Assembly: GCF_006088715.1 (NCBI RefSeq)
Contig: NZ_CP030771.1
Location: 7,996,001-8,060,000 of the forward strand
DNA length: 64,000 bases
Reading direction: 5' to 3'
Origin: Streptomyces sp. YIM 121038
GTDB lineage: Bacteria > Actinomycetota > Actinomycetes > Streptomycetales > Streptomycetaceae
This document shows positions 1-64,000 of the stretch, one piece after another. A program made the translations under genes and the position numbers. The number at the start of each line of letters is the position of its first letter. Positions within the stretch are counted from its first letter, which is position 1. The notes under the pieces were generated by a model. That model was not told the DNA's origin. It was given only the letters and a program-made list of their open reading frames with translations, and did no database searches.

Positions 1-201
1 TACCGCAACTACAAGGAGATGGGCACCTTCAGCGCCAACAAGGCGCGGATCGACAGCGCCTTCTACGCCGATCTGAAGAGAGTCTGCGCGAACTACAGCG
101 GTGCGAAGAAGACCGCCTGCGACGCGACGGCCTGGACGTACTACCAGGCCGTCGACAAGCTCGGCAGCGTCGCGCCGACGCACACCGAGTCGGCCGCCTG
201 A
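1..201 (+). CDS. Secreted phospholipase A2, C-terminal part (5' end outside window)
   Basis: The reading frame is open from base 1 and ends at TGA 199-201, giving the last 66 residues. They begin YRNYKEMGTFSANK and include RIDSAFYADLKRVC and STAWTYYQAV-like text (here ATAWTYYQAVDKLG). This closely resembles the end of the secreted Streptomyces phospholipase A2 family (S. violaceoruber enzyme, prokaryotic PLA2 family), in which the YRNYK segment directly follows the catalytic HD pair. That pair and the calcium-binding loop would lie upstream of the window. Two cysteines (in RVC and TAC) fit the disulfide of the family. Known role of the family: calcium-dependent release of the sn-2 fatty acid from phospholipids outside the cell. 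The next gene is on the opposite strand and convergent. Confident family call; substrate is inferred from the family. Confidence 0.88.
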   Translation, partial: YRNYKEMGTFSANKARIDSAFYADLKRVCANYSGAKKTACDATAWTYYQAVDKLGSVAPTHTESAA

Positions 202-266
202 CCCGGCGGGTGCGGTGCGGGCCCGCCCTCGCGGCCCCGCACACCGCCCCGGGCGAGCTCGCTCCC

Positions 267-1276
267 CTAGGGCCGGTGGAACCGCGCCTCGGGGAAGCGG
301 GCCGAGGGCCCGGCGAGCAGGGGCGCGTCCCGTCCCCGCCGTCCACGGTCAACCAGCGCTTCCAGCCGGTGAATTCGCTCCAGGTCTCGTCCCAGGTCCG
401 GTCCGGGCCGCCGGGGACGTGGCTCGGCCTGCCCAGCATCAGCAGCGGCCGGTCGAGGGGCGTGTCGTTGGGGAAGTGGAAGGTGCCGTCCATGGTGGCC
501 GCGGCCCGCACCCGGGCGTCGCGCAGCATGGCGGGGGCCGTGCTGAAGCCGCCCGCCGAGTGTCCGGCCATGGCGACGCGGCCGGGGTCCAGGCGCGGGC
601 CGCCGCGCCACGCCGGGCGCCCGCCGGTGAGTTCGTCGAGGACGGAGGAGACGTCGGCGGCCCGCACCGCGCCCACCTCGGGGTGGTCCCGGTGCGCGCA
701 CGCCACGCAGGTCGTCGGGGGCCCGTCGGGGAAGGCGATGCCGCCGGCCTCGTAGTTGTGCCCGATCGCGGCGACGGCGTAGCCGCGGCTCGCCAGCTCC
801 TCGGCGAGGCCCGTCAGGGTGGCCCGGGGCATGCCGAAGCCCGGCGAGAGCACGACCAGGGGCAGCCCGCCGCGCGCCCGCACCGGCACGGCCCGGACGG
901 TGGCGTGGGTCACCACCGTGCTCAGGACGTCCCTCGGCACCTGGGGCGGGAGGTCCTCCGCGTGGGCTTCGAGGTACGTCCTCGACTCGTCGGCCGTCAT
1001 GTACGGGGCACGCGTGCCCGAGGGCTTCGCGGCCGGGTACCAGACGGAGACCATCAGCTCCCGTCGCTGTCCGGGCACCCAAGGGTCCGCCCGGTCCGCG
1101 TCCTTGAGGTGCACCGAGGCCATCCCGACCGGCCGCTTCCCCGTGGGCGCGGGCAGCTCCGGCGCGGCCGCGCGCGGCGGTGGCGCCGGGGCTTCGGCGC
1201 GGGCCGCCGCCGTGGGGACGGACACGGTGAGCGCGGCGGCGAGGACCGCGCAGGCGGCGAGGAACGTGCGTCTCAC
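267..1276 (-). pseudogene. PAF-acetylhydrolase-like secreted esterase, frameshifted and truncated at the C-terminus
   Basis: From a GTG start (1276-1274) the frame gives a signal peptide (RR, then an Ala/Val-rich core ending near AAARA) and an alpha/beta hydrolase of the platelet-activating-factor acetylhydrolase-like family. It has the oxyanion segment VVLSPGFGM, the nucleophile elbow GHSAGG (about residue 240) and an acid in ATMDGTFHF. After WLTVDGGDG (about residue 313, near base 340) the frame turns into Arg/Ser/Pro-rich text that runs on to base 29 over the phospholipase gene. One frame over, the expected continuation DAPLLAGPSARFPEARF appears and stops at 267. So there is a frameshift, the usual G-x-x-H-x-x-F-T-D segment with the catalytic His is missing, and about 50 C-terminal residues are absent. 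I judge it a non-functional remnant, unless a sequencing error explains the shift; even then the His segment seems lost. Confidence 0.7.
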
Positions 1277-1590
1277 GGAGGACCTTTCGACCGGCGTCCC
1301 TTCACGACAGGAGCGTCGTGAAGCGCTGCCCTCACGCTGGGCACGGGCGGGCGAGCGGCCATCGGCCCCTGGCTGACACTCCCGGCGCCCGGGTACACCC
1401 GTGGGGCTACAGCCGGGGATGACGCTCGGTGCGGCGGGCCTCGAACCCCTCCCCGACCCCTAGGTGGCGAGATCGGCACGGTGACAGGTGCGTTGCCCCC
1501 TAGAGCCGATGACAAGCCTGGTGGCCGCGTGTTTGGGTGGGCCGCCCGTGCATCACAGGCCCCGCGATCCGGGGCGGAGAAGGGGGATCC
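1277..1590. other. Intergenic region between divergent genes, with a perfect inverted repeat
   Basis: This 314-bp gap separates the minus-strand esterase remnant from the plus-strand small secreted protein. It holds a perfect 9-bp inverted repeat, CTTCACGAC (1300-1308) and GTCGTGAAG (1315-1323) with a 6-base loop, just upstream of the esterase start. It could be an operator or a leader hairpin. I see no further gene. The purine-rich GGGCGGAGAAGGGGG (about 1573-1587) is the ribosome binding site of the next gene. Confidence 0.5.
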
Positions 1591-2058
1591 ATGAAGTTCG
1601 CCAAGGTGTCCGCGCGCGTCCTCGCGCCGCTGGCCGGAGCCGCGCTCGCGGCCGTGACCCTGGTGTCGCCCGCGGCGGCCGCGCCCGAGCACTGGGTGCC
1701 GGGGGAGGTCCAGTACGCCAACTCCCGGCAGGTGATCACCCCGAACTACGGCACCGAGGGCGCGCGGATCGTGGCCCGCGTGGACTGGGAGGAGGGCAAG
1801 GGCGCCGTCTACGGCAACCTGTGGGACATCAAGCGGGGGGACGGCAACGACTCCCGCATCGAGGCCGGTTACTCCGTCCTGAGCGGCGGCGCCTGGAAGC
1901 CGGTCGTCCGTACCCTCAACAGCGTCAAGGACACGAGCGACAGCGGGGTGCACACGAATCTGCACACCGACCCGCGCGTGAAGATCAAGGACCTCAAGAT
2001 CAGGGCGTGTTCCGTCAACAGCGCGGGCGCCTACGTGTGGTGCGGCGACTGGAAGTAG
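1591..2058 (+). CDS. Small secreted protein of unknown function
   Basis: ATG at 1591 follows a strong GGGCGGAGAAGGGGG ribosome site; an in-frame ATG further upstream at 1537 has none. The 155-residue product has a clear signal peptide: MKFAKVSARV, an Ala/Leu-rich core, and a likely cut after SPAAAA near residue 30. The mature part (about 125 residues) is polar and rich in Asp, Lys, Val and Trp, with two cysteines near the C-terminus (RACSVNSAGAYVWCGDW) that could form one disulfide. I recognise no catalytic motif; the alternating pattern suggests a small beta-rich extracellular domain, as in many short Streptomyces secreted proteins. A strong bidirectional hairpin terminator follows 8 bp after the stop. 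Function unknown. Confidence 0.85.
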   Translation: MKFAKVSARVLAPLAGAALAAVTLVSPAAAAPEHWVPGEVQYANSRQVITPNYGTEGARIVARVDWEEGKGAVYGNLWDIKRGDGNDSRIEAGYSVLSGGAWKPVVRTLNSVKDTSDSGVHTNLHTDPRVKIKDLKIRACSVNSAGAYVWCGDWK

Positions 2059-2065
2059 CCCGGCC

Positions 2066-2091
2066 GGGGCCCGCGGTGATCCGCGGGCCCC
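2066..2091. terminator. Bidirectional hairpin terminator
   Basis: Perfect 11-bp stem: GGGGCCCGCGG (2066-2076), loop TGAT, CCGCGGGCCCC (2081-2091). It lies between two convergent genes (stops at 2058 and 2100) and so can end both transcripts. It has no T-tract, as is common in Streptomyces. Confidence 0.85.
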
Positions 2092-2099
2092 GCCCCCCG

Positions 2100-3185
2100 T
2101 CAGTGGATGCCCGCGCCGTACGCCGTGAGGGCCTCGGTGACGGGCTGGAAGTACATGGGCCCCTTGCGGCCGCCGCCGCACCCTATGGTGCCGCCCGAGG
2201 TCAGGCCGAGCGCGGTGTCGCCCGCGAACATCGAGCCGCCGCTGTCGCCCCGGTCCGCGCAGACCGCGGCCTTGACGAGGCCCTTGACCGTGCCCTGCTG
2301 GTAGTTCACGGTGGCGTCGAGCGCCGTCACCTCACCGCCGCGCAGCCGCGTGGTCCTGCCGCTGCGCCGGACCTTCTGGCCGACGATCGCCTCGCCCGCC
2401 TTGGTGATGGGCTGGGCGGTGCCGTCGTAGAGGTTGACCTCGCTGGGGTGGGCGGTGTCCGCGGTGTAGCGCACCAGGGCGAAGTCGTCGCCGGGGAAGC
2501 GCGAGTCCTCCATGGTGCCCACCGCCGGACCGCTCGCCGGGGACCAGGTGGAGCCCGCCTTGCCGCAGTGGCCCGCGGTGAGGAAGTACGGCTTGCCGTC
2601 CTTGACGACGTTGAAGCCGAGCGAGCAGCCGCCGCCGCTGCGCCGGATGCCGTCCCCGCCCGAGAGGCTCGGCGCGAGCTCGCCCGGAACGCGGCGCAGC
2701 GAGGCCCGGTCGCCGAGCCCGTCGACCACCGCGCGCAGGCGGGCGAGCGCGGCGCCGGTGACCGTGCGGTCGGCGACGACCTCGACCCGGTTGCTCCGGG
2801 GGTCGGCCGACCACGCGGTGCCCGCGATCGTGGCCCGCCGCTCCAGGACGCGCTGGGCGGTGCCCAGTTCCCGCAGCGAGTGGCGCACGACGCGGGCCCG
2901 GGCGCCGCGCTCCTCGGCCTGCCGGGCGGCCGCCCGGTCGAGGACGTTGACGACGAGGGCGCGGTGCGCGGCGTCGTAGTAGCTGCCCGCCGAGCGCGGA
3001 CCGAGCTCGTCCCGCAGGGCCCCGGCGAGTGCCGCGGCCGCCGGGGCGGCGAGCCGCTGAGGCGCGTCCGCGCCCGCCCGCGGCGAGGCCGTCGCGTGCG
3101 GCACCGCCGCCGCGGTGCCGAGCAGGGCGGCGGCGCCGAACCCGGCGATCACCGCACGCCGGGACGGCTGAGTAGACCTAGACAT
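2100..3185 (-). CDS. Secreted chymotrypsin-like serine protease with pro-region (S1 family, streptogrisin type)
   Basis: Start ATG 3185-3183 (MSRSTQPSRRA) is preceded by CGGAGGAT; the frame is open further upstream but that text is not coding-like. The 361-residue product has an RR-containing, possibly Tat-type signal peptide. A pro-region of about 150 residues follows, rich in Ala/Arg and typical of the alpha-lytic/streptogrisin prodomain, which guides folding. The mature protease begins near GGDGIRRSGGGCSLGFNV. The catalytic triad is visible: His in TAGHCG, Asp in DDFALVRY and Ser in ADRGDSGGS. Cysteines sit around the active His (GCSLGF and GHCG), in AAVCADRG and in GTIGCGGG, the usual disulfide places. 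Likely role: extracellular protein digestion. The exact specificity cannot be read safely. Confidence 0.92.
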   Translation of the reverse strand: MSRSTQPSRRAVIAGFGAAALLGTAAAVPHATASPRAGADAPQRLAAPAAAALAGALRDELGPRSAGSYYDAAHRALVVNVLDRAAARQAEERGARARVVRHSLRELGTAQRVLERRATIAGTAWSADPRSNRVEVVADRTVTGAALARLRAVVDGLGDRASLRRVPGELAPSLSGGDGIRRSGGGCSLGFNVVKDGKPYFLTAGHCGKAGSTWSPASGPAVGTMEDSRFPGDDFALVRYTADTAHPSEVNLYDGTAQPITKAGEAIVGQKVRRSGRTTRLRGGEVTALDATVNYQQGTVKGLVKAAVCADRGDSGGSMFAGDTALGLTSGGTIGCGGGRKGPMYFQPVTEALTAYGAGIH

Positions 3186-3271
3186 GACAATCCTCCGTGG
3201 GGGTGGGAGTGGAAGAGCAAGGACGATCGGGGAAGAAGGGGGAGGGGAGAAGGGGCAGACGGGAAGAGCGG

Positions 3272-4258
3272 TCAGCCGGTGGCCGGGGTCGGGGACGAGC
3301 CCGCGGCGAGCCGGTGCGGGCGGCCGGAGCCGTCGGCGGGAACGGTGAAGAGCGTGGGCATGCTGTCGACCGGACGGGCGTAGACGAGGGTGTCGTCGTC
3401 CAGCCACGCGGGCTGGTCGTCCACGTGCGCGGTCTCCGCGAGCGCGACGTCCCCGCGCACGGCCGGGCCGCCCCCGGCCGCACCGCCGCCGAGGCGCAGC
3501 ACGTGCAGCCGCCAACGCCCCTGCCCCGTACGCTTCTTGTACGCGATGCGCCGGCCGTCCGGCGAAAGGGACGGGCACTCGACGTTGCGGCGGACCGCGG
3601 TCAGGGTGCGCCGGACGAGGTCGCCCCGCATCAGCCAGGTGCGGCCCTTGGAGGCCATCGTCGCGTAGAAGGTGCGGTCGTCGGCGGCGAAGGTGACGCC
3701 CCAGAAGTTGACGTCCTGCTCCCGGTAGCGCTCGCCGTCGACGAACGGCTCGAAGTCCTCCAGGGAACCGTAGTGGTGGCCGTCGCGCAGGTCGTAGATG
3801 CCCGCCGTGGTGGAGAACCGGCCGGGCACGGCGTACGAGTCGCCGGTGCGGAACACGGTCCAGGTCACCAGGTGCCCGGACGGCGCGACGCGGGCCCGGC
3901 TCGGGGCGCCCCACACGGGCAGCGTGACCTTGGGCTCGCGCGCCCCGTCGGTGTACACGCGGACCTGCGCGGCCTGCGCGGACAGTGGTCCGGGCCGGGC
4001 GCGCACGCAGATCAGGGTGGACCGGGCGGTGGCCGCGCGCCCGCAGGTGGGGCCGTCGCCGACCGCCGCGCCGCGCGGCGTCAGCTGCCGGACCCGGTCG
4101 CGGTCGACGTACACCACGGTCCCGTGGCGGTCCAGGCGCAGGTGCAGCCCGTCCTGGACGGCCGCCGCCTCGCCGCGCCGCCACAGGACGTACGCGGTGG
4201 CCGTCACGAGCAGCACACCGGTGAGCAGCACGCCGAGCAAGGTCCGTGCGCGCGTCAT
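3272..4258 (-). CDS. Membrane-anchored TolB-like beta-propeller protein
   Basis: The 328-residue protein begins MTRARTLLGVLL with one N-terminal membrane segment (about residues 7-25, ending YVLWRR), so the bulk is outside the cell. The rest shows repeated WD40/TolB-like blades: VAPSGHLVTWTVF, VTFAADDRTFYATM, CPSLSPDGRRIAYKK and QPAWLDDDTLVYAR. In the family such propellers are usually binding or sensing modules. The start overlaps the stop of the upstream MFS gene by one base (TGATG at 4260-4256), so the two are surely co-translated and probably act together. No enzyme motif is seen. A general description is safe; the ligand is unknown. Confidence 0.82.
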   Translation of the reverse strand: MTRARTLLGVLLTGVLLVTATAYVLWRRGEAAAVQDGLHLRLDRHGTVVYVDRDRVRQLTPRGAAVGDGPTCGRAATARSTLICVRARPGPLSAQAAQVRVYTDGAREPKVTLPVWGAPSRARVAPSGHLVTWTVFRTGDSYAVPGRFSTTAGIYDLRDGHHYGSLEDFEPFVDGERYREQDVNFWGVTFAADDRTFYATMASKGRTWLMRGDLVRRTLTAVRRNVECPSLSPDGRRIAYKKRTGQGRWRLHVLRLGGGAAGGGPAVRGDVALAETAHVDDQPAWLDDDTLVYARPVDSMPTLFTVPADGSGRPHRLAAGSSPTPATG

Positions 4259-5523
4259 CACTTCCTCCTTCTCGGCAGGGGCAGGGGCAGGGGCAGGGCC
4301 GTGGCCACCGCCACGACGACCAGCAGGGCCAGCGCGAAGGCGGCGAAGGCCGGGGCCGGGCCCGCGGTCGCCGCGACCGCCCCGAAGGCCACCGCGCCGC
4401 CCGCCCGCGCGAGGGCCTGGGAGGTCTGGACGACCGCGAGCCCGGTCGTCCGCGCCCGCGCCGGGAGCCGGGGCCCGACGTGCGCGATCAGCACGCCGTC
4501 GGTGGCGGCGTAGAACAGCCCGTAGAGGACGAGGACCACGGCGGCCGTCGCCACGGCGGCCGGTGCGGCGCCCACGCATCCGTAGGCGACGAGCAGTGCC
4601 CCGTGCCCGGCGAGGAAGAGCCGCCGGCGGCCGACGCGGTCGGCGAGCCGCCCCAGCGGCGCCGCCGCCACCGTGAACACCAGCGCCGTCGCCACCGGAA
4701 GGAGCGGCAGCGCCCGCGCGGGCAGGGCCATCCGCTGCTGGAGGGCGACGTACAGGAACATGTCACCGGCGGTGACCAGGCCGAGGAGCCCCGAGGTGAG
4801 GACCGCCCCGCGGACGTCCCGGGCACCGAGCGCCGTCAGGCACGCGCGCGTGACCCGTGCCCTGCCCGGCACGGGCGGCACGCGGTCGGGCCGTACGCAG
4901 ACGCCCAGGAGCACCACCCCGGCCAGGGCGAGGAAGAAGCCCACCACGAAGACCGCGTCGTAGTCGCCGGGGACGGCGAGCAGTACGGCGAAGGCGAGGA
5001 GCGGGCCGAGGAGGGCACCGGTCGCGTCCATCGCCCGGTGCACGCCGAACGCGCGGCCCAGGTGCTCCTCGGGCGTGGCGCCGGTGATGAGCGCGTCACG
5101 GGGCGCGGTCCGCAGGCCCTTGCCGGTGCGGTCGGCGGCGAGCAGCAGCCCGACGCCGCCTGCCGACGTGCCGACCCAGGGCAGGCCGAGCTTGGTGAGG
5201 GCGGACAGGCCGTAGCCGACGGCGGCGACGGCCTTGGGGCGGCCGAGCCGGTCCGCCGCGTAGCCGCCGACGAGCCGGAGCAGGGCGGTGGCGCCGGTGT
5301 AGAGCCCGTCCAGGGCGCCGAGTTGGAGATAGCCGACGCCGATGCCGTACATCAGGTACAGCGGCAGGACCGCGGTGACCATCTCGGCCGACGCGTCGGT
5401 GACGAGGCTGACCGTGCCGAGCGCGAGCACGGTGGGGGGCACCCGGGCCCGTGCGCCGTGTGCCCGCGGCAGGTCGGCCCGGGGGCGGGCGCCGTCGGCC
5501 GCCCGCGTCTGTGCGAGATACAT
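4258..5523 (-). CDS. MFS efflux transporter
   Basis: ATG 5523-5521 follows CAGGAGTG. The 421-residue product has about 12 hydrophobic segments. The MFS inter-helix motifs are visible: YAADRLGRPKAVAAVGY between helices 2 and 3, a basic DRTGKGLRTAPRDALI loop after the next helix pair, and RLADRVGRRRLFLAGHG in the second half. The DRxGKGxRxxPRDA loop is typical of a family of putative drug/metabolite exporters with quinolone-resistance-like relatives. The C-terminus ends in alternating Pro-Leu and RRRK. It is translationally coupled to the TolB-like protein through a one-base overlap. Substrate unknown. Confidence 0.87.
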   Translation of the reverse strand: MYLAQTRAADGARPRADLPRAHGARARVPPTVLALGTVSLVTDASAEMVTAVLPLYLMYGIGVGYLQLGALDGLYTGATALLRLVGGYAADRLGRPKAVAAVGYGLSALTKLGLPWVGTSAGGVGLLLAADRTGKGLRTAPRDALITGATPEEHLGRAFGVHRAMDATGALLGPLLAFAVLLAVPGDYDAVFVVGFFLALAGVVLLGVCVRPDRVPPVPGRARVTRACLTALGARDVRGAVLTSGLLGLVTAGDMFLYVALQQRMALPARALPLLPVATALVFTVAAAPLGRLADRVGRRRLFLAGHGALLVAYGCVGAAPAAVATAAVVLVLYGLFYAATDGVLIAHVGPRLPARARTTGLAVVQTSQALARAGGAVAFGAVAATAGPAPAFAAFALALLVVVAVATALPLPLPLPRRRK

Positions 5524-5645
5524 GGAGACACTCCTGACGCTCCAAGAGCTGGGGGAGAGCGGAGGGGCGCGGTGGCGTGGGGGTGACCGCGCCCCTCGGC
5601 GGGCGGACCGGAGCCGCCGGATCCGCCCGGTCGGGGACGGCGACG

Positions 5646-6602
5646 TCAGCGCGCCGCTCCCGACGGCCCCTTGGGGTGGCACGTGCCGGACACGGAGTCG
5701 GTGAAGGTGCGCCCGTCGACGGGGCGGAAGGTGAAGGTGTAGCCGGTCGCCGACAGATCGAACTGCCCCACGCCGAAGGTGCGGTTGTGGAAGACCTCGG
5801 AGGGGCCCTTCGACGTGCTGGTCTTGGAGTAGAGGGCGCGGCCGCCGGTGCCGATGACGAACTGGCGCAGGCCGTTCGCCGTGTCCTTCCTGCCGTCGGC
5901 CATCGCGGGCGCGAACCGCTCGTAGTGGTGGTCGTGCCCGTTCACCACCACGTCCGCCCGGTGGTCCGTGAGGATCTTGTAGTGGCTCGACATCCGGCTC
6001 TGGTCGCCGTGGTCGCCGGACGAGAACCGGGGGTGGTGCCAGTAGGCCAGCGTGCACGGCTTGGTGGCGGCGGACAGGTCCTTGTCCAGCCACTGGCGCT
6101 GGGCGGTGTCGGCGGACGAGCCGAGGTTGGAGTTGAGCGCGACCAGGTGCCAGTCGCCGACGTCGAAGCTGTAGTAGCCCTTGCCGCGCTCGCCGACCGT
6201 GACGCCGTTGCCGCTGAAGTAGTCGAAGTAGCCCTTGGCGCCGCTGGTCTTGTACTCGTGGTTGCCGGGCGACGGGTGCACGATTCCGTTGAACCCGCCC
6301 CAGTACGGGGCGTACCGCTGGCGGTAGTCCGAGGCCGATCCGGCGTCGTACGCGTTGTCGCCCGCGGTCAGCAGCGCCTGCGGGTTCATCTTCGTGATGA
6401 GCGGCGCGGTCTGGTCGCAGGCGGAGCCGCAGATGTCACCCGCGACCGCGACGGTGACGGCGGCGGACGTCTCGCGCCCCGCGTCCTCGCCGTCGGGGTG
6501 GAGCGGGGCCGAGACGGCGAGGCCGCCGCCGAGCCCGGCCACCGCGACGACGCCGAGCACGGTGCTCCACACGACTCTGGGGACGGGTTTCACGTGGTTC
6601 AT
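5646..6602 (-). CDS. Secreted metallophosphatase (calcineurin-like, purple acid phosphatase type)
   Basis: ATG 6602-6600 follows GGAGGACCTCTG. The 318-residue product has an N-terminal membrane or signal segment (about residues 8-30). The metal-binding motifs follow in the family order: VAVAGDICG, TAGDNAYD, SPGNHEY, an AYWHHPRFSSGDHG block and VVNGHDHHYERF. Together they supply the Asp, Asn and His ligands of a di-metal phosphoesterase. The C-terminal beta region (FGVGQFDLSATGYTFTFRPVDG) is that of secreted alkaline/purple acid phosphatases of actinomycetes. Likely role: release of phosphate from organic esters outside the cell. I saw no clear PHO box. Confident fold call; substrate unknown. 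Confidence 0.9.
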   Translation of the reverse strand: MNHVKPVPRVVWSTVLGVVAVAGLGGGLAVSAPLHPDGEDAGRETSAAVTVAVAGDICGSACDQTAPLITKMNPQALLTAGDNAYDAGSASDYRQRYAPYWGGFNGIVHPSPGNHEYKTSGAKGYFDYFSGNGVTVGERGKGYYSFDVGDWHLVALNSNLGSSADTAQRQWLDKDLSAATKPCTLAYWHHPRFSSGDHGDQSRMSSHYKILTDHRADVVVNGHDHHYERFAPAMADGRKDTANGLRQFVIGTGGRALYSKTSTSKGPSEVFHNRTFGVGQFDLSATGYTFTFRPVDGRTFTDSVSGTCHPKGPSGAAR

Positions 6603-6850
6603 CAGAGGTCCTCCGTGGGGGATGCGCGGGCTCGCTGCGCCGATGACGCCCGCGAGGAAGCCCGGGAGCACGCTCGGGACAGCCCGTGAGGAAGCCCGGG
6701 ACAGTCCGCGAGCAAGCCCGGGACAGGTGGGGGAAGAGGCTCCGGAAGAAGCCGCTGCCCGGTAAGGAACCACGGCCGCCGGAAAGCGCCCAGGAATATC
6801 CCGCACCGGACTGGATAACTCCGGACGGGCCGGGGATAGCATGCGGCGCC
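6603..6850. repeat. Intergenic region with three 22-bp direct repeats
   Basis: In the divergent gap between the metallophosphatase and the XRE-like gene, GCCCGCGAGGAAGCCCGGGA (6648-6667) is followed after a 14-base spacer by two adjoining 22-bp copies, GCCCGTGAGGAAGCCCGGGACA-like at 6682-6703 and a variant at 6704-6725. The array covers 6648-6725. Its role is unknown; it could be an operator array or simple slippage. Confidence 0.7.
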
Positions 6851-7738
6851 ATGGAATTCAGCCGGACTCTCGGGAATGCCCTCGCCGCGCGCGGGCTTAG
6901 TCTGGACCAGCTCGCCAGGGAATTGCGGACGCGGGGAACACCGGTCAGCACCAGCACGCTCAGCGCGTGGCAGACCGGGCAGAGCCGCCCCGAAAGGGCC
7001 GCCTCGCTCGCCGCCGTCACCGTCCTGGAAGAGGTCCTCGCCCTGCCGCCCGGGCGGCTGCGCGCCGCGCTGCCCCCGCGCAGGCCGCGCGGGCGGCCCC
7101 CGGTGGCGGCCGAGACGGCGGCCGCCCTGCGCGGCCAGTGGGGCGACCAGGCCGACGCCGTGCAGCGCACCCTGACCAAGCTCGACGCCGACTGGATCGA
7201 CCTGGCCGTGCCCCGGCCGCTGTCGTACCGCGTCCGCACGCACATCGGGGCAGCGGGCCAGGAGCTGGTGATGCACGTCAGCCGCGTCCTGGCCGGGGGC
7301 TCCGCGGGCGCGACCCGGATGATCTACGTGACGCGCTACGCCCGGCTGCCGCAGGCCCCGCGCGTGCGGCTGACCCGGGGGTGCCGCCTGGGCCGCTTCC
7401 GCGGGGACCCGGAGTCGGGCGTGAGCGCCTTCGAGTTCCTGCTCGACCCGCCGCTGCGCGCGGGGGGCCTGGCCCTGACGGAGTTCGGCATCGCCTTTCC
7501 ACCGCGGCAGACGGACCGATTCACCAAGATTCGCGCCCATCGGGGAACGCGGGACGTGGTCCTGGAGGCCGTCTTCGACGACGGTTACCGACCGGCGCGC
7601 TGCCGGGCCTTCTTCCAGGAATCCGAGAGCTCCGCGCAGAAGATCCTGCGCGAGCTGTCCGGCGGCGAGGCCCAGGGGCACTTCCAGTACATCGAATTCA
7701 ATCCGACGCCGGGAATCTACGGAATTCTCTGGGAATAG
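6851..7738 (+). CDS. XRE-type helix-turn-helix protein with a C-terminal domain of unknown function
   Basis: ATG 6851 opens a 295-residue protein. The N-terminus (about residues 1-60: LGNALAARGLSLDQLARELR, then STSTLSAWQTGQSRPE) is an XRE/Cro-like DNA-binding domain with the usual A-W/W-E-x-G-x-x-x-P pattern. A short basic hinge (PPRRPRGRPP) leads to a 200-residue C-terminal domain that I do not recognise. It is well structured, ends GHFQYIEFNPTPGIYGILWE, and has no clear enzyme motif. Streptomyces carry several XRE proteins with this layout. Some codons (AAT, GAA, ATT at both ends) are a little less GC-biased than in neighbours. A hairpin follows the stop. Probably a transcription factor; target unknown. 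Confidence 0.8.
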   Translation: MEFSRTLGNALAARGLSLDQLARELRTRGTPVSTSTLSAWQTGQSRPERAASLAAVTVLEEVLALPPGRLRAALPPRRPRGRPPVAAETAAALRGQWGDQADAVQRTLTKLDADWIDLAVPRPLSYRVRTHIGAAGQELVMHVSRVLAGGSAGATRMIYVTRYARLPQAPRVRLTRGCRLGRFRGDPESGVSAFEFLLDPPLRAGGLALTEFGIAFPPRQTDRFTKIRAHRGTRDVVLEAVFDDGYRPARCRAFFQESESSAQKILRELSGGEAQGHFQYIEFNPTPGIYGILWE

Positions 7739-7749
7739 CGGAACGTGCC

Positions 7750-7768
7750 GTAGGGGGGTTCTCCCTAC
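7750..7768. terminator. Small hairpin, likely terminator of the XRE-like gene
   Basis: GTAGGG (7750-7755) pairs with CCCTAC (7763-7768) 12 bp after the stop codon. It is a short stem with a G-rich loop; a modest terminator candidate. The rest of 7769-7930 holds no gene that I can see. Confidence 0.45.
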
Positions 7769-7944
7769 CTCGCGTCGGCCGGGTGGCCCGACCTCGCGGG
7801 GGCCGGAGGACCCGACTCCACATGGGCCCGCTGGCCGGATGGATCAGTTCCACTTGATCGCGGAAGCTGAGCACGTCGCACTGTTCGACCGAACGCCGCG
7901 GCATCTCGACCGCAGTTCGTGATGTTCGACCACTAGGAGACCCT

Positions 7945-8769
7945 GTGTTCAGCCTCAAGTCCTCGCGCCGCACCGTGGCGCGCACCGCAGCGGTGGCCCT
8001 GGCCGGAGCGGCGTGCGCCGCCATGATGTCCGGCAGCGCCGAAGCCATCGTCAACGGCAAGGACTCCACGCAGCGTTACCCGTCCATGGTGTCGATCCCG
8101 GTGACGGGCGTGGACGACCCCACCTTCAAGGGCGTCTGCGGGGGATCCCTGATCGACTCGAAGTGGGTGCTCACGGCCGCCCACTGCGTGGACCCGACGC
8201 TGGTGACCCTGGACGGCACCGTCCGGGTCGGCAGCGAGTGGAAGAAGTCCGGAGGCACGGTCCGCAACGTCGCGAAGACGGTGTCCCACCCGGGCTACAA
8301 GAACGGCGAGGGCGCGGGTCCCAACCGCAACGACGTCGCCCTGATCCGCCTGGACCGCTCGGTCGCGGAGAAGCCGATCCGCATCGCCGACAAGCCGGGC
8401 AAGCCCGGTACGCCGACGCGGCTCCTGGGCTTCGGCACCGTCGTCGAAGGCCCCGACCCCACCAAGTGGGTCTTCCCGAACCGGCTCCAGGAGCTCGACA
8501 CGCGCAGGGGGGCGGTCTCCGAGTGCGCGCCGGGCTACGCGGACAAGACCCGCCTGTGCACGATCAGCCAGGTGCCCAAGGCCATGGCCTGCAACGGCGA
8601 CTCCGGCGGCCCGCAGATCCAGCGCGACCGGCACGGACGCTGGGAGCTCATCGGCGTCACCTCCGGCCCCGGCGCCCCGGGCGTGCCCTGCACCGAGGGC
8701 CCGGGGCTCTACACCAGCGCCCCCGCCTACGCGGGCTGGATCAACAAGGCGATGGGCCGCAACGGCTGA
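7945..8769 (+). CDS. Secreted trypsin-like serine protease (S1A)
   Basis: GTG 7945 lies 4 bp after AGGAGA. The 274-residue product has a signal peptide ending GSAEA; the mature enzyme starts at the classic activation site IVNGKDS (about residue 35), so the propeptide is almost absent. The triad is clear: His in LTAAHCV, Asp in NRNDVALIRL and Ser in CNGDSGGP. Cysteines in VCGGSLI, AAHC, CAPGYADKTRLC, MACNGD and VPCTEG fit trypsin-family disulfides. The last codons and the stop lie inside the first unit of a 14-bp tandem repeat array. Role: extracellular proteolysis; specificity not readable with certainty. Confidence 0.93.
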   Translation: MFSLKSSRRTVARTAAVALAGAACAAMMSGSAEAIVNGKDSTQRYPSMVSIPVTGVDDPTFKGVCGGSLIDSKWVLTAAHCVDPTLVTLDGTVRVGSEWKKSGGTVRNVAKTVSHPGYKNGEGAGPNRNDVALIRLDRSVAEKPIRIADKPGKPGTPTRLLGFGTVVEGPDPTKWVFPNRLQELDTRRGAVSECAPGYADKTRLCTISQVPKAMACNGDSGGPQIQRDRHGRWELIGVTSGPGAPGVPCTEGPGLYTSAPAYAGWINKAMGRNG

Positions 8770-8859
8770 TCCGCGACGGTTGATCCGCAACCATTGATCC
8801 GCGAGAGCTGATCGGCCACCGCTGATCCGCCACGGCTGCCCCGGAACGGCTGATCCGGG
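8762..8859. repeat. Seven tandem copies of a 14-bp repeat
   Basis: Units start at 8762, 8776, 8790, 8804, 8818, 8832 and 8846, consensus ACGGCTGATCCGCG with 0-6 changes each. The array begins in the last codons of the protease gene; the TGA stop belongs to unit 1, and six of the seven units contain TGA. As 14 is not a multiple of three, the array gives stops in every forward frame. Confidence 0.9.
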
Positions 8860-8872
8860 GCAGCCGACGCTG

Positions 8873-8940
8873 CGCGTGACGGGATCCGACGCGGCGCGCG
8901 ACAGGATCCGACGCGGCGCGTGACGGGATCCGGCGTGCGG
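8873..8940. repeat. Three tandem copies of a 22-bp repeat
   Basis: Consensus CGCGTGACGGGATCCGACGC plus GG at 8873-8894, 8895-8916 and 8917-8940 (the last with a small insertion). It follows the 14-bp array directly and ends 8 bp before the stop of the convergent VOC gene. The two arrays fill the whole intergenic gap. Confidence 0.88.
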
Positions 8941-8947
8941 CGTCCCG

Positions 8948-9379
8948 TCACACGGCGAAGACCTGCGAGTCGTCCGCGAACGCCTTGAACTCCAGGGCGT
9001 TCCCTGCCGGGTCGAGCAGGAACATCGTCCACTGCTCGCCCTTCTGCCCCTCGAAGCGGACGTAGGGCTCGATCACGAAGTCGGTGCCCGCCGCGCGCAG
9101 CCGCTCGGCCAGCGCGTGGAACGCCGGGACGGTCAGGAGCAGGCCGAAGTGCGGCACCGGCACGTCGTGACCGTCGACCGGGTTGTGTATGCGGGGCGCG
9201 CGCTCCGGCGCGAGGTGCGTGACGAACTGGTGCCCGTGCAGGTTCCAGTCGACCCAGGCGTCCGAGCTGCGGCCCTCCTCCAGACCGAGCACGCCGCCGT
9301 AGAAGCGCCGGGCGGCCTCCAGGTCGTCGACCGGCATGGCCAGGTGGAACCGCGGGGCGGGGGAGTCGAGGTCGGTCAT
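8948..9379 (-). CDS. VOC-family (glyoxalase/bleomycin-resistance fold) protein
   Basis: The 143-residue protein has the two beta-alpha-beta-beta-beta halves of the vicinal oxygen chelate fold: [23 protein letters not shown] with [12 protein letters not shown], then [24 protein letters not shown] with [15 protein letters not shown]. Candidate metal ligands are His in FHLAM, His in VPHFG and Glu in LEFK, as in dioxygenase or lyase members. The DPxGNxLEFK end is common in the family. The upstream gap (9380-9621) is shared with a divergent esterase gene. Substrate unknown: it could be a glyoxalase-like, dioxygenase-like or binding protein. Confidence 0.85.
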
Positions 9380-9621
9380 GGGGGCCGCCTTTCAGGAGTG
9401 TTCCGGTGGTACGGAGCTGACACTGCGACTCTTCCTTCCCAGGAGCGCGCCCGCGAACCCCCCGCCGAGCGCGCCCGCGCCCCCCCGCCGAGCGCGCCTG
9501 CGATCCCCGCCCCGTACCGACCTCTACTCCACCCTCCCGCGCCAACCCCCACCCCCCGCGCACGAGTTGTGGTCCCGGGCCCCATGGTCCGGGCCCCCTC
9601 CCGCTCCTACAGTCCGCGCGT

Positions 9622-10644
9622 ATGACCGAGACCCGAGCCGCACCGCACGACCGCCGCCGGGCCGGCGCAGCCGCCCTGGCCGCCGTCCTCCTCCTCGTCC
9701 TGGCCCTGCTGCCGGGCGTCTCACCCGCCGTCGCCGCGCCGCAGCGCGGCGGTGCCGCGGCCCTCAAGGAAGTCACCGGATTCGGCACCAACCCGGGCCT
9801 GCTGCGGATGTTCCGCTACGTCCCCGACGGGCTGCCCGCGGGACGGCCCGTGGTCGTCGTGCTGCACGGGTGCACCCAGAACGCCGCCGGATACGGCACC
9901 GGCAGCGGCTGGACCGAACTCGCCGACCGGTGGGGGTTCTCCCTCGTGCTGCCGCAGCAGCAGCCCGTCAACAACATCTCCTCGTGCTTCAACTGGTTCC
10001 AGACCACCGACACCGCGCGCGGCCAGGGCGAGGCCGCGTCCGTCGCGCAGATGGTCGACCGGCACCTCGCCGACGTCGCGGGCGACTCCCGGCGCGTGTA
10101 CGTCACCGGGCTCTCCGCGGGCGGCGCGATGACCTCGGTGATGATGGCCGCGTATCCGGAGCGGTTCGCGGCGGGCGGCGTCGTCGCGGGACTCCCCTAC
10201 GGCTGCGCCCAGGCCGCCGCCTCGCCCTGGGTGTGCATGAGCTCCGGCGGCGGGCTCGGCCCGCAGCAGTGGGGCGACCGGGTACGGGCCGCGCGGCCCG
10301 GCTACGCCGGCCCCTGGCCCCCGCTCACCGTGTTGCACGGCACCGCCGACCAGAAGGTGAACGCCGTCAACATGACCGACCTCATGGAGCAGTGGACCGA
10401 CGTGCACGGGGCCGACCGGATCGCCGACGTCACCGACACCGTCGCGGGCTATCCGCACCAGGTCTTCCGGAGGCCGGACGGCGCCCCCGCCGTGGAGACG
10501 TACAGCATCACCGGGATGGGGCACGGCCAGCCCGTCGACCCCGGCACGGGCGGCGAGCAGTGCGGCACGGCCGGGGCCAACCTCCTGGACGTCGGCCTCT
10601 GCGCGGCCCACCGCCTCGGCCGCGCCTGGGGCCTCGACACCTGA
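9622..10644 (+). CDS. Secreted PHB-depolymerase-type esterase (LpqC/PhaZ family)
   Basis: ATG 9622 opens a 340-residue protein with a signal peptide ending near AVAAPQ. The family motifs of extracellular short-chain PHA depolymerases and feruloyl/acetyl esterases are present: VVVLHGCTQNA (oxyanion region), nucleophile elbow GLSAGGAM (about residue 170), LTVLHGTADQKVN (acid region) and a C-terminal GMGHGQPVDPG (His). No Shine-Dalgarno is seen, but TACAGT (9608-9613) lies where a -10 for a leaderless mRNA would be; I saw no good -35. Downstream are a 3-hydroxybutyrate-dehydrogenase-like SDR, an MHS transporter and a PucR-like regulator, which supports a role in polyhydroxybutyrate use. A feruloyl or acetyl esterase is the alternative. 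Confidence 0.85.
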   Translation: MTETRAAPHDRRRAGAAALAAVLLLVLALLPGVSPAVAAPQRGGAAALKEVTGFGTNPGLLRMFRYVPDGLPAGRPVVVVLHGCTQNAAGYGTGSGWTELADRWGFSLVLPQQQPVNNISSCFNWFQTTDTARGQGEAASVAQMVDRHLADVAGDSRRVYVTGLSAGGAMTSVMMAAYPERFAAGGVVAGLPYGCAQAAASPWVCMSSGGGLGPQQWGDRVRAARPGYAGPWPPLTVLHGTADQKVNAVNMTDLMEQWTDVHGADRIADVTDTVAGYPHQVFRRPDGAPAVETYSITGMGHGQPVDPGTGGEQCGTAGANLLDVGLCAAHRLGRAWGLDT

Positions 10645-10677
10645 CCCGGGCCCCGCGGCCGCGGACGTACGCATGGA

Positions 10678-10717
10678 GTCGGCCACCACAGGCCCGGTGG
10701 TGACTGTGGTGGCCGAC
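10678..10717 (+). terminator. 14-bp perfect hairpin between esterase and SDR genes
   Basis: GTCGGCCACCACAG (10678-10691) pairs fully with CTGTGGTGGCCGAC (10704-10717) across a 12-base loop, 34 bp after the esterase stop. It should end the esterase transcript; the next gene appears to have its own promoter. Confidence 0.8.
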
Positions 10718-10744
10718 CCCGTGGGCGAGCCTCCGCGCCGACCC

Positions 10745-10758
10745 TAGGTTTCCGGCTA
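10745..10758 (+). promoter_or_regulatory. Possible -10 of a leaderless promoter for the SDR gene
   Basis: TAGGTT (10745-10750) fits TANNNT and lies 7 bp before the ATG at 10758, which has no Shine-Dalgarno. This is the usual layout of Streptomyces leaderless transcripts. The -35 is not clear. Confidence 0.4.
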
Positions 10759-11555
10759 TGACCAGCGGACCTCACCCCGACTCCACCGACCGCCGGGCCG
10801 CGGCGGCGGCCGTGGACCTGCGCGGCCGCACCGCCCTCGTCACCGGCGGCGGCAGCGGCATCGGCCGCGCCTGCGCGACGGCCCTCGCGGCGGCGGGCGC
10901 CGACACGCACGTCGTGGACATCGACGCGGCCGCCGCGAAGGCCGTCGCCGACGCCGTCGGCGGCCACGCGCACACCGCGGACCTCGCCGACGCGGAGGCG
11001 ATCGCGGCGCTGCCCACCGCCGTCGACGTCCTCGTGAACAGCGCCGGGCTCCAGCACGTCGCCCCGCTCACCGACTTCCCGCCCGCGCGGTTCACGCTCA
11101 TCCAACAGGTCATGGTCACCGCCCCGTTCCTGCTCCTGCGGCAGACCCTGCCGCACATGTACGCGCGGCGCTGGGGCCGGGCCGTCCACATCTCCAGCGT
11201 CCACGGCGGGCGCGCGAGCGCCTTCAAGAGCGCCTACGTCGCCGCCAAGCACGGCCTCGAGGGACTCAGCAAGGTCGCCGCCGTCGAGGGCGCCCCGTAC
11301 GGCGTCACCAGCAACTGCGTCAGCCCCGGCTACGTCCGCACCCCCCTCGTCGAGGGCCAGATCCAGGACCAGGCCGCCGCGCACCGCGTCAGCGACGACG
11401 CCGTGGTCAGCGACGTGCTCCTGGCCCGCTCCCCGATGAAGCGGCTCATCGAACCCGAGGAGGTCGCCGCGGCCGTCCTGTGGCTGTGCGGCCCGCACTC
11501 CGGCTTCGTCACCGGGACCTCCCTGCCGCTGGACGGCGGCTGGACCGCGACCTGA
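10758..11555 (+). CDS. Short-chain dehydrogenase, probably 3-hydroxybutyrate dehydrogenase
   Basis: The 265-residue SDR has the NAD-binding TGGGSGIG (about residues 29-36), the structural LVNSAG, and the catalytic Ser in ISSVHG, with Tyr and Lys in SAYVAAKHG. Features common in 3-hydroxybutyrate dehydrogenases are SAGLQHVAPL, HISSVHG, an N-C-V-S-P-G-Y-V-R-T-P-L-V segment with a following lid (EGQIQDQA), and a C-terminal GTSLPLDGGW. Known reaction: 3-hydroxybutyrate to acetoacetate with NAD+. The neighbours (PHB-depolymerase-like esterase before it, MHS-type acid symporter after it) make this role likely. It is followed after 97 bp by the transporter, so they may share a transcript. Confidence 0.85.
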   Translation: MTSGPHPDSTDRRAAAAAVDLRGRTALVTGGGSGIGRACATALAAAGADTHVVDIDAAAAKAVADAVGGHAHTADLADAEAIAALPTAVDVLVNSAGLQHVAPLTDFPPARFTLIQQVMVTAPFLLLRQTLPHMYARRWGRAVHISSVHGGRASAFKSAYVAAKHGLEGLSKVAAVEGAPYGVTSNCVSPGYVRTPLVEGQIQDQAAAHRVSDDAVVSDVLLARSPMKRLIEPEEVAAAVLWLCGPHSGFVTGTSLPLDGGWTAT

Positions 11556-11652
11556 CCGAACGCACCCCCCGCCCCCCCCGCCCCCCCCCGCACCCCAGCG
11601 CCCCGCACCACCCGCCCGGACCCGTCCCCGTCGAACACCTGGAAGTGGCGCC

Positions 11653-13164
11653 ATGGCCTCCCTGCCCAGCACCCCGCCCCCGCGCACGAGCCTGCCCCGC
11701 GTCGTCGCCGCAAGCCTGGTCGGCACCACCATCGAGTGGTACGACTTCTTCCTCTACGGCTCCGCCGCCGCGCTCGTGTTCAACGACCTGTTCTTCCCCA
11801 CCGCCGACCCGCTCACCGGCACGCTCCTCGCCTTCATCACGTACGCCATCGGCTTCCTCGCCCGGCCGCTCGGCGGCGTCGTGTTCGGGCACTTCGGCGA
11901 CAAGGTGGGGCGCAAGAAGCTGCTCGTCCTGAGCCTGCTCCTGATGGGCGGCGCCACCTTCGCCATGGGCCTGCTGCCCACGTACTCGGCCATCGGGGTC
12001 GGCGCCCCCGTCCTGCTCACCGTGTTGCGGCTCGTGCAGGGCTTCGCGCTCGGCGGCGAGTGGGGCGGCGCCATCCTGCTCGTCTCCGAGCACGGGGGCG
12101 CCGCGCACCGCGGGTTCTGGGCGGCCTGGCCGCAGTCGGGCGCCCCGGGCGGCAATCTGCTCGCCACCGGTGTGCTCGCGCTGCTCGCCGCCGTGCAGTC
12201 CGAGGCCGCCTTCGAATCCTGGGGCTGGCGCGTCCCGTTCCTGCTGTCCGGCGTCCTGGTGATGGTCGGCCTGTGGATCCGCATCTCCGTCAGCGAGTCC
12301 CCGCTGTTCCTCGAAGCGCGCGCCAAGGCCGAGGCCGCCGCCGCGCGCGGGGCCAAGGAGGAGACGCCCGTCGTCGAGGTGTTCCGCACCAACTGGCGGC
12401 AGGTCCTCACCGCCATCGGCACCCGCTTCGGCGAGAACATCTCGTACTACGTCCTCACCTCCTTCGTGCTCGTCTACGTCACCAAGCACCTGGACCTGCC
12501 CAAGTCCACCGCCCTGAACGCCGTCCTCATCGGCTCCACCGTGCACTTCGCCGCCATCCCCGCCTGGGGCGCGCTGTCCGACCGGATCGGACGGCGGCCG
12601 GTGACGCTCATCGGGTCGGTGGGCATGGCGCTGTGGGCCTTCGCCTTCTTCGCGCTCGTCGACTCCGAGTCGTTCGCCGTGATCGCGGCGGCCGTGACCG
12701 TGGGACTGCTCCTGCACGGCGCCATGTACGGGCCGCAGGCCGCGTTCATCTCCGAGATGTTCGACACCAGGGTGCGCTACTCCGGCGCCTCGATGGGCTC
12801 GCAGCTCGCCTCCATCGTCGCGGGCGCGCTCGCCCCGATCATCGCGGTGGAACTCCTGAAGGAGTACGACTCGTCGGCGCCCGTCGCGCTGTACCTGTGC
12901 CTGGCCGCCGTGGTCACCACCGTGACGGTGGTCCTCGCCCGCGAGACCCGGGGACGGGACCTCGGCCGCGCGCAGACGGACGTACCGGCAGACCCGGACG
13001 TACCGGCAGACCCGGACGTGCCGACGGATTCCCACGCGCCGGGGGAGACGGACGCACCGGGAGAACCGGACGGGTCCGGGCGGCCGGGCCCGCGGGCAGA
13101 GCCGGACGCGCGCGGGCGGCCCGCGGACGCGCCCACGCCGGTACGCTCCGGCGACCCCTCCTGA
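11653..13164 (+). CDS. MFS transporter of the metabolite:H+ symporter (MHS) family
   Basis: ATG 11653 follows GGAAGTGG. The 503-residue protein begins with the MHS hallmark GTTIEWYDFFLYG in helix 1 and has the loop GHFGDKVGRKKLL, the segment RLVQGFALGGEWGGA and the second-half loop LSDRIGRRPV. These mark the ProP/ShiA/KgtP-like group that imports organic acids or betaines with protons. The last 65 residues are a hydrophilic, probably disordered tail with short repeats (DVPADPDVPADPDVPTD, encoded by near-identical DNA at about 12979-13025). By context, the likely cargo is 3-hydroxybutyrate, acetoacetate or a similar acid. It is followed by the regulator gene after 56 bp. Confidence 0.87.
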   Translation: MASLPSTPPPRTSLPRVVAASLVGTTIEWYDFFLYGSAAALVFNDLFFPTADPLTGTLLAFITYAIGFLARPLGGVVFGHFGDKVGRKKLLVLSLLLMGGATFAMGLLPTYSAIGVGAPVLLTVLRLVQGFALGGEWGGAILLVSEHGGAAHRGFWAAWPQSGAPGGNLLATGVLALLAAVQSEAAFESWGWRVPFLLSGVLVMVGLWIRISVSESPLFLEARAKAEAAAARGAKEETPVVEVFRTNWRQVLTAIGTRFGENISYYVLTSFVLVYVTKHLDLPKSTALNAVLIGSTVHFAAIPAWGALSDRIGRRPVTLIGSVGMALWAFAFFALVDSESFAVIAAAVTVGLLLHGAMYGPQAAFISEMFDTRVRYSGASMGSQLASIVAGALAPIIAVELLKEYDSSAPVALYLCLAAVVTTVTVVLARETRGRDLGRAQTDVPADPDVPADPDVPTDSHAPGETDAPGEPDGSGRPGPRAEPDARGRPADAPTPVRSGDPS

Positions 13165-13220
13165 AGCGACCCGCCGCCGAGGTCGTGGAGACCCACCGCA
13201 CGTCGGAAGGCAGCCGCCCC

Positions 13221-15155
13221 ATGGCATCAGCCCACGCCCGCCCCGGCACCCGCACCGCCCCCGCCCCGGACGGCACCGCCGCCGCGGCCCTGCGGGAACT
13301 CATCGGCCTGCTCGGCCGGCACGCCCCGGCCGAGCAGTTCGCCCGCCCGGCGGCCGCGGCCCGGGCGGCCGGGGCGGACCGGGCGCAGCTCGCCCTGATC
13401 GAGGAGGCCGCCGACGCGGCCCTCGCCGTCCGCCGCACCCTCGACCAGCACCGCCGCCGCGAGGCCGAGCTGTCCGCGCTCTTCGACACCGCGGGCGACC
13501 TGGCCGCCCTCACCGACCTGGACGCGGTGCTCCGCGCCATCGTGCGCAGGGCACGGCTGCTGCTGCGCACCGACGTCGCGTATCTGACCCTCAACGACAC
13601 GGCCGCGGGCGACACGTTCATGCGCGTCACCGACGGCTGCGCCTCCGCGACCTTCCAGCAGCTGCGGCTCGGCATGGGCGAGGGCCTCGGCGGGCTCGTC
13701 GCCCAGACCGCCCGGCCCTACGCCAGCGCCGACTACCGCGTCGACACCCGCTTCCAGCACACCCGCGCCATCGACACGGGCGTCGGCGAGGAGGGCCTGC
13801 GCGGCATCCTCGGCGTGCCGCTGCGGGTGGGCAGCCGCGTCATCGGCGTCCTGTACGCCGCCGATCGCAGCCCCCGCGACTTCACCCCCGACCAGATCGC
13901 GCTGCTCGCCTCGCTCGCCGACCACGCCGCCGTGGCCATCGACGGCGCCCGCCTCCTGGAGGAGACCCGCGCCGCGCTCGTGGAGCTGAACGCCGCGACG
14001 GCCACCGCGCACGCGCAGAGCCAGGCGCTGCGCCGCGCCGCCGAGACCCACGACCGGCTCACCGACATCGTGCTGCGCGGCGGCGACGTGGCCGACGTCG
14101 CCGAAGAGATCGCCGCGCTCCTCGACGGCGGTCTGGTCGTCCAGGACGCCGACGGCACCGAACTGGCCCGCGTGGGCGCCGCCGCGCCGGCCGCGCCCGC
14201 CCGCGGCGTCGCCGCGTCCCGCTCCGGCGGCCGCGCCGTGCACGTCGACGGGGTCTGGGTCTCCGCCGTGCTCGCCGGGCCCGAACTCCTCGGCAGCATC
14301 GCGCTCGGCGGTCGCCCCGACCTGACCGACAGCGACCGGCGCCTGTTCGAGCGCGCCAGCCTCGACACGGCACTGCTGCTCCTGCTGCGCCGCACGGTGG
14401 CCGAGGCCGAGGACCGGGTGCGCGGCGAACTCCTCGACGACCTGCTCACCGCCGCGCACACCAGTGACCCGCGCCGCGCCGAACGGCTCGCCCTGCGCGC
14501 CCGCCGCCTCGGCGTGGACCTCACCGAGCCCACCGCCGTGCTCGTCCTGCACGGCGAACCGGACCTGCGCGCCCGTCTGGCCGCCCGCGCGATACGCCAC
14601 GCCCGCACCCTGCGCGGCCTCGCGGGCCCGCAGGGAGGCCACGTCGTACTGCTCGCCCCCACCGCCGCACCGGGCCCGCTCGCCGAGCGCCTCGCCGCCG
14701 AACTCGGCGAGGCACTCGGCGCCCCGGTGACCGTCGGCGCCGCGGGCCCCGCCACCGGACCCGCGCGGCTGCCCGCAGCCCACGCCGAGGCCCAGCGCTG
14801 TCTGCGGGCCCTGACCGCCCTCGGCCGCGCGGGCGAGGGCGCGAGCCTGCCGGACCTCGGCTTCGTCGGGGTCCTGCTCGGCGACCGTACGGACGTCGCC
14901 GGATACGTGGAGCGCGTCCTCGGGCCCGTCCTCGCCTACGACGCCCGGCGCGGCACCGACCTGGTCCGCACCCTGGAGGCCTACTTCGACCAGGGCGCGA
15001 GCCCGGCCCGCGCCAAGGACGTGCTGCACGTCCACGTGAACACCGTCGTGCAGCGCCTGGAGCGCACGGCCCGGCTCCTCGGCGCCGACTGGAACACCCC
15101 CGCCCGCGCCCTGGAGCTCCAACTCGCCCTGCGGCTCAACCGCCTGAGCCGCTAG
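13221..15155 (+). CDS. GAF-domain PucR/CdaR-type transcriptional regulator
   Basis: ATG 13221 opens a 644-residue protein. The N-terminal 90 residues are helical. A GAF domain follows (about 90-240): ELSALFDTAGDLAALTDLDAVL, VTDGCASATFQQLRLGMGEG, GILGVPLRVGSRVIGVLYAAD and LLASLADHAAVAIDGARL. The middle part is a PucR-like signalling region. The C-terminus carries the PucR helix-turn-helix (HTH_30): LVRTLEAYFDQGASPARAKDVLHVHVNTVVQRLERTARLLG. In this family the GAF domain senses a small molecule and the HTH binds near operons for uptake and breakdown. It ends the depolymerase-SDR-symporter run and is the natural candidate to control it. Its 3' end overlaps the convergent ABC gene by 20 bp. Confidence 0.87.
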   Translation: MASAHARPGTRTAPAPDGTAAAALRELIGLLGRHAPAEQFARPAAAARAAGADRAQLALIEEAADAALAVRRTLDQHRRREAELSALFDTAGDLAALTDLDAVLRAIVRRARLLLRTDVAYLTLNDTAAGDTFMRVTDGCASATFQQLRLGMGEGLGGLVAQTARPYASADYRVDTRFQHTRAIDTGVGEEGLRGILGVPLRVGSRVIGVLYAADRSPRDFTPDQIALLASLADHAAVAIDGARLLEETRAALVELNAATATAHAQSQALRRAAETHDRLTDIVLRGGDVADVAEEIAALLDGGLVVQDADGTELARVGAAAPAAPARGVAASRSGGRAVHVDGVWVSAVLAGPELLGSIALGGRPDLTDSDRRLFERASLDTALLLLLRRTVAEAEDRVRGELLDDLLTAAHTSDPRRAERLALRARRLGVDLTEPTAVLVLHGEPDLRARLAARAIRHARTLRGLAGPQGGHVVLLAPTAAPGPLAERLAAELGEALGAPVTVGAAGPATGPARLPAAHAEAQRCLRALTALGRAGEGASLPDLGFVGVLLGDRTDVAGYVERVLGPVLAYDARRGTDLVRTLEAYFDQGASPARAKDVLHVHVNTVVQRLERTARLLGADWNTPARALELQLALRLNRLSR

Positions 15156-17238
15156 CCGGGGCCCCGCCCGGCCTGGCCGCGCGGTCCCTGCGCGGCTGCG
15201 CGGGCACGCCGTCCAGGGTGCCCGTGGGCAGCGGTTCCTGCGGGCACCCCGGGCCGTCGACCGGGTCCGTGCGGTACTGGTGCGACTGGAGCTCGAACAG
15301 CCGCCGGAAGACGCCCGGCCCCTCGGTGGCCATGAGCGTGGCGAAGTCGCCGTGCTCGACGAGTCTGCCCTCCGCGAGGACGAAGATGACGTCGGCCTCC
15401 TTGACGCTGTGCAGCCGGTGCGTGACCAGGACGATCGTCTGGTCCGCCGAGGCCAGGGCGCGGATCTTGTCGAACGCGTCGATCTCCGCGGCCGGGTCCA
15501 TGCTGCTGGTGGGCTCGTCGCAGATGAGGATGGCCGCGTCCCGGAAGTAGGCGCGGGCCAGGGCGATGCGCTGCCACTGCCCGCCGGAGAGGTCGACGCC
15601 GCCCTCGTAGCCCTTCTCGCACAAGGTGTCCCAGCCGTGCGGGAGTTCGTCGAGGACGCGGTGCGCGTCGGCGTACGCGGCCGCCGCGTCCAGGCGGGTG
15701 GCGTCGTGGAACTCGGCGGGGCGGCTGATCGCCACGTTCGCGCGGGCCGTGAACGGCCACCGCTGGAAGTCCTGCGGCACCAGCGCCACATGCCCGAACA
15801 CGTCGTCGCGCGCCAGCGCGCGCAGATCGGCGCCGTCCCACGAGACCGTGCCCGCGGACGGCAGGTACAGGCCCGCGAGGAGCTTGCTGAGGGTCGTCTT
15901 GCCGGAGCCGTTCGCCCCGACCAGGGCGATCACCTGGCCCTTGCGGACGGTGAGGGACACGCCGTCGAGCGCGTTCCGCTCCCGGCCGGGGTAGCGGAAC
16001 GTCACCCGGTCGAAGGTGATCTCGGCGGGCGGTTCGGGCACCGCCGCGCCCGTGGCCGGGATGGCCCGCCGCCTGGCCTCCTCGCGGGCCCGGATGAGGT
16101 CCGTCATGAACAGGCTCTGCTCGTAGAGGTGATGGATGTTCGTCACCAGGCGCCGCAGCCCCGCCGTGCCGCTGGTCAGCGCGAGCACGGCCGTCGCCCC
16201 CGAGGCGAGCGGCATGTGGCCGTGCGTCAGGAGCCAGGCGAGCAGGGCGTACGTCGCCGCCGCCGTCAGTCCGGACAGGGCCGACGTGCCGAGGTCGGTC
16301 CTGGCCTCCAGCTGCGCGAGGCGCGTCTGCTCGTCCGAGGCCTGGGCCGCCATCTTGTCGAACTGGTCGAGGAGGAAGGGCCCCGCGCCGTGCACCCGCA
16401 GCTCGGGCGCCGCGTCCTGCGAGATCAGCAGCCTGCGCAGGGCGCCCAGTTGCCGCACGTGCTCCAGCCACACCTGCACCGACTCGTACGTCCGGCGCGC
16501 CGCCCGGACGGTGCCCCACGCCTTCGGCACGACCACGGCGACGAGCAGCGGAAGCAGCGCCGGGTGCAGCACGGCGAGGACTCCGCTGACGGCGAGGAGC
16601 GCCATCGCGGCCTCGACGATGCCGAGGGTGTGCTCGATGAGGCGGCGCGCCGCGGTCTGGCCGTGCTGCCCGGAGTCGAGGGCCGCGTGGAAGTCGGCGC
16701 GCTCCATGTGCTCCATCTCGACCCTGATGACGTGCTTGAGCATGGAGAGGGCCGCGATGCGCTCCACCTTGGGGCCGAGTCGGCCCGAGGCCGCGAAGGA
16801 CACGGCCCGCAGCGTCGCCGCGAGGGCGCTCGCGGCGGCGACCCCCAGCAGGGACGGCAGCGCGTCCTGCACCCGGTCGGCCGTCGGGCCCGCCGCGAAC
16901 AGGGACACCAGGACGCGGTTGGTGGCGAGCAGGCCGAACGCGGTGGCGGCGGCCTGGCCCAGCTGTGCCACCGCGACCACCACCAGGGCGACCGGGTCGG
17001 CCCGCCAGCCGAGGACGGCGGTGTGCCCGATGAGCGTGGGAATCTGCCGCAGGATGGTGAAGAACGACGTCCTCAGCTGCGCACCCTCGTGCACGGTCCA
17101 TCCCCACGCGCTGCGCAACCGCCCCCCGAAGAGGAGCTGTTCGGGCGGTGCGTGCCCGGGGGGCGGGGTGGGGCCCTCGCCCTCCCGGCCGCGCCGCCGC
17201 TTGCGCGCGCGAGCTCGTGCTGGATGGTGCTGCCGCAC
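15136..17238 (-). CDS. ABC transporter with fused membrane and ATPase domains
   Basis: I chose GTG 17238-17236 because it follows GGGAGGCAAT; the open frame upstream is not coding-like. The 700-residue protein has a basic N-terminus, a six-helix membrane domain (about residues 50-370, from FFTILRQIPTLIGHTAVLGW) and a nucleotide-binding domain with Walker A GANGSGKTT, signature LSGGQWQRIALARAY, Walker B ILICDEPTSSMDP and H-loop VTHRLHSV. The WPFTARANV segment after the Q-loop (VPQDFQ) is typical of exporters. The C-terminus is a Gly/Pro/Arg-rich tail. A half-transporter that should work as a dimer; substrate unknown. A hairpin (GGTCCC 17259-17264 with GGGACC 17275-17280) lies in its leader. 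Confidence 0.85.
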   Translation of the reverse strand: MRQHHPARARARKRRRGREGEGPTPPPGHAPPEQLLFGGRLRSAWGWTVHEGAQLRTSFFTILRQIPTLIGHTAVLGWRADPVALVVVAVAQLGQAAATAFGLLATNRVLVSLFAAGPTADRVQDALPSLLGVAAASALAATLRAVSFAASGRLGPKVERIAALSMLKHVIRVEMEHMERADFHAALDSGQHGQTAARRLIEHTLGIVEAAMALLAVSGVLAVLHPALLPLLVAVVVPKAWGTVRAARRTYESVQVWLEHVRQLGALRRLLISQDAAPELRVHGAGPFLLDQFDKMAAQASDEQTRLAQLEARTDLGTSALSGLTAAATYALLAWLLTHGHMPLASGATAVLALTSGTAGLRRLVTNIHHLYEQSLFMTDLIRAREEARRRAIPATGAAVPEPPAEITFDRVTFRYPGRERNALDGVSLTVRKGQVIALVGANGSGKTTLSKLLAGLYLPSAGTVSWDGADLRALARDDVFGHVALVPQDFQRWPFTARANVAISRPAEFHDATRLDAAAAYADAHRVLDELPHGWDTLCEKGYEGGVDLSGGQWQRIALARAYFRDAAILICDEPTSSMDPAAEIDAFDKIRALASADQTIVLVTHRLHSVKEADVIFVLAEGRLVEHGDFATLMATEGPGVFRRLFELQSHQYRTDPVDGPGCPQEPLPTGTLDGVPAQPRRDRAARPGGAPASGSGG

Positions 17239-17392
17239 ATTGCCTCCCCGGTGTCCGTGGTCCCGTTGGGTGCTGGGACCACCTTCCCCGGGGAGCGGCC
17301 CCGGCGGGGTACTGCGGGCACAATCTGCGCGGGATGGGGTGAAATCGGCCTGGAATGGCGGTGGACGGGCCCGAAGTGCGCTCGTGCGGCGG

Positions 17393-18487
17393 TCACGTGC
17401 CGGAGGCATCGCCGCCCCGCGGCACGGCCGCGTCCGGGACCAGGACGACCTTGCCCGTGACGGTGCCGGACTCGGCCAGGCGCAGGGCCTCGGCCGCCCG
17501 GGACAGCGGGACGCGCGCGGCGACCTGGGCGGTCAGGCTGCCGTCGGCGAGGAGCGCGAAGACCTGCTCCAGGTCCGTGCGCAGCCGCCCGCGGAAGGCG
17601 TCGGCGCGGCGCCGCCCGGCCCAGATGTTGTAGAAGTGCGCGTGCCGGGAGTTCGGCAGTGCCTGCCACAGCGCGAGGCGCGCGAACAGCTTCAGGACCG
17701 GGGCCTTCGACGACCCGGCCACGTCCCGGGTGGACGCCGTGCCGTACGACACGAGGGTGCCGCCGGGCGCGAGCAGCCGGAACGACTCCACGATCCCCTC
17801 GCCGCCCACGTGGTCGAAGACCGCCCGCACTCCGTCCGGCGCGAGCCCGCGAAGGCGCGCGTACAGCTCGGGGTCGCGGTAGTCGACAGGTGTGACGCCG
17901 AGCCTGCGCAGCGCGTCGTGGTGGCGGGGCGACGCGGTGCCGAGGACGCGGGCGCCCGCGATCCGGGCGAGCTGCGCGAGCGTGGAGCCGACGCCGCCGT
18001 TCGCGCCGAGCACCACGACGGTGTCGCCCGCCCGGACCTGGGCGGTGCGGTGCAGCATCTGCCAGGCGGTGACGCCGTTCACCACGAGCGTCTCGGCGTC
18101 CGCGGAGGCGACGGACTCCGGTACGGGCACGAGGTCGGCGGCGGCCACCGCGACGTGGCTCGCCCAGCCGCCGGTCTTGGTCAGCGCGGCGTACCGGCCC
18201 CCGACGAGCGCCGGGTCGACGCCGGGCCCGGTGGCCACCACCCGCCCCACCAGGTCGTAGCCCGGCACGAAGGGGAACGGCGGCTGGTCGAAGTACTTGC
18301 CGCGGCGCATCTGCTGCTCGGCGAAGGAGACGCCGGTGGCCTCCATCGCGAGCAGCACCCGGCCCGGACCCGGTGCGGGGGCGGGCCGGCGGCGCACGGT
18401 GAGCCCGTCGGGCTCGACGACGCCGGGCAGGACGACCTCGGTGGCCGTGGCCACGGCGGTGGCGGTGGGTGCGGTGGTCTTGACCAT
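17393..18487 (-). CDS. Zinc-independent MDR-family NAD(P)H quinone oxidoreductase-like protein
   Basis: The 364-residue protein has the quinone oxidoreductase layout: an N-terminal GroES-like domain (VRRRPAPAPGPGRVLLAMEATGVSFAE, then FPFVPGYDLVGRVVATGPGV) and a Rossmann domain with VVVLGANGGVGSTLAQLARIAGARVLGT. The Cys/His zinc ligands of classic alcohol dehydrogenases are missing, as in the QOR/zeta-crystallin group. C-terminal GTVTGKVVLVPD matches the family end. Likely NADPH-dependent reduction of quinones or enones. It lies 154 bp upstream of the ABC gene on the same strand, so the two may be linked. The 5' region has an imperfect palindrome at 18526-18540. Confidence 0.85.
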   Translation of the reverse strand: MVKTTAPTATAVATATEVVLPGVVEPDGLTVRRRPAPAPGPGRVLLAMEATGVSFAEQQMRRGKYFDQPPFPFVPGYDLVGRVVATGPGVDPALVGGRYAALTKTGGWASHVAVAAADLVPVPESVASADAETLVVNGVTAWQMLHRTAQVRAGDTVVVLGANGGVGSTLAQLARIAGARVLGTASPRHHDALRRLGVTPVDYRDPELYARLRGLAPDGVRAVFDHVGGEGIVESFRLLAPGGTLVSYGTASTRDVAGSSKAPVLKLFARLALWQALPNSRHAHFYNIWAGRRRADAFRGRLRTDLEQVFALLADGSLTAQVAARVPLSRAAEALRLAESGTVTGKVVLVPDAAVPRGGDASGT

Positions 18488-18525
18488 GAGGAAGCCTCTT
18501 CCGAAGGGGTGATGGTCGCGCTGTA

Positions 18526-18540
18526 GTTATAGGCTCTAAC
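18526..18540. promoter_or_regulatory. Imperfect palindrome over the promoter of the oxidoreductase
   Basis: GTTATAG-G-CTCTAAC: seven-base arms with one mismatch, 38 bp upstream of the oxidoreductase start. On the minus strand it contains TATAAC, a good -10. A repressor (TetR-, HxlR- or MarR-like) may bind here. The divergent GNAT gene starts at 18679. Confidence 0.5.
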
Positions 18541-18678
18541 GTAAGCATGCACCTCTATCGATGGGGTCGTCAAGGAGGGCGATGCCCATCGGGCCGATCG
18601 GCGGCGGCCCGCGCGGGGCAGGATGGGAGGGCTGCGCGTACGCGTACCGCGTGCGACCCGTCCAAGGAAGGTGCGGCG

Positions 18679-19566
18679 ATGGAGAACCCGGCCCCCGGCC
18701 AGCTCACCCCCGAACAGCACGCCCCCGGCCGGCTCGCGCTCGCCACCGCCACGCCCGACGACTGGCGCGTCGTCACCGGCTGGGCGGCGGACGAGGGCTG
18801 GAACCCCGGGCTGCGGGACGCCGAGTCCTTCTTCGCCCAGGACCCGGAGGGCTTCTTCGTCGGCCGCGTCGACGGCGAGCCGGTGTCGGCCGTCTCCGTG
18901 GTCAACTACGGCCCGGCGTACGCGTTCCTCGGCTTCTACCTCGTCCGCCCCGACGCCCGCGGCCAGGGGCACGGCATCGCCACCTGGCGCGCCGCGCTCG
19001 CGCACGCCGGGGACCGCACGGTCGGCCTGGACGGCGTACCGGCGCAGCAGGACAACTACCGCCGCTCCGGCTTCGCACACCGCCACGACACCATGCGCTA
19101 CGTCGGCCCGGCGGCCGTCGGCGGGCCGGTGTCCGCGCACGTGCGCCCCGCCGCGGAGGTCGGGCACGAGGCCCTGCTGGCGTACGACAGCTCCTGCTAC
19201 CCCGCGGACCGGCCTAGGTTCCTAGCCTCCTGGCTGGGCACGCCCGGACACCGCGCGCTCGCCCGCGTCGACGGCGGCCGCGTCACCGGGTACGGGGTGG
19301 TGCGCCCGGCGCGTGACGGCGTACGGATCGGGCCGCTGTTCGCCGACACGCGCGCGGACGCCGAAGCGCTCCTGGACGCGCTGACCGCCGGTCTCGACGG
19401 GGCGCTCGTCTCGATCGACGTACCCGAGTCCCACGCGCCCGCGGTGGCCCTCGCCGAGGCCCGCGGCATGAAGCCGACGTTCGCGACGGCCCGCATGTAC
19501 ACCGGTCCGGTACGGGAGTTCGCGCGGGAGAAGGTGTTCGGGATCACCACCCTGGAGCTGGGCTGA
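18679..19566 (+). CDS. GNAT-family N-acetyltransferase (two-domain)
   Basis: ATG 18679 follows AAGGAAGG. The 295-residue protein has an N-terminal GNAT domain: TPDDWRVVTGWAADEGWNPG, YAFLGFYLVRPDARGQGHGIATWRAAL (acetyl-CoA loop R-G-Q-G-H-G), then GLDGVPAQQDNYRRSGF. A second, GNAT-like half follows (LARVDGGRVTGYGVVRP, RIGPLFADTRADAEALLDAL). This two-part layout is that of YitI/Eis-like acetyltransferases found widely in actinomycetes. Acceptor unknown. It converges on the beta-glucosidase gene with a 12-bp gap and no visible terminator. Confidence 0.85.
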   Translation: MENPAPGQLTPEQHAPGRLALATATPDDWRVVTGWAADEGWNPGLRDAESFFAQDPEGFFVGRVDGEPVSAVSVVNYGPAYAFLGFYLVRPDARGQGHGIATWRAALAHAGDRTVGLDGVPAQQDNYRRSGFAHRHDTMRYVGPAAVGGPVSAHVRPAAEVGHEALLAYDSSCYPADRPRFLASWLGTPGHRALARVDGGRVTGYGVVRPARDGVRIGPLFADTRADAEALLDALTAGLDGALVSIDVPESHAPAVALAEARGMKPTFATARMYTGPVREFAREKVFGITTLELG

Positions 19567-19578
19567 CGCGCCCGGAGG

Positions 19579-21855
19579 TCAGGTCACCGTGAGCCGCCGC
19601 TTGCCCTCGGCCGTGGAGCTGTTGCCCACGTAGACGTCGAACGCGCCCCGCTCGACGAGGAACTCGCCGCGCGGGGCGTTCGTCCAGAACCCCAGGTCGC
19701 GGGCGCCGAGCCGGAAGCGCACGGTCCGTGCCGCGCCCGCGGCGAGCGTCACCCGGCGAAAGCCCCGCAGCCTGCGCACCGGCTGCGCGATGCTCGCCGC
19801 GAGGTCGTGGACGTACAGCTGCACCACCTCGTCGCCCTCGCGCGCACCGGTGTTGGTGACCGTCACGGACACCTCGACGGTGTCGCCCGCGGCCAGCGCG
19901 CGGGCGGGCACGTCGGCGCGGCTGAGCCGCGGCTCGCCGATCGCGAAGGCCGTGTAGCTCAGCCCGTGGCCGAACGCGAACTGCGGGCCCGGCGGCAGGT
20001 CCAGATACTTGGAGGTGTACTTGTTGTCGGCGGCGTACGGACGACCCGTCGACTCGTGGTTGTAGTGGACCGGGATCTGTCCGACCGCGCGGGGGAAGGA
20101 GACGGGCAGCTTGCCGCCCGGGTTGACCTTCCCGAACAGGACGTCGGCGATGGCGTTCCCGGCCTCCAGGCCCGGGTGCCAGGCCTCCAGGACGGCGGGC
20201 GCGCTCGCCAGCCAGCCGCCGACGGTCAGCGGGCGGCCGTTCACGAGCACCACCACGAACGGCTTGCCCGTCGCCGCGACGGCCTCGATCAGCTTCTCCT
20301 GGGCGCCGGGCAGACCGATGTCGGCGCGCGCGGCGGCCTCCCCGCTCAGGGCGGGCGGCTCACCCACGACGACGACCGTCACGTCGGCGCCCCGCGCGGC
20401 CGCGACCGCCGCCGGGATGCCGCCGGTGTCCTCGCCCCGGGCGTCGACCCCGAGGGCGTACGTCACCTTCGCTCCGGGCGCCGCCCGCCGGAGCGCGTCG
20501 AGGACCTTCACCGACGGGTACTTCTCCGCCGCGGCCGGGACCACCCAGGTGCCGAGCAGGTCCTCGGAGTCGGCGAACGGCCCGACCACGGCGAGGGACG
20601 CCACCGAGCTCTTCAGCGGCAGCGTCGCCCCCTCGTTCTTCAGGAGCACCAGGCAGCGGGCGGCCGTCGCCCGCGCCGCCGCGCGCGTCGCGGGGGTCGG
20701 CCCGGCGGCGGCCGCGCCCTCGGCCTCGTTGACGTAAGGGTCGTCGAAGAGGCCGAGGGCGAACTTCAGGCGCAGGACGCGCGCCACCGCGTCGTCCAGG
20801 CGGTGTTCACTGATCCCGCCCTCGCGCAGCAGCTGCCTGCCGTGCTCGCGCAGGGTGGTGCTGACCATCTCCATGTCGACGCCCGCGGTGAGCGCGAGCC
20901 GGGCCGCCGCCGCGCCGTCCTCGGCGAAGCCGTGCGCGATCAGCTCCTGCACACCGGTCCAGTCGCTGACGACGAACCCGTCGAAGCCCCACTCCTTCCT
21001 GAGCACGTCCGTGAGCGTGTGCGCGTTGCCGTGCGCGGGGACGCCGCCGACGGTGTTGAAGGAGGCCATGACGGTGGCCACGCCCGCGTCCAGGGCGGCC
21101 CTGAACGGCGGCAGATACAGATTGCGCAGCCGCGACTCGGACACGTCCACCGTGTTGTAGTCGCGGCCGCCCTCGGCGCCGCCGTACGCGACGAAGTGCT
21201 TGGCGCAGGCGGCGATCCGGTCCTTCGCCGCGTAGTCGCGGCCCTGGTAGCCCCGGACCTTGGCGGCGGCGAACTCGGCCGTGAGGTAGGGGTCCTCGCC
21301 GCAGCTCTCGGCGATGCGGCCCCAGCGCGGCTCGTGCGTGACGTCCATCATCGGCGAGAACGTCCAGTGCACGCCGTTCGAACGGGCCTCCCGGGCGGAG
21401 ACCTCCGCGTCGGTGCGCGCCACCGCGGGGTCGAAGCTCGCCGCCTGCGCCAGCGGGATCGGGAACGTCGTCCAGAAGCCGTGGATGACGTCGAGCCCGA
21501 AGAGCAGCGGAACGCCGAGCCGGGACTCCTCGACGGCGATGCGCTGCAACGCGTTGGTGGTCTTCGCGCCGAAGACGGAGAGGACGGAGCCGAGGCGGCC
21601 CGCACGCGCCGCGTCCTCGACGTCCTTGGTCGCGCCGCCGCCGGGCCCGGTGTCCCACGCCCACGCGAGCTGCTGGAGCTGCCCCAGCTTCTCTTCGACC
21701 GTCATACGGCCGAGCAGCTCATCGACCTCGCGGCCTCGGCGGCCGGGCCGGGGCGCGGCCCTGGCGACCGTGCCGCTCAGGGCGCCACCCGCGACGGCCG
21801 CACCACTCACCACGGACAGTCCGGACAGCAGCGTGCGCCTTCGTAGCTCTCGCAT
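19579..21855 (-). CDS. Secreted GH3 beta-glucosidase
   Basis: The 758-residue protein starts MRELRRRTLLSGLSV, a likely Tat signal (RR with hydrophobic stretch), cut near ARAAP. The GH3 N-domain is complete: LLGRMTVEEKLGQL, LLFGLDVIHGFWTTFPIPLAQAASFD, FSPMMDVTHEPRWGR, CAKHFVAYGGAEGGRDYNTVD, and the nucleophile Asp in GFVVSDWTG. The second domain (AVVGPFADSEDLLGTW, VVVLVNGRPLTVGGWL, ILEAWHPGLEAGNAIADVLFGKVNPGGKLPVSFPR-like text) and the C-terminal fibronectin-III-like domain (VTVTNTGAREGDEVVQLYV) are also present. Its length fits bacterial BglX-type enzymes. Likely job: release of glucose from beta-glucosides outside the cell. I saw no clear CebR or similar operator. Confidence 0.92.
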   Translation of the reverse strand: MRELRRRTLLSGLSVVSGAAVAGGALSGTVARAAPRPGRRGREVDELLGRMTVEEKLGQLQQLAWAWDTGPGGGATKDVEDAARAGRLGSVLSVFGAKTTNALQRIAVEESRLGVPLLFGLDVIHGFWTTFPIPLAQAASFDPAVARTDAEVSAREARSNGVHWTFSPMMDVTHEPRWGRIAESCGEDPYLTAEFAAAKVRGYQGRDYAAKDRIAACAKHFVAYGGAEGGRDYNTVDVSESRLRNLYLPPFRAALDAGVATVMASFNTVGGVPAHGNAHTLTDVLRKEWGFDGFVVSDWTGVQELIAHGFAEDGAAAARLALTAGVDMEMVSTTLREHGRQLLREGGISEHRLDDAVARVLRLKFALGLFDDPYVNEAEGAAAAGPTPATRAAARATAARCLVLLKNEGATLPLKSSVASLAVVGPFADSEDLLGTWVVPAAAEKYPSVKVLDALRRAAPGAKVTYALGVDARGEDTGGIPAAVAAARGADVTVVVVGEPPALSGEAAARADIGLPGAQEKLIEAVAATGKPFVVVLVNGRPLTVGGWLASAPAVLEAWHPGLEAGNAIADVLFGKVNPGGKLPVSFPRAVGQIPVHYNHESTGRPYAADNKYTSKYLDLPPGPQFAFGHGLSYTAFAIGEPRLSRADVPARALAAGDTVEVSVTVTNTGAREGDEVVQLYVHDLAASIAQPVRRLRGFRRVTLAAGAARTVRFRLGARDLGFWTNAPRGEFLVERGAFDVYVGNSSTAEGKRRLTVT

Positions 21856-21983
21856 GTGTTCGCCTTCTCACGTCACAGTGGGGGCAAGCGGGGGAGTGGC
21901 CACAAGAATTGAAGCGAAAGTACGTGGCGGGTACAGGAGGGTCAAGGGAGGCGGCAGGGGCAGTCGAGTGCTTCCGCACGCCC

Positions 21984-22014
21984 TTGACCTCAATATTGGT
22001 TGAGGTCCTACGGT
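21984..22014 (+). promoter_or_regulatory. SoxR-type promoter and operator (SoxR box)
   Basis: CCTCAATATTGGTTGAGG (21988-22005) has perfect CCTCAA/TTGAGG arms with a 6-base centre, the same layout as the SoxR box. It sits between -35 TTGACC (21984-21989) and -10 TACGGT (22009-22014) with a 19-bp spacer, the long spacing typical of MerR-family activators. Transcription would start about 22021, at the ATG, so the mRNA would be leaderless. No soxR gene is in the window. Confidence 0.85.
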
Positions 22015-22021
22015 TTCTCCC

Positions 22022-23905
22022 ATGAGCATGGAAACCACGGCGTGGACGCAGATGTACAGCGTCATGAACGCCCAGCAGGAACGCCGCCCCTTCGCCCGCG
22101 CGACACTGCGCCGCATCGCCGTCTTCGCCCGCCCGCACCGCCGCCGCATCACGCAGTTCGTGCTCCTGAGCGTCGTCACCGCGGTGCTCGCCGTGGCGAC
22201 TCCGATCCTCGCCGGGCACGTCGTGGACGCCATCGTCTCCGGCGCCGACTCCTCGCTCGTCGTCCGCTACGCCCTGTTCATCGCCGTGATCGCGATCGCC
22301 GAGGCGGCCCTCGGCATCCTCAGTCGGTGGCTGTCGGCGACGCTCGGCGAAGGCCTGATCCTCGATCTGCGCACGGCCGTCTTCGACCACGTGCAGCGCA
22401 TGCCGGTCGCGTTCTTCACGCGGACCCGCACCGGGGCGCTCGTCAGCCGCCTCAACAACGACGTGATCGGGGCGCAACGCGCCTTCAGCAACACCCTTTC
22501 GGGTGTCGTCGCCAACGTCGTCACGCTGCTGCTGACCCTCGGCGTGATGCTCGCCCTCTCCTGGCAGATCACGCTGCTCGCCCTCGTCCTGCTGCCGGTG
22601 TTCGTCCTGCCCGCGCGGCGCATGGGCACCCGCATGGCCCGGCTCCAGCGGGAGGCCGCCCACCACAACGCCGCCATGGGCACCCGGATGACCGAGCGCT
22701 TCTCGGCGCCCGGCGCGACCCTCATCAAGCTCTTCGGGCGCCCCGCCGACGAGTCCGCGGAGTTCGCCGAGCGGGCCGCGCGGGTGCGGGACATCGGGGT
22801 GCGCACGGCCATGGCCCAGTCGGCGTTCATCACCGCCCTCACCCTGGTGTCGGCCCTCGCGCTCGCCCTCGTCTACGGCCTCGGCGGGTACTTCGCGCTC
22901 GAAGGCTCCCTGGAGGCGGGCGCAGTCGTCTCGCTCGCCCTGCTCCTGACCCGTCTGTACGCGCCGCTGACGGCTCTGGCGGGCGCCCGCGTCGAGGTGA
23001 TGAGCGCCCTCGTCAGCTTCGAGCGCGTCTTCGAAGTGCTCGACCTGAAGCCGCTCATCGCCGAGAAGCCGGACCCGGAGCGGGTGCCCGAGGGCCCCGT
23101 CGCCGTCGAGTTCGACGACGTCCGCTTCGGCTACCCCGCCGCCGACAAGGTCTCCCTCGCCTCCCTGGAGGAGGTCGCGTCCCTCGACGGACGCGGTGGC
23201 GCCGAGGTCCTGCACGGCCTGTCCTTCCGCGCCGAGCCCGGCCGGACGGTCGCGCTCGTCGGCTCCTCCGGCGCGGGCAAGTCCACGATCGCGCAGCTCC
23301 TGCCGCGCCTGTACGACGCCGACGCGGGGACCGTGCGCGTCGGGGGCGTGGACGTGCGCGACCTGTCCGCCGACTCGCTGCGCGACACCATCGGCATGGT
23401 CACCCAGGACGGCCACCTCTTCCACGAGTCGGTCCGCGCGAACCTGCTGCTCGCCCGGCCCGGCGCCGCCGAGGACGACCTCTGGGACGTGCTGCGCCGC
23501 GCCCGCCTCGACGACCTCGTGCGGTCGCTGCCCGACGGGCTCGACACCGTCGTGGGCGAGCGCGGCTACCGGCTCTCGGGCGGCGAGCGGCAGCGCATGA
23601 CCATCGCGCGCCTGCTGCTCGCCCGGCAGCGGGTCGTCATCCTCGACGAGGCGACCGCGCACCTGGACAACACCTCCGAGGCGGCCGTCCAGGAGGCCCT
23701 CGCCGAGGCCCTGTCCGGGCGCACCGCCGTGGTCATCGCCCACCGCCTGTCGACCGTCCGCTCGGCCGATCAGATCCTCGTGGTCGAGGAGGGGCGGATC
23801 GTGGAGCGGGGCACGCACGAGGAACTGCTCGCGCTGGACGGCCGCTACGCGGAGCTGTACCGGACGCAGTTCCTGGCCGGGGACGACATGGGTGTGGCGG
23901 CATAG
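22022..23905 (+). CDS. SoxR-regulated ABC exporter with fused membrane and ATPase domains
   Basis: ATG 22022 has no Shine-Dalgarno and lies 7 bp after the -10, so it is probably a leaderless start. The 627-residue protein has a six-helix exporter domain (about 45-345) and a nucleotide-binding domain with Walker A GSSGAGKST, signature LSGGERQRMTIARLL, Walker B VVILDEATAHLDN and H-loop IAHRLST. The promoter is a textbook SoxR box. In S. coelicolor the SoxR regulon contains an ABC transporter (SCO7008) next to oxidoreductase genes, and SoxR answers to redox-active compounds such as actinorhodin. By analogy this is an exporter for redox-active metabolites. It is unlikely to belong to the PKS cluster. 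A strong terminator follows. Confidence 0.9.
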   Translation: MSMETTAWTQMYSVMNAQQERRPFARATLRRIAVFARPHRRRITQFVLLSVVTAVLAVATPILAGHVVDAIVSGADSSLVVRYALFIAVIAIAEAALGILSRWLSATLGEGLILDLRTAVFDHVQRMPVAFFTRTRTGALVSRLNNDVIGAQRAFSNTLSGVVANVVTLLLTLGVMLALSWQITLLALVLLPVFVLPARRMGTRMARLQREAAHHNAAMGTRMTERFSAPGATLIKLFGRPADESAEFAERAARVRDIGVRTAMAQSAFITALTLVSALALALVYGLGGYFALEGSLEAGAVVSLALLLTRLYAPLTALAGARVEVMSALVSFERVFEVLDLKPLIAEKPDPERVPEGPVAVEFDDVRFGYPAADKVSLASLEEVASLDGRGGAEVLHGLSFRAEPGRTVALVGSSGAGKSTIAQLLPRLYDADAGTVRVGGVDVRDLSADSLRDTIGMVTQDGHLFHESVRANLLLARPGAAEDDLWDVLRRARLDDLVRSLPDGLDTVVGERGYRLSGGERQRMTIARLLLARQRVVILDEATAHLDNTSEAAVQEALAEALSGRTAVVIAHRLSTVRSADQILVVEEGRIVERGTHEELLALDGRYAELYRTQFLAGDDMGVAA

Positions 23906-23922
23906 CCCCCGCCACCCGCACG

Positions 23923-23965
23923 AACCCCGTGGACCCGCTCTTCTTGGGGGCGGGTCCACGGGGTT
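23923..23965. terminator. Strong bidirectional terminator
   Basis: AACCCCGTGGACCCGC (23923-23938) pairs perfectly (16 bp) with GCGGGTCCACGGGGTT (23950-23965) around an 11-base loop. It lies between convergent genes ending at 23905 and 23981. Confidence 0.92.
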
Positions 23966-23980
23966 GTGAGGTGCCGGGGG

Positions 23981-24577
23981 CTACGCGGTCTTCTTCTCGT
24001 ACGTCAGGAACACGGTGCCGCTGTCCAGGGCGTCCACCTCGGTGCGCTCCCAGAGCGCGGGGGCGAAGGGGGCCTTCTCGCCGAACAGGGGGATGCCCGT
24101 GCCCACCGTGAGGGGGGCGAGCTTGATGACGAGGCGGTCGATCTCGGCGTACAGGGCGCCCGCGAGCTCGCCGCCGCCCACGAGCCACAGGCCCTTGCCG
24201 GGCTCGCGCTTGAGGGCGCGGACCCGCTCGGCCGGGTCGGTGGCGACGAGCTCGACGTTGGGGTCGGGGCTCTCGGTGAGGGTCCGGCTGAAGACGAGGT
24301 GCCGCAGGTGCGGATAGCAGTCGGTGAATCCGGCGTCCAGGCCGTTCTGATACGTGTGGCGGCCCTCCAGCATCGTGTCGAAGTGGGTGCCCTCGGCGGT
24401 GATGCCGAGCGCGGCCCTGGCGTGGACGGGGAGCGTCTCGGGGTACTTCCCGGCGAGCAGCCGGACGTAGTCCTCGCTCACGGGCCAGAATCCGTCGGGC
24501 CCGGTGGGGTCGGAGCCGTCGGGTCCGGCGATGTGGCCGTCGAGGGACATCGCGATGAAGTAGGTGAGCTTGCGCAT
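23981..24577 (-). CDS. Dihydrofolate-reductase-like (RibD C-terminal domain) reductase
   Basis: ATG 24577-24575 gives 198 residues: MRKLTYFIAMSLDGHIAGPDG is the usual start of the YyaP/YwjB-type DHFR-like family, with GRHTYQNG, LVFSRTL and LWLVGGGELAGALYAEIDRLVIKLAPLTVGTGIPLF following in order. Members bind NADPH in a RibD-C fold; most have no known substrate. It is divergent from a TetR gene with a 173-bp shared promoter region, so that regulator probably controls it. The true DHFR (folA) has a different length and motif set, so I do not use that symbol. Confidence 0.87.
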   Translation of the reverse strand: MRKLTYFIAMSLDGHIAGPDGSDPTGPDGFWPVSEDYVRLLAGKYPETLPVHARAALGITAEGTHFDTMLEGRHTYQNGLDAGFTDCYPHLRHLVFSRTLTESPDPNVELVATDPAERVRALKREPGKGLWLVGGGELAGALYAEIDRLVIKLAPLTVGTGIPLFGEKAPFAPALWERTEVDALDSGTVFLTYEKKTA

Positions 24578-24685
24578 ACGGGCTCCGGAGGTGAGAAGGG
24601 GTCGTTGGCCACGACCTCGGACGGACTGCGGACGGCCCCGGGCGGAGCGCGCGCGGTGCACCCGGAGCACATCGGGTGATGTACT

Positions 24686-24724
24686 CTGCATGCAGTGGTT
24701 AGAACGTAGTACTTCACTTGAAGT
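24686..24724. promoter_or_regulatory. Two palindromes in the DHFR-like/TetR divergent promoter
   Basis: ACTTCA-CT-TGAAGT (24711-24724, 6-2-6, perfect) and CTGCATGCAG (24686-24695, perfect) lie between the divergent genes. The first, 27 bp before the TetR start, is the best candidate operator for self-control by the TetR protein; the second lies nearer the reductase. Confidence 0.55.
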
Positions 24725-24750
24725 GGTGTCAAGGGAATCGAGAAGACGTC

Positions 24751-25320
24751 ATGAGGCAGAACCCCGCCCGCCGTACCGCCCTCCTGGACGCCGCGATCGA
24801 GGTGCTCGCGCGCGAAGGCTCCCGCGGTCTCACGCTGCGCGCGCTCGACGCGGAGGCGGAGGTCCCCAAGGGCACCGCGAGCAACTACTTCGCCGACCGC
24901 GCGCAGCTCCTTGCCCAGGTCATGCGGCGCATTCAGGAGCGCCTGCTGCCCGCGGAGGACGCGCTCGCCGACACGATGCGCGAGAAGCCCTCCACGGAGC
25001 TGGTGAGCACGCTCCTCAAGCAGCTGGTCGAGCGGATGCGGGCCGACCGCAGCAGCCATCTGGCCCTGCTCGAAATGCGTCTGGAAGCCACCCGCCGCCC
25101 CGAACTCCACGCCGAGCTGAGCCGGTTCATGGCCGACCAGCTGGAGGGCAACATCGGCTTCCACCTGGACGCGGGCCTGCCCGGCGACCGCACCGGCGCC
25201 GTCCTGCTCTACCTCGCCATGCTCGGCCTGATCGTCGACGACCTGACGGTGCCCGAGCTGCTCACGCCGTTCTCGGTCGACACGCTCATCGAGGAGCTGG
25301 CCCGACGGCTGCTGCGCTGA
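24751..25320 (+). CDS. TetR-family transcriptional repressor
   Basis: I use ATG 24751 (MRQNPARRTALLDAAIEVLA). An earlier in-frame ATG at 24718 lies inside the palindrome. The 189-residue protein has the TetR helix-turn-helix in residues 5-50 (AREGSRGLTLRALDAEAEVPKGTASNYFADRAQLL) and an all-helical ligand-binding C-domain (TELVSTLLKQLVERM, LALLEMRLEATRRPEL, AVLLYLAMLGLIVDDL). The KGTASNYF recognition helix is common in actinomycete TetR proteins paired with small oxidoreductases. It is divergent from the DHFR-like gene, which it probably represses together with itself. Ligand unknown. Confidence 0.9.
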   Translation: MRQNPARRTALLDAAIEVLAREGSRGLTLRALDAEAEVPKGTASNYFADRAQLLAQVMRRIQERLLPAEDALADTMREKPSTELVSTLLKQLVERMRADRSSHLALLEMRLEATRRPELHAELSRFMADQLEGNIGFHLDAGLPGDRTGAVLLYLAMLGLIVDDLTVPELLTPFSVDTLIEELARRLLR

Positions 25321-25340
25321 CCGCGCGCGAAGGGCCCTGG

Positions 25341-25387
25341 TAAGGGGCGGCTAGGGGTACTCGGACGCCGGTGCGCCGCCCTACTGT
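25341..25387 (+). promoter_or_regulatory. WAGGGG direct repeat plus -10-like sequence (candidate LAL-type site, no known gene behind it)
   Basis: TAAGGGGCGGCTAGGGGT (25341-25358) has GGGG runs 11 bp apart, the same layout as the sites before PKS1, PKS2 and the amine oxidase. TACTGT (25382-25387) lies 28 bp after the second GGGG. It points into the gap between the convergent TetR and phosphopantetheinyl transferase genes. Function inferred from pattern only. Confidence 0.4.
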
Positions 25388-25393
25388 GGAAAG

Positions 25394-25492
25394 CGGAAGA
25401 GCCGCTTGCCGTGCCGCGGGGCTCTTCGGCCAGAGCCGGTCGCCGGAGCGGCGACTCCTTCCCTTTCCCCCAGGGAAGGACCCGCCGCTCCG
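25394..25492 (+). ncRNA. Structured intergenic element: two strong hairpins, possible small RNA and/or terminator
   Basis: Hairpin 1: GAAGAGCC (25396-25403) with GGCTCTTC (25420-25427). Hairpin 2: CGGAGCGGCG (25444-25453) with CGCCGCTCCG (25483-25492), continued inside by CCTTCCC (25457-25463) with GGGAAGG (25473-25479). The second at least should work as a bidirectional terminator for the TetR and phosphopantetheinyl transferase genes. A promoter-like site just upstream raises the possibility of a short RNA of about 100 nt. Confidence 0.4.
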
Positions 25493-25517
25493 GGCCGGTG
25501 TGCCGCCCGTCCGCCGC

Positions 25518-26264
25518 TCAGCCCCCGGGGCGCAGCGCGATCGCGGTGAGGACCAGGCCGTCGCACGCCAGCCAGCGGCCCGTGAGCTCCTGGGGAAAGC
25601 CGAGGTCCCGTACGGGCGGCAGGATCCGCGCGGTGAACTCGCCCGCCCCCGGATCCGCGGACCGGCCGAAGGTGACGTCGGCCTCCTCGAACCCCAACGG
25701 CCTGCGCGTGAGCGGATACCAGGTCTTGTAGACGCTCTCCTTGGCGCTGAACAGGACCCGGTCCCAGCGCACCGCGGGCCACCGCTCCAGATGTGCCCGT
25801 ACGCGCACCTGTTCCGCGGGCAGCGCCACGGCCTCCAGGACCCCCTCGGGCAGCGGCTCGCCGGGCGTCGCGTCGATGCCGACCGAGCGGACGCGCGCGG
25901 CCGGGGCGACGGCGGCGCCGCGGTAGCCCGCGCAGTGCGTGATGCTGCCGACGACACCGGCGGGCCAGCGCGGCGAGCCCTTGACGTCGGGCAGGATGGC
26001 CGCGGCGGGCCGCCCCAGGTCCTGGAGCGCGCGGTGCGCGCAGTGGCGGCCCGTGGTGAACTCGCGCCGCCGTGCCTCCACCGACCGTGCGATCAGGGCC
26101 TCTTCGTCGGGGTGCAGGACGACGCCCTCCGGGTCGTGGGTGCACTCGCGGCAGTGAACGTCCTCGGGGACGATCCGCGCGAGGAGCGACGGCGGCGCCC
26201 CGCGCGCCCCGCTGTCCTGCGCGTGGCCGTGGCCCGTGCCGTCCCGCGGTGCGCCGACGTTCAC
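25518..26264 (-). CDS. 4'-phosphopantetheinyl transferase (Sfp/EntD type)
   Basis: GTG 26264-26262 overlaps the stop of the upstream gene (GTGA), so translation is coupled. The 248-residue protein has the EntD/PptT-like N-terminus (DEEALIARSVEARRREFTTGRHCAHRAL), then KGSPRWPAGVVGSITHCAGY, the magnesium-binding VGIDATPGEPLPEGV, and the catalytic FSAKESVYKTWYPL (W/F-x-x-K-E-x-x-x-K). Known reaction: transfer of phosphopantetheine from CoA to the serine of carrier proteins. It lies about 2.6 kb left of the LAL regulator, so it could prime the ACP domains of the PKS here (six are complete in the window), but Streptomyces often have one shared Sfp-type enzyme and the left-flank setting does not prove a link. 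Confidence 0.92.
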   Translation of the reverse strand: MNVGAPRDGTGHGHAQDSGARGAPPSLLARIVPEDVHCRECTHDPEGVVLHPDEEALIARSVEARRREFTTGRHCAHRALQDLGRPAAAILPDVKGSPRWPAGVVGSITHCAGYRGAAVAPAARVRSVGIDATPGEPLPEGVLEAVALPAEQVRVRAHLERWPAVRWDRVLFSAKESVYKTWYPLTRRPLGFEEADVTFGRSADPGAGEFTARILPPVRDLGFPQELTGRWLACDGLVLTAIALRPGG

Positions 26265-27538
26265 GGCGTGCCTTCCTTCTCGCGGTCCTGGTCTTCCCGG
26301 CCCTCTTTCTCCTCCCGGGCGCGCGAGCCGTCCGGGTCCTTGCTCCGGCCGCGCGCGGGCAGGTAGACGAGCAGTTCGGTGGCGACGAAGCGCACGACGA
26401 ACGTCGTCAGGAGGGCGATCGCGGTGGCGGGCAGGACCGCCATGTCCGCGCCGTCGACGAGCAGCGCGATGAGGGGGATGCGCAGCAGCAGATCGGCGTT
26501 GGCGAGCAGCGCGAAGCGGCCGAGGCGGTCGGCCCAGTGGCGGTGCTCGCGCCGGCCGCGGAAGAGCAGCAGGTCGATGAGGACGAAGTTCCACAGCACG
26601 CCGAACTGGTTGGCCACGATCTCGGCCGGGAGGTAGTGCAGCCCCATCGCCGTGAGCCCGGCGAGGCCGAGGAGGTTGGGCACGAAGCCGGTCAGGCCGA
26701 TGACGCCGAAGGCGACGATGCGGGCCACGGGGGTCGCGGTGCGCAGGGACACCAGGTGGTTCAGGAAGCGCAGGCCCTCGCGCACGGTCGACTTCGACTC
26801 GCCCGCGTACCGCTCCTGGAAGGAGAAGGGCACCTCGGCGACCGTGCGCGGGCGGCAGCGGATGGCCAGTTCGAGCAGGATCTTGTAGCCCAGCGGCTTG
26901 AGGATGCCGGCCTGGGCGTGCACGGTGGCGCGGCGGATCGCGAAGAACCCGCTCATCGGGTCGCTGATGCCGCGCAGCGCGGAGGGGAAGAGGGACTTGG
27001 TCACCAGGGTCGAGGTGCGCGAGACCGCGACGCGGTAGCGGCCGGAGAGCCCGGCGTGGCTGCCGCCGCCCGCGTACCGGCTGGCGACGACGAGTTCGGC
27101 CCCCGTGCGGCGCCCCGTCTCGATCAGCTCGGGCAGCAGCGACGGCGGGTGCTGGAGGTCGGCGTCCATGACGACGAGCCACTCCGAAGCGGCGGCCTTC
27201 ATGCCCTCCACCACGGCTCCGCTCAGGCCGCCCGTCGGGGTTTCCCTGTGGATGACGTTCACGGGGAACGGGCAGGTGAGGGCGGCGCGCTCGATCGCGG
27301 CCGGAGTGTCGTCGGTGCTGTCGTCGACGAACAGGGCCTCGCAGTCCAGGTGCCCGGGCAGGGCGGCCGCGAGCCGCGTGAGCAACTCCTCGACGTTGTC
27401 CGCCTCGTTGAACGTCGGGATGATCACGGTGACGGTGGTCCGCACCCCGTCCGGAGCGAGGTGGCCGAGGCCTTCGGACACCGTCGCGTCGGCGGCTCGT
27501 TCGGCGTCGGAGCCGGGGCAGGCGCCGGGCGCGGTCAT
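26261..27538 (-). CDS. GT2 glycosyltransferase fused to a GtrA membrane domain
   Basis: ATG 27538-27536 gives 425 residues. Residues about 35-250 form a DPM1/GtrB-like GT2 domain: TVIIPTFNEADNVEELL, ALFVDDSTDDTPAAI, WLVVMDADLQHPPSLLPEL (DAD metal site), VVASRYAGGGSHAGLSG and DPMSGFFAIRR. Residues about 265-395 form a four-helix GtrA domain (ARIVAFGVIGLTGFVPNLLGLAGL, EIVANQFGVLWNFVLIDLLLF). Such proteins load a sugar onto polyprenyl phosphate and may help flip it. The C-terminal 35 residues are charged (KDPDGSRAREEKEGREDQDREKEG). The stop overlaps the phosphopantetheinyl transferase start by 4 bp. A role in cell-envelope or lipid-linked glycosylation is likely; a role in sugar decoration of the polyketide is possible but unproven. 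Confidence 0.85.
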   Translation of the reverse strand: MTAPGACPGSDAERAADATVSEGLGHLAPDGVRTTVTVIIPTFNEADNVEELLTRLAAALPGHLDCEALFVDDSTDDTPAAIERAALTCPFPVNVIHRETPTGGLSGAVVEGMKAAASEWLVVMDADLQHPPSLLPELIETGRRTGAELVVASRYAGGGSHAGLSGRYRVAVSRTSTLVTKSLFPSALRGISDPMSGFFAIRRATVHAQAGILKPLGYKILLELAIRCRPRTVAEVPFSFQERYAGESKSTVREGLRFLNHLVSLRTATPVARIVAFGVIGLTGFVPNLLGLAGLTAMGLHYLPAEIVANQFGVLWNFVLIDLLLFRGRREHRHWADRLGRFALLANADLLLRIPLIALLVDGADMAVLPATAIALLTTFVVRFVATELLVYLPARGRSKDPDGSRAREEKEGREDQDREKEGTP

Positions 27539-27588
27539 CGGGGCACGCTTCCGGGTCGGAGCGCGCTCGGTGTCTGCTTCTTCGCCAT
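27535..27588 (-). CDS. Possible 17-residue leader peptide overlapping the GT2-GtrA start
   Basis: ATG 27588-27586 follows GAGGACGACG and encodes MAKKQTPSALRPGSVPR, ending TGA (27537-27535) that overlaps the next ATG as ATGA. The layout (own ribosome site, 4-bp overlap) fits a short translated leader that couples to the downstream gene, whose own ribosome site is weak. It could also be chance. Confidence 0.35.
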   Translation of the reverse strand: MAKKQTPSALRPGSVPR

Positions 27589-28847
27589 CGTCGTCCTCTA
27601 CGGGTCTGCGCGCGTGCGTCCCACGCGAGCGCGTCACATCGGCGTGCCCTGGCCGGCAGGCGTTTCCGGGAGGATCACGGGTGACCGCCCGTGGGGTCGT
27701 GGCACTGCGGGGCGCGTCGGGCCCGGGGAGGGCGGGGTCGCCGACGACCGCTGGCGTCACTGTCGTACCGGTGATTCCTCCCGCCGGAGGCTAGCCGTGG
27801 CCCGTGGCGCCCTCCACCCCTATCCGTCCCCTAGGGCCTGCCCGACGGGACGGCGCGGCGTCCCGTCGGACACGCCCTGGCGGTGGGTCCGGTGCCCGCG
27901 GCGGTGAAGCCGGAGTGTGGCCCAGCGCACAAAAAAGGGGCTTTGTGGCGACGGCCGGGCGTTCGGCCGAGTTCGCATGTGCCGGAGGCGAGTTGCTCCT
28001 CCCGTTCGCGCCGCCAAAGCGCGCGGCGGCCCGGAAACACGGGCGTAACAATGGGGCGCGACCGGCACGCCGGTGCGCCGACGCTCCCGGCCGTGCGGCG
28101 GGGCTTCCGCCGGTAACTCGGCCGGGACGTCGGGCGGGCCGGTCGCGTCCCGGGAACTTTCACAGGGAATTTTGCCGTCGGATTGCCGCTGGATTGTTTT
28201 TGGTTTCCATTCGGGAGAGGCCCCGTTGGCGTGCCCGTGGATGCGTTTGCCTAACGCGTTCTTAACGCCCGCTGCGGCGGGCGCGCGGATGGCCGACCGC
28301 CGATGGGCCGTCAAATCGGTGTGCGCCGCCGCGCTTTGGGTAGCCGGGGCGACGGGGGATCATGCGGTGGCGGCCTTCGGAGGGGAGCCCCCGGGGGGTA
28401 GTGCCGGGTCTGCCGGGCTTGTCGGGATCGGACGCCCATGTGGGCTGTGGCCAGGCATGTTTCCGGACAGTGTGGCGCGATGGGCGCTGGGTCATGACGC
28501 CGTGGCCAGTTGAGTCTTCTCCTTTCTCACAATTGGAGTTTAAGGCTCCGCATGTGACGGGCCGATCGCCCGGGCCTATATCACAGACATGGCCGGAGTG
28601 GGGAGGGCTGAACGTTGCGAGTCATCGTGGATTTGGGGGGTGGGCTCACTTCTTTCGGGGCTACCTCGCCGTCAAGTTTCAGTCATAGTTGTGTTGTTGA
28701 CTGAGTGCCCCAAGAGCCCCGGCGGAGATATTTGGAATATGCCCTGGTATCCTGCTTCAGGCTCCTGAGGCAACTTGATGAGTGCGATATGCGAATAAGG
28801 CGCCCAGTGCAGTTTGCGATAATTTCTTACGGGGAGGAAACCGCACT
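27589..28847. other. Long non-coding region left of the PKS cluster activator
   Basis: About 1.26 kb without a convincing gene. The left half is GC-rich; some open frames occur but show no domain and no ribosome site. From about 28140 to 28850 the DNA is clearly richer in A+T than its surroundings. It contains TCAGTCA/TGACTGA (28679-28685 and 28698-28704, 12-base loop), ATATT-TGG-AATAT (28728-28740), and GATAAT (28818-28823), a possible -10 for the LAL gene just before its GGGGAGG ribosome site (28831-28837). This is the probable regulatory region of the activator and the left border of the cluster. Confidence 0.6.
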
Positions 28848-31697
28848 ATGAGCCTGGTCGAGCGAGTCGATGAGTGGGCTCTCTTGGAGGACGTTCTGGC
28901 GAACAGCGCGGAGCGGCCTTCCCGTGTTGTGTTGATAAGAGGTCCGGTGGCCACCGGCAAGAGCGAGTTGCTGAACAGCGTCGCCGACGAGGCGGAGGCC
29001 CGAGGCCTGACCGTGCTCAAGGCGACGGGTTTACGGGCCGAGCGCACCACGCCCATGGCGGTCTTCGGTCAACTGCTCCTCCACGCCGACCAGGTGGCGG
29101 AGCAGGACGCCGGAGCGACCGCGCGCGTGGCGCGTCTGCTCGACGACGCCAAGTTCACCGCCATGCTCCGCGATCCCGACAGCGAGCGCGAGGAGCACGT
29201 ACGCGCCCATGTGATGCGGTCCCTGACCATGGCCCTGCGGGCCCTGGCCCGCGGCGGACCGCTGGCCGTCCTCGTGGACGACGTCCAGTACGCCGACATC
29301 CCGTCCCTCCAGTGCCTGCAGTACGCCATGCGGGAGCTGCGGGCCAAGCCCGTCGTGATCGTCCTCGGCCTGCGGACCGGGCCGCACGCCGAACGGCCCA
29401 TGTTCAGCGCGGAACTGCTGCGCCACCCCCGCCTGACCCAGCTGCGGCTCACCACCTTCGGCGAGTCCGGCACGGCGGAGCTGCTGCGCGCGCACCTCGA
29501 CGAGGCCGCGGCACACGGCCTCGCGCCCGACGTCCACCGGCTCAGCGGCGGCAACCCCCTCCTGGTGCGGGCCCTGATCCACGACCTGCTCGCCCACGGG
29601 CCGCTCGACCACGACCAGCGGGCCACCGGGTCCGGCACCGGCAACGCCCTGCCCACCGGGCGCACCGTGCCCGCGGGCGACGCCTACCGGCAGTCCGTGC
29701 TCAGCTGCCTGCACCGCGGCGAGGACGCCGTCCTCGCCGTCGCCCGCGGCATCGCGGTCCTGGACGACGCCGCGTCCGAGGCGACGCTCGCCGACCTGCT
29801 CGACCTCGACCGCGAGACCGTCGCGCGCGGCCTGCGCGCGCTCGCGGCGGCCGGTCTCACCGACGAGGGCGCCTTCCGCCACCCCCTGGCGCGGACCGCC
29901 GTGCTCGACGACCTGGCGCGCGAGGACCGCATCGGGCTGCACCGGCGCGCGGCCCTGCTGCTGCGCCGCCACGGCGCCGAACCGCCCGTCGTGGCCCGGC
30001 ACATCGTCGCCACCGGCGAGGTCGAGGGCGCCGAGTCCCTCGACGTGCTGTGGGAGACGGCCACCCGCGCCCGGCGCGACGAGGACGTCTCGCTCGCCAT
30101 CGCCTGCCTCCACCTGGCCGACGAGAGCTGCCCGCGCGGGGAGCGGCGCAGCGAGATCCTCGCCGAACTGGCCCGCCTCGCCTGGCGGGTGCGGCCCTCG
30201 ACCCTCGGACCGCACCTGGGCGCGCTGCGCGCCGCCTTCGACGAGGGCTGGCTCGCCGAGCAGGCCGTGCCCGTGCTGATCTCGGGCCTGCTGTGGCAGG
30301 GCAGGTTCGACGAGGCCGCCGAGGTCGCCCGCAAGGGCCAAGTCGCCTACGAGGGCGCCTCCGCCGTCAGCGGCTACCTGGCGTCCGGCGCGGTGCGCAC
30401 CACCTACCCGACGCTGCGCGAGCGCATCGGCGCCGACAACTGGCCCGCGCCGCACAGCACCTGGGACGTCCTGACGACACCGGGCTGCGACGCCCGCGGC
30501 CGCGTCGGCGCCGCCCTCAACGCCGTCCTGTCCCGCGGCGTGGACCCGCACGCCGCCGACCTCGCCGAGACCGTCCTGCAGGGCACCCGGCTGAGCGACG
30601 CCACCCTGGAGACGCTCACCGCCGCCCTGTCGGTCCTCATCTACTGCGACCGTCTCGGCCGGGCCGCGCACTGGTGCGACGCGCTCCTTCGCGAGGCCAC
30701 CCGGCTCGGCGGGCCGGGCTGGCAGGCGCCGCTGTCCGCGATCAGGGCGACCATCGCCCTGCGCCAGGGCAGCGCGCCGGACGCCGTGCGGTACGCGCTC
30801 ACCGCCCTGTCGTGGATCTCGCCCCAGGGCTGGGGCGTCGGCATCGGCTCGATCCTGGCCACCCTGGTCTCGGCGCACACCGCGATGGGCCAGTACGAGC
30901 AGGCCATGGCCTATCTGGACCACCACATCCCGGAAGGCCTCCCGGAGACCCGCTACGGCCTGGAACTCAGCTATGCGCGCGGTCAGCTCTACGCCGCCAT
31001 GGGGCGGGTGCGCCCGGCCCTCGACGACTTCCTCACCTGCGGCGAGCTGATGACCCGCTGGGGCATCGACCAGCCGGCGCTGGTGCCGTGGCGGTCGGCG
31101 GCCGCGGAGATGCACCTGCGCACGGGCGGCGAGGCCGAGGCCGACCGGCTCGTCAGGGAGCAACTGGCCAAGTGCGGCCCGGGGCAGTCCCGCACCCGCG
31201 CCCAGACGCTGCGCGTGCTCGCCGAGGTGTCGGGCCTGCGGCGGCACCACCACGCGCTGCACGAGGCGATCGAGGAACTGGAGAAGTGCGAGGACCGGCT
31301 GGAACTGGTGCGGGCCCTGGGGGCGCTGAGCCGTTCCCATCACGCCCTGGGCGACCTGGGCCAGGCGCGGATGATGGCGCGGCGGGCGTGGCGCATCGCG
31401 CGCGACGCGCGGGCGGAGACGCTGTGCGAACAGCTGCTGCCGTACGGCGACGGCGAGGCGGGTGCGGCGGAGCGCCCGGCGCGGGGCGACGAGGCCTGCC
31501 CGGCGGAGGAACTGACCGACGCGGAGCGGCGCGTGGCGTCCCTGGCGTCGTTCGGGCACAGCAACCGCGAGATAGCGCGCAAGCTGTTCATCACCGTCAG
31601 TACGGTCGAACAGCATCTGACGCGGGTCTACCGGAAGTTGAACGTCTCCCGCCGCAAGGATCTCCCGCACGATCTGCTGGCGGACACGGCGTGCTGA
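28848..31697 (+). CDS. LAL-family (large LuxR) pathway activator with a TTA codon
   Basis: ATG 28848 lies 10 bp after GGGGAGG; an upstream in-frame ATG at 28782 lacks a ribosome site. The 949-residue protein has an AAA/STAND ATPase domain at the N-terminus (Walker A GPVATGKS, residues 32-39; Walker B LAVLVDDVQYAD, about 140). A long TPR-like helical middle follows, then a LuxR helix-turn-helix at the end (LTDAERRVASLASFG, NREIARKLFITVSTVEQHLTRVYRKLNV). LAL proteins are the usual switches of polyene and macrolide clusters. Codon 62 (29031-29033) is TTA, the codon read by the bldA tRNA, so translation should await the developmental switch. It is the only pathway-type activator in the window and the likely reader of the WAGGGG repeats. 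Confidence 0.93.
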   Translation: MSLVERVDEWALLEDVLANSAERPSRVVLIRGPVATGKSELLNSVADEAEARGLTVLKATGLRAERTTPMAVFGQLLLHADQVAEQDAGATARVARLLDDAKFTAMLRDPDSEREEHVRAHVMRSLTMALRALARGGPLAVLVDDVQYADIPSLQCLQYAMRELRAKPVVIVLGLRTGPHAERPMFSAELLRHPRLTQLRLTTFGESGTAELLRAHLDEAAAHGLAPDVHRLSGGNPLLVRALIHDLLAHGPLDHDQRATGSGTGNALPTGRTVPAGDAYRQSVLSCLHRGEDAVLAVARGIAVLDDAASEATLADLLDLDRETVARGLRALAAAGLTDEGAFRHPLARTAVLDDLAREDRIGLHRRAALLLRRHGAEPPVVARHIVATGEVEGAESLDVLWETATRARRDEDVSLAIACLHLADESCPRGERRSEILAELARLAWRVRPSTLGPHLGALRAAFDEGWLAEQAVPVLISGLLWQGRFDEAAEVARKGQVAYEGASAVSGYLASGAVRTTYPTLRERIGADNWPAPHSTWDVLTTPGCDARGRVGAALNAVLSRGVDPHAADLAETVLQGTRLSDATLETLTAALSVLIYCDRLGRAAHWCDALLREATRLGGPGWQAPLSAIRATIALRQGSAPDAVRYALTALSWISPQGWGVGIGSILATLVSAHTAMGQYEQAMAYLDHHIPEGLPETRYGLELSYARGQLYAAMGRVRPALDDFLTCGELMTRWGIDQPALVPWRSAAAEMHLRTGGEAEADRLVREQLAKCGPGQSRTRAQTLRVLAEVSGLRRHHHALHEAIEELEKCEDRLELVRALGALSRSHHALGDLGQARMMARRAWRIARDARAETLCEQLLPYGDGEAGAAERPARGDEACPAEELTDAERRVASLASFGHSNREIARKLFITVSTVEQHLTRVYRKLNVSRRKDLPHDLLADTAC

Positions 31698-31802
31698 GCC
31701 GCCCGTGGCGTTCTGACAACGTTGTGCTGACCGCTGATGACCACCAGTGGGGGGTGGCGGCCGCGGTCGTCGCCCCTGCGGGCGCGAGGGTGCGGAGCTC
31801 CG
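31698..31802. other. Convergent gap with a 10-bp palindrome
   Basis: Between the LAL gene and the convergent ABC-like gene. ACAACGTTGT (31716-31725) is a perfect palindrome and CCACC/GGTGG (31741-31757) can form a weak hairpin. No strong terminator is seen. Confidence 0.4.
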
Positions 31803-32549
31803 TCAGCGGGCGGTCGGCAGACAGCCGCAGCGCACCTGCCCGTCACAGACCATGAACAGACGGTCCGTCATGCGCCGGGCGACCTCCCTGGAACCGGAGG
31901 AGAACACCACGGTCCCGGTCGACGCCGCGTAGCGGCGAAGCACCCGGTGGAGGATCGTCTCCGACACCTCGTCCACGTCGTCCAGGGGGCGGCACAGCAA
32001 CAGCAGCTTCGGCACGTGCAGCAGCGCGCAGCCGACAGCGGTGCGCGAGCGCTGGCCCGGCGTGAGCCGGGCCACGGACGTGCGCTCCACGGCCCGCAGG
32101 CCCAGGGCTTCCGCTAAGTCCGTGGCGCGCCCGGCGGCGGTCTCCGGGGGCAGACCTCGGCGCAGACCGGCGGCCATCAGGGCATCGTGGACGGGCACTT
32201 CGGGCAACGGCATGCCCGCGGGGACCACCCCGACGAGGCGCCGCAGGGCATCGGGATCGGTCCGGGCGTCCACGCCGTGCACGGTGACGCGGCGGTCCGG
32301 ACCGCCGTCGTCGAGCAGCCGGTCCAGGAAACGGTCCGCCGAGCCGTCGTCCGAGACGACCGCGAGGCACGCGTGGCGCTCGACCCGCAGCAGGCGCTCG
32401 TGGCCGGGCGCCCCTTCGTGCGGGGGCGTCCCGGCGCCGTCCGCGCGCCGCACCTCCAGGGCCATCGGCTCCAGCCGGGCTCCATCGGGCGCGGCGCCCG
32501 GACGGTGGTCGTGCACCGCGAACCTTCGGCTGTCCGGCCCTGGATGCAT
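31803..32549 (-). CDS. Degenerate ABC-ATPase-like protein (catalytic motifs lost), with a TTA codon
   Basis: ATG 32549-32547 follows GAGGAGGCCTC. The 248-residue protein can be laid along a DrrA-type ATPase: LAVVSDDGSADRFLDRLL stands where LLGPNGAGKSTLLRLL would be, VTVHGVDARTDPDALRRLVGVVPAGMPLPE matches the Q-loop region, ARLTPGQRSRTAVGCALLHVP the signature (L-S-G-G-Q-R-x-R), and KLLLLCRPLDDVDE the Walker B L-L-F-L-D-E-P-x-x-x-L-D. So the Walker A G-K-S/T and the Walker B D-E are both gone, while the fold and length remain. It cannot be a normal ATPase; a binding or regulatory role is likely. It is intact, with a good ribosome site and an in-frame TTA (codon 145, 32117-32115). It sits between the activator and the oxidase gene. 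Confidence 0.75.
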   Translation of the reverse strand: MHPGPDSRRFAVHDHRPGAAPDGARLEPMALEVRRADGAGTPPHEGAPGHERLLRVERHACLAVVSDDGSADRFLDRLLDDGGPDRRVTVHGVDARTDPDALRRLVGVVPAGMPLPEVPVHDALMAAGLRRGLPPETAAGRATDLAEALGLRAVERTSVARLTPGQRSRTAVGCALLHVPKLLLLCRPLDDVDEVSETILHRVLRRYAASTGTVVFSSGSREVARRMTDRLFMVCDGQVRCGCLPTAR

Positions 32550-33058
32550 GAGGCCTCCTCTGGATAGTGATTGTTGAACAATTCGGCACGCGGGAACTGA
32601 TCCGGGCGTGTGGTGCGGCCACCATAGATCATTTCAAGGCGGCCCCTGAGTTTCGTACAGTCTTCAGGATCGAAGCCGCGCTACTAAAGTACTCATTGCG
32701 TCCCGTGCAACATTTCGTGCCCCTTGAGAACCCTCGTTCGGGAGCGCGTTACTGTGCTCCGAGAGTGAACGCAACAGTGACCGCGCGCGGTTCCGGGTGT
32801 GCCGGCCATGTGCCTCTAGGAGCCGTAAGGGGATGTTGAGGGGTTTCTCCGTCCCCCGAAGGCACCGAGATAATCAAGGGCACCGTCAGACGTGCCGTGT
32901 ATCGGAGGCGATTCGCGGGCCCGACCGGCCCCCGTGGGGCAGGGTCACGGGCCGTGCTGATCGCGGACCCACCTCCTGCTGCCGCAGCCCGGCTCCCCCC
33001 CCGCGGCCGTCTGGAACGTCCGCCGGGCCGGCCTCCACCACGGTCAGAGGAGTATCCG
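32550..33058. promoter_or_regulatory. Divergent regulatory region between the ABC-like and amine oxidase genes
   Basis: About 500 bp, richer in A+T than the genes around it. It holds ATTGTT-G-AACAAT (32570-32582, perfect 6-1-6) just upstream of the ABC-like gene, and the WAGGGG repeat with its -10 on the oxidase side (32828-32874, listed separately). No gene is evident; the frame of the oxidase is open back to 32897, but the predicted extension is Arg/Pro-rich and has no ribosome site. Confidence 0.55.
32828..32874 (+). promoter_or_regulatory. WAGGGG direct repeat and -10 before the amine oxidase gene
   Basis: AAGGGGATGTTGAGGGGT has GGGG runs at 32829 and 32840 (11 bp apart). GATAAT (32869-32874) lies 29 bp after the second run and is a good -10. 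Same layout as the sites before PKS1 and PKS2. Suggested binding site for the LAL activator (inference). Confidence 0.5.
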
Positions 33059-34738
33059 TTGGTTGCCCTCAACGGTAGTTCGCGTCTCGGAACAGCAGAT
33101 TCCATCACCATGCTGGGCCCGGACTTTCCCTTCGCGTACGACGAATGGCTGGCGAGCCCGCACGGCCTCGGCGAAATTCCGGCAGCGGAGTTCGGCACGC
33201 CCGTCGCCGTGATCGGGGCGGGGATTTCGGGCCTCGTCACCGCGTACGAGCTGATGCGCCTCGGGCTGCGGCCCGTCGTCCACGAGGCGGGCCCGGTCGG
33301 CGGACGCATGCGCTCCGCCGCCTTCGAGAGCCGCCCGGACGCCGTGGCCGAACTCGGCGCCATGCGCTTCCCCGCGTCGGCGACGGCCCTGCGCCACTAC
33401 ATGGACCTCGTCGGCCTGCGCACCCGGCCCTTCCCCAACCCGCTCACCGAGGCCAGCGGCTCCACCGTCGTCGCCCTCGGCGACGACCGGCACTACGCCC
33501 GGCACGCGGGCGAGCTCCCCGACGTCTACCAGGAAGTCGGCATGGCCTGGGACAAGGCCCTGCAGGAGCACGCCGAGCTGTTCGCCATGGACGACGCGAT
33601 CCGCCGCCGCGACACCGCCGCCATCAAAGCCATCTGGAACCCGCTGGTACGCGCCCTGGACGACCAGTCCTTCTACGGCTTCATCGCCCGCTCGCCCGCT
33701 TTCCAGTCCTTCAAGTACCGCGAGATATTCGGTCAGGTCGGCTTCGGCGCGGGCGGCTGGGACACCGACTTCCCCAACTCCATCCTGGAGATCCTGCGCG
33801 TCGTCTACACCGGCGCGGAGGACGACCACCAGCTCGTCGTCGGCGGCTCCCAGCAGCTGCCGCTGCGCCTGTGGTCGCACGCCCCCGACGACCTCGCGCA
33901 CTGGCCGGCCGGCACCTCCCTGGAGTCGCTGCACCGCGGCGGCCCCCGCGGCGGCGTCGCCCGCCTTCAGCGCGGCCCGCGCGGCATCACCGTCCACGGG
34001 CACGACGGCACCGCCCACACCTACCCGGCGGCCGTCTTCACCCCGCAGAAGCGGACCCTGGTCACCAACGTCCGCTGCGACCCCGCGCTGCTGCCCACCC
34101 CCGTGTGGACGGCCGTGGAGCGCAGCCACTACATGGGCTCGTCCAAGCTCTTCGTCCTCGTCGACCGCCCCTTCTGGCGCGAGCGCGACCCGCGCACCGG
34201 CCGCGAGGTGATGAGCACGACCCTCACCGACCGCATGCCCCGGGGCGTCTACCTCTTCGACGAGGGACCCGAGCGCCCCGGCGTCATGTGCCTGTCGTAC
34301 ACCTGGAACGACGACTCCCTGAAGATGGCCCCGCTGACCGCCGAGGAGCGCCTGGAGGGCGTCCTGGACGCCCTCGCCGCCATCTACCCGGACGTCGACA
34401 TCCGCTCCCGCGTCATCGCGCCGCCCCGCACGGTGACCTGGGAGACCGACCCCCACTTCCAGGGCGCCTTCAAGGCGAACCTGCCGGGCCACTACCGCTA
34501 CCAGCGGCGCCTGTTCACGCACTTCATGCAGGACGGGCTGGCCCGGGACCAGCGCGGCTTCTTCCTCGCGGGCGACGACGTCTCCTGGACCGCGGGCTTC
34601 GCCGAGGGCGCCGTCACGACCGGCCTCAACGCCTACTGGGGCGTCCTTCGCCACCTCGGCGGCGCCACCCAGCCGCTGAACCCCGGCCCCGGCGACCTGT
34701 TCGCCTCGCTCGCGCCGATCGACCTGCCCGAGGACTGA
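33059..34738 (+). CDS. Flavin amine oxidase, arginine/tryptophan 2-monooxygenase-like (starter-unit enzyme candidate)
   Basis: I chose TTG 33059, 6 bp after AGAGGAG; an in-frame ATG at 33110 has no ribosome site. The product has 559 residues (542 from the ATG). FAD binding: VAVIGAGISGLVTAYELMRLG near residue 50, then GGRMRS and ELGAMRFPASA. The C-terminal FLAGDDVSWTAGFAEGAVTTGLNAYWGVL is the signature of amino-acid 2-monooxygenases (tryptophan IaaM type and the arginine oxidases of guanidino-polyketide clusters). Known chemistry: oxidative decarboxylation of the amino acid to an amide. Here arginine to 4-guanidinobutanamide would feed the lone loading ACP of PKS1 (inference). The needed amidohydrolase, CoA ligase and acyltransferase are not in the window. 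A WAGGGG repeat lies upstream; a strong terminator follows. Confidence 0.85.
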   Translation: MVALNGSSRLGTADSITMLGPDFPFAYDEWLASPHGLGEIPAAEFGTPVAVIGAGISGLVTAYELMRLGLRPVVHEAGPVGGRMRSAAFESRPDAVAELGAMRFPASATALRHYMDLVGLRTRPFPNPLTEASGSTVVALGDDRHYARHAGELPDVYQEVGMAWDKALQEHAELFAMDDAIRRRDTAAIKAIWNPLVRALDDQSFYGFIARSPAFQSFKYREIFGQVGFGAGGWDTDFPNSILEILRVVYTGAEDDHQLVVGGSQQLPLRLWSHAPDDLAHWPAGTSLESLHRGGPRGGVARLQRGPRGITVHGHDGTAHTYPAAVFTPQKRTLVTNVRCDPALLPTPVWTAVERSHYMGSSKLFVLVDRPFWRERDPRTGREVMSTTLTDRMPRGVYLFDEGPERPGVMCLSYTWNDDSLKMAPLTAEERLEGVLDALAAIYPDVDIRSRVIAPPRTVTWETDPHFQGAFKANLPGHYRYQRRLFTHFMQDGLARDQRGFFLAGDDVSWTAGFAEGAVTTGLNAYWGVLRHLGGATQPLNPGPGDLFASLAPIDLPED

Positions 34739-34764
34739 CCGGCCGCGGCCACCACGGCACGCGA

Positions 34765-34796
34765 AAGGGCCCCGGAGCACTTGCTCCGGGGCCCTT
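34765..34796. terminator. Strong bidirectional terminator
   Basis: AAGGGCCCCGGAGCA (34765-34779) pairs with TGCTCCGGGGCCCTT (34782-34796): 15 bp, followed by CTTC. It lies between the oxidase and the convergent ABC permease gene. Confidence 0.93.
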
Positions 34797-34847
34797 CTTC
34801 CGTGCGCTCCTCGTCCGTGTGCGCTCAGGGCGTTCCGCCCGCGCCTG

Positions 34848-35663
34848 TCACGACTGCGCGCGCCGCAGGAAGCCGCGGATGCCGATCGCCGCGAACAGCG
34901 CGATCGAACCGACGAGCACGATCAGCGTGATCGGCAGCGGCACGTGCTCCACGTTCGGCGACGTCACCGCCCGCATGCCCTCACTGGCGTACGACAGCGG
35001 GTTGGCGCCGCAGATCACCTGGAACCAGCGGACCTCGTCGAGCGCCACGAGCGGGAACTGCGTCGAGCCCGTGAACAGCAGCGGCATCAGGACGAGCGTG
35101 AACATCACGTCCACCTTGTCGCTGCTCACGGACGTCCCCAGGCACAGGCCGATCGACGCCCCGGCGAGCGCGCCGAGCGCGGCGATCCCGAGGGCGGGCA
35201 CCGTCCGGCTGATCGGCCACGACAGGTCCAGGAGCACCATGCCGACCGGCGTCATCATCAGCGACGCCACGAATCCGTACAGCGCACCGAAAAGGATCTT
35301 CTCCACGGCCACCAGACGCAACGAGATGGGCGAAAGGAGCCGGTCCTCGATCTCACGCGTGTACGAGAAGTCCACGACGAGCGGCAGCGCCGTGTTCTGC
35401 ATGCCGCCGAGGAATCCGTTCAGGGCGAGCACACCGGGCAGCAGCACGGAGCTGTAGTCGCCGTCCACATAGCCCGCGTCGCTCAGCAGCACGCCGAACA
35501 CGAACAGCGTGAAGAACGGCTGGATGATGGCCTGGCCGATGAACGTGGGGAACTGGCGCAGGGCGACGAACACATCGCGCCACATGATGGCGCGGAAGGT
35601 GTGTATCTGGCGCGAGGGCCGCGAAGCCTGAGTCGCCGAAGCTGTCGCAGTCGTCGCTGTCAT
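34848..35663 (-). CDS. ABC-2 type permease (DrrB-like) of an exporter
   Basis: The 271-residue protein has an N-terminal cytoplasmic part and six membrane segments (for example FPTFIGQAIIQPFFTLFVFGVLL, SVLLPGVLALNGFLGGMQ, FGALYGFVASLMMTPVGMVLL, VMFTLVLMPLLFTGSTQFPL, ITLIVLVGSIALFAAIGI). The loop VDFSYTREIEDRLLSPISLRLVAVEKI is the E-E/D-R-x-x-x-x-P motif of DrrB/ABC-2 permeases. Its start overlaps the stop of the ATPase gene by 4 bp (ATGA), so the two form one unit. Likely exports, or protects against, the polyketide made by the neighbouring PKS. Confidence 0.92.
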   Translation of the reverse strand: MTATTATASATQASRPSRQIHTFRAIMWRDVFVALRQFPTFIGQAIIQPFFTLFVFGVLLSDAGYVDGDYSSVLLPGVLALNGFLGGMQNTALPLVVDFSYTREIEDRLLSPISLRLVAVEKILFGALYGFVASLMMTPVGMVLLDLSWPISRTVPALGIAALGALAGASIGLCLGTSVSSDKVDVMFTLVLMPLLFTGSTQFPLVALDEVRWFQVICGANPLSYASEGMRAVTSPNVEHVPLPITLIVLVGSIALFAAIGIRGFLRRAQS

Positions 35664-36634
35664 CGCAGATTCTTTCCGGTGAGGTGGAGGAAAACGTCTT
35701 CCAGGGAGACCTTTCCGATGCCGACATCCGTGACCCGGTAGTCCCGTTCGGTGAGCGCGGCGAGCGCCGGCTGCAGCGCCTCGACCGGCTCGGTGTCCGT
35801 GTAGATGCGGAACCGGCAGGCGTCCGCGGGCGGCGCCTCCGGGTCGACCTCGTCGACCTGGCGCACCCCCGGCAGATCGGCGAGCAGCTTGGCCACTGGC
35901 GCCGGGCCCTGCGCGGAGCGCACCGTCAGGGCGAGCGTCGAGTGCGCGGGCAGCAGCGTGCCCAGGCCCTCGGGGGTGTCCAGGGCGAGCAGGGTGCCCC
36001 GGTCCACGATGCCGACGCGGTCGCAGAGCTTGGCGGCCTCGTCCATGTCGTGGGTGGTGACGACCACCGTCACGCCGCGCTCGGCGAGTTCGGCGACCCG
36101 CTCGTGCACGAACAGGCGCGCCTGCGGGTCGAGTCCGGTCGCGGGCTCGTCCAGGAACAGCACGCTCGGCCGGTGGATCAGCGCCCGCGCGATCATCACG
36201 CGCTGCACCTGCCCGCCGGACATGTCGTCGACCTTCGACTTGCGGTAGTCGGCCAGGCCCATCTGCTCCAGGAGCTCATCGGCCCTGCGCCGCCGCTCGG
36301 CACGCGGGATGCCGTGATAGGTGGCGTGGAAGAGCAGGTTCTGCCGCACCGAGAGCGAGCGGTCGAGGTTGTTGCGCTGCGGCACCACCGCGAGCACCCG
36401 CTTCGCCTCTCTCGGCCGTGCGACGACGTCCACGCCGTCGATCAGGACCTCGCCCGACGTGGGCCGCACCCGGGTGGTCATCATGCCCACCGTCGTGCTC
36501 TTGCCCGCGCCGTTGGGACCGAGCAGGCCGAAGACCTCACCCCGGTGCACCTCGAAGCTCAGACCGTCGACCACGCGGCGTGCGTTGGCCGCGTACTGTT
36601 TCACCAGATTCTCAACCCGGACAGCGTATTCCAC
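35660..36634 (-). CDS. ABC exporter ATPase (DrrA-like)
   Basis: GTG 36634-36632 starts a 324-residue protein: VRVENLVKQYAANARRVVDGLSFEV, Walker A GPNGAGKST, Q-loop VPQRNNLD, signature MSGGQVQRVMIARALI, Walker B VLFLDEPATGLDP and H-loop TTHDMDEA, followed by the C-terminal DrrA-type regulatory segment (DVGIGKVSLEDVFLHLTGKNLR). All catalytic residues are present, unlike the degenerate ABC-like protein 3 kb away. It is coupled to the permease gene and divergent from PKS1, with a shared 278-bp promoter region, which fits co-expression of export and synthesis. Confidence 0.93.
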   Translation of the reverse strand: MEYAVRVENLVKQYAANARRVVDGLSFEVHRGEVFGLLGPNGAGKSTTVGMMTTRVRPTSGEVLIDGVDVVARPREAKRVLAVVPQRNNLDRSLSVRQNLLFHATYHGIPRAERRRRADELLEQMGLADYRKSKVDDMSGGQVQRVMIARALIHRPSVLFLDEPATGLDPQARLFVHERVAELAERGVTVVVTTHDMDEAAKLCDRVGIVDRGTLLALDTPEGLGTLLPAHSTLALTVRSAQGPAPVAKLLADLPGVRQVDEVDPEAPPADACRFRIYTDTEPVEALQPALAALTERDYRVTDVGIGKVSLEDVFLHLTGKNLR

Positions 36635-36700
36635 GCTGCTGACCCTAGAGGCGGGCGGGAATCCCGAACACCCCTGTATCTGCCCGGCCCCACGGCCCGG

Positions 36701-36746
36701 TAGGGGGTTATTAGGGGTGGGGCTCGCGGATGCGCGCTGTTACCGT
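36701..36746 (+). promoter_or_regulatory. WAGGGG direct repeat and -10 of the PKS1 promoter
   Basis: TAGGGGG-TTAT-TAGGGGT (36701-36718): GGGG runs at 36703 and 36714, 11 bp apart. TACCGT (36741-36746) lies 27 bp after the second run and can serve as -10, giving a leader of about 160 nt before the ATG at 36913. Best candidate for activation by the LAL protein. Confidence 0.55.
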
Positions 36747-36755
36747 GCAACGGTA
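36741..36755. promoter_or_regulatory. Perfect palindrome over the possible PKS1 -10
   Basis: TACCGT-GCA-ACGGTA (6-3-6). Its left arm is the candidate -10. It could be a repressor site that shuts off PKS1, or a start-site hairpin. It lies about 107 bp upstream of the divergent ABC ATPase gene. Confidence 0.5.
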
Positions 36756-36912
36756 TTGTGGGCAAATTTATCTGAAGTGCGTCCAGGAATACGGAGATTG
36801 ATTTCCGAAGCGCACTCCCTGAATTTTCCCCGCGTACACGGACGGGGTCATACCCCGGCCTACAGTCAGGCAATTCTGAAAGCCATCACGGCCGGTGCTA
36901 CGGAGTGGAACA

Positions 36913-52574
<15,662 letters not shown>

Positions 52575-52575
<1 letters not shown>

Positions 52576-52589
52576 CCGCGCTTCGCGGT
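52575..52589 (+). terminator. Small hairpin at the PKS1 stop codon
   Basis: ACCGCG (52575-52580) with CGCGGT (52584-52589), loop CTT, directly at the stop. It stands before the larger hairpin at 52620. Confidence 0.5.
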
Positions 52590-52617
52590 AATGCGCGGCA
52601 ATTCGTAAAGGGGTCCG

Positions 52618-52663
52618 TAGGGGGAGGGTAGGGGTTGTTGACCTACCCTCCCCCGGATGTGAT
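52618..52663 (+). promoter_or_regulatory. WAGGGG direct repeat before PKS2, overlapping a 13-bp hairpin
   Basis: TAGGGGG-AGGG-TAGGGGT (52618-52635): GGGG runs at 52620 and 52631, 11 bp apart, the same layout as before PKS1. TGTGAT (52658-52663) is a weak -10 at the same 27-bp distance. The repeat also forms the left arm of a perfect hairpin, GGGGGAGGGTAGG (52620-52632) with CCTACCCTCCCCC (52642-52654). So the element may act both as terminator or attenuator for PKS1 and as activator site for PKS2. AAGGAG (52683-52688) is the ribosome site of PKS2. Confidence 0.55.
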
Positions 52664-52699
52664 GGGTTCGGCCCTCTGCGTTGAAGGAGTCGCACCGAA

Positions 52700-62359
<9,660 letters not shown>

Positions 62360-62368
<9 letters not shown>

Positions 62369-62389
62369 CGCAGCGATTCCTGACGCAGC
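62360..62389. repeat. 15-bp tandem duplication that includes the PKS2 stop codon
   Basis: GATTCCTGACGCAGC occurs at 62360-62374 and 62375-62389 with no gap. The TGA of PKS2 lies in the first copy. The spacer to PKS3 is thus mainly made by this duplication. Confidence 0.93.
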
Positions 62390-62408
62390 ACGAAATGTGG
62401 AGCCGGAC

Positions 62409-64000
62409 ATGACGAGGCCTTCGGACACGGTCGTCGATGCGCTGCGCGCGTCTCTGAAGGAGACCGAGCGGCTGCGACGGCAGAACCAGCAGCTGACGGC
62501 GGCTTCCCGGGAGCCGATCGCGATCGTCGGCATGAGCTGCCGCTTCCCCGGCGGCGTGGCGAGCCCCGAGGACCTGTGGCGGCTCGTCGCCGACGGCGCC
62601 GACGCCATCGGCGACCTGCCCGACGACCGGGGCTGGGACGTCGACGCGCTCTACGACCCCGACCCCGACAAGCGCGGCACCTTCTACGCCCGCCAGGGCG
62701 GCTTCCTGCGCGACGCGGGGGAGTTCGACGCCGCGTTCTTCGGCATCTCGCCGCGCGAGGCCCTGGCCATGGACCCGCAGCAGCGGCTGCTCCTGGAGAC
62801 GGCGTGGGAGGCCTTCGAGCGCGCCGGGATCGACCCGGCGACCCTGCGCGGCACCCGCGCCGGGGTCTTCGTCGGCTCCGGCTACCAGGGCTACGGCGAA
62901 GGCGTCCGGCAGGCCCCCGAAGGCGTCGAGGGCCACCTGCTGACCGGCAACACCACCAGCGTCATGTCCGGTCGCCTCTCCTACGTCCTCGGCCTCCAGG
63001 GCCCGGCGGTCACGGTCGACACGGCCTGCTCGTCCTCGCTCGTGGCCCTGCACCTGGCCGCGCAGGCCCTGCGCCAGGGCGAGTGCACCATGGCCCTGGC
63101 GGGCGGCGTGACCGTCATGTCGTCCCCCGAGACGTTCGTGGAGTTCAGCCGTCAGCGCGGCCTCGCGGTGGACGGCCGCTGCAAGGCGTTCGCCGAGGGC
63201 GCGGACGGCACGGGCTGGGGCGAGGGCGTCGGCATGCTCCTCGTCGAGCGCCTGTCCGACGCGCGCCGCAACGGCCACAAGGTCCTCGCGGTCGTCCGCG
63301 GCTCCGCCGTCAACCAGGACGGCGCGAGCAACGGTCTGACCGCCCCCAACGGCCCGTCCCAGCGCCGCGTCATCCGCGCGGCCCTCGCCAACGCGGGCGT
63401 GACCGCCGCCGACGTGGACGTAGTGGAGGCCCACGGCACGGGCACCACGCTGGGCGACCCCATCGAGGCGCAGGCGCTGCTCGCCACGTACGGCAAGGAG
63501 CACTCGGCCGAACGCCCGCTGTGGCTGGGCTCCCTGAAGTCCAACATCGGCCACACGCAGGCCGCCGCCGGTGTCGCGGGCGTCATCAAGACGGTCATGG
63601 CGCTGCGCCACGGCGTCCTGCCCAAGACGCTGCACGTGGACGCCCCGACCTCCGAAGTCGACTGGTCGGCCGGGAGCGTCGAGCTCCTGACCGATGCCCG
63701 CGCGTGGGCCGAGCGGGACGGCGGCGGGCCGCGCCGCGCGGGCGTCTCCTCCTTCGGCATGAGCGGCACCAACGCCCACGTCATCGTGGAGCAGGCGCCG
63801 CCGGTCGAGGAGCCGGCGGCCGAGGAGGCCTCCGCGACGCCCGTCGTCCCGGGCGTGGTGCCCCTCGCCCTCTCCGCGAAGACGTCCGACGCCCTGCGCG
63901 CCCAGGCCGCCCGCCTGCACGCGCACCTGCTGGCGAACACCGAGGTGGACGCGGACGACCTGGCCTGGACGCTCGCCACGGCCCGTTCGCGGTTCGAGCA
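62409..64000 (+). CDS. Type I modular PKS, start of module 6 (3' end outside window)
   Basis: ATG 62409 follows GTGGAGCC; the frame is open to the window edge (530 codons and 2 bases). An N-terminal docking helix ([23 protein letters not shown]) is followed by a complete KS (about residues 36-460) with Cys207 in DTACSSS, then EAHGTGT and [10 protein letters not shown] with the two catalytic His residues, and the start of the KS-AT linker ([20 protein letters not shown]). The KS-AT linker here resembles that before AT1 ([22 protein letters not shown]) rather than AT2-AT5, so the following AT may again be of the methylmalonyl type (inference). It is in one operon with PKS2. Confidence 0.93.

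Follow-up and report, generated by a model that had tools for sequence, protein, structure and literature searches.

The cluster and its LAL gene

The window, a stretch of 64,000 nucleotides, corresponds to positions 7996001-8060000 of the larger contig of an 11.1-Mb genome and contains the initial portion of a very large type I polyketide cluster. Judged by their size, eight consecutive PKS genes of 3222-5284 codons extend up to genome position 8142774; the labels of PKS1 and PKS2 come from an earlier finding and from size. Genes were called with a simple composition-based finder, which predicted 80 genes in a 204-kb region. Besides the genes listed in Table 1, the cluster carries genes for a PMT_2 mannosyltransferase-like protein, an acyl-CoA ligase, a VinK-like acyltransferase, a P450, an agmatinase-family hydrolase and a thioesterase. 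With the oxidase, PPTase and GT2 genes they form a set that may point to arginine-primed macrolactones such as desertomycin. Downstream of the cluster, two nearly identical histidine kinase genes (genome 8151329-8152525 and 8153408-8154667) lie in inverted arrangement, with a LuxR-type response regulator between them.

The cluster also encodes an activator of the LAL group, membership of which was taken to mean ATPase and HTH domains in a protein of about 900-1000 amino acids. The window LAL has the N-terminal ATPase and the C-terminal LuxR-type HTH of MalT-type LALs, and both AAA_16 and GerE score over the Pfam cut-offs. Codon 62 of its gene is TTA (window 29031-29033). In Streptomyces, a TTA codon suggests bldA-dependent translation.

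Table 1. Genes and TAGGGG-type sites of the cluster region (window numbering unless marked genome)
Feature	Position	Strand	Sequence or product	Remark
Paired copy	1446..1462	-	TAGGGG-N5-GAGGGG	no -10-like hexamer at 23 nt
TetR-type gene	24751-25320			in 6 of 7 loci searched
10-bp-period copy	25342..25357	+	AAGGGG-N4-TAGGGG	between converging genes
-10-like hexamer of this copy	25382-25387		TACTGT
PPTase gene	25518..26264	-	4'-phosphopantetheinyl transferase	scanned within ORF 25518-27182
GT2 gene	26261..27481	-	GT2/GtrA glycosyltransferase	first gene behind the operator at 27833-27817
-10-like, GT2/PPTase	27793-27788	-	TAGCCT	23 nt beyond second half-site
Putative operator, GT2/PPTase	27817..27833	-	TAGGGG-N5-TAGGGG	5' of GT2/GtrA and PPTase genes; exact match
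LAL gene	28848..31697	+	AAA_16 and C-terminal LuxR/GerE HTH	likely start ATG 28848
Putative operator, oxidase	32827..32843	+	AAGGGG-N5-GAGGGG	5' of amine oxidase
-10-like, oxidase	32869-32874		GATAAT	25 nt from second half-site
Oxidase gene	32897..34738	+	flavin amine oxidase	start 32897 or 33110
Putative operator, PKS1	36701..36717	+	TAGGGG-N5-TAGGGG	5' of PKS1
-10-like, PKS1	36741-36746		TACCGT	23 nt from second half-site
PKS1 reading frame	36895..52575	+	5226 aa
Putative operator, PKS2	52608..52634	+	AAGGGG/TAGGGG/TAGGGG	triple; half-site starts 52608, 52618, 52629
-10-like, PKS2	52658-52663		TGTGAT	weak candidate
PKS2 reading frame	52700..62368	+	3222 aa
Putative operator, later PKS gene	genome 8087890		TAGGGGN5TAGGGG	outside window; promoter-placed; exact
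Putative operator, ligase	genome 8144639		TAGGGGN5TAGGGG	outside window; promoter-placed, 5' of acyl-CoA ligase; exact
Paired copy	genome 8159707-8159723	-	TAGGGG-N5-GAGGGG	not an evident promoter

Tandem repeats at the cluster promoters

The original prediction placed pairs of GGGG runs, with starts 11 bp apart, before PKS1 (36703/36714), PKS2 (52620/52631) and the amine oxidase (32829/32840), and the DNA confirms each of them. Their description as mostly TAGGGG or WAGGGG holds for PKS1 and PKS2 but not for the oxidase, the second half of which departs from WAGGGG. A fourth copy, given as 25344/25355, lies in fact at 25344/25354, with a period of 10 bp. Three 11-bp sites had been missed, that of the GT2/PPTase genes and two outside the window. 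Six cluster promoters are marked, those of the GT2/PPTase genes, the oxidase, PKS1, PKS2, a later PKS gene and the acyl-CoA ligase, some of them within the run of PKS genes. In all six, the last two half-sites are 11 bp apart, in arrays of two or three. Direct reading shows the third half-site 10 bp further up, as AAGGGG (PKS2), TAGGGG (later PKS gene) and CAGGGG (ligase).

Five of the six promoters share the anatomy TAGGGG-N5-TAGGGG-N23-hexamer, the hexamer being a -10 candidate that reads TAGCCT, TACCGT, TAGCGT, TAGCTT or, poorly, TGTGAT (PKS2); at the oxidase the distance is 25 nt. These distances of 23-25 nt agree with the earlier placing of the hexamer 27-29 bp after the second run once that figure is measured from the first G of the run. 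Provided that transcription starts match the predicted -10 hexamers, the final half-site would end near -36, just upstream of -35. A scan of 25000-37100 for the sigma-70 consensus found no -35/-10 pair (0.2 expected by chance).

Four more paired copies (window 25342 and 1446, genome 8087823 and 8159707) have no clear promoter role for a known gene, and no paired site was found in the LAL gene's own upstream region. The copies at genome 8159707-8159723 and window 1446-1462 flank the cluster and outscore the oxidase site in a matrix scan. An AAGGGG-N5-TAGGGG at genome 8087823-8087839 (minus strand; position 1449, minus strand, of locus L013) precedes the operator of the later PKS gene by about 50 bp, on the opposite strand, is followed by an A+T-rich stretch and is also present in relatives L176, L186 and L195. 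Behind the 25342 copy (window 25342-25475), TACTGT precedes two potential hairpins and then a tail rich in T, all lying between converging genes. Both hairpins fold in the window sequence and do not fold alike in ortholog locus L068; perhaps a short LAL-controlled RNA is made here.

Within the window, WAGGGGN5WAGGGG with at most one mismatch has 8 matches, which represent six places (three overlap at PKS2 and one place is the 10-bp copy), versus a mean of 0.41 and a largest count of 2 in 100 shuffles. The loose WAGGGG pattern with one mismatch gave 173 genome-wide matches versus 171 for its reversed control and was rejected as a genome-wide test. Since the loose form is not specific by itself, the comparisons relied on exact TAGGGGN5TAGGGG matches and on the spacing of intergenic pairs. 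The exact form occurs six times in the 11.1-Mb genome, five of them at the cluster (8023817-8144655, 121 kb). With up to one mismatch, it has 21 matches, of which nine lie inside 7997446-8159723 (162 kb). A matrix built from the six promoters, where the original prediction had proposed four sites, gave nine hits in the 204-kb region, six of them the sites used to train it, and no hit in 1.2 Mb of control loci.

In DNA of 74% GC, pairs of G runs could simply be a by-product of base composition. The shuffles and the clustering of the one-mismatch matches speak against this, and composition does not favour the TAGGGG pattern, as its reversed control gave 46 genome matches with one mismatch versus 21. 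The repeats might otherwise reflect the shared ancestry of PKS promoters, in line with the common descent of orthologous clusters and with kinship among several of the 40 LAL loci described below. However, the PKS1 spacer varies among orthologs (GTTAT, TTTGT, CCGCT, CTGGT, CAGCT, TTTCT) while both half-sites are constant, and PKS loci of genomes lacking LAL matches yield no pair at 10-12 bp. Composition or ancestry is thus the least probable of the explanations considered here, and can nearly be dismissed.

Conservation and arrays beside other LAL genes

Orthologous clusters were found at nine loci, in named relatives that are all Streptomyces, with LALs 64-96% identical to that of the window. 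As the original prediction had proposed, related clusters with LAL genes were scanned: the GT2, oxidase and PKS1 sites and their 11-bp period are all kept in seven of the nine loci (L068-L074, hence 7 of 7 of these). The other two (L075 and L076, LAL 64-66% identical) have one exact TAGGGG-N5-TAGGGG each, likened to the GT2 site by the adjacent TGGAGG and a -10-like hexamer at 23 nt. The seven ortholog genomes hold 8, 7, 5, 6, 5, 6 and 5 exact matches, five in each being of the cluster types and 0-3 being others; types were recognised by the spacer, plus the -10 where flanking DNA was examined, and membership on short contigs was assigned by likeness. Genomes G213, G239 and G163 of the LAL-positive set described below are evidently the same as ortholog genomes G299, G302 and G303 (identical positions) and do not count as independent. 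The -10 distance is 23 or 24 nt at the PKS1 and PKS2 ortholog sites, the latter carrying the spacer GAGGG. The 10-bp copy is present in L068 and appears in L072 as AAGGGC-N4-TAGGGG with TACGGT; no 10-bp AGGGG pair was seen in the other five loci of L068-L074.

Of 295 genomes from the genus, that of the window included, 117 contained relatives of the LAL (E up to 1e-60), with the two best candidates per genome scored. Neighbourhoods of up to 20 kb were examined around 40 LAL genes 37-45% identical to that of the window, including the second LAL of the same genome (L107). They form two sets of 20. In the first, one locus (G039) had an exact site known beforehand; most of the second were picked once sites near those genes had been seen. 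Intergenic AGGGG pairs in the 40 loci peak at 10, 11 and 12 bp (18, 20 and 10 pairs) and again at 20, 21 and 22 bp (6, 17 and 7). Coding DNA of the same loci, nearly four times as much, has 4, 1 and 3 pairs at 10, 11 and 12 bp. The totals at 10-12 bp are 48 in 159 kb of intergenic versus 8 in 622 kb of coding DNA.

Three controls of 20 stretches each, picked non-blind, were compared: arbitrary stretches taken at round coordinates from the same genomes; neighbourhoods of AAA_16 proteins (LuxR HTH in 17, all with other recognition helices, and none found in 3); and stretches, from eight LAL-negative genomes, that contain or adjoin a PKS dehydratase hit. With masked stretches excluded, pairs at 10-12 bp among intergenic AGGGG number 15/251 and 31/331 in the LAL sets versus 5/312, 1/218 and 0/196 in the respective controls. 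Loci with such a pair number 11/20 and 14/20 versus 4/20, 1/20 and 0/20. TAGGGG-TAGGGG pairs at 10-12 bp number 4 and 18 (22 in total) versus none in any of the three controls (60 loci). Taken by itself, the less favourably chosen LAL set is still above every control (Fisher P 0.006, 0.0006 and 0.0002), on pairs that are not independent, as some loci are related and triple arrays are counted twice. The stretch examined lacks an AGGGG pair at 10-12 bp in 15 of the 40 LAL neighbourhoods. At 22-25 nt from the site, a -10-like TANNNT follows 7/33 paired sites near other LALs versus 10/378 and 3/283 single AGGGG, so that the -10 distance near other LALs is regular only in part.

At genome scale, 40 LAL-positive genomes, the top of the LAL-match ranking, hold 46 exact sites in 26 genomes (37 sites when three ortholog genomes are excluded). 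Forty genomes that are LAL-negative at the cut-off used, 20 shown to be matchless and 20 absent among the matches listed, hold 7 in 7. In 13 near-complete genomes, 10 of 20 exact sites have a LAL gene no more than 100 kb away versus 0.61 expected, where five of the ten belong to one cluster family of related strains, two overlap and only best-match LALs were considered. Among the 46 sites, 23 have no listed LAL within 100 kb on their own contig, some of them being on short contigs.

The period of the arrays differs between loci and is usually 10 to 12 bp, and 10, 12 and 13 bp occur at loci other than the cluster. Among the matches listed for TAGGGGN{1,10}TAGGGG in 40 genomes, 10-bp pairs lie near many LALs. 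Set against a tree of the LALs, the period is 10 in a group ending in AYRK, 10 and 11 (as triples) in an IYRK group, 11 in the window's group and 13 in L111 and L114, with no pair at 15 of 52 tips and with few loci overall, some near-identical. This is suggestive of a period (10, 11, 12 or 13 bp) that tracks the LAL subgroup across L107-L146. The window's genome itself combines a cluster LAL with 11 bp at six promoters and a second LAL (L107) with a 10-bp pair nearby.

On the protein side, the most conserved 16-residue stretch of the whole LAL is TVSTVEQHLTRVYRKL, with a conservation of 0.93 versus 0.51 overall in 43 LALs (a set with the window LAL but with neither the nine ortholog loci nor shorter frames). 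Median pairwise identity is 87.5% in this recognition-helix stretch versus 36% outside the HTH, and STVEQHLT is essentially invariant. The HTH was located by a tolerant pattern that matched 52 of 53 LAL-like frames, so that little selection for the helix was introduced. One shared recognition helix fits one shared half-site. Comparison of the HTH with the PDB returned response-regulator and other LuxR-type relatives (VraR, DevR, NarL, GerE and others) and no LAL.

These observations bear on who reads the repeats. A nearly fixed 23 nt to the -10 would also suit an extended -35 region recognised by a special sigma factor in the absence of any activator. However, each array has two or three half-sites at helical spacing, pair distances peak a second time at 20-22 bp, and the end of the last half-site lies upstream of -35; arrays are also absent from the 20 PKS loci of LAL-negative genomes. 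We regard such a promoter class as highly improbable. Just as improbable is a different regulator that travels with these LALs, either a second LAL or the TetR-type protein, although the TetR gene lies within the cluster and has the distribution given in Table 1. TetR operators are usually palindromes, which counts against TetR as the binder. Moreover, the factor common to the 40 other loci, by their selection, is a LAL, and arrays accompany LALs of one recognition helix while being rare at AAA_16 genes with a different LuxR helix.

A putative LAL operator

Taken together, the conservation of the site, its period and its -10 distance in orthologs, the arrays beside 25 of 40 distant LALs and the near-invariant helix argue that the tandem TAGGGG repeats are the operator of the cluster LAL and of a group of Streptomyces LALs sharing the STVEQHLT helix, a reading to which we give a probability of about 0.85. 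The operator proposed in the original prediction is thereby supported, and its link to the LAL becomes a strong inference from sequence. The accompanying idea of an activator bound as a tandem dimer near -35 gains from conservation and co-occurrence and is refined to two or three half-sites with a period of mostly 10-12 bp. More tentatively, and less probably than not, one half-site and one helix may serve the whole LAL group, clusters being kept apart by array period and half-site number, which would follow the LAL lineage.

Known systems give both likenesses and differences. The 3' repeat of SARP operators lies some 8 bp before the -10, and the repeats described here end 23-25 nt before it. 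A SARP (OmpR-like) activator or PhoP could nevertheless be considered for direct repeats of 11 bp, as found in the six promoters: SARP heptamers recur with this period, PimR operators comprising two or three direct repeats about one helix turn apart, and PhoP boxes are built of 11-nt direct repeat units (accessible parts of PMC3367932 and PMC6784220, respectively). In those same parts, however, the PimR heptamer is CGGCAAG and the PHO-box unit is GTTCACCCGCC, both unlike TAGGGG. PimR thus differs in half-site, in -10 distance and in protein family. In addition, a Pfam scan of 38 reading frames (shadow frames included; the region has 80 predicted genes) detected no SARP-type domain, and the arrays follow LAL genes. 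Recognition by SARP or PhoP therefore seems very unlikely, if marginally less so than the alternatives above.

The LAL reading finds its closest counterpart in MalT. LALs are ATPases related to MalT that end in an HTH of the LuxR type, and E. coli MalT likewise uses G-rich asymmetric sites near -35: in the accessible text of PMC7567727, its boxes read GGGGA(T/G)GAGG, one of them overlapping -35, and in that of PMC4381067, multimerisation leads to cooperative box binding and polymerase recruitment. The half-site here is instead TAGGGG, in head-to-tail arrays of mostly 10-12 bp, and the oxidase site is the only one to read GGGGATGTTGAGG. The MalT protein of Actinoplanes sp. SE50/110 recognises TCATCC-5nt-GGATGA, the 3' end of which lies 34.4 +/- 1.0 nt before the mapped start (PMC7567727, accessible text). 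There too, two hexamers 5 nt apart occur at many promoters of one large region, although as an inverted repeat, in contrast with the direct repeat TAGGGG-5nt-TAGGGG. As orientation and hexamer both differ from the Actinoplanes sites, the cluster sites are not MalT boxes, but by analogy they may function in a similar way. Their distance of 23-25 nt to the -10 is consistent with a MalT-type box ending 34-36 nt before the start, with starts predicted from the -10.

AveR, MilR, NemR, SlnR, FkbN and others are, like the present LAL, cluster-situated LAL activators of polyketide clusters. In the consulted portions of reviews and papers, AveR is reported to control every promoter of its own cluster directly, SalJ, the salinomycin activator, to bind promoters of its own cluster, and overexpression of SamR to have woken a silent cluster. 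The portions examined gave no half-site arrays for AveR, MilR, NemR, SlnR or FkbN; in two papers from the literature search, TAGGGG or AGGGG strings occurred in primers only. The open-access literature, likewise covered in part, gave no TAGGGG LAL operator, and an earlier description is possible in the original NemR, StaR, SlnR and AveR articles, which were outside its scope.

A mechanism can be proposed on this basis. LAL molecules would probably multimerise through their STAND ATPase, like MalT, so that their LuxR-type DNA-binding domains could line up side by side along one face of the DNA, occupying two or three TAGGGG half-sites spaced about one helical turn. With the last half-site ending about 36 bp before the expected start, a LAL bound there could touch RNA polymerase; the promoters concerned have no recognisable -35 hexamer. 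Sites also stand inside the cluster, before PKS2, the later PKS gene and the ligase, and may serve as relay promoters by which the LAL drives more than 100 kb of biosynthetic genes.

LALs switch on many polyketide clusters, yet the literature covered gave no general operator for them. If the operator and the recognition helix have been read correctly, LAL-controlled promoters could be listed and cluster borders found from them. The same reading could guide the choice of the LAL to overexpress for waking clusters and the design of LAL-responsive reporters. It would also link MalT-type multimer binding to antibiotic control in actinomycetes.
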